A stretch of DNA of 64,000 nt, taken from NCBI GenBank assembly GCA_945271295.1, contig CALYPG010000007.1:1-64000 (forward strand), written 5' to 3'. The notes under the pieces are model-generated. The model was given only the letters and a program-made list of their open reading frames with translations. It was not told where the DNA came from and made no database searches. A program made the translations under genes and the position numbers. This document shows, one piece after another, positions 1-64,000 of the stretch. The stretch's first letter is position 1, and each line of letters begins with the position of its first letter. The stretch comes from an uncultured Gilliamella sp. (GTDB lineage: Bacteria > Pseudomonadota > Gammaproteobacteria > Enterobacterales > Orbaceae).

Positions 1-423
1 TAATTTATTTTGTTATTTTAGCTTTATAGTTCGATTTGTTTAGGGAGTGAATAATAGATAATTCAAATTATCTATTTGATTTCGTTAACTCTGATTTTTA
101 ATTCGAAAATAGTAACTAAATCTCTTATTTTTTCCATCAGTGATAAAACAAGTTAATAGCTGTGCTACATAATCAAATCTAATGTAAATAATCATTTTAA
201 ATAAAAAGTTACTGGCTTATTGATGAGTTTAGTAACCAAACCACAGTGTTTTAATATTGATACTAATTTACTTAATTACTGCCAATAACTATTTATTTTA
301 AGGTATAAGGTAATAAAAAAGCCGAATTATTAGTATACAGTTTAAAAAATAGTATGTTTTTCATCATATACTGTAAAGCATATAATTATTATAATATATC
401 CTTCGGTTGCAAAAGGAGAAATA
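1..423. other. AT-rich gap before the NADAR gene
   Basis: No open frame with a plausible start and no recognisable RNA gene is seen here. The only functional signals are close to the next gene: an AT-rich stretch with TATAAT at 381-386 that could be a -10 box, and the strong Shine-Dalgarno AAAAGGAG just before the ATG at 424. No convincing -35 box could be placed. Confidence 0.4.
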
Positions 424-966
424 ATGGATATTCAAAAGTTATGCCAGCGTTATAGTAATGGAGAGCGTTTTAAATATGTATATTTTTGGGGACATACTCA
501 AAAGGAACCTGCTTCTATAATAACTAAGGCCTGTTTTAGTCAATGGTATCCTAGTGGTTTTGTAGTCGATGACATTTATTATGCAACTGCTGAGCATTAT
601 ATGATGGCAGAGAAAGCTAGATTATTTAATGATCAAAATGTATTGCAAGATATTCTTAAATCGACTAATCCAGGTTTAGCTAAATCTCTTGGTCGACAAG
701 TGAAAGGATTTGTACCTCAGATATGGAATGAACAGTGCTTATCTATTGTTATCGCAGGTAATTTGGCAAAGTTCTCTCAAAATAAGCAATTAGCAAATTT
801 CTTATTATCTACCCAAGAAAGAGTGTTAGTTGAGGCAAGCCCAGTAGATAAAATATGGGGAATTGGATTACCACAAAATACACCTAATATTGATAATCCG
901 TTAACATGGCAAGGTAAAAATTTATTAGGATTTTCTTTAATGGCGGTACGGCAAAAATTAAGCTAG
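424..966 (+). CDS. NADAR-domain (YbiA-like) protein
   Basis: A 180-residue protein of the NADAR/DUF1768 family, which includes E. coli YbiA, an N-glycosidase acting on damaged riboflavin intermediates, and enzymes that remove ADP-ribose from nucleic acid. Family hallmarks seen are FSQWYPSGF near residues 38-46, the TAEHYMMAEKARLF helix around 56-69 and the closing WQGKNLLGFSLMAVR near 162-176. The N-terminal 20 residues are extra compared with YbiA (about 160 aa). AAAAGGAG lies 3-10 bases before the ATG. It stands alone, with no toxin-like partner next to it, so whether it acts in riboflavin housekeeping or ADP-ribose reversal cannot be told. The family call is firm, the substrate is not. Confidence 0.85.
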   Translation: MDIQKLCQRYSNGERFKYVYFWGHTQKEPASIITKACFSQWYPSGFVVDDIYYATAEHYMMAEKARLFNDQNVLQDILKSTNPGLAKSLGRQVKGFVPQIWNEQCLSIVIAGNLAKFSQNKQLANFLLSTQERVLVEASPVDKIWGIGLPQNTPNIDNPLTWQGKNLLGFSLMAVRQKLS

Positions 967-1061
967 CTTTAATCACATTCTCATTTTGCAGAATAATCGA
1001 ACAAATTATAAGAATGACCCTAGTTTAATACATTAGTTAAAACCCGTTTGCAATCATCTAT

Positions 1062-1089
1062 AAAAAGCATGATGAAATCTGAGCTTTTT
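1062..1089 (+). terminator. Weak candidate terminator after the NADAR gene
   Basis: AAAAAGC (1062-1068) can pair with GCTTTTT (1083-1089), and the second arm itself carries the T-run. The loop is 14 bases and the stem holds only two GC pairs, so this is a weak call, supported mainly by its place about 95 bases after the stop codon. Confidence 0.3.
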
Positions 1090-1192
1090 TATTATCGAAT
1101 TTAATTGGATTTATTCTCAGTATTTTGCCTCTAATAGATGATGTCTTTTGAAATATAATAGAAAAAGTAACAAACTAATTGCCTATAATAAA

Positions 1193-1227
1193 AATAAGCA
1201 ATATTTTTTTATGAAATATTGCTTATT
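1193..1227 (-). terminator. Rho-independent terminator of the ABC importer operon
   Basis: A perfect 14-bp inverted repeat, AATAAGCAATATTT at 1193-1206 and its complement at 1214-1227, closes a 7-base loop. Read on the minus strand it begins 5 bases after the ATPase stop codon and runs into TTTATTATAG, a short U-tract. It marks the 3' end of the four-gene importer operon. Confidence 0.7.
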
Positions 1228-1232
1228 GATTC

Positions 1233-2027
1233 TTACCCTAAAAGTAGCGCATCATCCGTTACTTTTTCTCCGCGTACTTTTTCAAACATATCTAATAAAT
1301 CTGTTACGGTTAATTTATCTCGTTTTTCTCCCGATACATCAAGTACAACTTGACCTTGATGAAGCATAACTGTTCTTGAACCATATTCTAAGGCTTGTTT
1401 CATTGAATGAGTAACCATCATGGTGGTTAAATGATGGTTGGAAACAATTTCATTAGTGAGTTCTAAAACGAATTGTGCAGTTTTCGGATCAAGTGCGGCA
1501 GTATGTTCATCAAGCAGTAATATTTTCGATGGTTGTAAAGTTGACATTAATAAGCTCACTGCTTGCCTTTGTCCTCCAGATAGGAGCCCCATCATATCTG
1601 ATAATCTATTTTCAAGACCTAAATTTAAAGTAGCCAGCTTATCTTTAAAGATAGCTCTAATCTTACGATTAAGTGCAGGATATAATGTATAACGATTACC
1701 ACGATTATATGCAATAGCTAGATTTTCCTCTATAGTCAGATTTTCACAGGTGCCTACCATAGGATCTTGAAATACTCTAGCAACCATTCCTGCGCGTTTC
1801 CATGCTGGCCAACGGGTCACGTCTTTATCATTAATCATTACATGTCCCGAGTCAGCAAGCAAATCACCACTAATTACATTAAGTAATGAACTTTTTCCAG
1901 CCCCATTACTGCCAATAATTGTTACAAACTCTCCTTCACTAATATTAAGGTTTAATCCTCGTAAAACATGATTTTCAATCGGTGTTCCTTGATTAAAAGT
2001 TAATTGTAATTGTCCAACTTTAATCAT
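1233..2027 (-). CDS. ABC transporter ATP-binding protein
   Basis: The 264-residue nucleotide-binding subunit of an importer built with the permease and binding proteins encoded just upstream. Walker A GSNGAGKSS is near residues 39-47, the signature LSGGQRQ near 149, and Walker B ILLLDEHTAALD near 170, with the usual Glu. The set belongs, from memory, to the COG1101/COG4120/COG2984 importer family, to which tryptophan/tyrosine TrpXYZ-type systems belong. The start codon overlaps the permease stop by 8 bases, so translation is coupled. The substrate cannot be read from this subunit. TrpXYZ-like aromatic amino acid uptake is a family-based guess. Confidence 0.85.
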   Translation of the reverse strand: MIKVGQLQLTFNQGTPIENHVLRGLNLNISEGEFVTIIGSNGAGKSSLLNVISGDLLADSGHVMINDKDVTRWPAWKRAGMVARVFQDPMVGTCENLTIEENLAIAYNRGNRYTLYPALNRKIRAIFKDKLATLNLGLENRLSDMMGLLSGGQRQAVSLLMSTLQPSKILLLDEHTAALDPKTAQFVLELTNEIVSNHHLTTMMVTHSMKQALEYGSRTVMLHQGQVVLDVSGEKRDKLTVTDLLDMFEKVRGEKVTDDALLLG

Positions 2028-2973
2028 GTTTACTTCCTCTTTTTTTCGAGTATTTTTTTAATTGTTTTGGTAATACTAATGCAAGCACCACTAATATTGC
2101 GGTGATAAGATTAAGATCTTCTGTCCCTACACCGATTTCTTGTAGAAACTCATTACTTAGTGCAAATGCAATAAACAGACGATATAAAATAGAACCAAAA
2201 ATAACAGCAAGCATTACTGCCCAAATACGTTTGGTTGGGAATATACTTTCACCAATTATAATTGAAGCAAGTCCAATAACGATAGTTCCAACACCAATAG
2301 TAATATCAGCTCCACCTTGTGTTTGGACAAATAGTGAACCGCCAAGTGCGATTAACCCATTTGATATGGCCATACCTAAAATGGTAATCCTTCCTGTTGG
2401 AATACCTTGCGCTTTCGCCATACGTTGATTAGTACCTGTTGCTCTTAACGCTAAGCCCATTTGGGTATTAAGGAATAAATTAAGTAATAACCAAAATACG
2501 ATCACAAATCCTAATACTATCAGAGGTTGAACAATATATTGATTACTATAGTCTTCACAAATAAATGGCGAGAATATCGTTTTAGCATCCAGTAATGGCA
2601 GATTTGGTGAGCCTGCCAATCGTGGCGTTTCATTCATAAGGTATGGACCAATACCTAATATTCTTAAATTAATAGAATAAAGCCCTATCATCACAATAAT
2701 ACTGGAAAGTAATTGTAATATATTGAGTTTAACATACAGCAATCCAGTGGCTGCACCTGCTGCACAACCCGCTAACATACCTAATAAAGTAGCTAACCAG
2801 GGATCAATCCCAACATAAATGCATAAACCGCAGATAGCACCACCAAGTGGAAAACTAGCATCAGCAGTTAAGTCTGGAAAATCGAGCAGACGAAAGGAAA
2901 TGAAAACGCCTAAGCTAACCAGCGCATAAATAAGTCCAATACCTAATGAACCTAATAAAAATTCAAACGACAT
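2020..2973 (-). CDS. ABC transporter permease (BPD_transp_2 type)
   Basis: A 317-residue, very hydrophobic inner-membrane protein of the branched-chain/ribose-type permease fold. It has about eight to nine membrane segments, starting near residues 4-24, and ends in a short basic tail KKYSKKRGSKHD. The motif DLTADASFPLGGA near residues 34-46 is typical of the COG4120 permeases that pair with pfam04392-type binding proteins. It sits between the binding-protein genes and the ATPase gene, overlapping the latter, and follows a hairpin at 2995-3013 that may lower its expression relative to the binding proteins. Only one permease is present, so it probably works as a homodimer. Confidence 0.85.
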   Translation of the reverse strand: MSFEFLLGSLGIGLIYALVSLGVFISFRLLDFPDLTADASFPLGGAICGLCIYVGIDPWLATLLGMLAGCAAGAATGLLYVKLNILQLLSSIIVMIGLYSINLRILGIGPYLMNETPRLAGSPNLPLLDAKTIFSPFICEDYSNQYIVQPLIVLGFVIVFWLLLNLFLNTQMGLALRATGTNQRMAKAQGIPTGRITILGMAISNGLIALGGSLFVQTQGGADITIGVGTIVIGLASIIIGESIFPTKRIWAVMLAVIFGSILYRLFIAFALSNEFLQEIGVGTEDLNLITAILVVLALVLPKQLKKYSKKRGSKHD

Positions 2974-2994
2974 GAAAAAAATCCATTAAAAATA

Positions 2995-3013
2995 ACCGCC
3001 ACAAATTGGCGGT
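2995..3013 (-). terminator. Intra-operon hairpin between binding protein and permease
   Basis: ACCGCCA (2995-3001) pairs perfectly with TGGCGGT (3007-3013) around a 5-base loop. On the minus strand the stem is followed by TATTTTTAATGG. It lies 21 bases after the binding-protein stop codon and 21 bases before the permease start, the usual position of a partial terminator or 3'-end stabiliser that lets the periplasmic protein be made in excess over the membrane parts. Confidence 0.6.
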
Positions 3014-3034
3014 ATGGTTATGTATGAGATGTAA

Positions 3035-4012
3035 TTATTTTTCGACAATTTTTGCAGCTGATTTTAGTACATCATCAGATAATGTAACGCCTTGACGTTC
3101 AGCAGCTTTAGTATTAATCGTCAATTGAGTAATATTACCGACTTGTGACGGAATATCACCAGGTTTTTCACCATTAAGTATACGAATAACGATTTTACCC
3201 GCTTGACGTCCAAGATCATAATAACTCATACCTAATGCTGCAATCGCACCTCGTTCAGCGGAATCAGGATCTGAAGCAAGAAGAGGGATTTTACTTTCGT
3301 TAGCAATTTTTGCTAAAGCTTCATAAGCCGAAACAACATTGTTATCGGTAGTCGTATAGATTAGATCTACTTTCCCTTTTAAGCTTCGGGCTGCTGTTGA
3401 TATATCCGAAGTGCGTTGAGCTGGTGCGGCTATAATTTTCATCCCACGTTTTTCAAGTGCAATTTGTAGCTCTTTAAGAACAATTGTTGAATTTATTTCA
3501 CTTGGACTGTAAACATAACCAATATTTTTGGCATCAGGTTTAATTTTTAACATCATATCAATTTGTGTTTCTAAGGGTAAAGCATCGGAAACACCGGTGA
3601 CATTAGTTTTTGATGCGTCCCAGCTTGGGGTTAATTTCGCGGCCACAGGATCAGTAACAGCGGTGAAAACGATAGGAATAAGTTTGGTTGTTGCCACTAA
3701 AGCTTGAGTACTTGGTGTTGCAATACCCACAATAACATCTGGTTTATTAGCAACAAACTGCTTAGCTATTTGCGCAGCATTAGCACTACTGCCTTGAGCA
3801 CTTTGAAATTGTAATTTCAAATTTTTGCCGGCAATATAACCATTGTCTTTTAACTCATCTTCGACTCCCTTACGCACATTATCTAGTGCTGGGTGCTCGA
3901 CAATTGCAGTAATAGCAACATATTTTTGTTCAACTTTAGGATCTGCTGAGGATGAAAAAGCTATAACCGATAAACTCAATAACATAGCTATTTTTATAAT
4001 AGATTTACGCAT
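3035..4012 (-). CDS. ABC substrate-binding protein 1 (ABC_sub_bind family)
   Basis: A 325-residue periplasmic binding protein of the pfam04392 type. An N-terminal signal peptide (basic MRKSIIK, hydrophobic core to about residue 20, cleavage probable near FSSSADP) is followed by VAITAIVEHPALDNVRKGV, the typical start of the mature domain. GVSDALPLETQ and IYTTTDNNVVSAYEAL mark the two lobes of the fold. No lipobox Cys is present, so it should be soluble in the periplasm. It is a close paralogue of the protein encoded at 4272-5243 and directly precedes the permease. Transport of an aromatic amino acid or similar small ligand is likely by family, unproved. Confidence 0.85.
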   Translation of the reverse strand: MRKSIIKIAMLLSLSVIAFSSSADPKVEQKYVAITAIVEHPALDNVRKGVEDELKDNGYIAGKNLKLQFQSAQGSSANAAQIAKQFVANKPDVIVGIATPSTQALVATTKLIPIVFTAVTDPVAAKLTPSWDASKTNVTGVSDALPLETQIDMMLKIKPDAKNIGYVYSPSEINSTIVLKELQIALEKRGMKIIAAPAQRTSDISTAARSLKGKVDLIYTTTDNNVVSAYEALAKIANESKIPLLASDPDSAERGAIAALGMSYYDLGRQAGKIVIRILNGEKPGDIPSQVGNITQLTINTKAAERQGVTLSDDVLKSAAKIVEK

Positions 4013-4196
4013 GTTGGTACCTCTGTAATTTTTTTTTTACAACTAAACTAAATATTGCTTTACTATAAAGCATATTATGATAATTTTCTAGATTAAAAAA
4101 GAGAGCAAAGTGTAAATTATAAATTACATAGCTAAATTTTTAGATAGTTAAGCAACTATATCATTGGTTATCAAGTTGATAAGAAGTATAAACAGA

Positions 4197-4221
4197 TTTT
4201 GCTCACAAGTTGTGAGCAAAA
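4197..4221. repeat. Perfect inverted repeat between the paralogous binding-protein genes
   Basis: TTTTGCTCAC (4197-4206) and GTGAGCAAAA (4212-4221) form a 10-bp perfect stem with a 5-base loop. It lies about 50 bases after the stop codon of the upstream (minus-strand) binding-protein gene. On neither strand is the stem followed by a clear T-run, so it may be a terminator that uses the AT arm, an mRNA 3'-end stabiliser, or an operator for the next gene. Confidence 0.45.
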
Positions 4222-4271
4222 GAAATATCGATAAAAATACTATTATTGTTGGCTAAAACCAAGCGTTAACA

Positions 4272-5243
4272 TTATTGGTTAATAACTTTATAAGCCGATT
4301 GAATGACCTCAGGTGATAAAGTGACTCCTTGTTTTTTGGCGGCCTCAGTATTTAATACCAAACGTAATGTTTGCCCAATTTCTGGAACAATCTCTCCTGG
4401 TTTTTCGCCTTTCAATACCCGCACCACTAACTTACCTGATTGACGTCCCACATCATAGTAACTCATACCATAAGCGGCGACAGCACCGCGTTCAATTGCA
4501 TCAGGAAATGAGGCTAATAAAGGAATTTTATTTTCATTGGCAAATTTTACTAATGCTTCATAAGCAGAAACGACATTATTGTCAGTTGTCGTATAAATTA
4601 AATCCACTTTACCTTTTAGGGTATTTGCGGCAGTTGAAATATCCGCAGTACGTTGTGCCGGAACCGCAATAAGGGTAATATTTTGTTTAGCAAGTAGTAC
4701 TTGTAAGTTCTTTAACACAATAGTTGAGTTGATTTCACTAGGGCTGTAAATATAGCCTACTGATTTAACACCAGGAACGATTTTTTGCATAAATTCAATT
4801 TGTGGCCCTGTTTCTTGATAATCTGAAACACCAGTAATATTTGTTCCACTTGCTTCCCAATTTTTGATTAATTTAGCCGCCAGCGGGTCAGTAATTCCTG
4901 CAAAAACAATTGGAATTTGTTTTGTGGCTGCTGCAGTTGCTTGTGCACTTGGTGTTGCGATGGCGACAATTACATCTGGTTTGGCTGCAACAAATTGCCT
5001 GGCAATTTGGGCGGCGGTGGCACTACTACCTTGGGCGCTTTTGTATTGTACGTGCACATCATCATTTAATTTATAACCACTTTCTACTAATTCGTCTTTG
5101 ACGCCATCGCGGATTTGATCTAATGAAGGATGTTCAACAATTGCTGTAATCGCAACATTTTTTATAGAATCAGCCAGACTGAAAAAAGGTGTTAGTAATA
5201 ATATAACTATTAATAGCGTAATTCGTTTCATATTCACACTCAT
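4272..5243 (-). CDS. ABC substrate-binding protein 2 (ABC_sub_bind family)
   Basis: A 323-residue paralogue of the protein at 3035-4012. Long identical blocks (for example IYTTTDNNVVSAYEAL, and near-identical GMSYYD.GRQ.GK) show a local gene duplication. The signal peptide is clear whether translation starts at the first Met or at the second one four codons later (MKRITLLIVILLL). The second fits a typical signal peptide better and has a weak GAGTG before it, but no start has a strong Shine-Dalgarno. This is the first gene of the importer operon. Two binding proteins for one permease suggest either a higher dose of receptor or two related ligands sharing one channel. Confidence 0.85.
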   Translation of the reverse strand: MSVNMKRITLLIVILLLTPFFSLADSIKNVAITAIVEHPSLDQIRDGVKDELVESGYKLNDDVHVQYKSAQGSSATAAQIARQFVAAKPDVIVAIATPSAQATAAATKQIPIVFAGITDPLAAKLIKNWEASGTNITGVSDYQETGPQIEFMQKIVPGVKSVGYIYSPSEINSTIVLKNLQVLLAKQNITLIAVPAQRTADISTAANTLKGKVDLIYTTTDNNVVSAYEALVKFANENKIPLLASFPDAIERGAVAAYGMSYYDVGRQSGKLVVRVLKGEKPGEIVPEIGQTLRLVLNTEAAKKQGVTLSPEVIQSAYKVINQ

Positions 5244-5396
5244 AAACTAGTACAATAGTTTTATTCTAACGTGATTAAATAAAAATGTTAAGTTGTATTT
5301 TGGTTTTATTATAAATTATTTTAAAGTTGGTTTAATTCTGAAAGAAATGATAGTAATGTTAAGAAGTTTCAGGAAAAGGGTATGTTTGAGTCATTT

Positions 5397-5531
5397 TTAT
5401 ATTGCAGGTTCAAAAGCTAAGTGCGAATCGAGATGGTAAAAGGCTTCATAAGGTGTTTTAAAGCCAAGTCTTTTTTGTAGGTGATGATAATTTAACTTCA
5501 TAAATAATTGCTTTAAACGATTTATATTCTT
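5397..5531 (-). pseudogene. C-terminal remnant of a DDE (integrase-core) transposase
   Basis: Read on the minus strand this gives about 44 in-frame residues ending in a stop at 5397-5399, including the motif KRLGFKTPYEAFYHLDSH. The 'LN...KRLG(F/Y)KTP.E.F' pattern is the typical C-terminal end of IS30/IS3/IS481-type transposases. No start codon, N-terminal part or terminal inverted repeats are seen, and the frame runs straight into the 3' end of fdhE. It is therefore a leftover of an old insertion, not an active element. The IS family is uncertain, IS30 being my best guess. Confidence 0.6.
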
Positions 5532-6434
5532 TCAGGAAAAAACAAAAGGATTAATGCCACTTTTAACAAAACCTTCCTCTTCAGTTTTCATATCTAATAT
5601 AAGTGAAGCAATATCATCAGCAACAACTTCAATATGCGGGTCTTTGTCTTGATCTAAGATTTTCAAATAACCATGACAAGCTTCACAACATTCAGTTTTA
5701 ATCGCTGCTAGCTCATTCTCGAGTGAAAAATATTGGATATCTTGCATATTATCGCAACTGGTACATTTTACTCGGGGAACATACCATTCGCTTTCACATA
5801 AGCTACAATGTAGATAACGTAACCCACTGTTATTACCTAATTGAATTACACTGGCAACTGGCAGGCTATTACAAACAGGGCAAAACCAATGTTTATCTGT
5901 ATTTTCCGCAATTGCAGTACCTTTGATTTGACTCGCTAGTTGGCTGTAATAAACTGATAATGCACTCCAAATAAACAGTGATTCATTACCCGCGACTTGT
6001 TCAAATTTACCTGTTAGTAAAGATAAAGCCTTATCTTGTAATTGCTGTACACTATTTTGTTGCAGTTGTTCAATGGTTTGAGCAATTTCTGACGTAGTTT
6101 GAGCAAATGAAGTTAATAGTAATGTTAAATAATCTTGCCATATAGTCGTTAAAGGCAATGCATCTAAACTTAATGGTGGTTGATCTTTATGCAGCGCATC
6201 TGCTAAATCCATTTGGATCGGTTTAAGTTTGACTATATTAGCTTGCCCTTCAGCAATGGAAGCACAAAAATTTAAGTAATCACTCAATGGACTTTCTTTG
6301 GCTAAAGATTGTAAGCGCTTGGCTCTATGAATATAGAGGGTATTTGGCAAAGGATAAAATAATAATGGGATTTTTCTAACAATAGAATTGGTGGTTTGTT
6401 GTTCAAGTTGTTGTGGGATGATTTTTATGCTCAT
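5532..6434 (-). CDS. fdhE: Formate dehydrogenase accessory protein FdhE
   Basis: A cytoplasmic protein of 300 residues needed to obtain active membrane-bound formate dehydrogenase. It matches E. coli FdhE along its whole length. The C-terminal half carries the four metal-binding Cys pairs of a rubredoxin-like domain: CPVC (185/188), CSLC (210/213), CTSC (224/227) and CCEAC (249-253). It follows fdoI by 112 bases, with a strong terminator-like hairpin between them, so it may be expressed from readthrough or its own promoter. The order fdoG-fdoH-fdoI-fdhE is that of the E. coli fdo operon, which supports assigning the enzyme as FdoGHI instead of FdnGHI. Confidence 0.95.
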   Translation of the reverse strand: MSIKIIPQQLEQQTTNSIVRKIPLLFYPLPNTLYIHRAKRLQSLAKESPLSDYLNFCASIAEGQANIVKLKPIQMDLADALHKDQPPLSLDALPLTTIWQDYLTLLLTSFAQTTSEIAQTIEQLQQNSVQQLQDKALSLLTGKFEQVAGNESLFIWSALSVYYSQLASQIKGTAIAENTDKHWFCPVCNSLPVASVIQLGNNSGLRYLHCSLCESEWYVPRVKCTSCDNMQDIQYFSLENELAAIKTECCEACHGYLKILDQDKDPHIEVVADDIASLILDMKTEEEGFVKSGINPFVFS

Positions 6435-6491
6435 TTTAGCTTGCCATTATTAATTATTTTTTCCATAGATTGACCATCTATCAAAAATTAA

Positions 6492-6523
6492 TTAATTCCG
6501 CTGATAACCAACAGCGGAATTAA
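6492..6523 (-). terminator. Terminator or attenuator between fdoI and fdhE
   Basis: TTAATTCCGCTG (6492-6503) pairs perfectly with CAGCGGAATTAA (6512-6523) around an 8-base loop. On the minus strand the stem is followed by TTAATTTTTG. It starts 24 bases after the fdoI stop codon, making it the likely 3' end of most fdoGHI transcripts, with fdhE reached by partial readthrough. Confidence 0.65.
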
Positions 6524-6546
6524 CTATTGAAGTGTACCGCTTACTC

Positions 6547-7239
6547 CTAAGCTGGTTTGTGCTCTATTTCGGGTGACTCTGATTTTGTTTTTTCATTATT
6601 TTTTAATTCTTTTTGATAAACTTGTTTCATTTCTTGCTCATACCAAGCCGAGTGGTTTTTACGCGCCCATGCACGGGAAACATAACCAGTTATCATACCT
6701 TTAATTGAGCCTTTAACCCAAATAGCCATATAGGCATGACCAATAGCAAGTAAAATCAATCCAATGGCAGCTAACGAATGGAAAAATATAGCAATCCTAA
6801 CCACCTGAACTGGGAAATAATCTGAAACATACCGACGCCACATTATCATGCCAGTGACAAATAATACCGAGATTAATCCCATAATGCACCAGAATAAAAA
6901 CTTCTGTCCGATATTATATTTACCAATGGGAATGCCTTCTTCTTTACCCATAATCACTTTTTTAAAGTTCTTGAGCCACAAGATATCATCCTTATTAGGA
7001 ATATTGTGATGAGCGAGTTTTAAAAACATAAACATCAACATGACAAATACAATACAACCAATAATTGGATGTAGAGTCCGAACTAATTGTGGTGTACCTA
7101 ACACTAGCCCAAATAGTTTAATGGATGGAAAAAATAAAGATAAACCAGATAGTGCGGTTAAAATAAACAGGCAAACCATACACCAATGACAGAAACGTAC
7201 TATAAGCGGCGTTCTTAAAATCATGTTTTTCTTATTCAT
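6547..7239 (-). CDS. fdoI: Formate dehydrogenase cytochrome b556 subunit
   Basis: The membrane anchor and quinone-reducing gamma subunit, a four-helix di-haem cytochrome b. I place the start at the ATG at 7239 ([19 protein letters not shown]), because AGGAG lies about 8 bases upstream, at the end of fdoH; a longer frame reaches 7281 but without support. That gives 230 residues against about 211 in E. coli; the surplus is a charged C-terminal tail rich in Lys and Glu. Candidate haem ligands are His in RFCHW, RTLHP, FFHSLAA and GHAYMA. Electrons from the iron-sulfur subunit pass to the quinone pool here. It overlaps the fdoH stop by 8 bases. Confidence 0.92.
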
Positions 7240-8206
7240 GGCGGTTCTCCTGTTGCGATGAGCTGGTACTATTTTTGCCACCGAAAATAGGTAATCCTAA
7301 TCGTTGTCGCGCTTGCCTATCAGCTTCTTGTTCGTTTTCTATATCTTCGTCATCGACTTCAATCGCTCCGACTCCCATATAGTGAAACAGTAAACCAGCA
7401 AAGGTGGCGACAAATGTTGCGGCAGAAAGTGGTTTCCAAGCACCTTTCCAGAATTTAACGATTTCGCTAATCTGTGGATCTTTTGGTAAGCCGCGATAGA
7501 GTTCGGGTTGATCTGCATGGTGCAGTACATACATGACATGTGTTCCGCCAACGCCCTCAGGATTATAAAGTCCGGCATGTTCAAAACCACGTTTTTTTAA
7601 ATCTACAATGCGGTGTTCGGCGTGCCTAATCATATCTTGCTTAGTACCAAAATGAATAGCACCAGTAGGGCACGTTTTTACACAGGCTGGTTCTTGGCCG
7701 ACAGATACACGATCAACACATAATGTACATTTGTACGAGTGATTATCCTCTTTGCTTACACGAGGGATATTAAACGGACAACCAGCAATACAGTAACCAC
7801 AGCCAATACAGTGCTCAGACTGGAAATCGACAATACCATTAGCATATTGAATGATAGCGCCCTCAGATGGACATGCTTTTAAACAACCCGGATCGGCGCA
7901 GTGCATACAGCCATCTTTGCGAATAAGCCATTCAAATTTACCATTCACCTCGACTTCTGAGTAACGCATTACTGTCCAAGCTTTAGGTGCTAAATCGGCA
8001 GGGTTATCATAGACACCTACAGTATGACCGATTTCGGCTCGTAGATCGTTCCATTCACTACAGGCGACTTGACATGCTTTACAACCAATGCAGGTGGTAA
8101 CATCAATTAATTTAGCGACTTCTTGTTGATAATCTCGGGCACGCGGAGCAGGCGTTAACGAATTGGTTGCTGAGCGGCGAATAATATCTTGAGTTTGTAA
8201 TGACAT
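7232..8206 (-). CDS. fdoH: Formate dehydrogenase iron-sulfur subunit
   Basis: The beta subunit, carrying electrons from the molybdenum site through four [4Fe-4S] clusters to the cytochrome. Sixteen Cys are arranged in ferredoxin-like groups: [11 protein letters not shown] from residue 39, [24 protein letters not shown], and CTLC with CVKTC. One C-terminal membrane helix (around [18 protein letters not shown]) anchors it on the periplasmic face. The 324 residues exceed the roughly 300 of E. coli because of a polar, acidic tail after the helix. It lies 17 bases after fdoG and overlaps fdoI, so the three subunits are translationally linked. It has no signal peptide of its own and should be exported with FdoG. 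Confidence 0.95.
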
Positions 8207-8223
8207 AATTTAGTCTCCTCTTT

Positions 8224-11200
8224 TTATGCCGCGACAGTAACTTTTTCGATATTAACTAAGAATGATTTATATTCTGGAGTTTGAGAATTAGCATCACCTA
8301 AATGTGGTGTTAATTCATTCACCAAAAAACCTTTCTTAGTTTGCCCAGTGAATCCCCAGACAATAGGAATTCCAATGGTTTCGATCTCCCTGCCATCAAC
8401 AGTTAACGTTGGAAGTCGCTTGGTCACTACAGCTTTGGCCTTAATATAACCCCGATACGAGGTTACTTTTACCGTATCACCTAATTTAATACCTTTTTTC
8501 TTAGCCAGATTTTCGCTTAATTCAATAAATTGTTCGGGCTGAGTGATTGAAGCGAGTCTTGCATGCTGAGTCCAGAAATGGAAATGTTCGGTAATACTAT
8601 AAGTTGTACCAACATAAGGGAATTCATTGGCATTACCTAAACGTGCTAAATCTTCTTTAAAGGCTCTAGCTACAGGGCTATTAACCTGTTTTGGATGCAG
8701 TGGATTATTGGAAATTGGTGTCTCAAATGGTTCATAATGTTCAGGGAACGGCCCATCAACTAAACGGTTTAAACAGAATAAACCACCTAAACCATCATTA
8801 TTCATAATAAAGGCCCCCGCGCCCGAACTTGGCGGTAAAGTTGCAGTAAAATCAGCAACATCATTACCTTCCCAACTTGAACCATTCCATTTGATTAATA
8901 CGCGATTAGGATCCCATGGTTTGCCATTTTCATCAGCAGAAGCGCGATTATAAAGTACGCGCCGATTCATTGGCCAAGCCCAAGCCCAACCACTATGTAC
9001 CCCTTTACCTGAAGGGTCACTTGGATCACGTCTGGCCATTTGGTTGCCTTGTTCTGTCCAAGAACCACAGAATATCCAAATGCCTGAAGAAGTGGTACCA
9101 TCCGCTTTCAGTTGCGAAAAACCACTAAGTTGCTGACCTTTTTTGAGAATAATATTACCGTTGGCATCAGTAAGATCAGCGAGCGCTTTACCATTATAAT
9201 CTTTAGCCAGCTCTTCCGCAGCCGGTCCTTGCGGATCTTGATAATCCCAAACTAAATTATCAATCGGTTCATGATAAGTACCGCCTTCTTCAGCATATAG
9301 CTGTTTAATCCTTAGAAAGATGCGAGCAATAATTTCTGGATCGTATAAGGCATCATAGGGCGGTCTGGCGGCCGCCCAGTGCCATTGTAACCAACGAGAA
9401 GAGTTAACAATGGTGCCATTTTCTTCAGCAAAACAGTTAGCTGGGAGCCGGAATACTTCGGTTTGAATTTTGCTAGGATCAACATCATTTGATTCACCAT
9501 GATTTTGCCAAAACTCAGCAGTTTCGGTTGGCATAGGATCGATGTTAACCAAGAATTTTAAATTGGATAAGCCTTCACGGATACTATTTTTATCTGGCAG
9601 CGCGGCTAGAGGGTTGAAACCTTGACAAATAAAGCCATTGGCTTGACCATCACGCATCATTTTACTGAATCTTAAGATATCATAGGTCTTATCCCATTTC
9701 GGTAACCAATCAAATCCCCAATCATTATCCTTAGTGGCGTTATCACCAAACATGGATTTCATAAAACTAACAAAGAATTTTGGATAATTTCCCCAAAAAT
9801 TAACTTCGCTGGGGCCAAGTGGTTTAGGCGTTTTTTCCGCTAAATATTGTTCCAGTGAAACTTGCGAGTCTTTAGGTAAATCAAGATAAGCCGGTAAACG
9901 ATTGGATAACAACCCTACATCGGTTAAACCTTGAATGTTTGAATGTCCACGTAGCGCGTTAATACCACCACCCATTACCCCAATATTACCAAGTATTAAT
10001 TGAATCATCGCGGCGGTGCGAATAATCTGCGTACCATAAGTATGCTGTGTCCAACCTAATGCATATAAAAAAGTAGCGGCCCGGTCATTGGTTTTAGTAC
10101 TAGCCAGTGAGCGACAAACATGTAAAAAACTCTCGACAGGACTACCGGTGATCTTATTTACCATTGCTGGTGTATAGCGGCTCACATGTTGTTTCAGTAA
10201 GTTCCAAACACAGCGAGGATGATTAAGTGTCTTATCACGTAGCGCGTAACCCTGGTCATCTGTTTGATAGGCCCAGCTGGTTTGATCATATTGTCGATTA
10301 TTGGCATCATAGCCACTAAACAGCCCGCTACTAACATCAAAATTAAAGTCATCTCGCACAATCAAGCTTGCATTACTATGGGTGACTAAATATTCGAAAT
10401 TAACTTCATTATGTGTAATAAGGTAATTGATAACCCCCAGCAGAAATGTAATGTCAGATCCAGAACGGATTGGCACATAATGATCAGCAACTGATGCGGT
10501 ACGATGAAAGCGTGGGTCTATGGCAATTAGCTCGGCGCCATTAGTGATTTTGGCTTCTATCGCCCATTTAAAACCAACCGGATGCGCTTCAGCCGCATTC
10601 CCCCCCATAACGATAACTACATTGGCATTTTTAATATCGTTCCAGTTATTGGTCATGGCGCCACGACCAAAAGTTGCCGCTAAGCTCGATACCGATGGCC
10701 CATGACAGACCCTTGCTTGGGTTTCCAGACTTAACATGCCTAAAGAACGTGCAACTTTAAATGCTAACCAACCCGTTTCATTACTGGCAGCAGAAGTAAC
10801 CAACCACCCCGTTGTGGTCCAACGATTAACCGTAGTGCCTTTTTCATTTTTCTCAACAAAATTTTTATCACGATCGGCTTTCATTAATCTAGCGATACGA
10901 TCGATAGCTTCTTCCCAACTAATACGTTGCCATTTATCTGAGCCCGGTGCACGGTATTGCGGATATTTAACGCGATTTTCACTCTTGATATAATCGAGAA
11001 CACCAGCGCCTTTAGGGCAAAGAGAACCACGGCTGACGGGATGATCAGGATCACCTTCAATATGAAAAATAGAGGATTCGGCATTTTTGGCGCCATCTCC
11101 GCGACTATAAAGAAGCATGCCACAACCAACAGAACAATAGGTGCAGTTGTTACGAGTTTCTTTTGATTTTAACAATTTATATTGGCGAGTTTGTGCAAGG

Positions 11201-11292
11201 GCGATATTGGGTGCAAGCCCAAGAGTGGCCACTGTTGTTCCAGCCATACCACCAGCACAGATCTTAAAGAACTGTCTACGGTTAAGTAGCAT
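8224..11292 (-). CDS. fdoG: Formate dehydrogenase major subunit, Cys instead of Sec
   Basis: The catalytic, periplasmic subunit that oxidises formate to CO2 with a bis-MGD molybdenum cofactor. The 1022 residues begin with a twin-arginine signal (NRRQFFK at 4-10), so the protein is exported folded by Tat. CTYCSVGC (50-57) with LCPKG (91-95) binds the proximal [4Fe-4S] cluster. In E. coli FdnG/FdoG residue 196 is selenocysteine encoded by UGA; here codon 196 (10705-10707, read on minus) is TGT, giving ARVCHGP, so no SelABCD machinery is needed. The gene is therefore open throughout without recoding. It heads the operon fdoG-fdoH-fdoI, with fdhE behind. Confidence 0.96.
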   Translation of the reverse strand: MLLNRRQFFKICAGGMAGTTVATLGLAPNIALAQTRQYKLLKSKETRNNCTYCSVGCGMLLYSRGDGAKNAESSIFHIEGDPDHPVSRGSLCPKGAGVLDYIKSENRVKYPQYRAPGSDKWQRISWEEAIDRIARLMKADRDKNFVEKNEKGTTVNRWTTTGWLVTSAASNETGWLAFKVARSLGMLSLETQARVCHGPSVSSLAATFGRGAMTNNWNDIKNANVVIVMGGNAAEAHPVGFKWAIEAKITNGAELIAIDPRFHRTASVADHYVPIRSGSDITFLLGVINYLITHNEVNFEYLVTHSNASLIVRDDFNFDVSSGLFSGYDANNRQYDQTSWAYQTDDQGYALRDKTLNHPRCVWNLLKQHVSRYTPAMVNKITGSPVESFLHVCRSLASTKTNDRAATFLYALGWTQHTYGTQIIRTAAMIQLILGNIGVMGGGINALRGHSNIQGLTDVGLLSNRLPAYLDLPKDSQVSLEQYLAEKTPKPLGPSEVNFWGNYPKFFVSFMKSMFGDNATKDNDWGFDWLPKWDKTYDILRFSKMMRDGQANGFICQGFNPLAALPDKNSIREGLSNLKFLVNIDPMPTETAEFWQNHGESNDVDPSKIQTEVFRLPANCFAEENGTIVNSSRWLQWHWAAARPPYDALYDPEIIARIFLRIKQLYAEEGGTYHEPIDNLVWDYQDPQGPAAEELAKDYNGKALADLTDANGNIILKKGQQLSGFSQLKADGTTSSGIWIFCGSWTEQGNQMARRDPSDPSGKGVHSGWAWAWPMNRRVLYNRASADENGKPWDPNRVLIKWNGSSWEGNDVADFTATLPPSSGAGAFIMNNDGLGGLFCLNRLVDGPFPEHYEPFETPISNNPLHPKQVNSPVARAFKEDLARLGNANEFPYVGTTYSITEHFHFWTQHARLASITQPEQFIELSENLAKKKGIKLGDTVKVTSYRGYIKAKAVVTKRLPTLTVDGREIETIGIPIVWGFTGQTKKGFLVNELTPHLGDANSQTPEYKSFLVNIEKVTVAA

Positions 11293-11465
11293 ATGAACTC
11301 CTTAGAAAGCTGACATTACATTATTTAATTTATTATTCTAAAAGTTGTAAATAACCTTACTAAAATTAATGATAATCTTTTATCAACTGGAAATAAAGGA
11401 AAAAACAGGAAAGAATTGTTGTTTTTTGAGATGTGTCAAAAAAAACAATAAATTGTTTTATAAGA

Positions 11466-11493
11466 AGTCAGTTCGGTATTTAATGAACTGACT
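11466..11493 (-). terminator. Candidate terminator between plsB and fdoG
   Basis: AGTCAGTTC (11466-11474) pairs with GAACTGACT (11485-11493), a perfect 9-bp stem with a 10-base loop, 24 bases after the plsB stop codon on the minus strand. The following TCTTATAAAAC is a poor U-tract. The rest of the 224-base gap must hold the fdoG promoter; no clear FNR or NarL site could be fixed there. Confidence 0.5.
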
Positions 11494-11516
11494 CAATAAA
11501 AAAGTTAAATTTATGA

Positions 11517-13943
11517 TTAGCTTTTTAATGGATTGATTTCGTCAATTGTTTGCATAACACGAGTGGTAATGAGCGGTTTAAGTATGTCATTCATTTTGTC
11601 AATTTTTTGAAGGTTAGCGCCATCTTTATCATCTAAATAGCCTTGCTCTCTTAAAGAGGCAACCAGTATTGAAAATACGCCTTTATCAAAGAATTCAGGG
11701 GCATTAATTCCATGTAGCACAGATAATCGCTCAGCAATTAAACGGGCTTCTTTTTCAAGAGATGATCTATTAATGGTTGGATCTTTTTGTAACAATGAAA
11801 ACGCAATCGCGTAACGCTGTAAAGTATCTCTCGATGAGGATGCGATTAACTGCATTCCTGACATTTTTAAGTAATTGAGCACCAATTTATCTGGTGAATA
11901 GTTAATCAAATTTAACTCTGCATAACTATGTATAATTTGCTGTACATAAGTGACTAGTTGTTCTTCGTTTTGATAAAGAAATAATTCAGATTTAATTAAT
12001 GGATAAAGCAGTTTTACTTGATGTATAACTTCATCTAATGAAATTCTATTATGTTTGATTATTATTCTTGCCACTATGGCAGGAATGATAAGTAAGTGTT
12101 GAATATTATTACGATAATAAGTCATTAATACTGCTTGCTCGGTAGTTAAACCAACTATTTCACCCACTTCATCAGTCGTTATTACAAATTTCCCCATCTC
12201 TTTAGCATGCTCAAAAAGTTGTTCCGCAGTTTCATCAGGTATGGTAATTAAATTAGAATAAGGAATATTTTTTAATAATCTCAGTAAATAGTTAATGTTT
12301 TCAAGTAATCTGACTTTAGTCAGAGCACGTTGATCTGCAGCAAGTAAAATGGAGCAACATAAATTCATGGCATTAATGGCTGCTGAGGCATTGATTCTCT
12401 GCATAATTTGCGTTGCTAACAGGTTAGTTGTTGGCGTTAACCAATTAGGGCGTTGAGTCCCTGTAGGATCAATAGCTTCACGCCAGTCGGGAATGTGATT
12501 AGTTAAAAATTGATTTAACGGAATTGGTTGTCCAAAATTAACATAACCAAAACCTAATTTTTTTAATTTAAAAAATGCATTAAGCGTACGCCACAAGCTC
12601 TCTTTTTGTTTTTTGGCACCACGCAGTTCATTAGCATAGGTGGCAACTTCTAATACATGTTCATAGCCAATATAAACGGGTACTACCGTAATCGGACGCG
12701 GGTCGCCACGTAATAACGTTTGAATAGTCATCATGAGCATGCCGGTTTTGGGATCGAGTAATCTTCCTGTTCGCGATCTGCCTCCTTCAATAAAATATTC
12801 CACAGCATAACCGCGAATAAATAATTCGGCTAAATATTCACGAAAAACAGCGGTATAAAGTTTGTTACCTTTAAATGAACGACGAATAAAAAAAGCACCC
12901 AAATGTCTAAAAATAGGACCTGCAGGCCAAAAATTTAAATTAATACCTGCGGCAATATGTGGTGGGACTAAGCCTTGACGATAAAGCACATAAGATAATA
13001 ATAGATAATCCATATGGCTACGATGGCACGGTGCATAAACAATCTCATGTCCATTTTGTGCCAGTTCACGAACCGGATCTGCATTAGTAACTTTCAAGCC
13101 TTGATATAGCCTATGCCAAGCCCAAGTTAAGATAAAATCAGTGATTCTTAGCATGCGATATGAAAAATTAGCGGCAATTTCATTTAACATTGATAACGCA
13201 TTTTTCTTAGCTTTATCCAGGCTAATATGTTTACTTTTGGCTTCTTCTTGAATTGCCTCTGATAGTGCCACATTATTTAGTAATTTATTTAACATGGCTT
13301 GGCGAACAGGGAGTTTTGGTCCAACTGATGCTGTTCGTTGTTTAGCAAAATGAATACGAGCCACACGGGCTAATTTATGTGCTAAAACTGATAAATCTTG
13401 CTGATTATCTACCTGAATATTTTTGAATGATACAGTACGAGAAAAGCGGGTATAACAGTCACGTCCAGAAACAATTATTTTATATAATTTATAAGTTGCC
13501 CCCAAAACTTGTAATGACGGTTTTTTCTTACCTTCTTTATCTGGGCTTCTGCCAAACATAACCGAAACGGGTAACAGTTGTATATCGAGTTCATGGTTAT
13601 GTTGATGAGCCGAAATATAATCTCTTAAAATTGCAATCGATTTATTTTGTTGCTGATTAGAAGCAAAAATGCCCGGACCTTTATCAATATAGATAAAAGC
13701 TGGCACTTTTTTACCATTAATTTCGTTACCTTCCAAGGGATCAGGCAATTGATTACGTAAACATAAGGAACGAACAACCATTAAATCTATTTTAGAATTG
13801 TAAGGTAATACATATAAAATAGGTTTGCTAATATCTAAATCTAATTCTGAAATCGGATCGGTGGGAATAGGTTTACTTTTAACAAAGAGTTTAACCGGGA
13901 TTTGAATAAGTGAAAAATAAGCTCTAACCCACCAAGAAAACAT
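11517..13943 (-). CDS. plsB: Glycerol-3-phosphate 1-O-acyltransferase
   Basis: This inner-membrane enzyme starts phospholipid synthesis by acylating the sn-1 position of glycerol 3-phosphate from acyl-ACP or acyl-CoA. The 808 residues match E. coli PlsB throughout. The catalytic H-x4-D motif is CHRSHMDYLLLS with His about 307 and Asp about 312; the acceptor-binding block EGGRSRTGRLLDPKTG follows around 390-405, and IPVYIGYEH-like VVPVYIGYEH is the fourth acyltransferase motif. A long C-terminal domain ends with LSVLHGINAPEFFDK. It has no close operon partner: aroD lies 342 bases upstream on the same strand. Confidence 0.97.
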   Translation of the reverse strand: MFSWWVRAYFSLIQIPVKLFVKSKPIPTDPISELDLDISKPILYVLPYNSKIDLMVVRSLCLRNQLPDPLEGNEINGKKVPAFIYIDKGPGIFASNQQQNKSIAILRDYISAHQHNHELDIQLLPVSVMFGRSPDKEGKKKPSLQVLGATYKLYKIIVSGRDCYTRFSRTVSFKNIQVDNQQDLSVLAHKLARVARIHFAKQRTASVGPKLPVRQAMLNKLLNNVALSEAIQEEAKSKHISLDKAKKNALSMLNEIAANFSYRMLRITDFILTWAWHRLYQGLKVTNADPVRELAQNGHEIVYAPCHRSHMDYLLLSYVLYRQGLVPPHIAAGINLNFWPAGPIFRHLGAFFIRRSFKGNKLYTAVFREYLAELFIRGYAVEYFIEGGRSRTGRLLDPKTGMLMMTIQTLLRGDPRPITVVPVYIGYEHVLEVATYANELRGAKKQKESLWRTLNAFFKLKKLGFGYVNFGQPIPLNQFLTNHIPDWREAIDPTGTQRPNWLTPTTNLLATQIMQRINASAAINAMNLCCSILLAADQRALTKVRLLENINYLLRLLKNIPYSNLITIPDETAEQLFEHAKEMGKFVITTDEVGEIVGLTTEQAVLMTYYRNNIQHLLIIPAIVARIIIKHNRISLDEVIHQVKLLYPLIKSELFLYQNEEQLVTYVQQIIHSYAELNLINYSPDKLVLNYLKMSGMQLIASSSRDTLQRYAIAFSLLQKDPTINRSSLEKEARLIAERLSVLHGINAPEFFDKGVFSILVASLREQGYLDDKDGANLQKIDKMNDILKPLITTRVMQTIDEINPLKS

Positions 13944-14285
13944 ACTAATAAACCTTTTATTTTTTGTTAATCATCTAATTAAATATTAAGTTGCAAACCT
14001 AGTAATCAACCCAAAAAACGCTTTAGATTGCAAAACCAAATGACTCTTTTTATCTATCTTTAAACATAAGAGTGATTAAGTATATACTTGTTATTATTTA
14101 ACTGTTAGTAAATTTCTATCATCTTTACATGATCGATTTAAATAGTTTAGTAACTTTTAACAACCCAATTTGGGCGTATTATAACAATATTTATAATATC
14201 AACGTTATGTGCATCTTGGTGAAAAAAGTACGTTGATATGATATGAATATCGATTTTACCAATATATTAAAATATCATTCTTTTA
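13944..14285. other. Intergenic gap upstream of plsB
   Basis: 342 AT-rich bases between the aroD stop and the plsB start, both on the minus strand. It must hold the plsB promoter and the aroD 3' end. I see no open frame, no strong hairpin with a T-run and no recognisable operator; several short AT-only dyads (for example GATATTCATATC-like pieces near 14240-14255) are not convincing. Confidence 0.4.
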
Positions 14286-15050
14286 TTAAACTTTATTTTT
14301 GTACAATATGTCGAGTATATCACGTAATTGTTTAACTTCTAATTGACCAGGCGCAGAAGCATTTTTTGCTACTCCAAATGTCATTGATGAACCAAATGTT
14401 GTTCCCGCCACTCGACTAATTGCCCCAAGTCCTGCCATAGACATAGTAATAATTGGTTTGGTTGCATATTTTTCATACATTTCAGTCGTTGCCGAAAGTA
14501 AGGTTAAAACATCCTCAGTTGTTTGTGGCATAACCGCAATTTTGACAATATCAGCACCAAGATCTTGCATTTTTCGTAATCGGTAAATAATGTCACTTTT
14601 TGATGGTGTTTTTTGAAAATCATGGTTGGATGCAATAACATAAACGTGGTGTTGATGGGCAACATTAATAATCTCTGTTACATATTTATCACCGATAAAA
14701 ACCTCAACATCAATTAAATCAACTAAACCACTACGGGCCATTTCTTTATTCAATTCAATGTATGAGGTAATAGGCCAAGGTTTTACGCCGCCCTCGTTTG
14801 CGGTTCGGAAAGTAAATAAAATAGGTTTATGAGGTAATAGAAGAGCTATTTTTGCCGCTACATCTTTAACCGCTTGGATATCGTCAACTAAGTTAAAGTA
14901 ATCAACTCGCCATTCTATAACATCAAAATCAATAGATTGTAAAAATGTAATTTCATCAAGTAATTCATTTTCAGTATTACCTACAATTGGAACTATAATC
15001 TTTGGTGCTCCAGAACCTATCTTGATGTTTTTTATGTTCAGTGTTTTCAT
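14286..15050 (-). CDS. aroD: 3-dehydroquinate dehydratase, type I
   Basis: The third step of the shikimate pathway, a Schiff-base class I dehydratase with a TIM-barrel fold. The 254 residues are close to the 252 of E. coli AroD. The catalytic pair falls at the E. coli positions: His143 in ASNHDFQKTP and the imine-forming Lys170 in ADIVKIAVMP. EWRVDY near 46-51 and FRTANEGG near 81-88 form the substrate pocket, and MSMAGLGAISR with FGSSMTFG is the C-terminal signature. It stands alone; no other aro gene is nearby. Confidence 0.97.
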   Translation of the reverse strand: MKTLNIKNIKIGSGAPKIIVPIVGNTENELLDEITFLQSIDFDVIEWRVDYFNLVDDIQAVKDVAAKIALLLPHKPILFTFRTANEGGVKPWPITSYIELNKEMARSGLVDLIDVEVFIGDKYVTEIINVAHQHHVYVIASNHDFQKTPSKSDIIYRLRKMQDLGADIVKIAVMPQTTEDVLTLLSATTEMYEKYATKPIITMSMAGLGAISRVAGTTFGSSMTFGVAKNASAPGQLEVKQLRDILDILYKNKV

Positions 15051-15275
15051 TTAATATCCTATAAGCCAAAACCTATATAAATTGAAAGTAATATTCATAT
15101 ATTTATAATGATATGGAAAGTGTTAATTTAAATTTAGAAATAAACAATCAATTTGCTTCTTCTTGTTTAATAGTTTTACTAATGATATTAATTTTATGGC
15201 AGTAAAGTTCAAAAATAAAAGTACCTTTTATCTATCAGACATTAAATTCCATTTATTACTGCTGGTTATATTAAA
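15051..15275. other. Gap upstream of aroD
   Basis: This part of the 0.8-kb gap carries nothing definite. A 30-codon plus-strand frame starting MAVKFKNKS near 15195 lacks a Shine-Dalgarno and is probably chance. The aroD promoter should lie in the first 100 bases. Confidence 0.3.
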
Positions 15276-15655
15276 TCAATCGTTATGAGCTTGTCGCAAA
15301 TTATTTGCTATTTGGTTTGATTTAATATTTGATTTGTCATAAGAAGCTCTTAAATTAGATTGCACTATATTAATCAAATAAAAGACCTGTCTGCTGTTTT
15401 AACCGGCTTTTAATTAAATCTTAATCACCACATAATAATTGACCATCAGTGACATCTAAACGACCAACACCAAATAAATTACTTCTAAATTTGCCTGAAA
15501 AAATATACTTATATTCATTATTTTCACAAACAAATTTATGAAATTGATTTTCTAATTTCTTATTTAAAAAAGATAAAGTGATTTCTTTATTAAGATAAAA
15601 TTGATACTCTTAAGATTATTAAAGATAAGCAAAGTGTTATAAACTTTTTGAACAT
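15276..15655 (-). pseudogene. Decayed gene(s) for a small secreted protein
   Basis: On the minus strand an ATG at 15655 with a good Shine-Dalgarno (AAGGGAATAAA before it) opens MFKKFITLCLSLIIL, a signal-peptide start, but a stop comes at 15590-15592. In the next frame the sequence continues as EYQFYLNKEITLSFLNKK through KYIFSGKFRSNLFGVGRLDV to CGD and a stop at 15421-15423. A further open stretch ending SNLRASYDKSNIKSNQ...RQAHND stops at 15276-15278. Codon use looks protein-like in all three pieces. I read this as one or two genes broken by frameshifts; no family is recognised. Confidence 0.45.
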
Positions 15656-15825
15656 TTTATTCCCTTAATATATTAAATATAGATTTATTTATAAATTAGC
15701 AAGATAATAAGTATGGTTAAAATTAACCTGTATTTGATTTAATGATGATTCAATAAACATTGATTTTGCTAGCTATTCTAATAGGCCCTCACCAGCACAA
15801 ATTGCACTTTTAACCTGCATCACCT

Positions 15826-15852
15826 AAAATAGACGGTTTGTTTGTCTATTTT
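15826..15852 (+). repeat. Hairpin around the possible antiporter start
   Basis: AAAATAGAC (15826-15834) pairs perfectly with GTCTATTTT (15844-15852) around a 9-base loop, just upstream of the ATG at 15863 and overlapping an in-frame TTG at 15842. No T-run follows on the plus strand. It could affect translation initiation or be the end of an upstream transcript. Confidence 0.35.
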
Positions 15853-15862
15853 GAGTATCTTT

Positions 15863-17206
15863 ATGGATTTTATCCTTAGTCTGTTCTCATCAATTAATGC
15901 CGTTGTAATGGCAGTAATTTGTATGTTAATACTGTCATTATGTCGCGTTCATGTCGTTATTAGTTTGATTATAGGGGCATTTGTTGGCGGGTTGTTTAGT
16001 CATCTCACGTTAAATGAAACGATTAATGCTTTTAATACCGGCATTAGTAATGGTGCAAACATTGCGCTTTCCTATGCCATGCTCGGTGCATTTGCGGTTG
16101 CCATTTCAAAATCTGGATTACCAGAACTATTAGCGGAGAAAGCTGTAAAACAACTTACATCAAGTGGAGCCAAAAAACGCATCAAATGGGCATTAATTAT
16201 TATTATTGCGTTAGTGAGTATTTCCTCACAAAACGTAATTCCAATCCACATAGCTTTTATTCCCCTTTTGATTCCGCCACTTTTATATGTAATGTCACGA
16301 TTACAACTCGATCGGCGAATGATTGCCTGCATTATGACCTTTGGCTTAATCACGCCATATATGTTTTTACCTGTTGGCTTTGGGAATATTTTTTTAAATC
16401 AAATATTATTAAAAAATATCATTTCATCCGGTATGGATGTCAGTCATGTTAATGTGATGCATGCAATGGCAATCCCAGCTTTTGGTATGTTTATGGGATT
16501 ATTATGGGCTATTTTTATTAGTTATCGTAAACCGAGGCAATATCAAATCATTCATGAAACCATGAGTTCACAAGCGGCAACCAATGTTAGTGCGCGTTCA
16601 CTTATTATTTCATTAATAGCTATTGTGTTATCATTTAGCATTCAACTTTATACCGGTTCAATGATTCTCGGTGCCTTAATTGGTTTTATTTGCTTTATTG
16701 TTTCAGGATCAATTAAATGGGGGGAAGCTGACGGAGTATTTACTGACGGCATAAAAATGATGGCCATGATTGGCTTTGTGATGATTTCTGCGCAAGGTTT
16801 TGCTGAAGTATTAAAACAAACTCATGAAATTGAGCCTTTGGTTAATAATAGCGCGGAATTATTTGCGGGTAATAAAGTTGTGGCTTCGTTTATGATGATG
16901 TTAGTTGGTCTGGTTATTACCTTAGGTATTGGTTCTTCATTTTCAACGGTGCCAATTATTGCCGCCATCTATGTGCCACTGTGTGTACAACTTGGATTTT
17001 CTCCAGTTGCAACCGTATGCTTAATTGGTGCATCAGGGGCAATTGGTGATGCCGGTTCGCCACCGTCGGATACGATTTTAGCCACCTCGGCAGGGTTAAA
17101 TAGTGATGGGCAACATGACCATATTCGCGATAGTGTTATTCCCACTTTTACCCATTTTAATATTCCACTGTTTATAGCTGGTTGGCTCGGGTCATTAATT
17201 TTATAA
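15863..17206 (+). CDS. Na+/H+ antiporter-family transporter (YuiF-like)
   Basis: A polytopic inner-membrane protein of about 447 residues, with some 11-12 hydrophobic segments. It resembles the YuiF/HI0325 group, which combines an N-terminal Na_H_antiport_2 domain with the NhaC-like antiporter domain. Typical pieces are AMLGAFAVAISKSGLPE near residues 72-88 and GASGAIGDAGSPPSDTILATSAGLN near 395-419. I prefer the ATG at 15863 (MDFILSLF); an in-frame TTG at 15842 would add seven residues but sits in a hairpin. Members have been proposed to move amino acids or act as Na+/H+ antiporters; which applies here is unknown. It precedes rsmB by 36 bases. Confidence 0.75.
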   Translation: MDFILSLFSSINAVVMAVICMLILSLCRVHVVISLIIGAFVGGLFSHLTLNETINAFNTGISNGANIALSYAMLGAFAVAISKSGLPELLAEKAVKQLTSSGAKKRIKWALIIIIALVSISSQNVIPIHIAFIPLLIPPLLYVMSRLQLDRRMIACIMTFGLITPYMFLPVGFGNIFLNQILLKNIISSGMDVSHVNVMHAMAIPAFGMFMGLLWAIFISYRKPRQYQIIHETMSSQAATNVSARSLIISLIAIVLSFSIQLYTGSMILGALIGFICFIVSGSIKWGEADGVFTDGIKMMAMIGFVMISAQGFAEVLKQTHEIEPLVNNSAELFAGNKVVASFMMMLVGLVITLGIGSSFSTVPIIAAIYVPLCVQLGFSPVATVCLIGASGAIGDAGSPPSDTILATSAGLNSDGQHDHIRDSVIPTFTHFNIPLFIAGWLGSLIL

Positions 17207-17226
17207 TGAATCAAATTAGCTAAATT

Positions 17227-17240
17227 AAGGTCATGACCTT
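17227..17240. repeat. 14-bp palindrome over the rsmB ribosome-binding region
   Basis: AAGGTCATGACCTT is a perfect palindrome ending two bases before the rsmB ATG at 17243. The only AAGG that could serve as Shine-Dalgarno is in its left arm. It could be a protein site, or a coincidence. Confidence 0.3.
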
Positions 17241-17242
17241 TT

Positions 17243-18532
17243 ATGAATAAAAAATCTCAGCCAAATATTCGAGCCGTTTGTGCTCAAACCATTTTTAATG
17301 TACTTGAACAAGGGCATTCCCTGAGTGCTACATTGACTATTTTAAATGATAAGGTGGCCGATAAAGATCGCGCTTTAGTGCAAGAAATCTGTTTTGGTGT
17401 CATGCGCGTATTACCTGAACTGAATTTTTATGTTCATACCTTGATGAATAAAGTACTAACCGGAAAAAATCGAATCTTGCACTATTTATTATTAGTTGGC
17501 ATTTATCAGATCCTTTATACTCGCATCCCTGAGCATGCCGCGGTCGGTGAAACGGTTAGTGCGGTGCAGTCACTGAAAAAAATACCTTTTAAAGGCTTAA
17601 TTAATGGCGTACTGCGTGAATTTTTGCGCCAGCAAACCTCGTTACCGCAAAAATTTCGACAAGATATTAAGCAACAAGTTGGTCAAACCTTGCACCCAAG
17701 TTGGTTGTTAAATCGACTTAAACAAGCTTACCCACAGCAATGGCAAGCAATTGTTCATGCCAATAATCAAAAACCGCCAATGTGGTTGCGGGTTAATCAA
17801 ACACATTATTCAACACAAGAGTATCAACAGTTGCTTAAACTGCAACAAATTGAAACTAAAATTTGTCCAGAGATACTTTGTGCGCTCCAGTTACTCACAC
17901 CGGTCAACGTTAATCAATTACCGTATTTTGATGATGGCGCGGTAACCGTGCAAGATCTCTCTGCTCAATATGCGGCCTACTTATTAGCACCACAAGATGG
18001 CGAGCAGATTTTAGATTTATGTGCCGCACCAGGTGGTAAAACCACGCATATATTGGAAGTTGCCCCCAAAGCTAACGTGTTAGCCGTTGATATTGATGCC
18101 GGTCGCGTTAAACGTATCTATCAAAATTTGGCACGTTTAAAACAACAAGCAGAAGTTAAAGTCGGAGATGGACTTACGCCTGAAAAATGGTGTGCCGGGC
18201 AACAGTTTGACCGAATTTTGCTCGATGCGCCCTGTTCGGCAACCGGCGTTATCCGCCGTCATCCTGATATAAAATGGTTGCGTAGAGATAGCGATATAGC
18301 GCAATTAACTGAGCTACAATATGCCATTCTAAGCAAAATTTGGCACTATTTAAAAGTTGGTGGCACATTAGTTTATGCAACTTGTTCAATCTTACCAGAT
18401 GAAAATAAATTACAAATTGAACGTTTTTTACAAGTGCATGGCGATGCAAAGTTACAAGGTGAAATCAAACAATTTTTACCAGCACCAGAGGGTGGGGATG
18501 GCTTCTTTTATGCCGTATTAAATAAATGCTAA
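17243..18532 (+). CDS. rsmB: 16S rRNA m5C967 methyltransferase RsmB
   Basis: Methylates C967 of 16S rRNA with S-adenosylmethionine. The 429 residues equal E. coli RsmB in length. The N-terminal NusB-like RNA-binding domain (about 1-140, with [18 protein letters not shown]) is followed by the Rossmann methyltransferase domain: SAM loop [19 protein letters not shown], acidic AVDID, and the two NOL1/NOP2/Sun cysteines in [18 protein letters not shown] and [11 protein letters not shown]. It follows the antiporter gene on the same strand by 36 bases. In E. coli it follows def and fmt; here that context is absent. Confidence 0.97.
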
Positions 18533-18546
18533 ATGATAAAATAGTA

Positions 18547-18580
18547 TGTGATGATCGATAAGTTAATCTAAATCATCACA
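18547..18580. terminator. Convergent hairpin between rsmB and the oxidoreductase copy A
   Basis: TGTGATGAT (18547-18555) pairs with ATCATCACA (18572-18580) around a 16-base loop, between two converging genes. It is the degenerate counterpart of the cleaner hairpin at 19626-19653 and lies at the edge of the duplicated unit. Confidence 0.45.
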
Positions 18581-18591
18581 ATTGATTATGC

Positions 18592-19130
18592 TCAGCTATG
18601 TTGTTTAATGATTTCCTGCAATCGTTGGCTATGTTTTACAGCTAACGCTTTTATTTTAGCGTGGCTTTCAATCTCCGGTGACACGCCATATAGAAAATCG
18701 GTGAAAGATATTGCATTTGCATATAAATGGTTGAGATTTTGACCGGTTGTAAAAAATCATCAACTAAATTATACCCATCTTGTTGATAGACTTCTTGATT
18801 GGCTCCAATGGTTAAACTCGGTAACAGTTTTTTATTTTTTAATTTTTTATCGCCTTTAGAACCATAGGCAAATTGGTAAGTTAATACTTGCTCGAACCAT
18901 ATTTTCAGGATGGCTGGCATATTGAGGCAATACAAAGGGTATTGTAAAATAATAAGATTATGTCTTAAAAGTGCAGCTTGTTCTTCTTGGACATTGATTT
19001 GATAGTTTGGATAAAGTTGATGAATATTGCGTATTTCAATATCCGGCATATTGGTCTGCACATTCTCAATAATTGTTTTGTTAGCCACTGATTGTTCAAT
19101 GTTTGGATGGCCTAAAATAATTAATGCCAT
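18592..19130 (-). pseudogene. KefF-like NAD(P)H oxidoreductase, frameshifted copy A
   Basis: A flavodoxin-fold quinone/NAD(P)H oxidoreductase of the KefF/MdaB type, nearly identical to copy B at 19665-20204. Translation starts at ATG 19130 behind AAGGGAA (MALIILGHPN). Compared with copy B, one base is missing near 18692 within the codons for SPIFIYG, so the frame changes to an unrelated tail and stops at 18651 instead of reaching the ancestral stop at 18592-18594; a 3-base loss lies further on. An in-frame 3-base insertion duplicates a Lys, and the conserved YPMYWFNMP has become YPLYCLNMP, altering the flavin-side Trp. The last 35 or so native residues are lost, so function is doubtful. Confidence 0.8.
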
Positions 19131-19163
19131 AATGATTCCCTTTCCTTTTTTTACTATTAAAAT

Positions 19164-19226
19164 GATAGTTTCTATCTTTAGTTTATTACTAAATAACTTT
19201 ATCGCAATATCTATCAAATTAGATAG
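19164..19226. promoter_or_regulatory. Putative HxlR operators, copy A
   Basis: The divergent gap holds two dyads built from the same half-site: GATAG-TTT-CTATC at 19164-19176 and CTATC-AAATTA-GATAG at 19211-19226. They lie between an oxidoreductase gene and its divergently read HxlR regulator, where autoregulating regulators of this family normally bind. The second dyad ends 13 bases before the hxlR ATG. Confidence 0.5.
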
Positions 19227-19239
19227 TTAGGAATATTTG

Positions 19240-19581
19240 ATGCAAACAGATAAACAACGACCGTCAAAACGTTATAAAAATAAAATTTATTATTGTCCAA
19301 TTAGTTTGGCGATGGATTTAATTGGTGGCAGATGGAAAGGGGTAATTCTTTACTATCTGCTGTTAAGTGAAAAACGCTTTTGTGAATTAAAAACAGTGAT
19401 CCCTGAAATTACGGATATGACTTTAAGTATCCAACTCAAAAAACTGGAAGATGACGGTTTAATTACGCGCACTGTTTTTGGCGATAAACCACCTTTAAAA
19501 GTAATATATAAATTGACACCACTAGGCGAACGATTTGGACCAGCGTTAGAGCAGCTCTGCTTGTGGGGATTAACTATCTAA
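19240..19581 (+). CDS. HxlR/YodB-family transcriptional regulator, copy A
   Basis: A 113-residue winged helix-turn-helix repressor. The domain start YYCPISLAMDLIGGRWK carries the conserved N-terminal Cys (residue 19) that senses quinones, diamide or aldehydes in YodB and HypR, followed by the DNA-binding helices and the wing LITRTVFGDKPPLKVIYKLT. ATG at 19240 has AGGA 8 bases upstream; an adjacent TTG is not needed. It is divergent from a KefF-like oxidoreductase, the arrangement of redox-sensing HxlR regulators that control flavin quinone reductases. It differs from copy B mainly in the last ten codons (ERFGPALEQLCLWG versus ERLGPALEQLSVWG). Confidence 0.88.
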   Translation: MQTDKQRPSKRYKNKIYYCPISLAMDLIGGRWKGVILYYLLLSEKRFCELKTVIPEITDMTLSIQLKKLEDDGLITRTVFGDKPPLKVIYKLTPLGERFGPALEQLCLWGLTI

Positions 19582-19625
19582 TCATAAATAATTATATCGA
19601 TATATATTAAAAAATTTTCAGAATA

Positions 19626-19653
19626 TGTGATGATTGATTAGTTAATCATCACA
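19626..19653. terminator. Bidirectional terminator between hxlR A and oxidoreductase B
   Basis: TGTGATGATT (19626-19635) pairs perfectly with AATCATCACA (19644-19653) around an 8-base loop, between two converging genes (stops at 19581 and 19665). Short T-rich runs follow on both strands. Confidence 0.55.
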
Positions 19654-19664
19654 TTTGATTATAC

Positions 19665-20204
19665 TCAGCTATGTTGTTTAATGATTTCCTGTAATCGTTG
19701 GCTTTGCTTTAACGCTAACGCTTTTATTTTATCGTGGCTACTTTCAATTACTGGTGACACGCCATATATAAAAATTGGTGAAAGATATTGCATTTGTGTA
19801 TAGATGGTTGAGATTTTGACCGGTTGTAAAAAATCATCAATTAAATTATGCCCATCTTGTTGATAGACTTCTTGATTGGCTCCAATGGTCAAACTGGGTA
19901 ACAGTTTTTTATTTTTTAACTTATCGCCTTTAGAGCCATAGGCAAATTGGTAAGTTAATACTTCATCGAACCATATTTTTAAAATAGCTGGCATATTAAA
20001 CCAATACATAGGATATTGTAAAACAATCAGATTATGCCTTAAAAGTGCAGCTTGTTCTTCTTCGACATTGATTTGATAGTCTGGATAAAGTTGATGAATA
20101 TTGCGTATTTCAATATCTGGCATATTGGTTTGCACATTCTCAATAATTGTTTTGTTAGCCACAGATTGTTCAATGTTTGGATGACCTAAAATAATTAATG
20201 CCAT
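19665..20204 (-). CDS. KefF-like NAD(P)H oxidoreductase, intact copy B
   Basis: A 179-residue flavodoxin-fold enzyme like KefF and MdaB, which reduce quinones or electrophiles with NAD(P)H and FMN or FAD. ILGHPNIEQSVANK at the N-terminus is the flavin phosphate loop, LIVLQYPMYWFNMPAILKIWFDEVL is the central conserved block, shown here in part as YPMYWFNMPAILKIW, and TIGANQEVYQQDG follows. ATG 20204 has AAGGGAA about 7 bases upstream; upstream in-frame codons lack support. Divergent from hxlR copy B, which probably represses it. No kefC K+ channel gene is nearby, so a free quinone reductase role is more likely. Confidence 0.88.
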   Translation of the reverse strand: MALIILGHPNIEQSVANKTIIENVQTNMPDIEIRNIHQLYPDYQINVEEEQAALLRHNLIVLQYPMYWFNMPAILKIWFDEVLTYQFAYGSKGDKLKNKKLLPSLTIGANQEVYQQDGHNLIDDFLQPVKISTIYTQMQYLSPIFIYGVSPVIESSHDKIKALALKQSQRLQEIIKQHS

Positions 20205-20237
20205 AATGATTCCCTTTCCCTTTTTTACTATTAAAAT

Positions 20238-20300
20238 GATAGTTTCTATTATTAGTTTATTACTAAATAACTTTATCGCAATATCTATCAAATTAGATAG
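20238..20300. promoter_or_regulatory. Putative HxlR operators, copy B
   Basis: Same layout as copy A: an upstream GATAG-TTT-CTAT dyad beginning at 20238 that has lost its last matching base, and an intact CTATC-AAATTA-GATAG at 20285-20300. The retained downstream dyad in both copies suggests it is the one under selection. Confidence 0.5.
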
Positions 20301-20313
20301 TTTGGAATATGTC

Positions 20314-20655
20314 ATGCAAACAGATAAACAACGACCGTCAAAACGTTATAAAAATAAAATTTATTATTGTCCAATTAGTTTGGCGATGGATTTAATTGGT
20401 GGCAGATGGAAAGGGGTAATTCTTTACTATCTGCTGTTAAGTGAAAAACGCTTTTGTGAATTAAAAACAGTGATCCCTGAAATTACGGATATGACTTTAA
20501 GTATCCAACTCAAAAAACTGGAAGATGACGGTTTAATTACGCGCACTGTTTTTGGCGATAAACCACCTTTAAAAGTAATATATAAATTAACACCACTTGG
20601 CGAGCGATTAGGGCCAGCGTTAGAGCAGCTCAGCGTGTGGGGATTAACTATCTAA
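20314..20655 (+). CDS. HxlR/YodB-family transcriptional regulator, copy B
   Basis: A 113-residue winged-helix regulator almost identical to copy A, with the same Cys19 in YYCPISLAMDLIGGRWK. The ATG at 20314 corresponds to 19240 in copy A. A longer in-frame extension reaches back to 20206 but crosses the operator and the start of the divergent gene, so it is not used. It should bind the GATAG/CTATC dyads and respond to electrophile stress, by analogy with YodB, HypR and QorR; the inducer is unknown. Having two intact regulator copies for one intact target is unusual. Confidence 0.88.
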   Translation: MQTDKQRPSKRYKNKIYYCPISLAMDLIGGRWKGVILYYLLLSEKRFCELKTVIPEITDMTLSIQLKKLEDDGLITRTVFGDKPPLKVIYKLTPLGERLGPALEQLSVWGLTI

Positions 20656-20866
20656 TCGTAAATAATGATATCGATTTATATTAAAAAATTTTCAGAACAT
20701 GGCCTATTTGACTATAAAAATAGTGGTTATTTTGTAAAAATTATTCAGGAGTATATACCATTTCATTTCCTTTTTTGGTTGATATGCGCAAAAACCACAG
20801 ATTTGGACAAATATTGGTAGATATGATAAATTCTGACTTTGTTTTATGTTCTAAAGACTTTTTAAT

Positions 20867-21841
20867 ATGGCTTACACGCTTACCTATACGGATCTTCCTG
20901 AAAATATTCAACATTGGCAGGGTTTACCACTTTCTTTAAATGGCTGCGAAGTTGTACCGCTTGATTATAATGCTGGTAAAACGGGATGGATTATTTATGG
21001 ACGAAAATTAAATAAAACCATATTGTCTAAATTTCAAAACCGATTGGCTATGCCTATGGTGATTGTTTCTTCATGGACGATTAAAACTTATCAAATTGTC
21101 CGTATTGCTGGCGTAATGCCTAAAAAGGCTAAATCTATATCATTGGCATTAGGTATTGATGTTGCGCCGATTGATAATTTACCCACACTACATTCACCCG
21201 GATTACTGGTCATGGATATGGATTCAACGGCGATTGGCATTGAATGCATTGATGAACTAGCCAAATTACACGGTGTTGGGGAACAAGTGGCGGCAGTGAC
21301 CGAACAAGCGATGCGTGGTGAACTTGATTTTGCCGCTAGCTTACGTAAACGCGTCGCGACGTTAAAAGGTGCGCAGCAAGATATTTTAGATCAAGTCAAA
21401 GATAATTTACCGTTAACTCCGGGTTTAACCTATTTAGTTAAAGAACTGCATAAAAAACACTGGCATGTGGCAATTGCTTCTGGTGGTTTTACCTATTTTG
21501 CCGATTACTTAAAACAACGATTAAAACTGGTTGCGGTTTATGCTAATGAACTTGAGATCAAAAGTAACAAATTAACCGGTAAAGTTGCGGGTCAAATAGT
21601 GGATGCTAAGTATAAAGCCAGAACATTACAGCAGTTAGCGACGTCATTAGATATACCAATTGAACAAACCGTTGCGATTGGCGATGGCGCTAATGATTTG
21701 ATGATGATTCGTATTGCCGGGCTGGGCGTTGCTTATCATGGTAAACCCAAAGTGGTCGAAAAGGCGCGCATTAGCATTAATTATGCAGATTTAACCGGGT
21801 TATGGTGTATTTTGTCTACCAGTTTATTAAGTGAAGGCTAG
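20867..21841 (+). CDS. serB: Phosphoserine phosphatase
   Basis: The last step of serine synthesis, hydrolysing O-phosphoserine. The 324 residues match E. coli SerB (322). An N-terminal ACT-like region (about 1-105) precedes the HAD phosphatase domain: nucleophile motif VMDMDSTAI with Asp117 and Asp119, motif II ASGGFTYF, motif III Lys in KPKVVEKA, and motif IV VAIGDGANDLMMI. No Shine-Dalgarno is visible before the ATG. It is followed by radA after 9 bases, the serB-radA operon known from enteric bacteria; nadR, next in E. coli, is not present here. Confidence 0.97.
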   Translation: MAYTLTYTDLPENIQHWQGLPLSLNGCEVVPLDYNAGKTGWIIYGRKLNKTILSKFQNRLAMPMVIVSSWTIKTYQIVRIAGVMPKKAKSISLALGIDVAPIDNLPTLHSPGLLVMDMDSTAIGIECIDELAKLHGVGEQVAAVTEQAMRGELDFAASLRKRVATLKGAQQDILDQVKDNLPLTPGLTYLVKELHKKHWHVAIASGGFTYFADYLKQRLKLVAVYANELEIKSNKLTGKVAGQIVDAKYKARTLQQLATSLDIPIEQTVAIGDGANDLMMIRIAGLGVAYHGKPKVVEKARISINYADLTGLWCILSTSLLSEG

Positions 21842-21850
21842 GAGAATAAT

Positions 21851-23230
21851 TTGGCAAAAACAGTAAAGCGAGCTTATGTATGTAATGATTGTGGGGCAGA
21901 TTATCCACGTTGGCAAGGTCAATGCAGTTCTTGTCATGCTTGGAATACTATCACCGAAGTTAGACTTGCTAGTACCTCTTCGCGTAATGACCGCTTAACT
22001 GGTTACGCCGGTAGTGGCGCTGGGCAAGCTAAAATCCAAAAATTATCCGAAATCAGTTTAGAAGCGCTACCGCGTTTTTCAACCGGGTTTTCCGAATTTG
22101 ATCGGGTGTTAGGTGGTGGTGTGGTACCCGGTAGTGCTATTTTAATTGGTGGTAATCCAGGAGCGGGGAAAAGTACTTTGTTACTGCAAACCATGTGCAG
22201 GCTTACTTCACAAATGAATACCTTATACGTCACTGGTGAAGAGTCTTTGCAACAAGTAGCGATGCGTGCTCACCGTTTAGGATTACCGACAGATAATATT
22301 AATATGTTATCTGAAACCAGTATTGAACAAATTTGTTTGCTTGCCGAACAGTCGCAACCCAAATTAATGGTAATTGACTCTATTCAAGTTATGCACCTTG
22401 CTGATATTCAATCATCGCCCGGTAGTGTGGCGCAAGTGCGTGAAACCGCCGCTTATTTAACCCGTTTTGCTAAAACCAAAGGCATTGCCATTATTATGGT
22501 TGGGCATGTGACCAAAGATGGTTCATTGGCTGGCCCTAAAGTGCTTGAACATTGTATTGATTGCTCTATTTTATTAGATGGTGATGCTGATTCACGTTTT
22601 CGAACATTACGCAGCCATAAAAATCGCTTTGGTGCAGTAAATGAACTTGGCGTATTTGCCATGACTGAACAAGGTTTAAAAGAGGTAAGTAATCCATCAG
22701 CCATCTTTTTAAGTCGTGGTGATGAAATGCTACCCGGTAGTTCGGTAATGGTGTTATGGGAAGGAACACGTCCACTACTGGTTGAAATCCAAGCCCTTGT
22801 TGATCACTCCATGTATGGTAATCCAAGGCGGGTGGCTGTTGGTCTTGATCAAAATAGATTGGCGTTATTGTTGGCGGTATTGCATCGTCATGGTGGATTA
22901 CAAATGGCCGATCAAGATATTTTTGTTAATGTAGTTGGTGGGGTAAAAGTAACCGAAACCAGTGCGGATTTGGCTTTAATTGCGGCTTTAGTTTCGAGTT
23001 TTCGTAATCGTGCGCTACCACAAGATGTCGTTATCTTTGGGGAAATTGGACTAGGTGGTGAAATTAGACCCGTTCCTAGTGGGCAAGAACGAATTGCCGA
23101 AGCCGCCAAACATGGCTTTAAAAAAGCGATTGTGCCGATTGCTAATATGCCGAAAAAGAAACCTGACAATATGCAGATATTTGCGGTTAAAAAAGTGTCA
23201 CAAGCACTAGATATTTTGGCTGATTGTTAA
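21851..23230 (+). CDS. radA: DNA repair protein RadA
   Basis: A RecA-like, DnaB-type ATPase that promotes branch migration of recombination intermediates. The 459 residues (460 in E. coli) start at TTG 21851, with GGAG 6 bases upstream at 21841-21844, and give MAKTVKRAYV. The C4 zinc finger is CNDC...CSSC (11, 14, 25, 28); Walker A GGNPGAGKST is at 100-109; the RadA-specific KNRFG motif is near 255; and a Lon-like C-terminal domain follows, with GEIGLGGEIRPV near 396. It is co-transcribed with serB. Confidence 0.97.
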   Translation: MAKTVKRAYVCNDCGADYPRWQGQCSSCHAWNTITEVRLASTSSRNDRLTGYAGSGAGQAKIQKLSEISLEALPRFSTGFSEFDRVLGGGVVPGSAILIGGNPGAGKSTLLLQTMCRLTSQMNTLYVTGEESLQQVAMRAHRLGLPTDNINMLSETSIEQICLLAEQSQPKLMVIDSIQVMHLADIQSSPGSVAQVRETAAYLTRFAKTKGIAIIMVGHVTKDGSLAGPKVLEHCIDCSILLDGDADSRFRTLRSHKNRFGAVNELGVFAMTEQGLKEVSNPSAIFLSRGDEMLPGSSVMVLWEGTRPLLVEIQALVDHSMYGNPRRVAVGLDQNRLALLLAVLHRHGGLQMADQDIFVNVVGGVKVTETSADLALIAALVSSFRNRALPQDVVIFGEIGLGGEIRPVPSGQERIAEAAKHGFKKAIVPIANMPKKKPDNMQIFAVKKVSQALDILADC

Positions 23231-23250
23231 ACATACTCATAGCTAAGATT

Positions 23251-23276
23251 TTCCGCCGATGTGATTATCGGCGGAA
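23251..23276. terminator. Bidirectional terminator between radA and ppnN
   Basis: TTCCGCCGAT (23251-23260) pairs perfectly with ATCGGCGGAA (23267-23276) around a 6-base loop, 20 bases after radA and 25 bases after the convergent ppnN stop. T-runs are weak on both sides, but the GC-rich stem stands out from its surroundings. Confidence 0.65.
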
Positions 23277-23301
23277 CGTGTTAATTTGCTTAGATTTTTA
23301 G

Positions 23302-24678
23302 TTAATAACAAATCTCATAACAAGGTTGATAGGCGGTTCCACCCGGCAATTTCATTCGATCTTGCTGAATGAAGCTGCGCAATAAGTTATCTAAGTGCTG
23401 CATAATCTCCGGATCGCCTTGTAATTTATACGGTCCATGTTCGGCAATTAGCTTCATGCCAAACTCTTTGACATTACCAGCCACAATACCTGAAAACGCC
23501 CGGCGTAAATCTGCCGCTAATAGCTCAACCGGCTGATCTTTATGCAAATTTAACGATGCCATATTTGCATGCGTTGGATCGAACGGATGTTGTAATGATT
23601 CATCAATTTTAAGTAACCAGTTAAATCCATATGCATCGCCAGTGGTTAAACGTGATGATTTAACTTGTTTTACCCCATCTTTCATAATTCGTGCCACTTG
23701 TTCAGGTGAATCAATCACAATTTGATACAACTTGGTCGCTTCATCACCTAAGGCACTACGAATAAAGTTATCAATCGCGGTAAAGTATTCCTCACACTCT
23801 TTAGGTCCGGTTAAAATGAGTGGTAATGTTTGGGATTTATTGGCTGGATTTAACAAAATGCCTAAAATATACAGTAATTCTTCAGCTGTGCCGGGACCGC
23901 CAGGGAATATGATAATACCATGAGCCATACGCACAAAAGCTTCCAGACGCTTTTCAATATCGGGCATAATTATTAGTTCATTCACTAAGGCATTCGGTGG
24001 TTCGGCGGCAATAATTGAGGGTTCAGTCATACCAATAAAACGGCTATCTTTGTAACGTTGCTGAGCATGACCCACAGCAGCCCCTTTCATTGGCGCTTCC
24101 ATGATCCCCGGTCCACAACCAGTACAAATATTAAGTTCACGTAAACCAAGTTGCATACCAACTTGGCGCGCATAGTAGTATTCATTTTCATTAATTGAAT
24201 GCCCACCCCAGCAAACAATTAAATTGGGTTCTTCCCCAACATGCAGCGCATTAGCATTACGTAAAATCGAAAAAACGAGATTGGTAATATAAAAGGAATG
24301 ATCTCTATCGAGCTTAACATTGGATACTAACTGTTTAATGGCACTGATTTGATTATTTAAAAACAAAATATCGCGCAATACGGCAAAGAGGTTGGCTTGA
24401 ATGGAACGAATGATGCGGCGATCCACAAAGGCGCTTTCGGGGGCATTAACCAGTTCTAATTTAACACCACGCTCTTTGCTAATCACATTAATTTCAAAAG
24501 ACTTAAATCTATCCAGTAATTCTTTAGTATTGTCGGTTTTACTACCGGCATTTAATGTTGCCAATGAGCAGTTTCGATATAATTGATAAAGTTCACTGTT
24601 AGCAGATTTTTTAAGAATATCCACTTCAGCCTGAGCAAGTAAATCCATTGATCCTAATGGACTAATATGGGTAATCAT
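23302..24678 (-). CDS. ppnN: Nucleotide 5'-monophosphate nucleosidase PpnN
   Basis: A LOG-family enzyme (formerly YgdH) that splits purine and pyrimidine nucleoside monophosphates into base and ribose 5-phosphate and, in E. coli, is stimulated by (p)ppGpp. The start at ATG 24678 ([14 protein letters not shown]) matches the E. coli N-terminus and has GGAGG 5-6 bases upstream; 458 residues result (454 in E. coli). The catalytic LOG motifs are [16 protein letters not shown] near residues 262-277 and the [16 protein letters not shown] block before it. The C-terminal extension binding ppGpp in E. coli ([19 protein letters not shown]) is conserved. It stands alone. Confidence 0.95.
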
Positions 24679-25231
24679 CACAACCTCCATTTGACGGTTT
24701 TATAGGCAAGACTTCCATTATATACATAAACCTTGCCAATAAGTACAATAGAAAATTGATATATTGGATACTATTTAATTCATGACCAAAGCCAATTTGG
24801 TTATATTGCTTTAAATGGCTAGCCATACTATTCATTGCCAAGTGAAATTTAATTTGAATTGACAATGACTAGCACCTACTGATTATTAATAGTTATTTAA
24901 ATTAAAAACACCAATCATCGATAATTAATATTATTAAAAAAAACAATGATGTGAACCGATAAACTACTAGTTGTATATATTGTAATTTATTATAATCAGA
25001 TACGATTATAATAATATGAATAACAATATTCCTAAATTAATTAATGCTTAGAAACAGATTCCCAATCTAGATAAAAAGTTGCGGGCAAGATTATTGTTAC
25101 TTTAGGTTATCTAAATCTAAAAGTGCGTTATTGTGAGTGTTATATTCTAATGCTCTCACGACTTCTAGCTATAAAACTGTTATTCATACAGAAGATAATG
25201 AAACTAAATTGGTTTGAGGTGAAGTTACGAA
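24679..25231. other. Intergenic gap of 0.55 kb
   Basis: Contains the ppnN promoter and that of the secreted-protein gene. From about 25040 to 25205 the plus strand reads as stop-interrupted peptide-like segments (for example YSNALTTSSYKTVIHTEDN ending at a TGA before 25216), which may be debris of a lost gene. No family is recognised and no start or signal can be given, so it is not called as a pseudogene. Confidence 0.3.
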
Positions 25232-26023
25232 ATGAAAAATTTTTTATTAAGCAGTTTATTATTAATTTTAGTACCTTATTTTACTTATGCGTCCGATATT
25301 GATTTGAATAGAGATAATTATTACTTGTTAATAAAAGACAGATTAAGTGATCAAAATAATCTATTAAAAAGTATATTAGATAAATTTGTTACGCAAAATA
25401 ATGAGAAGATTAATATAGAAGGTTGTGACTTAAACCATGTCGAAACAACTAAAGAAAATATTAACGCGACGCTAAATAAAAGTAATTTTTATAAAGACTA
25501 TGATCAAGAATTAAAAAAATACCACTTATCATTAAATGAATTTAACCGACTTTATTCAATTGATGAATCTAATTTATCAGAAGCGTGTCGTGGATACAGA
25601 TACATTATTCAGCTTGAAAATAATGAATTAATGATTCCATACAAAAATCTATTATCTTTTTATCAGCGCCTACCGAAAGAAGATAAAAATAAAATAGATA
25701 ATTTAAAAAATAACCAACAATGTTTTGAAACAGAGAATAGTGGTGAAATGGAGTGGACGGATACTTGTTATTATAAAAATATGACTATTTTGGATGTTTA
25801 TAATGCTATGGCTTTTCAGCCTTATTATGTTTTCAGAGAGAAAATCAAAGTAGGCAAAAATTTCTCCACCTTTTATAAAGATAAGGATGTCGAAGTAGAA
25901 TATAAATGGAAAGATAAAAATAAATTAGAAATTACGCAAAACTTTGCTGGTGGTGTGACTACTTATACTTTTATTTATCAAGGCAATAAAACCAAAGTAA
26001 TAGCTTTGTATTCCGCTGATTAA
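25232..26023 (+). CDS. Secreted protein of unknown function 1
   Basis: I do not recognise this 263-residue protein. A signal peptide is clear (MKNFLLSSLLLILVPYFTYAS, shown to residue 20 as MKNFLLSSLLLILVPYFTYA, cleavage near residue 21), so it should be periplasmic or secreted. The mature part is hydrophilic, Lys/Asn/Asp-rich, and has four Cys (in EGCDLN, SEACRGY, QQCFET, DTCYY) that could form two disulfides; it ends in a beta-rich stretch, WKDKNKLEITQNFAGG to VIALYSAD. The neighbour 116 bases downstream also encodes a secreted protein of similar character, suggesting a two-gene unit. Confidence 0.7.
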   Translation: MKNFLLSSLLLILVPYFTYASDIDLNRDNYYLLIKDRLSDQNNLLKSILDKFVTQNNEKINIEGCDLNHVETTKENINATLNKSNFYKDYDQELKKYHLSLNEFNRLYSIDESNLSEACRGYRYIIQLENNELMIPYKNLLSFYQRLPKEDKNKIDNLKNNQQCFETENSGEMEWTDTCYYKNMTILDVYNAMAFQPYYVFREKIKVGKNFSTFYKDKDVEVEYKWKDKNKLEITQNFAGGVTTYTFIYQGNKTKVIALYSAD

Positions 26024-26139
26024 AAATTAGAGGAGTGATTGGCATTGCAGATAGGTAATGAAAAAATCTTTCTATTGTAAATTAGACATTTTTCATAATA
26101 AATTTTCAATAGCCAAGATTAAAAAAAGAGGAGTAAACA

Positions 26140-27063
26140 ATGAAACGATGCTCTTTTATTACGATTATATTATTTATAGTTAGCTCAAGTGTATACGGGC
26201 AATCATTTAATATTGCTAAAAAATACCGTGGGGATCCCTTTTTTAGTAACAATAATATGCTAGAGCTTGAGCATGATTGCATAAGACATCCAGATTATTG
26301 GCAAGACGAGGATGAAAAAAAGAAAGATGATGAGCGTTGCCCTTTAAATCATCTTACCTTTGATTTTAGCAGATTATATAAGTTAATTGTTAAAAATCCT
26401 ATTGCTTATAAAGATAATAATATACAACTTAGGCTAAGTAAATCGAAACAAGATTATGATCCAAACGAAGACGGTGGCGAGATCACCTTGTCTTTAATTT
26501 ACCAAAATAAAGTGAAAGATAAGATTTTTTTAGCTGATAATTTTTTTGAACTTGGTGAATATGCGGTTGGTTATCAACGTTACTATATTGCACCAAGTGG
26601 CGACATTTATACGATATTATTTGTAGAAACAGAGGAAGGCATTACTCCAATATTAAGGAAACATTATCACATTGACACTAACAAAATGGAGTTTACCCTT
26701 AAAGAGATGTTAATTAGTGCAGCTGATACACATTTTCAAATTATCTATCCAACGCAATTTAACGTCCTTACTGAAAAACTTCAATTGGATTACAGTCAAC
26801 AACAATCTGATTCCTGCCAAGAAGAGATAAAAGATGGTGAATATCACCCTTGTTATTTAGATTTATATCAATATTATGAAAATAAGTTAAAACAAAAATT
26901 ACAAAATCAATCTTTTGCTACATTAAAACAAAAAATGGACTCAATTTGTTTAACAGCAGCTTTACCTGTTTATCATAAGGATATATTTCCTTATTTGTCT
27001 AAAATGATGTCTTGCTCAATACAACAATTTAAACAAGAAATAAACCAACCAGGAAAAAATTGA
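26140..27063 (+). CDS. Secreted protein of unknown function 2
   Basis: A 307-residue protein not recognised by me. It has a signal peptide (MKRCSFITIILFIVSSSVYG, cleavage about residue 20) and a strong Shine-Dalgarno GAGGAG 8 bases before the ATG. The mature chain is hydrophilic with an acidic-basic stretch QDEDEKKKDDERC near residues 55-67, a probable beta-rich centre, and at the C-terminus a helical part with Cys pairs (SDSCQEEI, HPCYLDLY, DSICLTA, MMSCSIQQF). The Cys content fits disulfide-bonded periplasmic folding. It appears co-oriented with the gene at 25232; both lie in an AT-rich tract between conserved housekeeping genes. Confidence 0.7.
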   Translation: MKRCSFITIILFIVSSSVYGQSFNIAKKYRGDPFFSNNNMLELEHDCIRHPDYWQDEDEKKKDDERCPLNHLTFDFSRLYKLIVKNPIAYKDNNIQLRLSKSKQDYDPNEDGGEITLSLIYQNKVKDKIFLADNFFELGEYAVGYQRYYIAPSGDIYTILFVETEEGITPILRKHYHIDTNKMEFTLKEMLISAADTHFQIIYPTQFNVLTEKLQLDYSQQQSDSCQEEIKDGEYHPCYLDLYQYYENKLKQKLQNQSFATLKQKMDSICLTAALPVYHKDIFPYLSKMMSCSIQQFKQEINQPGKN

Positions 27064-27149
27064 CTCAGTCAGACTGATAAAATATGAAACTAGCTAAATA
27101 TTGTAAATATATGGTGATTATAATATGGAAAAAAATAAGGTTATGCTAA

Positions 27150-27265
27150 ACTTAAATAAACTCTGAAGCTCTTTTACCTAAGTGATACCAATACTTTTGT
27201 CATAAGGTGAATTAGCCGCGGTATAGTACAGAAATGGCTATGCTTCCCGATTTGGATAAGGTGTT
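27150..27265 (+). promoter_or_regulatory. Possible molybdenum-cofactor riboswitch leader of moaA
   Basis: The 210-base moaA leader holds TAGCC (27213-27217) pairing with GGCTA (27236-27240), followed directly by TGCTTCCCGATTTGG. The Moco RNA motif in front of E. coli moaA contains, as I remember it, a closely similar CCTCCCGAT element just before the gene. A dyad with GTGATA/GTCATA near 27182-27204 adds structure. The match is by eye on a short conserved core; the boundaries are approximate. Confidence 0.3.
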
Positions 27266-27273
27266 TTTAAGCT

Positions 27274-28248
27274 ATGCAATTAATGGATAATTATCAGCGT
27301 CGATTTCAGTATCTACGTTTGTCGATTACCGAGCAGTGTAATTTTCAGTGCCAGTACTGTTTACCTCAAGGTTATCAATCTAACAAAGATCATAAATTTC
27401 TATCACTAAGTGAAATCAATAATATTGTGGCCACATTTACTGAGTTAGGTGTGCACAAAATCCGACTAACTGGTGGTGAACCAACCTTACGCCGTGACTT
27501 TATCGATATTCTATCCATGATTTCCTCTTACCCAAGTATTAAAGAACTGGCTATTACCACTAATGGTTCACGTTTATTAAAAAATATCACCCACTGGCAG
27601 CAAGCGGGTTTAACTGCAATTAATATCAGTATTGATAGTTTTTCGCCTCATTTATTCAAATTAATTACTGGTCAAGATAAACTCAAAGAAATCATTCAAT
27701 GTGTTGAAAAATCGTTAGAGGTTGGCATAAAAAAAGTCAAAATCAACACCGTGTTAATGAAAAATATGAATGATAATCTCAGCGATTATTTAGCTTGGAT
27801 CAAACATCGACCTGTCGATTTACGTTTTATTGAGCTTATGGAAACAGGTGAAAGCGATGAGGTATTTAATCGTTATCATTTAGCCGGTAATTTAATTGAA
27901 ACTCAACTCCTAGCCCAAGGGTGGCAATTGCAACCGAAAGTGGCATTATCAGGACCTGCTAAAGTGTATTCGCACAGTGATTATCAAGGTAAAATTGGGC
28001 TAATCATGCCGTATTCCAAAGATTTTTGTAAAAGTTGCAATCGATTACGGGTTTCCTCACTAGGTAAATTACATTACTGTTTATTTGGTGATGAGGCTGT
28101 TGATTTACGTGATTTGTTGGTCAGTGCCGATCAAAAAGAACAATTAAAAGCCAGAATTTTAGCGTCCTTAATGAGCAAACCTGAAAAACACTTCTTACAT
28201 GATCATAAAGTGGGTATTACACCTAACTTATCATATATTGGTGGTTAA
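27274..28248 (+). CDS. moaA: GTP 3',8-cyclase MoaA
   Basis: The radical-SAM enzyme that starts molybdopterin synthesis from GTP, needed for the formate dehydrogenase encoded in this window. Of its 324 residues, the N-terminal [4Fe-4S] cluster motif is CNFQCQYC (Cys22, 26, 29), the SAM site RLTGGEPTLRRD follows near 66-77, and the C-terminal GTP-side cluster uses CKSC (252, 255) and Cys269. The C-terminus ends in Gly-Gly (YIGG), which is required for activity. An in-frame ATG three codons on (27283) is an alternative start. No moaB-E follow; the 3' end overlaps the convergent gluQ by 18 bases. Confidence 0.94.
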   Translation: MQLMDNYQRRFQYLRLSITEQCNFQCQYCLPQGYQSNKDHKFLSLSEINNIVATFTELGVHKIRLTGGEPTLRRDFIDILSMISSYPSIKELAITTNGSRLLKNITHWQQAGLTAINISIDSFSPHLFKLITGQDKLKEIIQCVEKSLEVGIKKVKINTVLMKNMNDNLSDYLAWIKHRPVDLRFIELMETGESDEVFNRYHLAGNLIETQLLAQGWQLQPKVALSGPAKVYSHSDYQGKIGLIMPYSKDFCKSCNRLRVSSLGKLHYCLFGDEAVDLRDLLVSADQKEQLKARILASLMSKPEKHFLHDHKVGITPNLSYIGG

Positions 28249-29118
28249 CTGACTGTTTTGCTTTGGCACTTTGGCTATATCCCAATGGTCAATAGCCCAC
28301 TCTAAAAGTTGTTGTTGAGAGGCATCTTGCCAATTTTCCGGAATAATTTGCCCTAAAAATTGTAATGCTTGAGCTGTTGCGGTAGTTAGATCATTTAGAT
28401 CGAGTGGTTGAGCATGATTTTGTTTAGACAGTTTATTTCCATTGTTGTCTAATACCAATGGTAAGTGACAATATGTGGGCACGGGTAAATCAAGTAATTG
28501 ATAAAGTGATATTTGTTTGGCGGTAACGGGTAACAAATCTGCTCCCCTTACAATTTCGGTAATGCCTTGCTGATAATCATCAAGCACTACCACTAAATTA
28601 TAAGCAAATAAACCATCTTTACGGTGGATAATAAAATCTTCTTGTGCATTAGCAATATCAACATTTTGTAAACCACGAATTTGATCGGTAAATTGATAAA
28701 TAGGGCGGGTTTGTTTTAAACGTATAGCAAGTGGTTGTTGTGGTGCATTACTTAAATGTCGATTGCGACAAAAACCATCATAAACACCGCTAGGCAGGTT
28801 ATGGATACGCTGGCGAGTACAATCACAATAATAAGCGTACTGTTTATCAAGCAAGGATTGTAAAACGGCTTGATATCGCTTATAACAAGCCGATTGATAT
28901 AAGATGTCATCATCCCAAAACAAATTAAAAGCCTCTAGTGTTTTTAAAATTAGGGATGATGCGCCTTTGACTTCACGTGGCGGGTCAATATCCTCAATGC
29001 GAATCAACCATTTGCCACATTGAGATTTAGCTTGAAGATAACTACCAAGAGCCGTCACCAATGAACCGAAATGTAATGGTCCAGATGGTGAGGGAGCAAA
29101 ACGACCAATATAATGCAT
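28231..29118 (-). CDS. gluQ: Glutamyl-Q tRNA(Asp) synthetase
   Basis: Attaches glutamate to the queuosine base in the anticodon of tRNA(Asp). It resembles the catalytic half of glutamyl-tRNA synthetase without an anticodon-binding domain. The family start is YIGRFAPSPSGPLHFGSL, so I place the start at ATG 29118 (MHYIGRF, 295 residues; E. coli YadB is about 300); a TTG at 29148 would add ten residues. The HIGH-like motif is LHFGSL, the KMSKS-like motif is KLSKQNHA, and a zinc site is formed by CDCTRQR and later Cys. It lies 42 bases behind dksA, as in E. coli, and its stop lies inside moaA on the other strand. Confidence 0.95.
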   Translation of the reverse strand: MHYIGRFAPSPSGPLHFGSLVTALGSYLQAKSQCGKWLIRIEDIDPPREVKGASSLILKTLEAFNLFWDDDILYQSACYKRYQAVLQSLLDKQYAYYCDCTRQRIHNLPSGVYDGFCRNRHLSNAPQQPLAIRLKQTRPIYQFTDQIRGLQNVDIANAQEDFIIHRKDGLFAYNLVVVLDDYQQGITEIVRGADLLPVTAKQISLYQLLDLPVPTYCHLPLVLDNNGNKLSKQNHAQPLDLNDLTTATAQALQFLGQIIPENWQDASQQQLLEWAIDHWDIAKVPKQNSQLTTNI

Positions 29119-29160
29119 GGTGTATGTCGCAAAATAACAGATAATCAACTCAAATCAAGA

Positions 29161-29616
29161 TTATATGCCCATTTGTTTTTCACGTAGTTCAGCCAGTGTT
29201 TTACAATCAATACATAAATCAGCCGTTGGTCTTGCTTCTAAACGGCGAATACCAATTTCTACACCACAAGACTCGCAAAAACCAAAATCATCTGTTTCAA
29301 TTTTCTTTAACGTTTTTTCGATTTTCTTAATGAGTTTACGTTCTCTATCTCGAGCACGAAGTTCTAAACTGAACTCTTCTTCTTGTGTCGCCCGGTCAGC
29401 AGGATCTGGAAAGTTTGCCGCCTCATCTTGCATATGAGAAACAGTTTTACCCATTTCACCTTGTAGTTGAGCTAACCATGCTTCTAAAATTAGTTTAAAA
29501 TGTTTCAATTGCTTAGGATTCATATACTCCTCATCTTTAGCCTCTTTGTAAGGCTCCAGCCCCGCAATTGAAAGTAGGCTTAGAGAAGATGTATTTACTT
29601 TTTGTTCCTTTTTCAC
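29161..29616 (-). CDS. dksA: RNA polymerase-binding transcription factor DksA
   Basis: Works with ppGpp on RNA polymerase through its secondary channel to control rRNA and amino acid operons. I use the GTG at 29616 because AAGGGGG lies 7-8 bases upstream and the product is then exactly 151 residues, as in E. coli; an ATG seven codons upstream would contain that Shine-Dalgarno. Coiled-coil tip aspartates lie in [14 protein letters not shown], and the four-Cys zinc finger is CESC...CIDC near 114-138. A sigma70-type promoter is visible at 29656-29683. Confidence 0.97.
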
Positions 29617-29655
29617 AGCAATCCCCCTTAAGTACATATTATTTTTAGGGGGTAA

Positions 29656-29683
29656 ACTATAGCAATAAATTGGCTATTGGCAA
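29656..29683 (-). promoter_or_regulatory. dksA promoter (sigma70 type)
   Basis: On the minus strand TTGCCA (29683-29678) and TATAGT (29661-29656) are separated by 16 bases, about 40 bases upstream of the GTG start codon. The predicted transcript begins near 29650, within CCCCCT, which can pair with the AGGGGG of the dksA Shine-Dalgarno. Confidence 0.55.
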
Positions 29684-29753
29684 ATTTTTTTTGTGTTTTT
29701 TTTCACTATAAAAAATGTAAATGTTCACAACTCTATGTTATTAATCAATATAA

Positions 29754-30239
29754 TTATTTGTTCCATCTTATCAATCCATTCCTTTCACAATTAGCGACTA
29801 AATCGGATAATTTTTGATTATTGGGTAATACAAGCGTTGGAGCAATATCAAATAAAGGATAGAGAACAAACTCTCTAAATTGCATATGATAATGTGGAAT
29901 TGTAAGTCTTTCACTATCAATAACCAAATCATCATACAGTAAAATATCGAGATCTAGGGTTCTAGCTCCCCAACGATTATCTTTACGCACTCGTCCCTGT
30001 GATTGTTCTATTGCCTGTAGCTGATCAAGCAATTCTATTGGGGATAAAGTGGTATTAATTTTAATTACTGCATTTAGATAATCATTTTGGTCTTGGGGAC
30101 CAAGCGGTTTGCTGCGGTAAAAGGGTGAAACATCAATAACTTTACTTTGTGGTAACTGTTGCAAAGCCATAATGGCTTGATTAGCTTGAGCAAATGGGTC
30201 TTCCAAATTGCTACCTAAAGCGATATAACAAATTGACAT
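29754..30239 (-). CDS. folK: HPPK, 6-hydroxymethyl-7,8-dihydropterin pyrophosphokinase
   Basis: Transfers pyrophosphate from ATP to 6-hydroxymethyl-dihydropterin in folate synthesis. I use ATG 30239 (MSICYIALGSNLEDP), which matches the E. coli N-terminus; a TTG at 30266 would add nine residues. The 161 residues include the HPPK signatures FYRSKPLGPQDQNDYLNAV near 42-60 and RWGARTLDLDILLYDD near 83-98, the latter with the Mg2+-binding Asp pair. Usually folK follows pcnB downstream of dksA-gluQ; here it is upstream of dksA and pcnB is missing. Confidence 0.95.
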   Translation of the reverse strand: MSICYIALGSNLEDPFAQANQAIMALQQLPQSKVIDVSPFYRSKPLGPQDQNDYLNAVIKINTTLSPIELLDQLQAIEQSQGRVRKDNRWGARTLDLDILLYDDLVIDSERLTIPHYHMQFREFVLYPLFDIAPTLVLPNNQKLSDLVANCERNGLIRWNK

Positions 30240-30451
30240 AATGCTATTTAACTTTTTATGGATCAAATGTAATCGGATGTCGATATTTTAACATATAAAA
30301 TAATAGCAAAAAATCGCTATATATTGGTTCACGGTTATGCCTTCACGTTATTAAAATATAACTAGACAATCTTTAACTTATTACTGTTTATGCGTTATGG
30401 TAACGTAAATCAGTTGGTTTTGTGGTGATGTACTTATTTTGAGATTTTAAA

Positions 30452-31810
30452 ATGAATTTAGCTCAACAATTGAGTTTTTTGATAGCAAATACACCAGTAA
30501 TTAATGATCCTAACGTGATTGATCGTGCAATTAATGGTGTGATTGATTATTTGGCTAGTAGTTTACAAGCACGCAATGAAGTTGATATTCACAAGCTGTT
30601 AGCTTGGATAGAGGATGAAGGTGGCACAGCAAAGGTGTGGTTAGTTGGTCAAAAAAAGTTAGTTACCGCTCGGCAAGCCGCACTCTTTAATGGCTTTCAA
30701 GCGCATTATTTAGATTACGATGATGTACATTCAGATGTACGCGGTCACCCCTCAGCAGTAATCTTATCGGCGTTAATTGCCAGTATTCGGCTTGATAAGC
30801 GGATAGCTAATATTGATAGCAAAAGGTTTTTAACTGCTTATATTATTGGCATTGAAGTTATGGCATTGTTAGGCCAAAGTGTCAACCCAAAGCATTATGA
30901 AAAAGGTTGGCACGCAACCATGACTTTAGGTGGAATGGCGGCAACTGCGGCAATTTGCTATCTTCATGATGAACCATTTTTATCACAAGCTTTAACATTA
31001 GCCGCGACGCAAGCATCAGGAATGCGTTTGCTTATGGGCACTGCGATTAAATTCTTACATGCGGGACTTGCGGCACAAAGTGCCATACAGTCTGTTGAAT
31101 GGTTGAGAGTGGGGATCGATGCTGATAAAGATTTTTTAGATGATAAGCTGGGTTTTTTAGCGATTTATGGGGAGGGAAATACACGTTTAAATTTAGAGAA
31201 TTGGGGGCGACCATGGAAAATTGTAGATCCCGGTTTATGGTTTAAAACTTATTCTTATTGTTCCGCTGCTGCTTATATTGCCGATGCGGGTCAATTACTT
31301 TATCAACATGCTAAGTTTGATATTAATAAAATTGAACATATCACCATTTTTTTTGCACCACCAAAAAGTGATGCGGCGTTGATCTATAAAACGCCATTAT
31401 TAGCTGACCAAGGGCGATTTTCGGCAGAATATATTCTTGCTTTAACCTTATTGGGAATACCACTTAATTTTCAGCAGTTTACTCCAATGCCGATTGCTGA
31501 TCAGATTCAAAGATTAATGCAAAAAATGCAACGTAGCTATCAAATACAACTACCTCCTCATCCGGAAAGTTATAATCAACGTTATGTGGTGGTAGAAATA
31601 TTGTTCAGTAGTGGTGAAAAACTTAGTCAACGAATTGATTTTCCGAAAGGTTCTCCGAAAAATCCATATAGTCAAAATGAAATGTGGTTAAAGTTGTTCA
31701 CCGCTATTGGTGATCGGCAACAGACCGAAAAATTAATAACGGATATTCGTAAATTGGCAATAGGAACTGATGTTTATCAATTTTTATCATCATATGCATT
31801 TACGCTCTAA
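30452..31810 (+). CDS. MmgE/PrpD-family protein (probable epimerase/racemase)
   Basis: A 452-residue member of the MmgE/PrpD fold, which includes 2-methylcitrate dehydratase, iminodisuccinate epimerase and Bacillus YxeQ. Family blocks seen: NGFQAHYLDYDDVHSDVRGHPSAV near residues 88-111 (quoted in part), KHYEKGWHATMTLGGMAA near 149-166, and FKTYSYCSAAAY near 262-273, where PrpD has its Lys-x-Cys-type block. No prpB/prpC methylcitrate genes accompany it. Instead it faces, tail to tail at 55 bases, a lyase-GNAT-ABC importer operon. That company points to an epimerase of a succinyl-amino acid adduct rather than propionate metabolism. Family firm, reaction inferred. Confidence 0.85.
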   Translation: MNLAQQLSFLIANTPVINDPNVIDRAINGVIDYLASSLQARNEVDIHKLLAWIEDEGGTAKVWLVGQKKLVTARQAALFNGFQAHYLDYDDVHSDVRGHPSAVILSALIASIRLDKRIANIDSKRFLTAYIIGIEVMALLGQSVNPKHYEKGWHATMTLGGMAATAAICYLHDEPFLSQALTLAATQASGMRLLMGTAIKFLHAGLAAQSAIQSVEWLRVGIDADKDFLDDKLGFLAIYGEGNTRLNLENWGRPWKIVDPGLWFKTYSYCSAAAYIADAGQLLYQHAKFDINKIEHITIFFAPPKSDAALIYKTPLLADQGRFSAEYILALTLLGIPLNFQQFTPMPIADQIQRLMQKMQRSYQIQLPPHPESYNQRYVVVEILFSSGEKLSQRIDFPKGSPKNPYSQNEMWLKLFTAIGDRQQTEKLITDIRKLAIGTDVYQFLSSYAFTL

Positions 31811-31865
31811 TGTTGATTTATTGTTAATGAATATTAATTTTTTTCAACCTAAATATCTCCGTCAA

Positions 31866-32618
31866 TTAAATTTCGAAGTCAATTTCATCCGTTAGTTGGC
31901 GTAAAAAACGCTGTGTAACTTCATTTTGAGGGTTATCAATAAGTGATTTTGCCTCGCCTTCTTCAACAATTACGCCATTGGCCATAAAAATGATGCGATC
32001 GGCAACATATTTTGCAAATTCCATTTCATGGGTGACAATAATCATGGTGATTTTTTCTTTTGCTAATTGCAACATGACTTGCAATACTTCATGTACACGT
32101 TCAGGGTCTAGTGCTGAGGTTGGTTCATCAAACAGTAATACTTTCGGCCTAACCGCGAGTGCTCTTGCAATAGCAACTCGTTGTTGTTGACCTCCCGATA
32201 ATGTGATTGGGTATTGGTCAGCATAGGGTAACATTCCAACTCGTTTCAGTAATGATAACCCTAGCTGTTTTGCTTCTAGCTTATCCATGTTTTGCCCAAC
32301 AATTAAAGGGAAAGTGATATTTTGCAAAGCAGTTTTATTTTTAAATAAATTATAGTGTTGAAACACCATTGCCGATTGCCTACGCAAATTAACTTCGTCT
32401 TTATTACTATAGTGTTCACAATTAAGTGATATTGCACCAATGCGAATTTGACCGGTATTAGGTTTTTCTAATAAATTTAAACAACGTAACAACGTTGATT
32501 TTCCAGAACCTGATGGGCCAATAATTGCAATAACTTCACCTTGTTTAATATTTAAGTTTATTTCCTTTAAAACTTCATTATCTGCAAATCGCTTGGATAA
32601 ATGTGAAACAGTAATCAT
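31866..32618 (-). CDS. Amino acid ABC transporter ATPase (TcyN/YxeO-like)
   Basis: A 250-residue ATPase of the polar amino acid uptake family. Walker A is GPSGSGKST near residues 34-42, the Q-loop MVFQHYNLF near 84, the signature LSGGQQQR near 141 and Walker B VLLFDEPTSALD near 161, followed by the switch His in VTHEM. It resembles TcyN, GlnQ and Bacillus YxeO. It is the last gene of a minus-strand operon with the permease 10 bases upstream. The C-terminus is slightly longer than in GlnQ (LTDEIDFEI). Confidence 0.92.
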   Translation of the reverse strand: MITVSHLSKRFADNEVLKEINLNIKQGEVIAIIGPSGSGKSTLLRCLNLLEKPNTGQIRIGAISLNCEHYSNKDEVNLRRQSAMVFQHYNLFKNKTALQNITFPLIVGQNMDKLEAKQLGLSLLKRVGMLPYADQYPITLSGGQQQRVAIARALAVRPKVLLFDEPTSALDPERVHEVLQVMLQLAKEKITMIIVTHEMEFAKYVADRIIFMANGVIVEEGEAKSLIDNPQNEVTQRFLRQLTDEIDFEI

Positions 32619-32628
32619 TGCCTTTTCC

Positions 32629-33300
32629 TTAACGATGATAGGGTTTACTGAACTTTTGTTCTAATTGTTTTTGTATCCAGGAGTAAACTACAACGGTAAG
32701 CCAGTAAACAATACCAACAGCTAAATAGGTTTCAAAGTAGAGAAACGAATCTACAGTTAACATCTTTCCAGCGGCTAATAGTTCTTGAACACCTACATAA
32801 AAAGCGACAGAGGAATCTTTCAGTAATGAAATAAACATATTACCTGTGTTGGGTAGTGCATTAATCATCGCCTGTGGCAATATAATGCCTCGATAGACCT
32901 GTATTATATTAAGTCCGGAAGTTAGCCCTGCTTCTTTTTGGCCTGGGTCGACGGAAGCTAAACCTGCGCGGAAAATTTCCGCTAAATAGGCTGAATATTT
33001 TAAGCTGAAACAGATAATGGCTGCGGTTGTTGCGCCCATATGTTTCAAAGCAGGGAAAATTGGTGGTAAGCCGTAATAAATAATAAACAGCAAAACTACT
33101 GAGGGTATGCCTCGAAATAGTGAAATAAAGAGCGCAAAAACAGGATCGATAATTTTGATTTTATTGTTACGCAAAAGTGCAATAGCTAATCCCAATATAA
33201 TAGCAAATATGATCGATATTACGGCAATAAGTAGTGTGACCGGCAGATAAGGTAATATCTGCGGGAACACATTAAAAAAATAGTTTATGTTAAACTTCAT
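32629..33300 (-). CDS. Amino acid ABC transporter permease (TcyL/YxeN-like)
   Basis: A 223-residue inner-membrane permease of the HisM/GlnP type with about five membrane segments (the first near residues 15-38). The EAA loop contacting the ATPase is KEAGLTSGLNIIQVYRGIILPQA near 140-162. FRGIPSVVLLFIIYYGLP near 62-79 is the conserved second block. The start codon overlaps the stop of the lipoprotein gene by 4 bases (ATGA), so the two are translationally coupled. Being the only permease, it should act as a homodimer. Confidence 0.92.
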   Translation of the reverse strand: MKFNINYFFNVFPQILPYLPVTLLIAVISIIFAIILGLAIALLRNNKIKIIDPVFALFISLFRGIPSVVLLFIIYYGLPPIFPALKHMGATTAAIICFSLKYSAYLAEIFRAGLASVDPGQKEAGLTSGLNIIQVYRGIILPQAMINALPNTGNMFISLLKDSSVAFYVGVQELLAAGKMLTVDSFLYFETYLAVGIVYWLTVVVYSWIQKQLEQKFSKPYHR

Positions 33301-34079
33301 GAGGTAATATCTTCACCAAAATATTTGATTGAAATTGTTTTTAGTGTGCCATTAGCACGTAATTTTTCGAGTACTTGATTGAATTTTTCTCGTAATGCTT
33401 GACCGTTTTCATCTTTACTAAATGGGAAAGCGACGTCTTCTATAGTTATTGGCTCGCCAACAAGTTTAAATGGTAAATTTTTGCGTTTTATTTCGGCAAG
33501 CAAAATTGGTTTGGAGTTAACATAACCATCAACTCGTTTATACTCAGTATCATACATTGCACCATCTCGTGTTTCATAAGTTTTGATAGTGATCTCATTA
33601 TTTGGGAAGACTTTTTTCAAATTATTAATATGATTTGAACCTAGCACGCCAGCAATGGTCTTACCTTGCAAATCAGTCAACGTTTGGATATCTTTATTAT
33701 CTTTATGAGTGACAATCTGACTACCATAAAAACTATATGCGGTAGAAAAGTCATATTTCTCCTGACGAGATGGTGTAACTGCCACTGCATTTGCCACCGT
33801 ATCTAAGCGGCCCGAATCAAATTGCCCCATTAATCCGCTAAATTCAGCAATGACCCATTCAACTTTATAATCTAATTCTTTGGCAATCGCCTCAGTTACT
33901 TCAATATCAAAACCAACCAACTTGCCATCTTGTTTATAACCATTAGGATAACTTTGTCCGGTTGAGCCAACTTTAATCACATGTTGTGCTATAGCTTGTT
34001 TATCAGATTTATTATCACAACCAACTAAAGTTAAGCTGGTTAATAACACAGCAAAAAGCAAAATTTTTATTTTATTCAT
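33297..34079 (-). CDS. Amino acid ABC transporter binding lipoprotein (TcyJ/YxeM-like)
   Basis: A 260-residue extracytoplasmic binding protein with a lipoprotein signal: hydrophobic core to residue 20 and lipobox LVGC with Cys21. The mature part begins the SBP_bac_3 fold with KVGSTGQSYPNGYKQ, then GKLVGFDIEVTEAIAKEL and ANAVAVTPSRQEKYDFS, the blocks that bind the amino acid alpha groups. It most resembles cystine-type receptors and Bacillus YxeM, from memory. It is the receptor of the importer whose permease and ATPase follow directly. Ligand inferred from the neighbouring enzymes to be a dicarboxylic amino acid adduct such as S-(2-succino)cysteine. Confidence 0.9.
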   Translation of the reverse strand: MNKIKILLFAVLLTSLTLVGCDNKSDKQAIAQHVIKVGSTGQSYPNGYKQDGKLVGFDIEVTEAIAKELDYKVEWVIAEFSGLMGQFDSGRLDTVANAVAVTPSRQEKYDFSTAYSFYGSQIVTHKDNKDIQTLTDLQGKTIAGVLGSNHINNLKKVFPNNEITIKTYETRDGAMYDTEYKRVDGYVNSKPILLAEIKRKNLPFKLVGEPITIEDVAFPFSKDENGQALREKFNQVLEKLRANGTLKTISIKYFGEDITS

Positions 34080-34600
34080 TATTTCTTACTCCTATTTTTC
34101 CATTCGGTATAAGTTTGGGTATTCAATATTTTTTCAAAATAGAGCGTGGTATGATCATCGGTTAAATCTGCTTGGCCTATTTGCTTAAACCCTTTTTTTA
34201 TATAAGCATCTGCAAGCCAAGGATGATTTGCGGCAGTGCCTAATGTTACCGCGGGTAATTTTAGTTGTTTGATGAGGATTTGCTGTTCAACCCAATCCCA
34301 TAATTGATTACCATAACCTTGGCCTTTGTAATTTGGATCGGTAGCAAACCAACCTAAATGTGGTACGCCATACGGGCCTGGATTATTTCCCCATGGGAAA
34401 CGAATACTTAATGTTGAAACAAGCTTGTCTTTTGCTTCTAGTACATAAACGGCGTTTGATGCAATATGCTGATGAATCTGTTTTTGCTTCGCCGTTGCAG
34501 CAGCAAAATGAATTCCCAATTTACTCACCGATTGATACGCACTATGTAGCAGCTTTTGATATGCTGTTATTTCCTCAAGAGTAATTAGACGAAATATCAT
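34079..34600 (-). CDS. GNAT-family N-acetyltransferase (YxeL-like context)
   Basis: A 173-residue acetyltransferase of the GNAT fold. The acetyl-CoA pyrophosphate loop is seen in DPNYKGQGYGNQLWDWV near residues 99-115 (Q/R-x-x-G-x-G pattern), followed by beta5 AVTLGTAANHPWLADAYIKKGF near 130-151 and the final strand TTLYFEK. Its start overlaps the lyase stop by ATGA and its stop shares a base with the lipoprotein start, so all three are coupled. In the Bacillus yxe pathway an acetyltransferase protects the amino group of S-(2-succino)cysteine; here the acceptor is unknown but likely the same substrate or the released amino acid. Confidence 0.82.
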   Translation of the reverse strand: MIFRLITLEEITAYQKLLHSAYQSVSKLGIHFAAATAKQKQIHQHIASNAVYVLEAKDKLVSTLSIRFPWGNNPGPYGVPHLGWFATDPNYKGQGYGNQLWDWVEQQILIKQLKLPAVTLGTAANHPWLADAYIKKGFKQIGQADLTDDHTTLYFEKILNTQTYTEWKNRSKK

Positions 34601-35958
34601 GCTAATACTCCACTTTGATCAGCGAAATCGATGACTTGTTGTACCTTTTCTGGCGCTGATCCTAGATAATTAATAGGATTTAACCAATTATCTAGCTCAG
34701 ACTCAGTAAACTCTTTATTCAAGATCGGATCATCTAATAACACAGCTTTGAACTTTTTATTTTGTTCAAAAGCTTTCATTGCACTTGCATAAACAAGTTT
34801 GTGTGCGGTTTGTTTGCCTAAGCGTTTTCCTATCTCAAACATGACTTTTTCTGATAAAAGTAAACCGTTTTGTAAAGCTAAATTAGCTAGCATTTGCTCA
34901 GCATTCACTTTTAACCCTTTTAGTACCGCTAATGCAGTTTGTAATTGTGCTGAGATGTAAAGATTAATTTCAGGAAGTGCTATCCATTCTGCGCGCCAGC
35001 TCATGGCATCACGTTCATGTTCAACTTTCATTGATTCATGGATTAATGCCACACTTTTTAATAAAGGTGCGGTTAAACTAGCTAGACCTTCTAATGCCGC
35101 AGGGTTGCGTTTATGAGGCATGGTGGTGGAACCTATCTTTCCTTGTGAAAAAGGTTCTTCAACTTCATTAATTTCAGTGCGCATTAAGTTATAAAATTCA
35201 TTGCCAATTTTACCGAGTGAACCACTAATTAAAGCTATAACTGATGCATATTCAGAAAAGCGATCACGCGCGGCTTGCCAACCAATATTGGGGGTATTTA
35301 ACCCAAGTAATGTCAATGCTCGCTCTTCGACTTTCGGACCTAATTGACCAATGGATGCATAGGTACAAATTGCACCACTAATATTACCCACCAGTACCCG
35401 CTGTTTTATTTCCGATAAACGTTGTAAATGGCGAATAAATTCATCTAACCAAACAGCCAGTTTAAAGCCAAACGTGGTGGGTAGGGCTTGCATACCATGT
35501 GTACGGCCAACCATGGGTAAGAATTGATATTGTTTTGCTAAGCGTTTTAATTCAAGGGCGACCAGCTTCGTATCTCGTTCGATGATGGCAAAAGATGCTT
35601 TTACTTGTAATACAGTTGCGGTATCAACAATATCTTGCGTGGTGGCACCATAATGAATAAATTGCCCAGCCTGACCGACTTGTGCTTGTAGCGCATTGAT
35701 TGTTGACATTAAAGAGTGTTTAGCTTGAGCTGCCTCATTGGCAATTTGTTCAATCGATAGTTTGGAAGCATCGGCTTTTTCTATAATTAATCTGGCCTTT
35801 TCAGCTGGAATAACGCCAAATTCACCTTCTGCTTGTGCTAGTGCCACCTCAACTTCAACTTGTTTGGCTAAACGGTTTTGCTCTGACCAAATTGCACGCA
35901 TTTCACTGGTGCTAAAATTGTTACCTAAAATTAAAAAATCAATAATGTGTGACGCCAC
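34597..35958 (-). CDS. Fumarase/aspartase-superfamily lyase (possible S-(2-succino) lyase)
   Basis: A lyase of about 453 residues related to PcaB and PurB. GTG 35958 is preferred because AAGGA lies 7 bases upstream; an ATG at 35976 (six codons more) has none. The catalytic signature loop is GSTTMPHKRNP at 276-286, retaining the Ser and Lys expected to act on the fumarate moiety; HYGATTQDIVDTA (about 102-114) and GRTHGMQALP (about 151-160) are the other active-site regions. It is not housekeeping PurB, by divergence and context. First gene of an operon with GNAT and a cystine-type importer. Fumarate release from a succinyl adduct is the inferred reaction; 3-carboxymuconate cycloisomerase activity is unlikely without other pca genes. 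Confidence 0.85.
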   Translation of the reverse strand: MASHIIDFLILGNNFSTSEMRAIWSEQNRLAKQVEVEVALAQAEGEFGVIPAEKARLIIEKADASKLSIEQIANEAAQAKHSLMSTINALQAQVGQAGQFIHYGATTQDIVDTATVLQVKASFAIIERDTKLVALELKRLAKQYQFLPMVGRTHGMQALPTTFGFKLAVWLDEFIRHLQRLSEIKQRVLVGNISGAICTYASIGQLGPKVEERALTLLGLNTPNIGWQAARDRFSEYASVIALISGSLGKIGNEFYNLMRTEINEVEEPFSQGKIGSTTMPHKRNPAALEGLASLTAPLLKSVALIHESMKVEHERDAMSWRAEWIALPEINLYISAQLQTALAVLKGLKVNAEQMLANLALQNGLLLSEKVMFEIGKRLGKQTAHKLVYASAMKAFEQNKKFKAVLLDDPILNKEFTESELDNWLNPINYLGSAPEKVQQVIDFADQSGVLA

Positions 35959-36347
35959 TGAATTATCCTTAATCATTATTTTTTAGTTAATTAATTATTA
36001 ATAATAAATGTAGTAACGTCTAATAATCAGTTTGTATATTGTTATAATTAAATGGAATAACAACCAATACAAAAGGGGGGGAATTATTGTCATTAAGCAA
36101 TAAGTTAGAAGTGACAGACCGGTTATTAATACTGTGATAAATAATTGCAATTAGGGTTTGGGAGCGACTTTATTAATGTCAATAAATACTGGCCAACAAC
36201 AAATAATTCATTATGATAGCCAGTAATGAAAGGTTAACGTATTTAATTATTAATTCTAAACAATGTTATTAACATAATCATATAATTGGATTGATCAATA
36301 TCAAAGGTTTGATGAAAAGATTAATTTTATCAAACCCAATAAGTATT
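35959..36347. other. Intergenic gap between aspC and the lyase operon
   Basis: 389 bases holding the lyase-operon promoter (on the minus strand near 35980-36050, not resolved) and the aspC 3' end. On the plus strand a run of seven G (36075-36081) precedes a TTG frame of 16 codons, 36087-36137, reading as L/MSLSNKLEVTDRLLIL, then a stop; this may be a chance frame or the decayed start of a lost gene. A hairpin at 36306-36336 lies near aspC. Confidence 0.35.
36306..36336 (-). terminator. Candidate terminator of aspC
   Basis: GGTTTGAT (36306-36313) pairs with ATCAAACC (36329-36336) and can be extended through an A/T run with one bulge. On the minus strand it begins 12 bases after the aspC stop and is followed by TTTGATATTG. 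Confidence 0.45.
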
Positions 36348-37523
36348 TTATAAAACCTCAACAATGGATTCACATAGTCTCGACATATTATCAAGTGTCA
36401 TTCCCGCTACATTGATACGTCCAGAATTAACAATGTAAATACCATAATCATTGCGTAATTTTAGAACTTGTTCTTCGCTTAAACCACTAAAGGAAAACAT
36501 GCCATTTTGTTTAGCTATAAAACTGAAATCTTGGTTCGCCCCTTTTTCTTGCAAGGTTTTAACAAACAATTGGCGCATACGGTGAATTCGTTGACGCATT
36601 CCTGTTAATTCATCGATCCACTCTTCTTTTAATTCTGGTGAATTTAAAATATAAGAAACAATTTTTGCACCATGTGCAGGTGGGTTTGAGTAATTAGCTC
36701 GGATAATGGTTTTTACTTGGCTAAAAGCACGATCGGCAATATCCGTGTTTGCTGCAATTAAGGTGAAAGCCCCGACTCGTTCATTGTAAAGCCCAAAGTT
36801 CTTGGAGTATGAACTAGCAATTAACAACTCTGGTTGAGAGTTAGCAAATAATCTTAAGCCAAAAATATCTTCTTCCAAACCTTGTCCTAGTCCTTGATAA
36901 GCTAAATCAAATAAAGGTAACCAACCTTTTTTTAATGCTAAGTCAGAGATTAATTGCCATTGTTCTGGTGTGGGATCTATACCGGTTGGATTATGGCAGC
37001 AACCATGGAATAACACCGCCTCACCAGCAGAAACTAAACTTAAATCATTCATCATGGCATCAAAGTCAAGATTATGAGTTTGTGCATTGTAATAGTGATA
37101 TTCTCGAACCTCGAGCCCTGCGGTTTGAAACACACTGCGATGATTTGGCCAAGTTGGATTACTCACCCAAATACGCTTAACTTTAGTTCTTCGAGACAAG
37201 AAATCTGCCATAATTCGTAATGCACCTGTTCCACCTGGCGCTTGCGCGGTTCTTGCTCTATCATTATCTTCACCAAATAATAGCGTTTGAGTGGCGCAAT
37301 TAAAGACGCTTACACCATCAATTGGCAAGTAGCTTTTTGTGGTTTCATCACCAAGCAAAAAGTGTTCGGCTTTTTTAACGCTTTCTAAAATAGGTGTTTG
37401 GGTCGTTTCGTCTTTATAAACCCCAACGCTTAGATTAATTTTATTGGTGCGTTCATCTTTATTATAAAGATCCGCTAGCCCGAGGATTGGATCAGCCGGA
37501 GCGGCAGTTAGATTTTCAAACAT
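36348..37523 (-). CDS. aspC: Aspartate aminotransferase
   Basis: A PLP enzyme interconverting aspartate/2-oxoglutarate and oxaloacetate/glutamate. The 391 residues begin [19 protein letters not shown], as E. coli AspC ([19 protein letters not shown]), and stay closer to AspC than to TyrB throughout. The PLP lysine is in [15 protein letters not shown], the phosphate-binding pieces are PGGTGALR and CCHNPTG, and the substrate Arg is in SGRINVAG. Gene order places it after syd on the minus strand with a 117-base gap. Its presence near the lyase operon may be chance, although fumarate and aspartate are linked metabolites. Confidence 0.95.
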
Positions 37524-37640
37524 AATTCACCTATTTCATTTTATTACTTTAAAAGCATTATATACTCATTATTTTACAAGATACAATGTTGATAGCAGAG
37601 CCATTAATAAGGTTAATATCAATATATTTATCTGTTAAAT

Positions 37641-38180
37641 TTAGTTACTAGCAAATGTGATAAGTTGGCTTAGAAATGAGGTTAAATTATTAGTTAATAT
37701 GGTTAACTCTCCGGTAATAAGGTCCTCTTTTACCACTTCACCTGTAAGATTATTTAATGCAACTATTTCACTATCTTCATCAGTTGATGCAATAAAAATA
37801 GTGGGTATTCGTTTTAGTTTTTTTTGTTGGGATAAATGAGCAATTATATTCTGTTCTAAATTGCAAAAATCCTCATCATTCCAAGCTTGAATTAAAACTA
37901 AATTAATATCGGCAAACTTGGTCTTCATATTACCTGCATATTGCGTACCATAAAAAACATGAGCACTGGGGTGGAGGGTAATATTTAATACTTGTTCGGC
38001 GATTTTAAGATTTCTCGGTGGCGCTAATAAAAAAGGCTGCCATAAAACTGTTAATTGTTCCGTTTTTAAGATGCACGGTGAAGGTATAGCATGTAACTCT
38101 TCACTTCGGGGGGCATGTTCAAATTGATTACACCAGCGAGTGGAAAAATCAATGAGTGCTAATTGATCCGGTAACGTCAT
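37641..38180 (-). CDS. syd: SecY-interacting protein Syd
   Basis: A 179-residue cytoplasmic protein that binds SecY and is thought to monitor SecYEG assembly. It aligns with E. coli Syd (181 aa) from end to end: SEELHAIPSPCIL near residues 22-34, LHPSAHVFYGTQYAGNM near 69-85, LVLIQAWNDEDF near 93-104, and RIPTIFIASTDEDSEIVALNNLTGEVVKEDL near 123-153 (too long to quote in full, key part FIASTDEDSEI). An electronegative surface region that contacts SecY cannot be judged here. It stands alone between aspC and the long gap before rne. Confidence 0.92.
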   Translation of the reverse strand: MTLPDQLALIDFSTRWCNQFEHAPRSEELHAIPSPCILKTEQLTVLWQPFLLAPPRNLKIAEQVLNITLHPSAHVFYGTQYAGNMKTKFADINLVLIQAWNDEDFCNLEQNIIAHLSQQKKLKRIPTIFIASTDEDSEIVALNNLTGEVVKEDLITGELTILTNNLTSFLSQLITFASN

Positions 38181-38500
38181 AGACAGATTTTATCTCTTTT
38201 TTGATAGCTTTGTTCATCTCCATTATACTGATAAACCATTAATATGCACTATGCTATCAAGAGTCTTTTTATTTGAGGATATAAAGTAAGGTATCGAACA
38301 TCAATTTGTAAAAATGTTTCAGGTTAACTATATGTTTAAGTATAAATGCCGCTAAAATAAAATTATTTTTTTATAAGTAATTAATAGAATTGATAAAAGA
38401 AAAAAATAATTCCTAACTGTTTATAAAATTGTAAGTTTAATTTGCTTGCTATCCTTAGCTGAAACGTTAATAATATGACTGGGTAGTTTTACCCTTGTAA
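38181..38500. other. First part of the 0.75-kb gap between syd and rne
   Basis: AT-rich sequence with the syd promoter at its left end. No open frame is convincing. A short dyad, GGGTA/TTACCC near 38481-38494, is present but lacks a T-run. Confidence 0.3.
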
Positions 38501-38545
38501 TGCAGCAATGGCGTTAGACATTACAAATATCCAAAAGAAAATAGC

Positions 38546-38713
38546 GTGAGTAGAATCGTTATAGTTAGAGAATAAGTTTATTTTAAACAATTAAATAAAG
38601 ATTTAGTTTGTTTGCCAAATACTGTTAAGAGAATAGGCAGTGATTTGCAAATTAACCATGAAAAAATAATATCAATAGATGATATTTTAGAATTGTTCGA
38701 AAAATGTGTATAA
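38546..38713 (+). pseudogene. Decayed small ORF upstream of rne
   Basis: From a GTG at 38546 the frame reads MSRIVIVRE, then a stop (38573-38575), then continues in the same frame as VYFKQLNKDLVCLPNTVKR through GSDLQINHEKIISIDDILEL to a stop at 38711-38713. The frame is also open upstream to 38501. The second part looks like true protein (balanced composition, amphipathic end). One nonsense codon interrupting a 56-codon frame suggests a broken gene. I do not recognise the family. Confidence 0.4.
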
Positions 38714-38926
38714 ATTTCGGATTCAATGAGTGCTTAAATATTAAATTGATATTATGTAACTAATATCGGGTTCACATAAAATAATAACAAAAATAACACA
38801 AATAAAATAATGAATACCGCATATCAAGTACAACGTTAAGTATCATTACCATTGTTAAAATAAGCAATCTAATCAATAATTTGATTCTACCTACAATTAA
38901 TTAAGATTAATCAAGAGTGTAGAATA
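38714..38926 (+). promoter_or_regulatory. Probable rne promoter and leader
   Basis: The region directly in front of the rne ATG. In E. coli rne has a long 5' leader through which RNase E controls its own mRNA; a leader of similar size would start in or before this region. AT-rich with no hairpin as clear as the E. coli hp2 element. Assignment is by position only. Confidence 0.3.
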
Positions 38927-41617
38927 ATGAAAAGAATGCTAATCAATGCAACCCAACAAGAAGAGTTGCGCGTTGCTCTTGTTGATGGCCAACGTTTATA
39001 TGATTTAGATATCGAAAGCCTTGGTCATGAGCAAAAAAAAGCCAATATTTATAAAGGTAAAATCACTAAAATCAATCCTAGCCTTGAAGCTGCTTTTGTC
39101 TCTTATGGTGGTGAACGTGATGGTTTTTTACCATTAAAAGAAATTGCCGAAAGTTATTTCCCTTCAACTGGTCCTGGTCGTCGAAGTATCAAACATTTAC
39201 AAGAAGGTCAGGAAGTATTAATTCAAATTGAAAAAGAGATCCGGGGTAAAAAAGGTGCGGCATTAACTACCTATATTAGTTTAGCAGGTAGTTATTTAGT
39301 CTTAATGCCAAACGATCCTCGCGCTGGTGGTGTGTCACGTCGAATTGAGGGTGAAGAACGCGCCGATTTAAAACGGATTATTGATGCAATTGAAAAACCA
39401 AAAGGTATGGGAGTTATTGCTAGAACAGCTGGCGTTGGTAAAAGCCAAGAAGAATTACAACAAGATTTAGATGCTTTGGTGAACTATTGGGCGGCTATTC
39501 AAAATGAAGCGAAAAATCATCCGGCACCAAGTCTAATTCATAAAGAGAGTGATATTATTACGCGAGCATTTCGTGATTATTTACGCGATGATGTCGGTGA
39601 TATTTTAATCGACAATCCGAAAGTGCTAGAAATAGCTAAAAAGCGATTAGTTGATTTAGGGCGTGGAGAGTATGTAAGTCGCCTTAAGCTCTATGACGGT
39701 GATGTACCGTTATTTAACCATTTCCAAATCGAAGGGCAAATTGAGTCAGCATTTCAGCGTGAAGTCCGTTTGCCATCAGGTGGTTCTATTGTTATTGATA
39801 CAACAGAGGCTTTAACTGCAATTGATATCAATTCAGCAAAGTCAATTCGTGGTAGTGATATTGAAGAAACGGCTTTTAATACCAATCTTGAAGCCGCAGA
39901 AGAAATTGCTCGACAATTACGTTTACGCGATCTTGGTGGTTTGATTGTTATTGATTTTATTGATATGACACCGATTCGCAATCAACGTGATGTTGAAAAC
40001 CGTCTTAAAGAGGCAATGAAAACCGATCGGGCCCGCATCCAAACTACCCGGATTTCACGATTTGGTTTGCTTGAAATGTCCCGCCAACGTTTAAGCCCGT
40101 CTTTACGTGAGGCAACTCATCATATTTGCCCTCGCTGTCAAGGCACTGGCACTGTCAGAGATAATAATTCACTTTCTCTGTCTATTCTTCGCTTGATTCA
40201 AGAAGAAGCAATGAAAGACAATACCGTACAAATTGATGTGATTGTACCGGTACCAATTGCGAGTTATTTGTTGAATGAAAAACGCCGTGCAATTACTAAT
40301 ATTGAACGCATGCACCCTGATGTTAAAATTGTGATTGCAAGCGATGAAGAGATGGAAACACCTCTTTACAAAGTCATTCGTAAGCGAGCGGGTGAAGAAA
40401 CGGATGTACTAAGTTACAATTTACCTAAACTTATTCGTGATCTTGAAGAAGAGGAAGAAGATCAAGTTGTGGAAGCTGTAGTTGAACAAGCCGTGCTTTC
40501 TGGTCCTGTAGTTGAAGCAAATGCTACAGCTAAAGTTGAACCTAAAGCAGAAAAATCAGTTAATTTATTTAGTCGTTTATTTAATAAATTGAGTAAATTG
40601 TTTGAGGCTGAAAAAAGTGATGAACCACAACCAGAAGTTAAAGCGCAACCAACTAAAAAACGTGAAACTACGCGCTCAAATAATCGACGTCAACGTACTA
40701 CTAAAACTAACAGCGTAACAACGACTAACCATGCTGCAACAGAAGATACAAAAGAACCGGTTAAAAATAACAGTCGTCGTACTAAACAAAATAATAATGC
40801 TGCTAATTCAACGACTAATACAGCATCTAAAGTTGTTAATGAAGTTGTTCAAACTAAACAACGTGAAGTTAAACCGAGACGACAACAGCGATCTTTAACT
40901 AGAAGTGTGCGAGTTAACACTTCTGATGCGATTAATGAAGTTGCAGTTGTACCAGTTGAGCAAGAGCAAGTAATTATTCCTTCAGTATTGCTACCAATTA
41001 TTATTTCAGACTCGTCAGTAGAATCACAACCTAAGCGTCAACGCCGAACCTCTAGGCATTTGCGCATGACAGGGCAACGTAGTAGTACTAAGCGCCGTGT
41101 TAAAAATAGTTCTCTTAAACAATCTCCAGTACCATTACCATTTGCTGCGGCTTCATTAGAATTAGCGTTAGGCAGAGTGGTAATCGACTATAATAGTTTG
41201 ACTAGTAATGATGACGCAAATGCTGTTGTTCCAGTCATTCCTTCGCTATTGTTACCTGTTATAGTTAAAAATAAAACGAAGAAGAAAAGCAGTAGTAATG
41301 CTGATAATGGCAATATAAGTGATAAGGTATCACCAAATCAGATTACTATTAACGCAGAATTAAATCTAGAATATAACGATGATGAACCAAAGGCTGATGA
41401 TAGCGATGAGTCGATAACTAATGATCAACAAGTAGTTGGTTATTCTTCATCAGCGATGACTAAAGCGCCTGCGCCAGAGTATTTAGCCTCTGAGGTAGCC
41501 ATAAAGTTACGCGAAGAGTCAGATTATCGTGACGAAGGTAAAGCTAACTCCGACGAATTAAGAGTTAAGGATCATGCCTACGCAAAAGCCAGTAAGCCAG
41601 TATTACCATCAGAATAA
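38927..41617 (+). CDS. rne: Ribonuclease E
   Basis: The essential endoribonuclease of mRNA decay and tRNA/rRNA processing, and the scaffold of the degradosome. The catalytic half (about 1-510) is very close to E. coli: MKRMLINATQQEELRVA start, S1 domain about 39-119, DNase I-like site with Asp in TAIDINSA and VIDFIDM, Zn-link CPRC at 401-404. The non-catalytic half is shorter (896 versus 1061 residues) and divergent: an amphipathic, membrane-targeting-like segment VNLFSRLFNKLSKLFE at about 545-560, several Arg/Lys-rich blocks, and two copies of a hydrophobic P-S-x-LLP-I/V motif at about 682 and 768. Partner sites for RhlB, enolase and PNPase cannot be located. Confidence 0.97.
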   Translation: MKRMLINATQQEELRVALVDGQRLYDLDIESLGHEQKKANIYKGKITKINPSLEAAFVSYGGERDGFLPLKEIAESYFPSTGPGRRSIKHLQEGQEVLIQIEKEIRGKKGAALTTYISLAGSYLVLMPNDPRAGGVSRRIEGEERADLKRIIDAIEKPKGMGVIARTAGVGKSQEELQQDLDALVNYWAAIQNEAKNHPAPSLIHKESDIITRAFRDYLRDDVGDILIDNPKVLEIAKKRLVDLGRGEYVSRLKLYDGDVPLFNHFQIEGQIESAFQREVRLPSGGSIVIDTTEALTAIDINSAKSIRGSDIEETAFNTNLEAAEEIARQLRLRDLGGLIVIDFIDMTPIRNQRDVENRLKEAMKTDRARIQTTRISRFGLLEMSRQRLSPSLREATHHICPRCQGTGTVRDNNSLSLSILRLIQEEAMKDNTVQIDVIVPVPIASYLLNEKRRAITNIERMHPDVKIVIASDEEMETPLYKVIRKRAGEETDVLSYNLPKLIRDLEEEEEDQVVEAVVEQAVLSGPVVEANATAKVEPKAEKSVNLFSRLFNKLSKLFEAEKSDEPQPEVKAQPTKKRETTRSNNRRQRTTKTNSVTTTNHAATEDTKEPVKNNSRRTKQNNNAANSTTNTASKVVNEVVQTKQREVKPRRQQRSLTRSVRVNTSDAINEVAVVPVEQEQVIIPSVLLPIIISDSSVESQPKRQRRTSRHLRMTGQRSSTKRRVKNSSLKQSPVPLPFAAASLELALGRVVIDYNSLTSNDDANAVVPVIPSLLLPVIVKNKTKKKSSSNADNGNISDKVSPNQITINAELNLEYNDDEPKADDSDESITNDQQVVGYSSSAMTKAPAPEYLASEVAIKLREESDYRDEGKANSDELRVKDHAYAKASKPVLPSE

Positions 41618-41637
41618 AGATAATTGATCTAACAAAC

Positions 41638-41664
41638 GGGTGGCGCATGTCACCCACTGTTTTT
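41638..41664 (+). terminator. Rho-independent terminator of rne
   Basis: GGGTGGC (41638-41644) pairs with GTCACCC (41649-41655), one G-T wobble, around GCAT, followed by ACTGTTTTT. It lies 21 bases after the rne stop and 33 bases before sapB, separating the two transcription units. Confidence 0.8.
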
Positions 41665-41696
41665 AACTGAGCTATTGATTACGATAAAGATGTATA

Positions 41697-42626
41697 ATGA
41701 TAACCTATATTTTAAAAAAAATAGTGATATTCTTATTTATTGTCTGTGTTCTGGCTCAGATTAGCTTTTGTCTTGTTTATTTTTCGCCTCATTCTATATT
41801 TTACAATTTGAGTTTTATTGATGCCTATACGGCTTTTTTTAAACAGTTATTGCATGGTCAATTTATATTGTTATCGGGTGAGCGGGGACCGTTTTTCAAT
41901 ACCTTATCGGCGACATTTGAGCTTTGTATTTTAGCTCTGATTGTGACATTACTGGTCGGGTTGCCTTTAGGTATTTTTCTTGGGTTAAGTAATATCAAAT
42001 GGCTGAATAATACCATCAGAATAGGTTGTTTACTTCTCTATTCATGTCCACTTGTGTTAATCGTTATTGTGACGATGTATTTATCTTCACCTTCATGGTC
42101 ACTATTTGTTTATTTTAATATTGCACCAATTGATACCCATTCCTCTTTATTAGATATTATTTTTTCGTCAAAAACAGGTAAGGTGCAATTGTTACTGGAA
42201 CAGATGCAATATTTACTGCTACCGATTATTATTCTATCTATTCAACCAAGTATTGTGACTATTCAGTTAGTCAGTCAAAATGTAAGAAATACGGCGCAAC
42301 AAAATTTCATTAAAATGGCAATTATTCGCGAAACTTCGCCATTTAGAATTTTGCGTAAGCACTTATTACCCAACTCAATTCCAGCAACTATACCGTTGTT
42401 AACTTACAATACTACAACATTATTATTTTCAACAATGGTTATTGAGATCTTATTTAATCGAGTAGGACTCGGACAATGGATTATGATGGCTTATTATCAT
42501 CATAATTACTTTATTATCGCTATTGCAATTTTAGCTTGTGGTTCGTTAATTAGTTTATTAACTTTGTTAGGTGAAATCTCTGCTATTTTGATTTACCCTA
42601 TGAGGCATAAAGAAAAATATGTTTAG
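41697..42626 (+). CDS. sapB: Peptide/putrescine ABC transporter permease SapB
   Basis: The 309-residue permease of the Sap system, linked to antimicrobial-peptide resistance and K+ uptake in enteric and Haemophilus species and to putrescine export in E. coli. It has about six membrane segments (first near residues 9-29) and the dipeptide-permease EAA region, RETSPFRILRKHLLPNSIPA near 216-235. Family match is to E. coli SapB, slightly shorter (321). It overlaps sapC by 8 bases. The usual first gene, sapA for the binding protein, is absent: rne precedes it. Confidence 0.9.
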   Translation: MITYILKKIVIFLFIVCVLAQISFCLVYFSPHSIFYNLSFIDAYTAFFKQLLHGQFILLSGERGPFFNTLSATFELCILALIVTLLVGLPLGIFLGLSNIKWLNNTIRIGCLLLYSCPLVLIVIVTMYLSSPSWSLFVYFNIAPIDTHSSLLDIIFSSKTGKVQLLLEQMQYLLLPIIILSIQPSIVTIQLVSQNVRNTAQQNFIKMAIIRETSPFRILRKHLLPNSIPATIPLLTYNTTTLLFSTMVIEILFNRVGLGQWIMMAYYHHNYFIIAIAILACGSLISLLTLLGEISAILIYPMRHKEKYV

Positions 42627-43479
42627 TCGAACTAAGTTACTTAGTTGGTTAACACTCTGTTTTAATAAATTACACAGCAATCTCTATTCTATGATTGGGT
42701 TCTATGGCATATTGGCAATCGTATTTGTTTCTTTATCAACAAGGTGGTTTTTCCATGCGCATTTAGATCCGATTTATGTGGCTTCTTTACCACCAGCTTG
42801 GGTTATAAATGGTGATATTAATCATATTTTAGGCACTAATGCGCGTGGGCAAGATGTATTTTATTACTTGCTAATAGGATATCGCTCAACCATTGCAATG
42901 ACCATGAAAGCAGTGTTTTATGTGGTTGTAATCGGCAGTATTTTAATTTATTTACTGTTTTTTATTCCGGCTTTACGAACTATCATATTGTTTATATTTA
43001 GGTTTTGTACGGTGATCCCACCTTTATTGGGAGTGATTTTAATTAGTTTATTAGTTGAAGATAATATTACTAATATGTTAATAATTATCGGTTTGTCCTA
43101 TATGCCACGTTTTATTTATAATATACATCAACAAGTGATTAAAGAGTGGCATAAAACTTATATTACAGCTTATCGATTAGATGGATTGTCTTCATTTGCA
43201 ATTTTAAACCATTACATTATTCCTAATATATTACCGGTTTACTTAACTGAAATCGTCTCATTATTTGGTGCCACTATTTTAGCCGTTACCACTTTAACAT
43301 TTTTAGGTTTTGCCAATGATGTCTCTCGTCCTGATTTAGGTATGATGATGTTTCAAATGAAAGATATTATTGCTACCAATTGTTGGGCTTTTTTATCACC
43401 AGGAATGGCTGTAGTTATTACGATTACGTTAGTTTATTTATTCGTTTTCGGATTATTTGGCCGTCAAGTAGGAAATTAA
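42619..43479 (+). CDS. sapC: Peptide/putrescine ABC transporter permease SapC
   Basis: The partner permease, 286 residues, with about six membrane segments. [20 protein letters not shown] near residues 74-93 is the DppC-type signature, and the EAA loop is [19 protein letters not shown] near 191-209. Overlaps sapB and is followed by sapD after 2 bases, which implies coordinated synthesis of the heterodimeric channel. Confidence 0.92.
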
Positions 43480-43481
43480 CT

Positions 43482-44471
43482 ATGGCATTGTTAGATATCC
43501 GCAATTTAACGATTGAATTTATCACTTCTGATGGGCTTTTACGCGCTATCGATCGCGTAAATTTAAAATTGTCTGAAGGCGAAATTCGAGGATTAGTCGG
43601 TGAGTCTGGATCAGGTAAAAGCCTAATAGCCAAAGCTATTTTAGGTGTGACTAACAATAATTGGAAGATTTCAGCAGATCGCTTCCATTTTAATAATATT
43701 GATTTATTGAGCTTAACGCCCAAACAGAGGCGAAAAGTGATTAGTGCTAATATTTCAATGATATTCCAAGAACCACAATCTTGTTTAGATCCTTCCATGA
43801 AAATCGGGGAGCAATTAATTGATGCTATCCCAAGAAGAACATTTAAAGGTCATTGGTGGCAGCGGTTATTTTGGCGCAAAAATCGTGCTATCGAGCTACT
43901 TCATCGTGTTGGTATTAAAGATCATAAAGAAATATTAAAATCGTATCCTTTTGAATTGACCGAAGGCGAATGTCAAAAGGTAATGATTGCTATTGCACTT
44001 GCTAACCAACCTAAACTACTGATTGCTGATGAACCAACTAATGCGATGGAAGCCACAACCGAAGCGCAAATTTTTCGATTACTGGCTAGTATGAATCAAA
44101 ATATGGGAACAACGATTTTATTAATTAGCCATGATTTACAAATGATAACCAGATGGACTGATCGTATTAATGTGCTGTATTGTGGACAAACAGTGGAAAT
44201 AGCTGACAGCGAAGCTTTATTTAAATCACCCTATCACCCTTATACCCAAGCATTGATATATGCAATTCCTGATTTTGGTAAAGCGATGCCACATAAAAGC
44301 CCTTTAAACACATTATCGGGTGTAATTCCCTCATTGGAACATTTACCAATTGGCTGCCGATTGGGACCTCGTTGCCCTTATGCGCAAAAAAAATGTATAC
44401 AAACTCCAGAGCTTATAGCAATAAAAGATCACTCTGTTGCTTGCCATTTCCCATTGAATACTGATGAGTAG
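43482..44471 (+). CDS. sapD: Sap ABC transporter ATPase SapD
   Basis: The 329-residue ATPase of the Sap transporter; in E. coli it also supplies ATP-binding to the Trk K+ system. I use ATG 43482 ([13 protein letters not shown]), with AGGA 8 bases upstream; the longer open frame from 43380 lies inside sapC. Walker A GESGSGKS is near 40-47; the signature is the divergent LTEGECQK, as in E. coli SapD (LTDGEC); Walker [13 protein letters not shown] follows. The C-terminal Cys-rich oligopeptide-ABC domain [14 protein letters not shown] is present. Confidence 0.95.
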
Positions 44472-44494
44472 CGGTACACCAAGAAGGAGTAACC

Positions 44495-45307
44495 ATGAAT
44501 CCAATCTTAAAAGTACGTAATTTATCTAAACAGTTTATTATTCCTAAAGGGATTTTTGGGCACTTACGTATTGATGCAGTCAAACCGCTGTCATTTTCGC
44601 TTAATGAGGGAAAAACTTTGGCGATTATTGGGCAAAATGGTTCAGGTAAGTCAACATTAGCTAAAATGTTGGTGGGTATGCTAAAACCTGATAGTGGCGA
44701 CATTTGGATTGATGATCATAAAGTTAAATATGGTGATTATGATAGTCGGTACCAACTTATTCGGATGATTTTTCAACACGTTGAAAGCTCTTTCGATCCT
44801 AGACTTCGTATTGGTCAATTACTAGAAGTCCCCTTAAAACGAAATGCTGATTATGATGCAATCGAGCGTGAAAAACTGATTAATGCCGTATTGAAACAAG
44901 TAGGATTATTACCTGAGCATGCTTCATATTACCCATCTGTTATGGCAGCAGGACAAAAACAGCGAGTGGCGCTTGCCAGAGCGTTAATTTTAAAACCCAA
45001 AGTCATTATTCTTGATGAAGCTTTAGCGGCTTTAGATATTTCGATGCGATCGCAAATTGTAAATTTAATGTTGTCATTACAAGAGCAGCAAAAAATATCT
45101 TACGTTTATGTTACTCAGGATATTGGCATGATGAAACATATTAGTGATGATATCTTGGTAATGCATAATGGAGATTTAGTGGAGTATGGTAATACCGCGG
45201 AAGTACTAGCGTCACCATTAAGTGACATTACGCAAAAACTTATTCACAGTTATTTTGGTGAAGCATTGACCGCCGATGCATGGCGTACAGATACTAGAGC
45301 CTTTTAA
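44495..45307 (+). CDS. sapF: Sap ABC transporter ATPase SapF
   Basis: The second ATPase, 270 residues, with a strong Shine-Dalgarno AAGGAG 6 bases before the ATG. Walker A is GQNGSGKST near 47-55; the signature is the altered AAGQKQR, like E. coli SapF (APGQKQR) instead of LSGGQ; Walker B is VIILDEALAALD. It closes the operon sapB-C-D-F. Both ATPases keep Walker motifs, so the pump should be able to hydrolyse ATP even though no SapA receptor gene is in the locus. Confidence 0.95.
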   Translation: MNPILKVRNLSKQFIIPKGIFGHLRIDAVKPLSFSLNEGKTLAIIGQNGSGKSTLAKMLVGMLKPDSGDIWIDDHKVKYGDYDSRYQLIRMIFQHVESSFDPRLRIGQLLEVPLKRNADYDAIEREKLINAVLKQVGLLPEHASYYPSVMAAGQKQRVALARALILKPKVIILDEALAALDISMRSQIVNLMLSLQEQQKISYVYVTQDIGMMKHISDDILVMHNGDLVEYGNTAEVLASPLSDITQKLIHSYFGEALTADAWRTDTRAF

Positions 45308-45395
45308 TAATAATTATTATTAATATATTTTAATCAGTTTTTGCTTAATAAAAAATCTCGACAATTAATCTAAAACACACTATATTTAGCTGTAT

Positions 45396-45411
45396 GGATT
45401 TCTAGACGTCT
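45396..45411 (+). promoter_or_regulatory. MetJ operator (met box) upstream of metA
   Basis: AGACGTCT at 45404-45411 is the exact MetJ consensus 8-mer. The adjoining upstream octamer GGATTTCT (45396-45403) matches 5 of 8, giving the tandem arrangement MetJ needs. It is 51 bases before the metA start codon. Methionine repression of metA by MetJ-SAM is the expected control. Confidence 0.75.
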
Positions 45412-45462
45412 ATTTTTTAGGAAATTGATTAAATAGATTGATGTTTTTGAGGAGCTTGTGTT

Positions 45463-46395
45463 ATGCCTATCTGTATTCCTGATTCATTACCCGCTGTTGA
45501 TGTTCTTCGTAATGAAAATGTCTTTGTTATGACTTCATCGCGAGCAAATACTCAAGAAATTCGCCCTTTAAAACTCCTTTTCTTAAATTTAATGCCAAAA
45601 AAAATTGAGACTGAAAACCAGTTTTTGCGATTATTATCTAATTCTTCTTTGCAAATTAATATCCAGTTATTACGGATTGATCAGCGTGAATCAAAAAATA
45701 CGCCAATAGAGCATTTAAATAGCTTTTATTGTGATTTTGATGATATTCGTGAACAAAATTTTGATGGCTTAATAATCACTGGTGCTCCATTAGGAAAAGT
45801 TGCTTTTTCCGATGTGGTTTATTGGCCTAAGTTAGTTGAAATTATTAATTGGGCAAAAGAGCATGTTACTTCAACCATGTTTGTTTGTTGGGCGGTACAA
45901 GCGGCTTTACATGTTTTATATAACCTACCTAAATTTACCCGTACTCAGAAGTTATCCGGTGTTTATCAACATAATACCGTTATGTCAAATGCTATTTTAA
46001 CACGTGGCTTTGATGATACATTTTTGGCACCGCATTCTCGTAATGCTGATTTCCCATTGGATAAAATAAAAGCCTATACAGATTTAAATATTTTAGCTGA
46101 GTCTGACATTACTGGTGCTTATTTAATGGCGACGAGTGATAAACGCATGGCTTTTGTTACCGGCCATCCGGAATATGACTCTTTTACACTAGCCAATGAA
46201 TACCACCGTGATTTAAAAGCTGGTATTAATCCAAAAATTCCGGAAAATTATTTTCCTGATAATAATCCTAACCTAACGCCTAAAGCGACTTGGCGAAGTC
46301 ATGCTTACCTATTATTTAGTAATTGGCTTAATTATTACGTTTATCAATTAACACCATTTGATTTAAATACCCGTAATATGACCATTGATGATTAA
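45463..46395 (+). CDS. metAS: Homoserine O-succinyltransferase
   Basis: The first committed step of methionine synthesis. The 310 residues (309 in E. coli MetA) carry the catalytic Cys142 in [11 protein letters not shown], a His in SGVYQHN-like context and the Glu of GHPEYD. Gly111 in ITGAPLG is the residue that marks succinyl-CoA use in E. coli MetA; acetyl-CoA enzymes have Glu there, so succinylation is predicted. GGAGCT precedes the ATG (GAGGAGCTTGTGTT). Regulated by the met box at 45396-45411. Confidence 0.96.
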
Positions 46396-46465
46396 ATGAT
46401 TGGTGAAATTATAATTTTATTTATTCAGTTATGATTTAAATTAGATTTGACTAAGAAAATCGTAA

Positions 46466-46493
46466 AATGCCACTAAATACAACTAGTGGCATT
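46466..46493. terminator. Bidirectional terminator between metA and the dehydratase
   Basis: AATGCCACTA (46466-46475) pairs perfectly with TAGTGGCATT (46484-46493) around an 8-base loop, between convergent genes. CTCTTTAATT follows on the plus strand and TTACGATTTTC on the minus strand. Confidence 0.7.
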
Positions 46494-46526
46494 CTCTTTA
46501 ATTACATATTTATTAATAAGTTATTG

Positions 46527-48239
46527 TTATTCAATATATGCTCCAGCCATTAATGATTTTGCTCTTTCAGTATATTGTTTGAATACACCTTTTCGTTTTG
46601 AATAATCTGGTGGAGTCCATTTAGCTTTGCGTTTAGAAAAAATTTCTGCTATTTCTTCAGCTGATTTTTTTTCACCATTGATACCGATAATATTGAGTTT
46701 TCTGGCATGAACATCAATTTCAATAATATCATTATCCTCAACGAGAGCAATAGGTCCACCATCAGCTGCTTCAGGTGATACATGACCAATACATGGACCA
46801 TGAGTTGCACCAGAAAAACGTCCATCAGTTACTAATGCGACACTACCATTTAATCGTTTATCAAAAACAATGGCATCAGTAGTCATTAACATTTCAGGTG
46901 CTCCAGATCCTTTAGGTCCTTCATAACGAATAAAAATAACATCACCTGGATTAACTTTATTTTTTATAATTGCTTCTTGAGCAGCTTCTTCCGAATTATA
47001 AACTTTTGCAGGTCCAGTATGTTTATGCATATCTGGGCTACAAGCAGTATATTTGATAACAGCTCCTTCTGGGGCTATATTTCCTTTTAATACAGCAATA
47101 GCGCCTATTTTTGCTTTATTAGGTTTGCGAATTAGATCTTCTCTTTCTAGTTTGTAATTATGTAAATATCCTAAATTACGATCAAAAAATCCTGTTTTTT
47201 GCATCATTTCCAAATTATCGCCTAATGAATGTCCGGTTACTGTCATAACATCAAGATCAAGTAAGTCTTTAATCATCCATTGAACCATTGGTATACCACC
47301 TGCAAACCATAATAACTCAGTAACATATTGACCACTAGGTTGTACATTCGTCAGGTAAGGTACGGTATTATTTATCTTATCAAAAATATCAGGTGTTAAC
47401 TCTAACCCTGCTGCATGAGCAATGGCTGGTAAATGAATGAGGGCATTTGTACTACCACTGATAGCAGCGTGTACTTTTATCGCATTTTCAAATGCTGCAG
47501 GGGTAAGTATTTGACGAGTTGTTATTCCCTCTTGCGCTAAATACATTGCATGATGTCCCGCAGCCCTAGCAATTCTTCGAATTTCAGACATGGTTGATGG
47601 GGCGAGAGCACTACCGGGAAGCGCCATTCCTAAAGCTTCTGACATACATTGCATTGTACTGGCAGTTCCCATAAATTGACATGCTCCAGCGGTTGGGCAA
47701 CCACATCTTTGTAAGGTTTCAATTTGTTTTATATCAATTTCTCCTTTTTTATATTGAGCAGTTGCGCCACCGAGGTCTGATGTTGTCATGTTGGGTGCTG
47801 CACGCATGGAACCTCCAGGAACATGCACTAATGGCATATCAAGTCTGGCTGCGGCAATAAGATGTGCGGGAACAGATTTATCACAACTAGAAATCAGTAC
47901 TGCAGCGTCATATGGAACAACAGAGCCATGAATTTCAACCATATTTGCAATAGCTTCTCGTGAAGCCAATATATAGTTCATTCCATCATGTCCTTGCCCC
48001 CAACCATCGCAAATATCTGTAACATGACTACGTACTGAACGCCCTCCTCTCTCGTGCACTCCTAGAACAACCTCATAACCAAGGCTATCTAAGTGATAAC
48101 TTCCTGGATGACTTTCACCAAAACAATCATCAATAAGAACTTGGGGTTTTTCAGTATCTTCAACTGTATAATTCATTCCCATACGCAAGGCATCTAATTG
48201 AGACCATAAATCTCGAGCAAATTTACATTTTTGTTGCAT
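46527..48239 (-). CDS. IlvD/Edd-family dehydratase (sugar-acid type)
   Basis: A 570-residue Fe-S dehydratase of the IlvD/Edd fold. Start at ATG 48239 (MQQKCKFARDLW) with GGAGG 5 bases upstream; a TTG four codons earlier is inside that signal. Candidate cluster Cys are in DDCFGES (39), SSCDKSVPAH (119) and the GCPTAGACQFMGTAST block (about 181-196). The overall sequence is unlike housekeeping IlvD and closer to sugar-acid dehydratases such as arabinonate or xylonate dehydratase. With an MFS carrier and a DHDPS-family aldolase upstream in the same operon, it should convert an aldonic acid to its 2-keto-3-deoxy form. Exact sugar acid unknown. Confidence 0.85.
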   Translation of the reverse strand: MQQKCKFARDLWSQLDALRMGMNYTVEDTEKPQVLIDDCFGESHPGSYHLDSLGYEVVLGVHERGGRSVRSHVTDICDGWGQGHDGMNYILASREAIANMVEIHGSVVPYDAAVLISSCDKSVPAHLIAAARLDMPLVHVPGGSMRAAPNMTTSDLGGATAQYKKGEIDIKQIETLQRCGCPTAGACQFMGTASTMQCMSEALGMALPGSALAPSTMSEIRRIARAAGHHAMYLAQEGITTRQILTPAAFENAIKVHAAISGSTNALIHLPAIAHAAGLELTPDIFDKINNTVPYLTNVQPSGQYVTELLWFAGGIPMVQWMIKDLLDLDVMTVTGHSLGDNLEMMQKTGFFDRNLGYLHNYKLEREDLIRKPNKAKIGAIAVLKGNIAPEGAVIKYTACSPDMHKHTGPAKVYNSEEAAQEAIIKNKVNPGDVIFIRYEGPKGSGAPEMLMTTDAIVFDKRLNGSVALVTDGRFSGATHGPCIGHVSPEAADGGPIALVEDNDIIEIDVHARKLNIIGINGEKKSAEEIAEIFSKRKAKWTPPDYSKRKGVFKQYTERAKSLMAGAYIE

Positions 48240-48274
48240 AATATCCTCCAATGTATTTTAAATTATTAATTATT

Positions 48275-49543
48275 CTATTTGTTGGGTTTTGCTGTGATTA
48301 CTGGTAGTGTAAATAATAAAATTATTGCTATGACGAGTGAGCCAACCAATGTATATAATCCAGCATTCTTACTAACGCTAACCGTTAATAATCCAACTAA
48401 GTATGGTCCAATAAATCCACCTAAATTACCAAGCGCATTGATTGTTCCTCTAACTCCACCCAAAACATTAGACGGGAATAATAGTGGAGGTAATGTCCAA
48501 AATGGTCCGGCATATGCTTGTAAGAAAAAGCCACATAAAACCATCATTCCATAAGCTAGCCATGTGTTATTTTCTAATAAAATTGATAGAGTTAGGCATA
48601 TTGCAAAACCAATCATTGGAATGGCAGTATATAATCGGCGATTCATGGTTTGGTCGCATAATTTTGCAATATAGTATTGTCCAAAAATGCAGAGGATATA
48701 GGGAGCAGCAGTTAAAAGACCAACTATTGACATGCCACTACCAGTTAATTGTTTAATTAATGCTGGCATCCAAAGCGCAAAACCATAGAAGCCAACTTGG
48801 AAAAAGAAATAGATAGCAACTAATTTCCATAAATTGATACTACTTAATACTGTTTTTATGCTAGCTTTATCATTTAACTTAATGAGAGCTTTATCTTCAG
48901 CAAATTTTTGATTTAACCAATCCAATTCTTTAGGATCTAACCATTTAGCTTGATGAGGATGATCAGAAACTAAAGGCATCCAAACAAAGAGTAATGCAAG
49001 TGAAAGAACTCCCTCAATTATAAACATTTCCCTCCATCCCCAAACTTCGATTAACCAACCAGATAATGGACCTGTAATAATTGATGCAACAGCTAAATTC
49101 ATTTGGAAAAATGCAATTGCTCTAGCACGTTCATGATTAGGAAACCAATGTCCGATTAATGCTAAAATTGCAGGATAAACACCGCCTTCAGCGACACCTA
49201 ATATAAAACGAATAATTAATAAATGAATGGGATTTTGGACAAATCCAGTGATCGCTGCAAATCCACCCCAAACAACAATTGTTCCTGCAATGAATTTTTT
49301 TGCACTGTATCGCTCAGCAATTTGTCCACCTGGAATTTGTAAAAATATGTAACCAATAAAAAATATTCCTGCAACAAGTCCTGCTATAGAAGCGGTCATA
49401 CCAAGATCTTTATTCATACCACCAGCAATGCCAATAGCGATATTCGTTCTATCCATGTAAGCCACAATATAAACAAGTATTGTCGCAGGTATTATGTGTT
49501 TCCAACGACCTTTAGGTATAACCTCATTTTTTATATCATTCAT
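48275..49543 (-). CDS. MFS sugar-acid transporter
   Basis: A 12-helix major facilitator of the anion:cation symporter group (ExuT/GudP/DgoT-like), 422 residues from ATG 49543 (MNDIKNE), with GGAG 8 bases upstream. AYMDRTNIAIG near 29-39 and the loop 2-3 motif GQIAERYSAKKFIAG near 72-86 are typical of hexuronate/galactonate carriers, as is GVAEGGVYPAILALIGHWFP. Placed between the aldolase (21 bases upstream) and the dehydratase (35 bases downstream), it likely imports the aldonate substrate. Confidence 0.88.
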   Translation of the reverse strand: MNDIKNEVIPKGRWKHIIPATILVYIVAYMDRTNIAIGIAGGMNKDLGMTASIAGLVAGIFFIGYIFLQIPGGQIAERYSAKKFIAGTIVVWGGFAAITGFVQNPIHLLIIRFILGVAEGGVYPAILALIGHWFPNHERARAIAFFQMNLAVASIITGPLSGWLIEVWGWREMFIIEGVLSLALLFVWMPLVSDHPHQAKWLDPKELDWLNQKFAEDKALIKLNDKASIKTVLSSINLWKLVAIYFFFQVGFYGFALWMPALIKQLTGSGMSIVGLLTAAPYILCIFGQYYIAKLCDQTMNRRLYTAIPMIGFAICLTLSILLENNTWLAYGMMVLCGFFLQAYAGPFWTLPPLLFPSNVLGGVRGTINALGNLGGFIGPYLVGLLTVSVSKNAGLYTLVGSLVIAIILLFTLPVITAKPNK

Positions 49544-49564
49544 ATGAATATCTCCTACTATCAT

Positions 49565-50479
49565 TTATTTTTCAAAAGAAATATTTGCTGATTGCAACGT
49601 TTTAATTAACAGGTCTTTTTTATTTTTTTGGAGTGGTTGAACTGGCGCTAATACCTCAGTTGAAATATCTACGCCAACTAATTTAATTGCTTGTTTAATC
49701 ACACCAAAGAAAGGTGATTCAATGGCGTAAATTGGCATTAATTTGGCTAACTGACGTTGTAATTTAAAGGCGGTTTCATAATCTTTATTTACAAACGCGT
49801 TATAAATTCCTTTGGTAATTTGGGGTGCAAAATTGAATGTTGCTGGAATTCCGCCGTGGCCACCTAAAATAAGTGTGTCTAGCATATATTCATCAAAACC
49901 ACTGAAAATAATAAAATCCGGGCGGAAAGCGTGAACTCGGTTAATGACTTCTCGCGTATGACTGATGTTGTCGATAGTGTCTTTTAATCCAACAATATTT
50001 GGTACATCTTTTGCCAATCTAGTAATGACATCAATACCAATATCTTGACCGGTCAAGGCTGGGAAATTATAAAGCAGTACCGGGACTGAGATATTTACAG
50101 CAACTGTTTGATAGTGATGGTAAATAGCGTCGCTATTTAATAATGCATAGTAAGGATTGACAACTAAAACAGCGTCAGCACCAATTTGAGCTGCATGTTG
50201 ACCATATTGAATGGTTTCTTCAGTACTTGGGCTTGATATTCCTATCATAACGGGAATACGTTTATTCACGTGTTTAACCGCGAATTCAGCTACTTCTAAG
50301 CGTAATTTAGGGGTCATATGACAAAACTCACCACCACTACCCAGTATTAACAGCCCATCTGCATCATTTTTGATAAGGTGTTCTAAAAGATTTGCCATTC
50401 TTGTTTTATCTAATTCACCTTTTTTAGTAACGATAGTTGGCACGGGTGGAAATATACCTTTAAATTGAGCTAAATTCAT
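49565..50479 (-). CDS. DHDPS-family 2-keto-3-deoxy sugar-acid aldolase (YagE/YjhH-like)
   Basis: A class I, Schiff-base aldolase of 304 residues. Start at ATG 50479 (MNLAQFKGIFPPVPT), with AAGGAGAG just upstream; longer frames start far upstream without signal. The imine Lys166 is in VGLKDTID and the catalytic Tyr137 in LLYNFPALTGQD, while GSGGEF near 48-53 replaces the GTTGE of true DapA. Length and motifs resemble E. coli YagE and YjhH, which split 2-keto-3-deoxy-gluconate or -pentonates into pyruvate and an aldehyde. First gene of the operon, divergent from an alcohol dehydrogenase. Confidence 0.88.
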   Translation of the reverse strand: MNLAQFKGIFPPVPTIVTKKGELDKTRMANLLEHLIKNDADGLLILGSGGEFCHMTPKLRLEVAEFAVKHVNKRIPVMIGISSPSTEETIQYGQHAAQIGADAVLVVNPYYALLNSDAIYHHYQTVAVNISVPVLLYNFPALTGQDIGIDVITRLAKDVPNIVGLKDTIDNISHTREVINRVHAFRPDFIIFSGFDEYMLDTLILGGHGGIPATFNFAPQITKGIYNAFVNKDYETAFKLQRQLAKLMPIYAIESPFFGVIKQAIKLVGVDISTEVLAPVQPLQKNKKDLLIKTLQSANISFEK

Positions 50480-50708
50480 TTTCTCTCCTTTTTGTTCTTT
50501 GCTTGGAACTGTATTTCTGTTTCGTGAACAAATTATTGGCAAAAAAAAATTGAATTGCAATGCATTCATTTAAAAGAAAATTAATTTTGTGATCGCTCTC
50601 TCATTGTATGAAATATTTTTATGAGTAAATTGATAATTTCTGTATAATGAAAAATAGTTCTGTAATAGGAAAAAATTTAAATAAAATTATCAATTGAGAG
50701 GAAAATAT
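50480..50708. promoter_or_regulatory. Divergent control region of the sugar-acid locus
   Basis: 229 bases between the divergent aldolase and alcohol dehydrogenase starts. TATAAT at 50643-50648 can serve as a -10 box for the dehydrogenase; a proper -35 was not found. TTCTGTA occurs twice near it (50638 and 50658), and a related ATTTCTGTTTC lies near the aldolase side (50512), which may be regulator half-sites, possibly for the IclR protein encoded nearby. Confidence 0.4.
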
Positions 50709-51851
50709 ATGATTTATTACATTCCACCAGTAAATTTATTAGGCAAGGGTTGTTTATCTGAATTAGGGGTACCAGTAAAAAAATTAAATTGTAAAAAAGC
50801 ATTTGTTGTCAGTGATAAATTTTTAGTTGGCAATGGTACTGTAGATCGAGTGGTTAATATCTTGAAGAAAGAGGGGATTGAATCAGTTGTTTTTTGTGAT
50901 GTCAAACCTAATCCAACGGTGACTAACGTCGAAAATGCTTTAAAAGTGTGTCAAGAATCTGGATGTGATTTTATTGTTTCAATTGGTGGCGGTTCTCCAC
51001 AAGATTGTGGTAAAGCCGTTGCTGTGCTTGCAACTAATGGTGGTAAAATCACAGATTATGAAGGTATGCATAAGAGTAAAAAAAGATGTTTGCCAATTGT
51101 GGCAATAGCTACTACAGCAGGGACCTCTGCTGAGGTAACCATTAACTATGTCATTACTGATGAATCAAGGCATGTAAAAATGATCATGGTTGATCCGAAT
51201 ACACTTGCCTCAATAACGGTAAGTGATCCAGATTTAATGCTCTCTAAACCAGCTAATTTAACCGCAGCCACAGGCATGGATGCCTTAACTCATGCAATTG
51301 AAGCGGTAGTTGCTAAAGGTGCCATGGATGTTACTGACTCAACTGCGCTATATGCAATTCGCCAAACATTCGATTATTTAGCCAGAGCAGTAAAAAATGG
51401 TAATGATGTAGAAGCGAGGGAGCAGATGAGTTTTGCGTGTTTTTTAAATGGTATTGCATTTAGTAACGCAGGATTAGGCAATGTTCATGCCATGGCGCAT
51501 CAATTAGGTGGGCTGTATGATTTACCACATGGTGTGTGTAATGCCATGTTATTATCAGTGGTGGAAGAAGAAAACGCCAAACATGCACCACAAAAATTCC
51601 GGGTGATTGCTGAGACCATAGGACTTGATACCCAAAATAAAAGTGATCAGCAATGTGTTGATTATGTGATTAAACGCATTAAAGATTTAGCAGAGGAAGT
51701 GGGTATTCCTAAATCATTAAAAGAGTTAGGGGTTAATAATCCTGATTTTGACTTATTGGCTGAAAATTCAATGAAAGATGCTTGTGCCGGCGCTAATCCA
51801 GTCTTTTTTGATAAAGCAAAACTGATTGAACTATTTAAAAAAATCGCATAA
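50709..51851 (+). CDS. Iron-containing alcohol dehydrogenase (YiaY/FucO-like)
   Basis: A 380-residue group III dehydrogenase. ATG 50709 has GAGAGGA 8 bases upstream. The NAD-binding GGGSPQDCGKAVA is near 94-106, and metal ligands Asp/His are in TGMDALTHAIEA near 192-203 and GNVHAMAHQLGG near 258-269 with the later His in PHGVCNA. It is closest, from memory, to E. coli YiaY and related to FucO. In this locus it would reduce the aldehyde released by the aldolase (glycolaldehyde from a pentonate) to the alcohol, regenerating NAD+. Substrate inferred from context. Confidence 0.88.
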   Translation: MIYYIPPVNLLGKGCLSELGVPVKKLNCKKAFVVSDKFLVGNGTVDRVVNILKKEGIESVVFCDVKPNPTVTNVENALKVCQESGCDFIVSIGGGSPQDCGKAVAVLATNGGKITDYEGMHKSKKRCLPIVAIATTAGTSAEVTINYVITDESRHVKMIMVDPNTLASITVSDPDLMLSKPANLTAATGMDALTHAIEAVVAKGAMDVTDSTALYAIRQTFDYLARAVKNGNDVEAREQMSFACFLNGIAFSNAGLGNVHAMAHQLGGLYDLPHGVCNAMLLSVVEEENAKHAPQKFRVIAETIGLDTQNKSDQQCVDYVIKRIKDLAEEVGIPKSLKELGVNNPDFDLLAENSMKDACAGANPVFFDKAKLIELFKKIA

Positions 51852-51894
51852 GTAATAAACAAATAAAAAGTAAAACAGTTACGGTTAATTAGAT

Positions 51895-51929
51895 AACTCT
51901 CATTCACGATTACTTAGTGGCTGAGAGTT
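51895..51929 (+). terminator. Terminator of the alcohol dehydrogenase gene
   Basis: AACTCTCA (51895-51902) pairs with TGAGAGTT (51922-51929), followed by TTATTGCGTTTT. The loop of 19 bases is large, but the position, between convergent genes and 44 bases after the stop, supports it. Confidence 0.55.
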
Positions 51930-51985
51930 TTATTGCGTTTTAAAAAATGAATAATTGATACGATTTTTATCTACAAGGGCATTTA

Positions 51986-52738
51986 TTATTGAAGTTTATT
52001 GGTTATTGCTTGACAGGCTTTACGCACTAATATTGAATATTTTTCAATCTTGTCGATAGGTAACTGGAAAAGGACACCTGATATGCTAATTGCGGCAATT
52101 GGTTCATTATTTTTATTAAATATTGGCGCGGCAATACAATGCACTCCTTGAACATCTTCCTGATTGTCATAAGCCCAACCTTGCGAGCGGATTTTCGCTA
52201 GTTCTTTTTTCAATTGCTTTTTACTGGTAATGGTTGTTTCGGTATATTTGGTGAGCTTATCTTCAGGAATCAGTTGGTCAATTTTTTCTTCCGGTAGCCA
52301 AGCAATGAGTGCTTTACCTACCCCAGAACTATGTAAAGGCAGTTTTTTGCCTATCCAAGTACGAATACCAATAGCTTGATCATTTTCAATTTTAGCAATA
52401 TATACCGGATATAAGCCGTCAAGAACGCCCAAATGACAGGTTAAATTTGTTTCATTACGTAATTCTGACATCATTGGTTTAGCTATTTTAGCAATATCAA
52501 ATTGTTCAAGTGATTTGTCACCCCATTCGTGTAATTTTAATCCGAGATAATATTTATTTTTTTCTTGACGCAAAATACCATGAATAACAAGAGCATTAAG
52601 TAATGTTGAGGTACTACTTTTGGGAAGATTAAGATCTTGAAAAATTTGACTAAATGTAGCACCTCGGTGATTATCTAAATAATCACAAATGCGCACCATT
52701 TTATCTAGTGCAGGGACAAGTGTTTGAATAATTGGCAT
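51986..52738 (-). CDS. IclR-family transcriptional regulator
   Basis: A 250-residue regulator with an N-terminal winged helix (ATFSQIFQDLNLPKSSTSTLLNAL near residues 27-50, quoted in part as NLPKSSTSTLLNAL) and the C-terminal IclR effector domain (LPLHSSGVGKALIAWLPEE near 133-151, and GWAYDNQEDVQGVHCIAAPIF near 187-207). Relatives such as KdgR and YagI control sugar-acid catabolism, so it probably represses the dehydratase-MFS-aldolase operon and the dehydrogenase, with a keto-deoxy acid as inducer. It is convergent with the dehydrogenase. Effector and operators are unproved. Confidence 0.9.
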   Translation of the reverse strand: MPIIQTLVPALDKMVRICDYLDNHRGATFSQIFQDLNLPKSSTSTLLNALVIHGILRQEKNKYYLGLKLHEWGDKSLEQFDIAKIAKPMMSELRNETNLTCHLGVLDGLYPVYIAKIENDQAIGIRTWIGKKLPLHSSGVGKALIAWLPEEKIDQLIPEDKLTKYTETTITSKKQLKKELAKIRSQGWAYDNQEDVQGVHCIAAPIFNKNNEPIAAISISGVLFQLPIDKIEKYSILVRKACQAITNKLQ

Positions 52739-53003
52739 TAAATATCCTATTGTAATAATAGTGTAAGAAGTCTCATTTATCTTATTGATGCAAGTAAATT
52801 GGAAATATTACATCTTGAATAATTAGCTGTATTTTATATATTATCTTTAGCATTATATTCAAGTTATTAAATTTGAAAAGAACATAACATCTATTAGTTT
52901 TTTCTATAATTAAGTTAAACTCAATCGATAAAATCCTTATCTTGCATCATTTTAGGCATAGTTATATTATGAACGCAATGCTATATTATTTAAGGAATTT
53001 ATT

Positions 53004-54653
53004 ATGTTAAAGTCAATTGATCCAACTAGTACCACATCGTGGAAGTCTCTACAAGCTAGCTACGAAAAAAACAAAAGTAAAACGATTGCGCAAATCTTAA
53101 AAGAAGAACCAAAGCGAGTCGAGAAACTTAGTATCCCATTTGAAGATGAATTTCTTGTTGATTTATCTAAAAATCGAATTACACAAGCAACGCTTGAAAC
53201 CCTTTATAAACTAGCTGATGAATGTGACCTCAACGGCGCAATAAAAGCTATGTATAGTGGCGAAAAAATCAATCGAACCGAAAATCGAGCAGTATTGCAT
53301 GTCGCCCTTCGTAATGTATCAAATACCCCTATTTACGTTGATGGTAACAATGTCATGGATGATGTTAATGCGGTATTGGCTAAAATGGAAAAATTCAGTA
53401 ATAGAATTATTAGCGGTGAGTGGAAAGGTTACACTGGTAAAGCCATTACTGATGTTGTAAATATTGGGATTGGTGGTTCAGATCTTGGTCCACATATGAT
53501 AACAGAGGCTTTAAGACCTTATAAAAATCATTTAACTATGCATTTTGTTTCTAATGTTGATGGCACTCATATTGTAGAGGCGCTTAAAGGTTTAAACCCT
53601 GAAACCACCTTGTTTTTAGTGGCTTCAAAAACCTTTACTACTCAAGAAACCATGACTAATGCACAAACGGCGCGTGATTGGTTACTTGATGCAGCCAAAG
53701 ATAACAAAGCAGTAGCCCTGCACTTTGTCGCACTATCAACTAATGCTAAGGAAGTTGAAAAATTTGGTATTGATACTGCCAATATGTTTGAATTTTGGGA
53801 TTGGGTTGGTGGACGTTACTCATCTTGGTCAGCAATTGGATTATCAATTGTGCTATCAATCGGTTTTGCTAATTTTAAACAATTTTTAGCTGGTGGTCAT
53901 GCGATGGATAAGCATTTCCAAAATGCACCAATTGATAAAAATATTCCGACTTTATTAGCGCTCATCGGTATTTGGTATAATAACTTTTTTGGCGCGGAAA
54001 CCGAAGCCATTTTACCTTATGATCAATATATGCACCGTTTTGCAGCTTACTTCCAACAGGGTAATATGGAGTCGAACGGTAAAAGTGTTGATCGCAATGG
54101 TCATAAAACCACTTATACTACAGGACCAATTATTTGGGGGGAACCGGGTACTAATGGGCAACACGCTTTTTATCAATTAATTCATCAAGGTACTAAGCTT
54201 ATTCCTTGTGATTTTATTGCGCCTGCTATTAGTCATAATCCTGTAGGTGATCATCATCCAAAATTACTTTCTAACTTTTTCGCGCAAACTGAAGCATTAG
54301 CTTTTGGTAAAACAGCTAAGCAAGTTGAGCAAGAATTTATTGCAGCAGGTAAAACACTTGATGAAATAAAAGCAATTGTACCATTTAAGGTATTTGAAGG
54401 TAATAAACCGACCAACTCTATTTTAGTCAAAAAGATCACTCCTTATACACTTGGTGCATTAGTCGCTATGTATGAGCACAAAATCTTTACCCAAGGTATT
54501 ATTTTAAATATCTTTAGTTTCGATCAATGGGGAGTTGAATTAGGTAAACAGTTAGCCGGGCGAATTTTGCCTGAATTAGCTGATGATAAACCAGTGACGT
54601 CTCATGATGATTCAACTAATAATTTGATTAATCAATATAAGAAATGGCGTTAA
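53004..54653 (+). CDS. pgi: Glucose-6-phosphate isomerase
   Basis: Interconverts glucose 6-phosphate and fructose 6-phosphate. The 549 residues equal E. coli Pgi. Sugar-phosphate binding pieces are [11 protein letters not shown] and SKTFTTQET, the base-bearing loop is [20 protein letters not shown], and the C-terminal Lys lies in [22 protein letters not shown] precedes the ATG by a typical distance. Single gene with its own promoter region (52739-53003) and a shared strong terminator downstream. Confidence 0.98.
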
Positions 54654-54701
54654 TAGGTTTTATTAAATCTATGAATTTTATATACTGTTAAACAGTTTAA
54701 T

Positions 54702-54735
54702 AAAAAACCTTCAGCTTTAAACTGAAGGTTTTTTT
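54702..54735. terminator. Strong bidirectional terminator between pgi and crr
   Basis: AAAAAACCTTCAG (54702-54714) pairs perfectly with CTGAAGGTTTTTT (54722-54734) around CTTTAAA, with a run of seven T on the plus strand and a matching run on the minus strand. It serves both converging genes. Confidence 0.92.
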
Positions 54736-54747
54736 ATTGACAGTTTT

Positions 54748-55257
54748 TTATTTTTTTACCCGCATTATTGGGGTTTGACCTGCTTCAACGGTACCAGATA
54801 GTTTGGTTAATTCAGTTATAATTTCCATATTGGAAATAACGACCGGCGTTAAGACTGATTTTGCTTTACTTTCTAGTAGTTTTAGATCAAATTCAATAAT
54901 TGTATCACCAACTTTAACTTGTTGCCCTTCTTCAGCAATACGTTTAAAGCCTTCTCCTTTTAATTCAACAGTATCAATACCAAAGTGAACAAAAAGCTCA
55001 ATACCTTCATCCGATTCAATCGCAAAAGCATGGTTGGTTTGGAAGATTGTACCGATTTTACCATTCAATGGTGCTACGATTTTATTACCCGCTGGTTTAA
55101 TGGCAATCCCATCGCCAACAATTTTTTCTGCAAAAACTACATCAGGTACATCTTCAATTTTAACAATTTCGCCACTTAATGGAGCAATAATTTCAATGCT
55201 ATTATCATTCTTGCTATCATCGGACACAAATTGTTTGATTTTATCGAATAATCCCAT
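54748..55257 (-). CDS. crr: PTS glucose-specific enzyme IIA
   Basis: The soluble phosphocarrier EIIA(Glc), which passes phosphate from HPr to sugar-specific EIIB and regulates adenylate cyclase and other permeases. 169 residues, as in E. coli. The phosphorylated His90 is in [14 protein letters not shown] and the helper His75 in [13 protein letters not shown]. The N-terminal amphipathic [14 protein letters not shown], which helps membrane contact, is present. Third gene of ptsH-ptsI-crr, 9 bases after ptsI. Confidence 0.97.
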
Positions 55258-55266
55258 TATTGTCTC

Positions 55267-56994
55267 CTAACTAATTTGCTTTTCAGCAGTATAATTTTCT
55301 ATTAAATCAATAATTTCTTTTGCTGTTGCTTTTGCAAGTGCAGTATCGGCTAGTTTTTTCGCTTCTTCAAAATTAGTATTACGAATCAATTTTTTAATTT
55401 TAGGAATTGAAACCGCACTCATACTAAATTCATCTAATCCCATACCGAGTAATAAAACTGTTGCTCTTTCATCACCAGCAAGTTCACCACACATGCCTGT
55501 CCATTTACCTTCTTTGTGCGAAGCATCAATAACATTTTTAATCAGGGTTAACACTGAAGGTGAAAGCGGGTTATAAAGATGAGAAATTAACTCATTACCA
55601 CGGTCAACCGCTAATGTGTATTGTGTTAAATCGTTAGTACCTATACTAAAGAAGTCGACTTCTTTAGCTAAGTGAGGAGCAATCACTGCTGCTGCTGGGG
55701 TTTCAATCATCACACCAATTTCAATATTTTTATCAAAAGCTTTCCCTTCAGCATTTAATTGTTCTTTAAGAATGTTGATTTCTGATTTTAATTGACGAAC
55801 TTCTTCAACCGAAATAATCATAGGGAACATAATGCGTAATTTGCCGAAAGCTGATGCACGTAAGATTGCTTTTAATTGAGCGTGTAAGACATCTTTACGA
55901 TCAAGGCAAATACGAATTGCTCGCCAGCCTAAGAATGGGTTTTCTTCTTTAGGTAAGTGCATATATGGTACATCTTTATCACCGCCGATATCCATAGTAC
56001 GTACAATAACAGGTAAACCATTAGTTGATTCAGCCACTTCTTTATAAGCTTTGAATTGTTCTTCTTCATTCGGATAAGCATCACGATCCATGAATAAGAA
56101 TTCAGTACGGTAAAGCCCTATACCTTCATAACCATTACGTTCAGCACCAGCTACATCACGTACAGTACCGATATTGCCACAAATTTCAACTTGGTGACCA
56201 TCTAGTGTAACTGCTGGTAGATCTTTTAGTTTAGCTAGTTCTTCTTTATCAGCAATAAACTTAGCTTGAACTTGTTTTAATTTTTCTTGCGTAGTGTGGT
56301 CTGGATTAATATAAATAGCATTATTAATCGCATCTAAAATAATAAAATCACCTTGTTTAATATTTTCGGTGGCATTTGATGTACCAACAATAGCAGGAAT
56401 TTCAAGGGAACGCGCCATAATTGAGGTATGTGAAGTTCGCCCACCGGCATCAGTAATAAAACCTAACACCATGTCTAAATTTAATTGTGCGGTTTCTGAT
56501 GGTGTTAGATCCGTTGCAACTAAAATACAAGGTTGGCTAATGGCACTTAAATCAACAATTTCCACACCTAAAATATTTTTGAGTAATCGTTTACCAATGT
56601 CTCGGATATCTGCTGCACGTTCTTTTAAGTATTCGTCATCCAAATTTTCAAGCTCTTTTGCTTGGGTTTCAAATACAGTTTGGACTGCGGCATCAGCAGT
56701 AGAATGTTTGCTTTGAATGCGAGAGATCACTTCTTGCTCAAGATCCTCATCTTCAAGAAGCATAATGTGCCCTTCAAAAATAGCGGCTTTATCTTCACCA
56801 AGTGTCGATTTAGCTCGCTCCATGATCGCATGTAATTGTTCGCTTGATTTGGCTCGCGCATCTTTAAAACGCTCGATTTCAGCATCGATTTTGTTATCAA
56901 GAATTTGTCTATTATTAATAACAATAGGTTCTTCTTTTAATAATAACGCTTTTGCGAAAGCGATACCGGGGGAAACAAGTATACCTGATACCAT
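55267..56994 (-). CDS. ptsI: PTS enzyme I (PEP-protein phosphotransferase)
   Basis: Takes phosphate from phosphoenolpyruvate and hands it to HPr. 575 residues, as in E. coli. The phosphorylated His (about 189) is in [21 protein letters not shown] (quoted part [13 protein letters not shown]), the PEP-site signature is [20 protein letters not shown] (exactly 20 residues) in the C-terminal half, and the catalytic Cys is in [12 protein letters not shown]. It lies 52 bases after ptsH and directly before crr. Confidence 0.98.
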
Positions 56995-57046
56995 AACATT
57001 TAATCCTTATTCAATTTTAAAACCATTTTATTGCTATTAGGGAGTA

Positions 57047-57304
57047 TTATTCCAATTCAGGAATTAATTTTACTAAATGATTTACCGCTTCTTTTTCATC
57101 TTCACCTTCGGCAGAAATTGTAATTACAGTACCTTGTGTTAGCCCTAGTGTTTGTAATTTAAACAAGCTTTTCGCACTGGCGCTTTTGCCATTTGAGGTA
57201 ACTGTGATTTCAGCATTGAAGTTTTTTGCTTCTTTTACGAACTGAGCAGCAGGGCGGGTATGAAGACCATTTGATGCAGTAATTGTTACATCTTGTTTAT
57301 ACAT
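57047..57304 (-). CDS. ptsH: PTS phosphocarrier protein HPr
   Basis: The 85-residue phosphocarrier. His15 in [13 protein letters not shown] is the phosphorylation site, and Ser46 in the [16 protein letters not shown] block is the regulatory site of Gram-positive relatives. Start [13 protein letters not shown]. First gene of the pts operon; in E. coli cysK precedes it, whereas here an unrelated lipoprotein gene does. Confidence 0.98.
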
Positions 57305-57442
57305 AGTTATTTTACTCCCGAAAATATTTTGTCTACGCGAACAATATAAATAAAATCCGCCGGAAAGGCTAGTAAGATTTCATAGTTCTTTTGGATTTAG
57401 TTAATATTATTCATTCTAATATATAAAGATAACCATATTTTA

Positions 57443-57787
57443 TCAATATTGATAAATGCGATTGATTCGGTCACTACATTTTTTAAATTCAACTTGCCCA
57501 TGAATCCCGTGCCTGACATTTTCAAAAACGATTTCTTCACTACCATCGAGTTGTGATGCACGGATTTCTTCTCGGCAAAATGTTTCAAATTTCTGTAGTT
57601 CTTGCTCGCTATCACCTAACTTGTAATATTTTGGCAAGTCTTGACTTGTTACATGGTGTTGTACTTTGTCTCGCATATCGAGGATTATTGTTCCTTTGTT
57701 TGGTAACCACGAATTACATGCAGTTATTAATACAGTGGAAACAACAAATAGTAACGACCATTTTTTAACCGATCTTGAAATGTTCAA
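57443..57787 (-). CDS. Small lipoprotein of unknown function
   Basis: A 114-residue protein with a lipoprotein signal: basic start NISRSVKKW, hydrophobic core, and lipobox ITAC with Cys24. After the Cys comes NSWLPNKGTIILDMRDKV; the body is hydrophilic and has two further Cys (in FCREEI and KCSDRI) that could form a disulfide. I do not recognise a family. It lies 138 bases upstream of ptsH on the same strand and divergent from ygfB. Real-gene evidence is the intact secretion signal and protein-like composition. Confidence 0.7.
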   Translation of the reverse strand: MNISRSVKKWSLLFVVSTVLITACNSWLPNKGTIILDMRDKVQHHVTSQDLPKYYKLGDSEQELQKFETFCREEIRASQLDGSEEIVFENVRHGIHGQVEFKKCSDRINRIYQY

Positions 57788-57913
57788 AATAATTCCTTTA
57801 TTATGTGCAATAACCTGTTTATCATTTACAGTTTAAGTACTAATTATATACTAATAATCAATTAAAGTGCAGATGTGCATTTTAGTGATACGATAACAAC
57901 CCGAGTGGAGTTA

Positions 57914-58456
57914 ATGACAGATATGATTAATTACGACAAACTTAATTACCAACTAATTCAACATAAAATAGGTATTACCGCAGCTGAATTGCATGGTTTT
58001 TTAGTGGGAATTTTAGCCGGTGGTAATCATGATCAAAGCTGGCGTCCATTAGTCGATGATATGTTAAATAATGGACAGGCTATTGCTGAACCTTTAATTC
58101 AACCAATTACTCAACTTTATCATCTTACCAAGCAACAACTTTCTGACGAAGATTTCGAATTTCAATTGTTTTTAAGTGAGCATGATTTATTTACGCAAAT
58201 AGATGATCTTGTGGGGTGGGTAAATCATTTCTTGCTTGGCATTGGATTGGTTCAACCTAAAATTAATCGACTTAAAGGTGATGTGGGTGAAGCAATTTAT
58301 GATCTACGACAAATTGTTAAGTTGGGTTATGACAAAAACGAAAATGAAGAAGAACTTGGATTTGCCTTTGAGGAAATTAAAGAATATGTACGTATAACCG
58401 CAGTGTTATGCTTTGATGAATTTAATGAAGCGGATATAACTCCAACTATTCATTAA
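57914..58456 (+). CDS. ygfB: YgfB/UPF0149 family protein
   Basis: A conserved all-helical protein of 180 residues. ITAAELHGFLVGILAGG near residues 20-36 is the family signature, and LGFAFEEIKEYVRITAVL near 150-167 is the C-terminal one. I choose ATG 57914 (MTDMINYDKL), preceded by GGAG at a short distance; a GTG at 57875 and an ATG at 57923 are alternatives. The molecular role in E. coli is not known to me; in Pseudomonas, YgfB has been reported to influence AmpDh/beta-lactam responses. It precedes pepP by 27 bases, as in E. coli. Confidence 0.9.
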   Translation: MTDMINYDKLNYQLIQHKIGITAAELHGFLVGILAGGNHDQSWRPLVDDMLNNGQAIAEPLIQPITQLYHLTKQQLSDEDFEFQLFLSEHDLFTQIDDLVGWVNHFLLGIGLVQPKINRLKGDVGEAIYDLRQIVKLGYDKNENEEELGFAFEEIKEYVRITAVLCFDEFNEADITPTIH

Positions 58457-58483
58457 GATTGATAGTCAATTATAAGTAGGGTC

Positions 58484-59797
58484 ATGATTATGATAAAAGC
58501 TGATATCAAAAAAGAACTTCTCGCTCGCCGTGAAAAATTGTTAGCACAAATGAAAGCAAATAGTATTGCACTTTTTTTTGCCGCGCCGGAGGCAGTCCGT
58601 AGTAATGATACGCTTTATCCATATCGGCAAAATAGTGATTTTTGGTATTTTACGTTTTTTGATGAACCAGAATCTATGTTAGCGATTATTAAACAAGAAG
58701 ATAATCAATCACGATATATATTGTTTAACCGAAAAAAAGATCCTTTAGCCGAAACATGGACCGGGTATCGCTTAGGTCAAAAGGCGGCATTGGATGCGAT
58801 TGTTGTTGATAAAGCTTATCTTATTGATGAAATAAATACCGTACTGCCTGATTTATTAAATGGCAAAACAACAATCTATCATGCTAAACAACAATATAAA
58901 TATGCCGATCAAATACTCAAAAAGGCTCGAACTACTTTACGACAAGGGACTATGACAAATTTATCGACACCAAGTAAAGTAATTGATTGGCGACCAATTG
59001 TGCATAAAATGCGTATGTTCAAATCTGAATTTGAAATAGCTATTATCCGACAAGCTTGTAAAATCAGTGCTCAAGCGCATGTAAGGGCGATGCAAAAATG
59101 TAAACCTCAAATGTATGAGTATCAATTAGAGGCTGAAATTTTACATGAATTTGTTAAGCATGGTGCACGCTGGCCATCTTATAACACCATTGTTGGTGGT
59201 GGTAATAACGGTTGCACATTACATTACGAAAATAATAATCAACAGTTAAAAGACGGTGAGTTAGTTTTGATTGATGCAGGATGCGAATATCAATATTACG
59301 CGGGCGATATTACGCGTACCTTCCCTGTAAATGGTAAATTTAGCCAAGCACAACGTGAAATATATGACATTGTATTGGCATCACAATATCAAGCTATTGC
59401 CTTGTTTAAACCGGGTATATCCATTACCGAGGTTAATCAATATGTTGTTCGAATAATGGTTGAAGGTTTGGTTAAACTTGGCATTATGCAAGGTGATGTT
59501 AATGATTTGATTGCTAAAGAAGCTTATCGTGCCTACTACATGCATAGTTTAGGGCATTGGCTAGGGATAGATGTGCATGATGTTGGTAGGAACCAACATC
59601 GCCCTTTAGAACCAGGCATGGTATTAACGGTTGAACCTGGTTTGTATATAAATCAAGATGCTGATGTGCCTGAACGTTATAAAGGCATTGGGATTCGCAT
59701 TGAAGATAATATCTTGATCACTGAAAATGGCAACGAAGTATTAACTTCAATTGTACCGAAAAATGCGGATGAAATCGAAAATTTGATGAAACATTAA
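58484..59797 (+). CDS. pepP: Xaa-Pro aminopeptidase
   Basis: Aminopeptidase P, releasing N-terminal residues next to proline. The 437 residues match E. coli PepP (441). The N-terminal domain holds LYPYRQNSDFWYFTFFDEPE; the pita-bread metal site uses Asp in VLIDAGCEY and YAGDITRTFP, His in HSLGHWLGIDVHDVG, and Glu in VEPGLY and IRIEDNI. ATG 58490, six bases on, has the better Shine-Dalgarno spacing (AGTAGGG) and may be the true start. In E. coli ubiH and ubiI follow; here the operon ends. Confidence 0.95.
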   Translation: MIMIKADIKKELLARREKLLAQMKANSIALFFAAPEAVRSNDTLYPYRQNSDFWYFTFFDEPESMLAIIKQEDNQSRYILFNRKKDPLAETWTGYRLGQKAALDAIVVDKAYLIDEINTVLPDLLNGKTTIYHAKQQYKYADQILKKARTTLRQGTMTNLSTPSKVIDWRPIVHKMRMFKSEFEIAIIRQACKISAQAHVRAMQKCKPQMYEYQLEAEILHEFVKHGARWPSYNTIVGGGNNGCTLHYENNNQQLKDGELVLIDAGCEYQYYAGDITRTFPVNGKFSQAQREIYDIVLASQYQAIALFKPGISITEVNQYVVRIMVEGLVKLGIMQGDVNDLIAKEAYRAYYMHSLGHWLGIDVHDVGRNQHRPLEPGMVLTVEPGLYINQDADVPERYKGIGIRIEDNILITENGNEVLTSIVPKNADEIENLMKH

Positions 59798-59869
59798 GTG
59801 TTTATACAAATTTAATATAGTTTAAATTTATTGATTACTCAAAACAATAATACAGCTAATTGTATCAAC

Positions 59870-59923
59870 ATTAGTTACATGATAATCATTTAATAGCGTA
59901 ATAATTAAATTATAGTAACTAAT
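59870..59923. repeat. Nested inverted repeat between pepP and tonB
   Basis: ATTAGTTAC (59870-59878) and GTAACTAAT (59915-59923) are perfect complements; inside, ATTTAAT-type arms can also pair around AGCGTAATA. It sits between two converging genes and could be a weak double terminator. All-AT stems make it a low-confidence call. Confidence 0.3.
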
Positions 59924-59939
59924 ATTGATAAATTAACCA

Positions 59940-60746
59940 CTATTCAAACCTGGTTGATTCATTATGTTTAAATATAATTTTAATTTCTAAATTTTTAGCA
60001 GGTATTGGTTGATATTTCCATTTTTTCATTGCGGTGATTACAGAACGATTAAAAATATTATTGGGATTTGCTTCAATAATATTAATGTTTTCAACACGTC
60101 CCTCACTATTTACATCAAAAGTTACCACTACGTACCCATCCAAACGCATATCCAGAGCTCGACGTGGATATTCCGGTTGACCACGACTTATAGGCGATGG
60201 GTTTTCTGAAAAACGGCGATTATCTGAAATTGATGGTGCAACAGCTGTGGGGGCCGTATTATTGCTAACGACTTCCTGCCTTATCTGTTTGCGTGAGGAT
60301 TTTTGAACTTGAGGTTTTTTCTTTTTAGGTTTTTGCTCTTGTTTGATGACAATCTTGTTATCCGGTAATGGAGTAGGTTTCACTTCCTCTTTGACAACTT
60401 CTGGTTCAATAATTGGCTCAATAGTTGGTTCTTCAATAGGTTGATTATCGATAATTTCACTATTTTCCATACCTTGAACATCGGGCGTGTTTTCGACCAA
60501 TGATTGTTCCGGTGCCGCAAGTTGTGACAAATCAACCATAATCGCTTTAATGGAATTATCACCATCATCAACCACAATATTGTTCGCAAACAACGCAGAA
60601 CTAAATAACAAACCCACCAAAAAAAAGTGTGACAAAACCGAAAGCGATGTATATAAGTAAACACCTTTTGATCTTTTCTTTGGAAACAGAGGAACCTGTT
60701 CGTTATTGATATCTATATCAAAGTTAATCTTCATAACAATTATCAT
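59940..60746 (-). CDS. tonB: Energy-transducing protein TonB
   Basis: Couples the inner-membrane proton gradient to outer-membrane receptors for iron complexes and vitamin B12. Single N-terminal anchor SVLSHFFLVGLLFSSALFA near residues 36-54, a long Pro/Glu then Pro/Lys-rich spacer (EEPTIEPIIEPEVVKEEVKP, KKKKPQVQKSSRK), and the TonB C-terminal domain with YPRRALDMRLDGYVVVTFDV near 195-214 and KKWKYQPIP. ATG 60746 or ATG 60734 could be the start; neither has a good Shine-Dalgarno. No exbB/exbD are adjacent. Two Fur-like boxes overlap the start region. Confidence 0.9.
   Translation of the reverse strand: MIIVMKINFDIDINNEQVPLFPKKRSKGVYLYTSLSVLSHFFLVGLLFSSALFANNIVVDDGDNSIKAIMVDLSQLAAPEQSLVENTPDVQGMENSEIIDNQPIEEPTIEPIIEPEVVKEEVKPTPLPDNKIVIKQEQKPKKKKPQVQKSSRKQIRQEVVSNNTAPTAVAPSISDNRRFSENPSPISRGQPEYPRRALDMRLDGYVVVTFDVNSEGRVENINIIEANPNNIFNRSVITAMKKWKYQPIPAKNLEIKIIFKHNESTRFE
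60731..60745 (-). promoter_or_regulatory. Fur-like box 1 at the tonB start
   Basis: On the minus strand TGATAATTGTTATGA matches the Fur 15-mer TGATAATnATTATCA with two mismatches. It overlaps the tonB start codons, a position that would block initiation. Confidence 0.5.
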
Positions 60747-60772
60747 TTGTAACTTAAGCCAGCTATTTTAAA

Positions 60773-60787
60773 TGAAAATGCTTATCA
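60773..60787. promoter_or_regulatory. Fur-like box 2 upstream of tonB
   Basis: TGAAAATGCTTATCA matches the Fur 15-mer TGATAATnATTATCA with two mismatches, 27 bases upstream of the longer tonB start and 60 bases upstream of the ispB frame. Iron-Fur repression of tonB is well known in enteric bacteria. Confidence 0.6.
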
Positions 60788-60897
60788 TTTGTAGCGTTTT
60801 CTTAATACTATAAAATAACCTATAGCAAAACTTGTTGCACAATGATATTTATCAGATAATATCAAACAAGTATCTATTATTTATAATGGTTATCCCG

Positions 60898-61884
60898 ATG
60901 AATAATCCATCAATGAATCAAATTCTAGAACTGGTCAAAGACGATTTAGTAAAAGTCAATCAAGCCATACAAGCAGAGTTAAGTTCTGATGTTGCCTTAA
61001 TTAATCAATTGGGCAATTACATTATTAGCAGCGGTGGCAAACGTATTCGCCCCATTGTTTCGTTATTAGTGGCAAAAGCGCTTAATTATCAAGGTGATAA
61101 ACATATAATTACTGCTGCTTTTATTGAGTTTATCCATACCGCTACTTTATTACATGATGATGTGGTGGATGAATCCGATTTACGGCGTGGCAAATCGACA
61201 GCTAATGCTCTTTTTGGTAATGCTGCAAGTGTTTTAGTTGGAGATTATATTTATACGCGTTCTTTTCAGATGATGGTACGTACCGAATCTTTTAAAGTGC
61301 TAACGATTATGTCAGCAGCAACTAATGTGATTGCCGAAGGTGAAGTACAACAATTAATTAATTGTAACGATCCTGATATTACCAAAGAGCAATACTTAGA
61401 AGTCATTTATCGTAAAACAGCACGCTTATTTGAAGCAACCTCACACTCAGCTGCAGTACTTGCAGGTGCAGATGAGCAGCAAGAATGTGCTTTACGAGAA
61501 TATGGAAAATATTTAGGTACTGCCTTTCAACTTATTGATGATTTACTAGATTATAATGCCGATAGCAATCAAAAATTGGGTAAAAATTTGGGGGACGATC
61601 TGAATGAAGGTAAAGCTACACTACCACTTTTACATGCTATGTATCATGCTAAAAATTCACAAGATACCCTTTTAATTCGCCAAGCTATTGAGCAAGGCAA
61701 CGGCAGGCATTTGTTAGATCGTATTTTACAAATAATGGATGAGTGTGGTTCACTTGATTTTACCTTGCAAACAGCCCAGCAAGAGGCAAAAAAAGCATAT
61801 GATGTTATTGCCATTTTACCTGATTCGCCATATAAAAAGGCATTGCAAGATCTGGCATTACTTTCGGTTAAACGGGAAAATTAA
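60898..61884 (+). CDS. ispB: Octaprenyl diphosphate synthase
   Basis: Makes the long isoprenoid side chain of ubiquinone and menaquinone. The two Asp-rich motifs are LLHDDVVDESD near residues 83-93 and FQLIDDLLDYNAD near 210-222; GGKRIRP near 42-48 binds diphosphate. I choose ATG 60898 (MNNPSMNQILEL), giving 328 residues (323 in E. coli); the open frame extends to 60832 but the extra N-terminus is not family-like. In E. coli rplU-rpmA lie divergently; here tonB does. Confidence 0.93.
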   Translation: MNNPSMNQILELVKDDLVKVNQAIQAELSSDVALINQLGNYIISSGGKRIRPIVSLLVAKALNYQGDKHIITAAFIEFIHTATLLHDDVVDESDLRRGKSTANALFGNAASVLVGDYIYTRSFQMMVRTESFKVLTIMSAATNVIAEGEVQQLINCNDPDITKEQYLEVIYRKTARLFEATSHSAAVLAGADEQQECALREYGKYLGTAFQLIDDLLDYNADSNQKLGKNLGDDLNEGKATLPLLHAMYHAKNSQDTLLIRQAIEQGNGRHLLDRILQIMDECGSLDFTLQTAQQEAKKAYDVIAILPDSPYKKALQDLALLSVKREN

Positions 61885-61999
61885 TTAACTTAGTGTTTCA
61901 TTCAATATTTATACTGAAACGTATAGTATTCCTGAAACATTTTGTCAATCATTATGCATACTATAATCTCATCATTTAATATAATACAAGGTATTGATT

Positions 62000-62863
62000 A
62001 TGTTTAAACGGTCTTGGCCCGTTGTTTTAATTTTTATTTCGATGATTTCGGTGCAAGGTAGTGCATCGATGGCGAAATACCTTTTCCCTGTCCTTGGTCC
62101 AGAAGGGATGACCGCCTGGCGATTATTTTTTTCAGCCATTATGTTAGTTATTATTTTCAAACCTTGGCAAAAACCAATGACTAAATTAGCTTTGAAATAT
62201 ATCCTTTTATATGGCATTGCAATGGGATGTATGAATTTATGCTTCTATAATGCAATAGCAAGGATTCCGCTTGGTATTGCCGTTGCTATCGAACTTACTG
62301 GTCCAATCATGGTCGCAATGTGCTCTTCACGCCGATTAACTGATTTTATCTGGTTAGCGATCGCAGTGATCGGTTTAGTGATGTTATTACCCATTCATCA
62401 AGCAACAAATAATATCGACCCGATTGGCATTTTATTAGCATTTGGTGCAGGTAGTTGTTGGGCCTGTTATATTGTATTTGGTCGCAAAGCTGGCGCTATT
62501 CATGGCTCATCAAGTGTAGCTATTGGTTCAGTTATTGCCTCATTTTTGCTATTTCCGATCGGTGTATGGCAATGTGGCAGTGTGATGTTTTCGGTGGAAC
62601 TTTTACCATTGGTGTTTGTGGTTGCATTATTAGCATCAGCCATTCCTTATGGTTTGGATATGATTGCCTTGCCAAAATTACCTGCGCAAACATTTAGTAC
62701 TTTAATGAGTTTATCACCTGTATTTGCGGCGTTTTCGGGTTTGATTGTGTTACACGAACAATTAAGTCATTATCAATGGCTCGCCATTGTTTTTATTATC
62801 GTATCATCAATAGGAACAGTGCTGACAATGAATCGACCAACGAAGTTGAAATCAATTAAATAA
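62000..62863 (+). CDS. rhtA: Threonine/homoserine exporter RhtA
   Basis: A ten-helix EamA (drug/metabolite transporter) protein of 287 residues. It matches E. coli RhtA along its length: SVQGSASMAKYLFPVLGPEG near 17-36, VAIELTGPIMVAMCSSRR near 95-112, ALASAIPYGLDMIALPKLPAQTF-like ASAIPYGLDMIALPKLP near 217-233. ATG 62000 has AAGG 8 bases upstream; a TTG at 61994 is in frame but less suited. It would export threonine and homoserine surplus. Monocistronic between ispB and a convergent terminator. Confidence 0.9.
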   Translation: MFKRSWPVVLIFISMISVQGSASMAKYLFPVLGPEGMTAWRLFFSAIMLVIIFKPWQKPMTKLALKYILLYGIAMGCMNLCFYNAIARIPLGIAVAIELTGPIMVAMCSSRRLTDFIWLAIAVIGLVMLLPIHQATNNIDPIGILLAFGAGSCWACYIVFGRKAGAIHGSSSVAIGSVIASFLLFPIGVWQCGSVMFSVELLPLVFVVALLASAIPYGLDMIALPKLPAQTFSTLMSLSPVFAAFSGLIVLHEQLSHYQWLAIVFIIVSSIGTVLTMNRPTKLKSIK

Positions 62864-62890
62864 CCGAGTTATTAATATTGTTAAGTTGTT

Positions 62891-62916
62891 ATATCGCGCT
62901 TAAAATAGCGCGATAT
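62891..62916. terminator. Bidirectional terminator between rhtA and ffh
   Basis: ATATCGCGC (62891-62899) pairs perfectly with GCGCGATAT (62908-62916) around an 8-base loop, 27 bases after rhtA and 68 bases after the convergent ffh stop. The T-runs are short (TTCAATAT on plus), so termination efficiency is uncertain. Confidence 0.6.
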
Positions 62917-62984
62917 TTCAATATAAATCAATAAATTAAAATGCAATTTGAATTAATGATAAAATTGGGACTAACTATGTTAAT

Positions 62985-64000
62985 TTAACGTGGGAATCCC
63001 ATTCCTCCGCCACCCATTAGGCCTTTCATTTGGCGCATCATTTTCATCATGCCTCCGCCCTTCATCTTTTTCATCATTTTTTGCATATCTTCAAATTGTT
63101 TGAGTAATTTATTCACATCCTGTACTTGGGTACCAGAACCATTGGCTATGCGGCGTTTACGCGAACCTTTGATGATTTCTGGATTAGCGCGTTCTTTTAA
63201 CGTCATAGAGCCAATCATAGCTTCCATTTTAATCGTTATTTTATCATCCATTTGCGCTTTTATATGATCCGGTAATTGACCTGCACCTGGCAATTTAGCA
63301 AGCAATGCTCCCATACCACCCATATTACGCATTTGTTTAAGCTGATCTTGAAAATCATTAAAGTCAAATTTGTCGCCTTTTTTCAACTTTTTGGCAATTT
63401 TTTCCGCTTTTTCGCGATCAACGTTACTTTGTAATTCTTCGATTAATGAAATCACATCACCCATGCCTAAAATACGTGAAGCAATGCGATCTGGATAAAA
63501 TGGCTCTAAAGCATCAGTTTTTTCGCCCATCCCTAAAAACTTGATTGGTTTACCTGTAATATAACGAATGGATAACGCAGCTCCCCCACGGGCATCACCA
63601 TCTACTTTAGTTAGAATTACCCCTGTAAGTGGTAGAGCGTCATTAAAGGCTTTAGCAGTATTAGCTGCATCTTGACCGGTCATGGCATCAACCACAAATA
63701 AGGTTTCGATAGGATTAATTGCTTGATGAAGCGCTTTGATTTCATCCATCATATCGCTATCAACATGTAGACGACCTGCTGTATCGACAATTAGTACGTC
63801 AAAAAATTGTAATTTGGCATGAGAAATCGCTTTATTAACAATATCAACAGGTTTTTCATTAATATCTGATGGGAAAAACTCTACATCTATGGCTTTAGCA
63901 AGGGTTGCTAGTTGTTTAATTGCAGCGGGGCGATAGACGTCAGCGGATACCACCAATACTTTCTTTTTTTGTTTTTCTTTTAAGAATTTGGCTAGTTTTG
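62985..64000 (-). CDS. ffh: Signal recognition particle protein Ffh (5' part outside window)
   Basis: The protein part of the bacterial SRP, which with 4.5S RNA brings membrane-protein ribosomes to FtsY. The window holds about 338 C-terminal codons; the frame runs on through 64000 (KFLKEKQKKKVLVVSADVYRP, cited in part as KVLVVSADVYRP), so the N-terminal N-domain and P-loop are missing. Seen are the GTPase parts VDTAGRLH, FVVDAMTGQDAANTAKAFN and LTKVDGDARGG, and the Met-rich M-domain that binds signal peptides and RNA, with KGSRKRRIANGSGTQVQDVN and the tail MMKMMRQMKGLMGGG. Confidence 0.97.
   Translation of the reverse strand, partial: KLAKFLKEKQKKKVLVVSADVYRPAAIKQLATLAKAIDVEFFPSDINEKPVDIVNKAISHAKLQFFDVLIVDTAGRLHVDSDMMDEIKALHQAINPIETLFVVDAMTGQDAANTAKAFNDALPLTGVILTKVDGDARGGAALSIRYITGKPIKFLGMGEKTDALEPFYPDRIASRILGMGDVISLIEELQSNVDREKAEKIAKKLKKGDKFDFNDFQDQLKQMRNMGGMGALLAKLPGAGQLPDHIKAQMDDKITIKMEAMIGSMTLKERANPEIIKGSRKRRIANGSGTQVQDVNKLLKQFEDMQKMMKKMKGGGMMKMMRQMKGLMGGGGMGFPR

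Follow-up and report, generated by a model that had tools for sequence, protein, structure and literature searches.

Organization of the locus

The window, that is, the whole 64,000-nucleotide stretch of DNA analysed here, from an uncultured Gilliamella sp., carries five minus-strand genes that converge on a sixth on the plus strand, with a short conserved element upstream of the first of the five. The features are as follows:

30452-31810, plus strand: MmgE/PrpD protein, YxeQ-like, predicted epimerase of S-(2-succino)cysteine (2SC) or N-acetyl-2SC (PF03972, 140.9 bits; PF19305, 53.2 bits)
31866-32618, minus strand: ATPase of a polar-amino-acid ABC importer, YxeO-like by position (PF00005; place conserved)
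32629-33300, minus strand: ABC importer permease, YxeN-like by position (PF00528)
33297-34079, minus strand: ABC importer substrate-binding lipoprotein, YxeM-like by position (PF00497)
34079-34600, minus strand: GNAT N-acetyltransferase, YxeL-like by position, predicted 2SC N-acetyltransferase (PF13673, PF00583 and PF13508 over cut-off)
34597-35958, minus strand: most likely S-(2-succino) lyase (2SL), fumarase/aspartase superfamily, GTG start (PF00206, 153.3 bits; PF10397, 66.6 bits)
36041-36060, minus strand: conserved upstream element TTATTCCNNTTNGTTATANC, 1 mismatch, possible regulator site

Pfam profiles back the family names of all six proteins. The preliminary description of five minus-strand genes joined by overlaps or a 10-base gap holds exactly to the base: ATGA overlaps, read from the sequence, link the lyase to the GNAT and the binding protein to the permease, the GNAT/binding protein junction is a one-base TAATG overlap, and 10 bases separate the permease from the ATPase. 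Likewise, the MmgE/PrpD gene does end 55 bases from the 3′ end of the ATPase gene, on the opposite strand. The longest lyase open reading frame starts at ATG 35976, but GTG 35958, the boundary originally proposed, is the better start, since it is preceded by AAGGA, a relative with a 75% identical lyase (L052) has an ATG at the matching position, and, in the same-genus copy L079, a stop codon lies upstream of this position. The idea that the lyases of two relatives, G034 and G291, are broken was rejected, as their stops sit upstream of the likely start.

Conservation of the gene cluster

The neighbourhood survey for co-occurrence recommended at the outset covered 80 loci, fetched with flanks of up to 7 kb, of which 69 have a lyase at least 55% identical to that of the window. 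The GNAT gene is directly downstream of the lyase gene in all 69, and the three ABC genes are on the same strand in 58; an M20 gene and an MmgE/PrpD gene lie within the fetched flanks in 47 and 42, respectively. At the other 11 loci, with lyases of 41-46% identity, no GNAT, ABC, M20 or MmgE/PrpD gene was found. Of the 19 named Gilliamella loci that were fetched, 18 show the same convergence of MmgE/PrpD gene and five-gene operon, so the arrangement is not a matter of chance. The lyase gene was matched in 26 of the 34 same-genus genomes searched, one copy being broken. As to individual Gilliamella loci, L139, among the 18, has its lyase cut by a contig end, and L150, the nineteenth, is broken.

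The upstream element is present, with at most two mismatches, ahead of the lyase gene in all 20 Orbaceae loci tested (16 of which, together with the window, were used to derive the pattern) and absent from the other loci (0 of 48 at up to three mismatches). Control by CysB was considered and rejected, as none of the promoter regions of E. coli cysK, cysP, cysJ and cysD matches the element; the CysB consensus itself is called very weak in the part of PMC11329422 drawn on here. The sole E. coli match in this comparison is inside ligA, with three mismatches. Known RNA elements (Rfam at gathering score) gave no match between positions 29500 and 38500, and promoter and terminator scans gave results at chance level.

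Identity of the lyase

Hillmann et al. 2022 (PMC9706529) showed breakdown of 2SC by 2SL with lyases from Dickeya dadantii and from Enterococcus italicus. The window lyase shares 73-76% identity with lyases of Dickeya, Pectobacterium and Brenneria, with 73% for those of Dickeya oryzae and D. undicola, where the cluster order is lyase–GNAT–SBP–permease–ATPase–M20. Phylogeny, suggested earlier as a check, groups it with these Dickeya congeners and separates it from PurB and PcaB: all 34 cluster lyases sampled fall on one side of a branch with an SH-aLRT value of 94 (slightly below the tool's star, in a quick tree), and PurB, PcaB and 15 other relatives, including 10 of the 11 lyases of 41-46% identity, are on the other. 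In this tree, the tested enzymes are represented by the Dickeya congeners, as proxies for D. dadantii, with none for E. italicus. PcaB (3-carboxy-cis,cis-muconate cycloisomerase) was rejected both by the tree and by family scores below the cut-offs (383.3 versus 595 bits and 263.8 versus 355.75 bits). Judged from its sequence, the window lyase is most likely an S-(2-succino) lyase of the cluster-borne group.

Importer, acetyltransferase and candidate deacetylase

The nearest models to the window importer include a cystine system, and all three subunits miss the NCBIfam cut-offs for membership of a cystine ABC importer: the ATPase is TcyN-like (307.5 versus 406 bits), the permease resembles the cystine permease (155.1 versus 300 bits) and the lipoprotein resembles the cystine-binding protein (141.1 versus 312 bits).

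In the lyase variant of the pathway, 2SC is N-acetylated first and then cleaved, and the efficiency of 2SL is ~60- to 320-fold higher on N-acetyl-2SC than on 2SC (PMC9706529). Given this preference, the role of the GNAT, which the preliminary description had left unexplained, becomes clear: by analogy with the published variant, it should N-acetylate 2SC. The same preference implies that the products would be fumarate and N-acetylcysteine, so that a deacetylase is needed; aspartate, also offered as a cleavage product, finds no support in our analysis. The locus indeed has no YxeP deacetylase, as had been noted: none of the eight M20 matches in the genome is on the window's contig, and no M20 gene was matched at any of 21 Orbaceae loci. 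The missing enzyme is plausibly encoded elsewhere in the genome, as a predicted M20 protein. One own-genome M20 protein, L035, is 49% identical to the Dickeya M20, and two others, L032 and L033, have best identities to any cluster M20 of 41 and 40%, respectively; in an M20 tree, the own-genome branches are too long for placement, and the candidates are, therefore, ranked by identity only.

The MmgE/PrpD protein

YxeQ is given as of ‘unknown function’ in PMC9706529, the main text of which does not mention stereochemistry, such as the acceptance of a single diastereomer by 2SL. The window protein shares 42% identity with B. subtilis ‘IRG1’ (7BRA) and 28% with iminodisuccinate (IDS) epimerase. 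Its H99 and Y149 align with H99 and Y145 of the latter, and this His/Tyr pair, proposed as the bases of IDS epimerase, holds throughout the 53 YxeQ-like rows of the alignment (a few being the same gene fetched twice); the Tyr is, however, shared by 6 of the 10 remaining MmgE/PrpD paralogues, and the pair is, thus, no proof of epimerisation. The gene accompanies the lyase gene, even where the two are unlinked, in 25 of 26 genomes; across a set of 60 genomes, both are present in 27 (own genome included), and none has the MmgE/PrpD gene without the lyase. Two genomes of the order have a YxeQ-like protein and lack the lyase. On these comparisons, the window protein is most likely an epimerase acting at the succinyl carbon of 2SC or N-acetyl-2SC. 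More tentatively, with a little less than an even chance of being right, we propose that YxeQ-type proteins generally epimerise 2SC or N-acetyl-2SC: succination without a catalyst would give two diastereomers at the succinyl carbon, of which 2SL would take one and YxeQ would recycle the other.

It is unlikely that the protein is instead a cis-aconitate decarboxylase or a 2-methylcitrate-type dehydratase, operating outside 2SC breakdown. Its nearest solved relative, 7BRA, was published as a cis-aconitate decarboxylase, but the part of that report drawn on here gives docking and no activity, a substrate complex not having been obtained. Moreover, the ACOD1/IRG1 active-site residues His277 and Tyr318/319 are absent from the window protein in an alignment with the reference mouse chain (7BR9), their positions being taken by C270 and L310; across the aligned YxeQ-like rows, Cys occupies the H277 position in 53 of 53 and Tyr the Y318/Y319 position in 0 of 53. 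That it occurs together with the lyase, whether or not the two genes are linked (albeit in related genomes), also argues against a separate function. Were the epimerase reading true, the ‘IRG1’ of 7BRA would repair damage as an epimerase instead of forming itaconate by decarboxylation. 7BRA is itself probably YxeQ, based on the synteny of seven matches and on the length of YxeQ, which we take to be 445 residues; a near-identical copy of 7BRA was absent from the 250 genomes searched, the best match being 50% identical.

Proposed route and substrate

Overall, we consider it highly probable that the locus is a 2SL-type yxe/scm operon for the salvage of 2SC, the cysteine–fumarate adduct. The compound would enter through the ABC importer and be N-acetylated by the GNAT, an acetylation shown by others for homologues; the lyase would split N-acetyl-2SC into fumarate and N-acetylcysteine, a cleavage likewise shown by others for homologues, and an M20 amidohydrolase encoded elsewhere would release cysteine by deacetylation. 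Epimerisation of the succinyl carbon would fall to the MmgE/PrpD protein, such that both diastereomers of the adduct could reach a lyase that accepts one form. Of the route as first sketched, the import of 2SC, the fumarate-releasing lyase and the MmgE/PrpD partner are backed by sequence relationships, by the genes present and by the published pathway, whereas the details of the GNAT and the products are not. Epimerisation, also part of that sketch, is a sound prediction.

It is improbable that the operon handles, in place of 2SC, some other N- or S-succinyl adduct akin to it, such as iminodisuccinate or a different small thiol that has been succinated: several small thiols serve 2SL enzymes, and the MmgE/PrpD family includes IDS epimerase, but a 2SC locus is matched in every enzymatic role except that of the deacetylase, the importer has a cystine system among its nearest models, and acetylation, together with the M20 gene in related loci, suits an amino-acid substrate. 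The reading of the lyase as an additional adenylosuccinate lyase (PurB), the name borne by some relatives in public records, is barely credible and was rejected: its score exceeds the TIGR00928 (purB) cut-off (379.1 versus 326.2 bits), and four Pantoea plasmid copies of ~70% identity are annotated purB, but the tree separates it from PurB, the genome already has an E. coli-type PurB (783 bits), three Gram-positive genomes with a 2SL (374-386 bits) also carry a true PurB (591-599 bits), the gene is without a match in 8 of 34 same-genus genomes (one of the 8 being only 74% complete), and it sits beside genes for a GNAT and an amino-acid importer. The TIGR00928 cut-off does not tell 2SL from PurB, and the purB name in public records calls for caution. 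The genome also encodes a separate ArgH.

The locus suggests fumarate-damaged cysteine as a sulfur source for bee-gut Gilliamella; on sulfur auxotrophy, no Gilliamella report was among the literature matches listed.

Comparison with known systems

A yxe/scm locus is defined by the clustering of at least three of five components (PMC9706529). Three are found in the window, namely, a YxeL-type GNAT, a YxeMNO-type importer and a YxeQ-type MmgE/PrpD protein, these calls resting on family membership and on synteny with complete loci, among them L055 and L134 (Thorsellia); the one B. subtilis protein compared directly is 7BRA, the inferred YxeQ. A YxeP-type deacetylase, absent from the window locus, is not required by the definition. 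In the place of yxeK is a gene for a lyase class I protein that groups with the Dickeya congeners, as in a 2SL locus. The B. subtilis yxe (scm) operon shares the YxeL-, YxeMNO- and YxeQ-type genes, whereas the window has 2SL for the monooxygenase YxeK and no YxeP at the locus.

The D. dadantii/E. italicus 2SL locus is similar in its lyase (by way of the Dickeya congeners), GNAT and three-part amino-acid importer, but the Gilliamella locus is without the M20 deacetylase. The MmgE/PrpD gene is shared with the general yxe locus; it is convergent in Gilliamella, absent in the two Dickeya congeners and co-directional in Pasteurellaceae and Bacillota loci.

IDS epimerase (2HP0/2HP3) pairs with a C–N lyase; it belongs to the MmgE/PrpD family, and its His99/Tyr145 pair is kept in the window protein; the two are 28% identical, and the substrate of the IDS enzyme is an N-linked disuccinyl compound. 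The closest solved structure is that of B. subtilis ‘IRG1’ (7BRA, 7E9D), which was published as a cis-aconitate decarboxylase from structure and docking. The locus represents a known type of gene set and offers a candidate function for YxeQ.

Locus organization and lyase identity

The genome carrying the window is 2.8 Mb in size, and the closest named relatives at the locus are Gilliamella, bee-gut Orbaceae. All six genes of the preliminary description, an MmgE/PrpD gene facing a five-gene operon, were borne out by gene positions, Pfam matches and the junctions in the sequence. The features of the region are as follows:

30452-31810, plus strand, MmgE/PrpD gene
31866-35958, minus strand, operon of lyase, GNAT, binding lipoprotein (SBP), permease and ATPase genes
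36041-36060, minus strand, conserved upstream element TTATTCCNNTTNGTTATANC; the window copy has one mismatch
36348-37523, aromatic-amino-acid-transaminase-type gene (family-model match), upstream of the lyase operon

Downstream lie two genes that, by eye, we take to be folK and dksA. The flanking genes hold their position in 14 of 14 same-genus loci (those within L064-L080 uncut by a contig end), and the flanks are unlike those of the window in the remaining Orbaceae loci, L054, L059 and L060.

The available part of PMC9706529 describes yxe loci, recognized by the clustering of at least three of five components, for the breakdown of S-(2-succino)cysteine (2SC); in some of these, a lyase-class-I protein, the S-(2-succino) lyase (2SL), takes the place of the monooxygenase YxeK, and two 2SL genes complemented a B. 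subtilis yxeK mutant on 2SC. The products of 2SL from N-acetyl-2SC are fumarate and N-acetylcysteine, and its efficiency is higher with this substrate than with 2SC by ~60-fold (D. dadantii) or ~320-fold (E. italicus). YxeL is given there as the acetyltransferase, YxeP as the deacetylase and YxeMNO as the importer, with YxeQ entered as 'unknown function'. Our literature search found no paper joining 2-succino compounds with Gilliamella.

Of the best 80 of 126 confirmed lyase relatives from a scan of named genomes, 69 share 55% identity or more with the lyase of the window and the other 11 share 41-46%. GNAT lies directly downstream of the lyase in all 69 of the closer loci, and 58 of them carry SBP, permease and ATPase genes, all three on the same strand; within the fetched flanks, some of which end at contig ends, an M20 (PF01546) gene is present in 47, MmgE/PrpD in 42 and both in 21, and only L150, a broken Gilliamella copy close to a contig end, has neither. 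None of these neighbours (GNAT, importer, M20 or MmgE/PrpD) was found in the fetched flanks of the 11 distant lyases. The 11 loci missing the full importer are L150 and ten enterobacterial ones, in which the opposite strand holds weaker matches to the ATPase and permease; these ten (L126-L128, L130, L132, L133, L135-L137 and L143) are lyase-GNAT-M20-MmgE clusters, M20 being absent from L137. The lyases of Dickeya oryzae and D. undicola are 73% identical to that of the window, and their clusters run lyase-GNAT-SBP-permease-ATPase-M20.

Family models cannot decide the identity of the lyase, because the purB cut-off is passed by the window lyase, the Dickeya lyase and three Gram-positive 2SLs, the genomes of the latter also carrying true PurB genes. 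In public records, four Pantoea plasmid copies of 2SL-type genes (H1-H4) are annotated as purB adenylosuccinate lyase. A quick tree of 57 rows comprised 34 cluster lyases (33 loci and the window), 15 other relatives (ten of the 11 distant lyases and five from the order), three PcaB, four PurB and 3C8T. The 34 cluster lyases form one side of a branch against all 23 other rows, with an SH-aLRT of 94, which is just below the tool's mark of 95, some outside rows being very long.

Deacetylase and upstream element

A PF01546 search of the genome found eight M20 proteins, none of them on the window's contig, and an M20 gene is likewise absent from the fetched flanks of all 21 Orbaceae loci among the best 80 of 126 relatives. 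The M20 protein L035 (C2:36078) is 49% identical to that of the Dickeya cluster; for L032 and L033 the identity to that protein is 38% and 37%, rising to 41% and 40% with the cluster M20 that each matches best. L034 is DapE-type, L036 is ArgE-type and L037-L039 are more distant. As B. subtilis has three redundant N-acetylcysteine deacetylases, from a set sharing 35-50% identity (available part of PMC12757645), a deacetylase away from the locus would not be odd, and we infer that an M20 gene of this genome acts in trans.

At two or fewer mismatches, TTATTCCNNTTNGTTATANC occurs upstream of the lyase in all 20 Orbaceae loci tested (18 Gilliamella, Zophobihabitans and Orbaceae ESL0721), and in none of 48 other loci at up to three; L139 was dropped from the 69 because it begins at a contig end. 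For 16 of the Gilliamella loci the match is partly by construction, since the pattern was derived from them and the window, Zophobihabitans and ESL0721 being excluded from the derivation. Shuffled windows gave a mean of 1.83 matches at three or fewer mismatches. Its copies in Orbaceae lie in the upstream regions of L081-L096, L103, L114, L129 and L150; in Gilliamella a conserved ACAAAC-GATTATTAGACG block comes after it. The cys promoters of E. coli gave no match to the element.

Role of the MmgE/PrpD protein

Counting our own, 27 of 60 genomes carry MmgE and 29 the lyase, and all 27 carry both; the lyase occurs without MmgE in Gilliamella sp. Lep-s35 (G028), where it is fragmented, and in G050, where it is a 32% homologue. 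In the order sample (394 genomes), 25 have a lyase of at least 67% identity, 25 have a protein that is YxeQ-like, with E <= 1e-30 against the Thorsellia one, and 23 have both, leaving G028 and G291 with the lyase only and G262 and G288 with the YxeQ-like protein only. Two copies are decaying: that of G028 (L150/L076), with the lyase in three pieces and a shortened permease match, and that of G291 (L054), with the MmgE/PrpD match split into two pieces in different frames.

Since the two genes lie close together, a single event could have removed both; genomes in which they are unlinked provide a stronger test. MmgE is present elsewhere at E <= 1e-10 in all 26 genomes whose locus has the lyase cluster and M20 but no MmgE, and at E <= 1e-60 in 25, the exception (G673) being only 30% identical. 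The match spans ~300 of 447 residues in G671 and G672, and the best matches of G667, G678 and G671 have a stop within the aligned stretch. Given the genus make-up (Pectobacterium 11, Brenneria 5, Symbiopectobacterium 3, Pantoea 3, Dickeya 2, Samsonia 1 and one other), these represent many fewer independent events than 26; their lyase-less relatives are covered by the order sample only. No further pathway gene was found near the unlinked MmgE in the 12 kb fetched from one genome each of Dickeya, Pectobacterium and Pantoea.

Across the order of Lysinibacillus, a protein like 7BRA (B. subtilis 'IRG1', the closest solved relative) occurs at E <= 1e-60 in seven of 250 genomes, two of which (G405 and the centre genome G403) had already been known to carry the cluster; its gene adjoins M20 and ABC genes in all seven, and 2SL and GNAT as well in six. 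Three other arrangements were seen. The Bacillota locus L174 (G485; 6739-10662), where MmgE, M20 and ABC genes are present but neither lyase nor GNAT gives a match at 1e-6, is either a remnant or another variant. In L056 (G203; 7468-10082), the gene directly after a 43% identical lyase encodes a distant member of the MmgE/PrpD family whose Tyr is replaced by His, the two possibly forming a different succinyl-adduct pair. Pantoea piersonii, apart from its lyase cluster, has a solitary YxeQ-like gene that stands divergent to the gene of an NtaA/DmoA-family flavin monooxygenase close to YtnJ (L166; 3607-4908, minus strand, and 5412-6713, plus strand).

2SC forms by uncatalysed addition of the thiol to fumarate, so that the new carbon is expected in both configurations, whereas fumarase-superfamily enzymes act stereospecifically. 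The iminodisuccinate (IDS) epimerase, which belongs to the MmgE/PrpD family as the window protein does, epimerises a succinyl carbon. On these grounds we propose an epimerase role for the MmgE/PrpD protein. A term search of the main text of the 2022 2SL paper (PMC9706529) found no mention of stereochemistry, and a literature search, taking in few subscription papers, found none giving YxeQ such a role; PMC10863075, as far as its available part goes, deals with an enzyme other than YxeQ.

According to the available part of PMC7347537, the proposed bases of IDS epimerase are H99 and Y145, both conserved in 7BRA, the Tyr not being conserved in mammalian IRG1; 7BRA does not conserve H277 and Y318 of the human IRG1. 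The window protein has H99 and Y149, a His/Tyr pair kept in 53 of 53 aligned YxeQ-like rows, although the Tyr also occurs in six of ten other MmgE/PrpD paralogues, which cautions against over-reading the pair. In the same 53 rows, the columns of mammalian H277 and Y319 are always Cys and never Tyr, respectively. Overall, the candidate role of the MmgE/PrpD protein, unproven as it is, is the interesting part of the locus, which is itself conserved and probably a functional 2SC salvage locus of the already known 2SL type.
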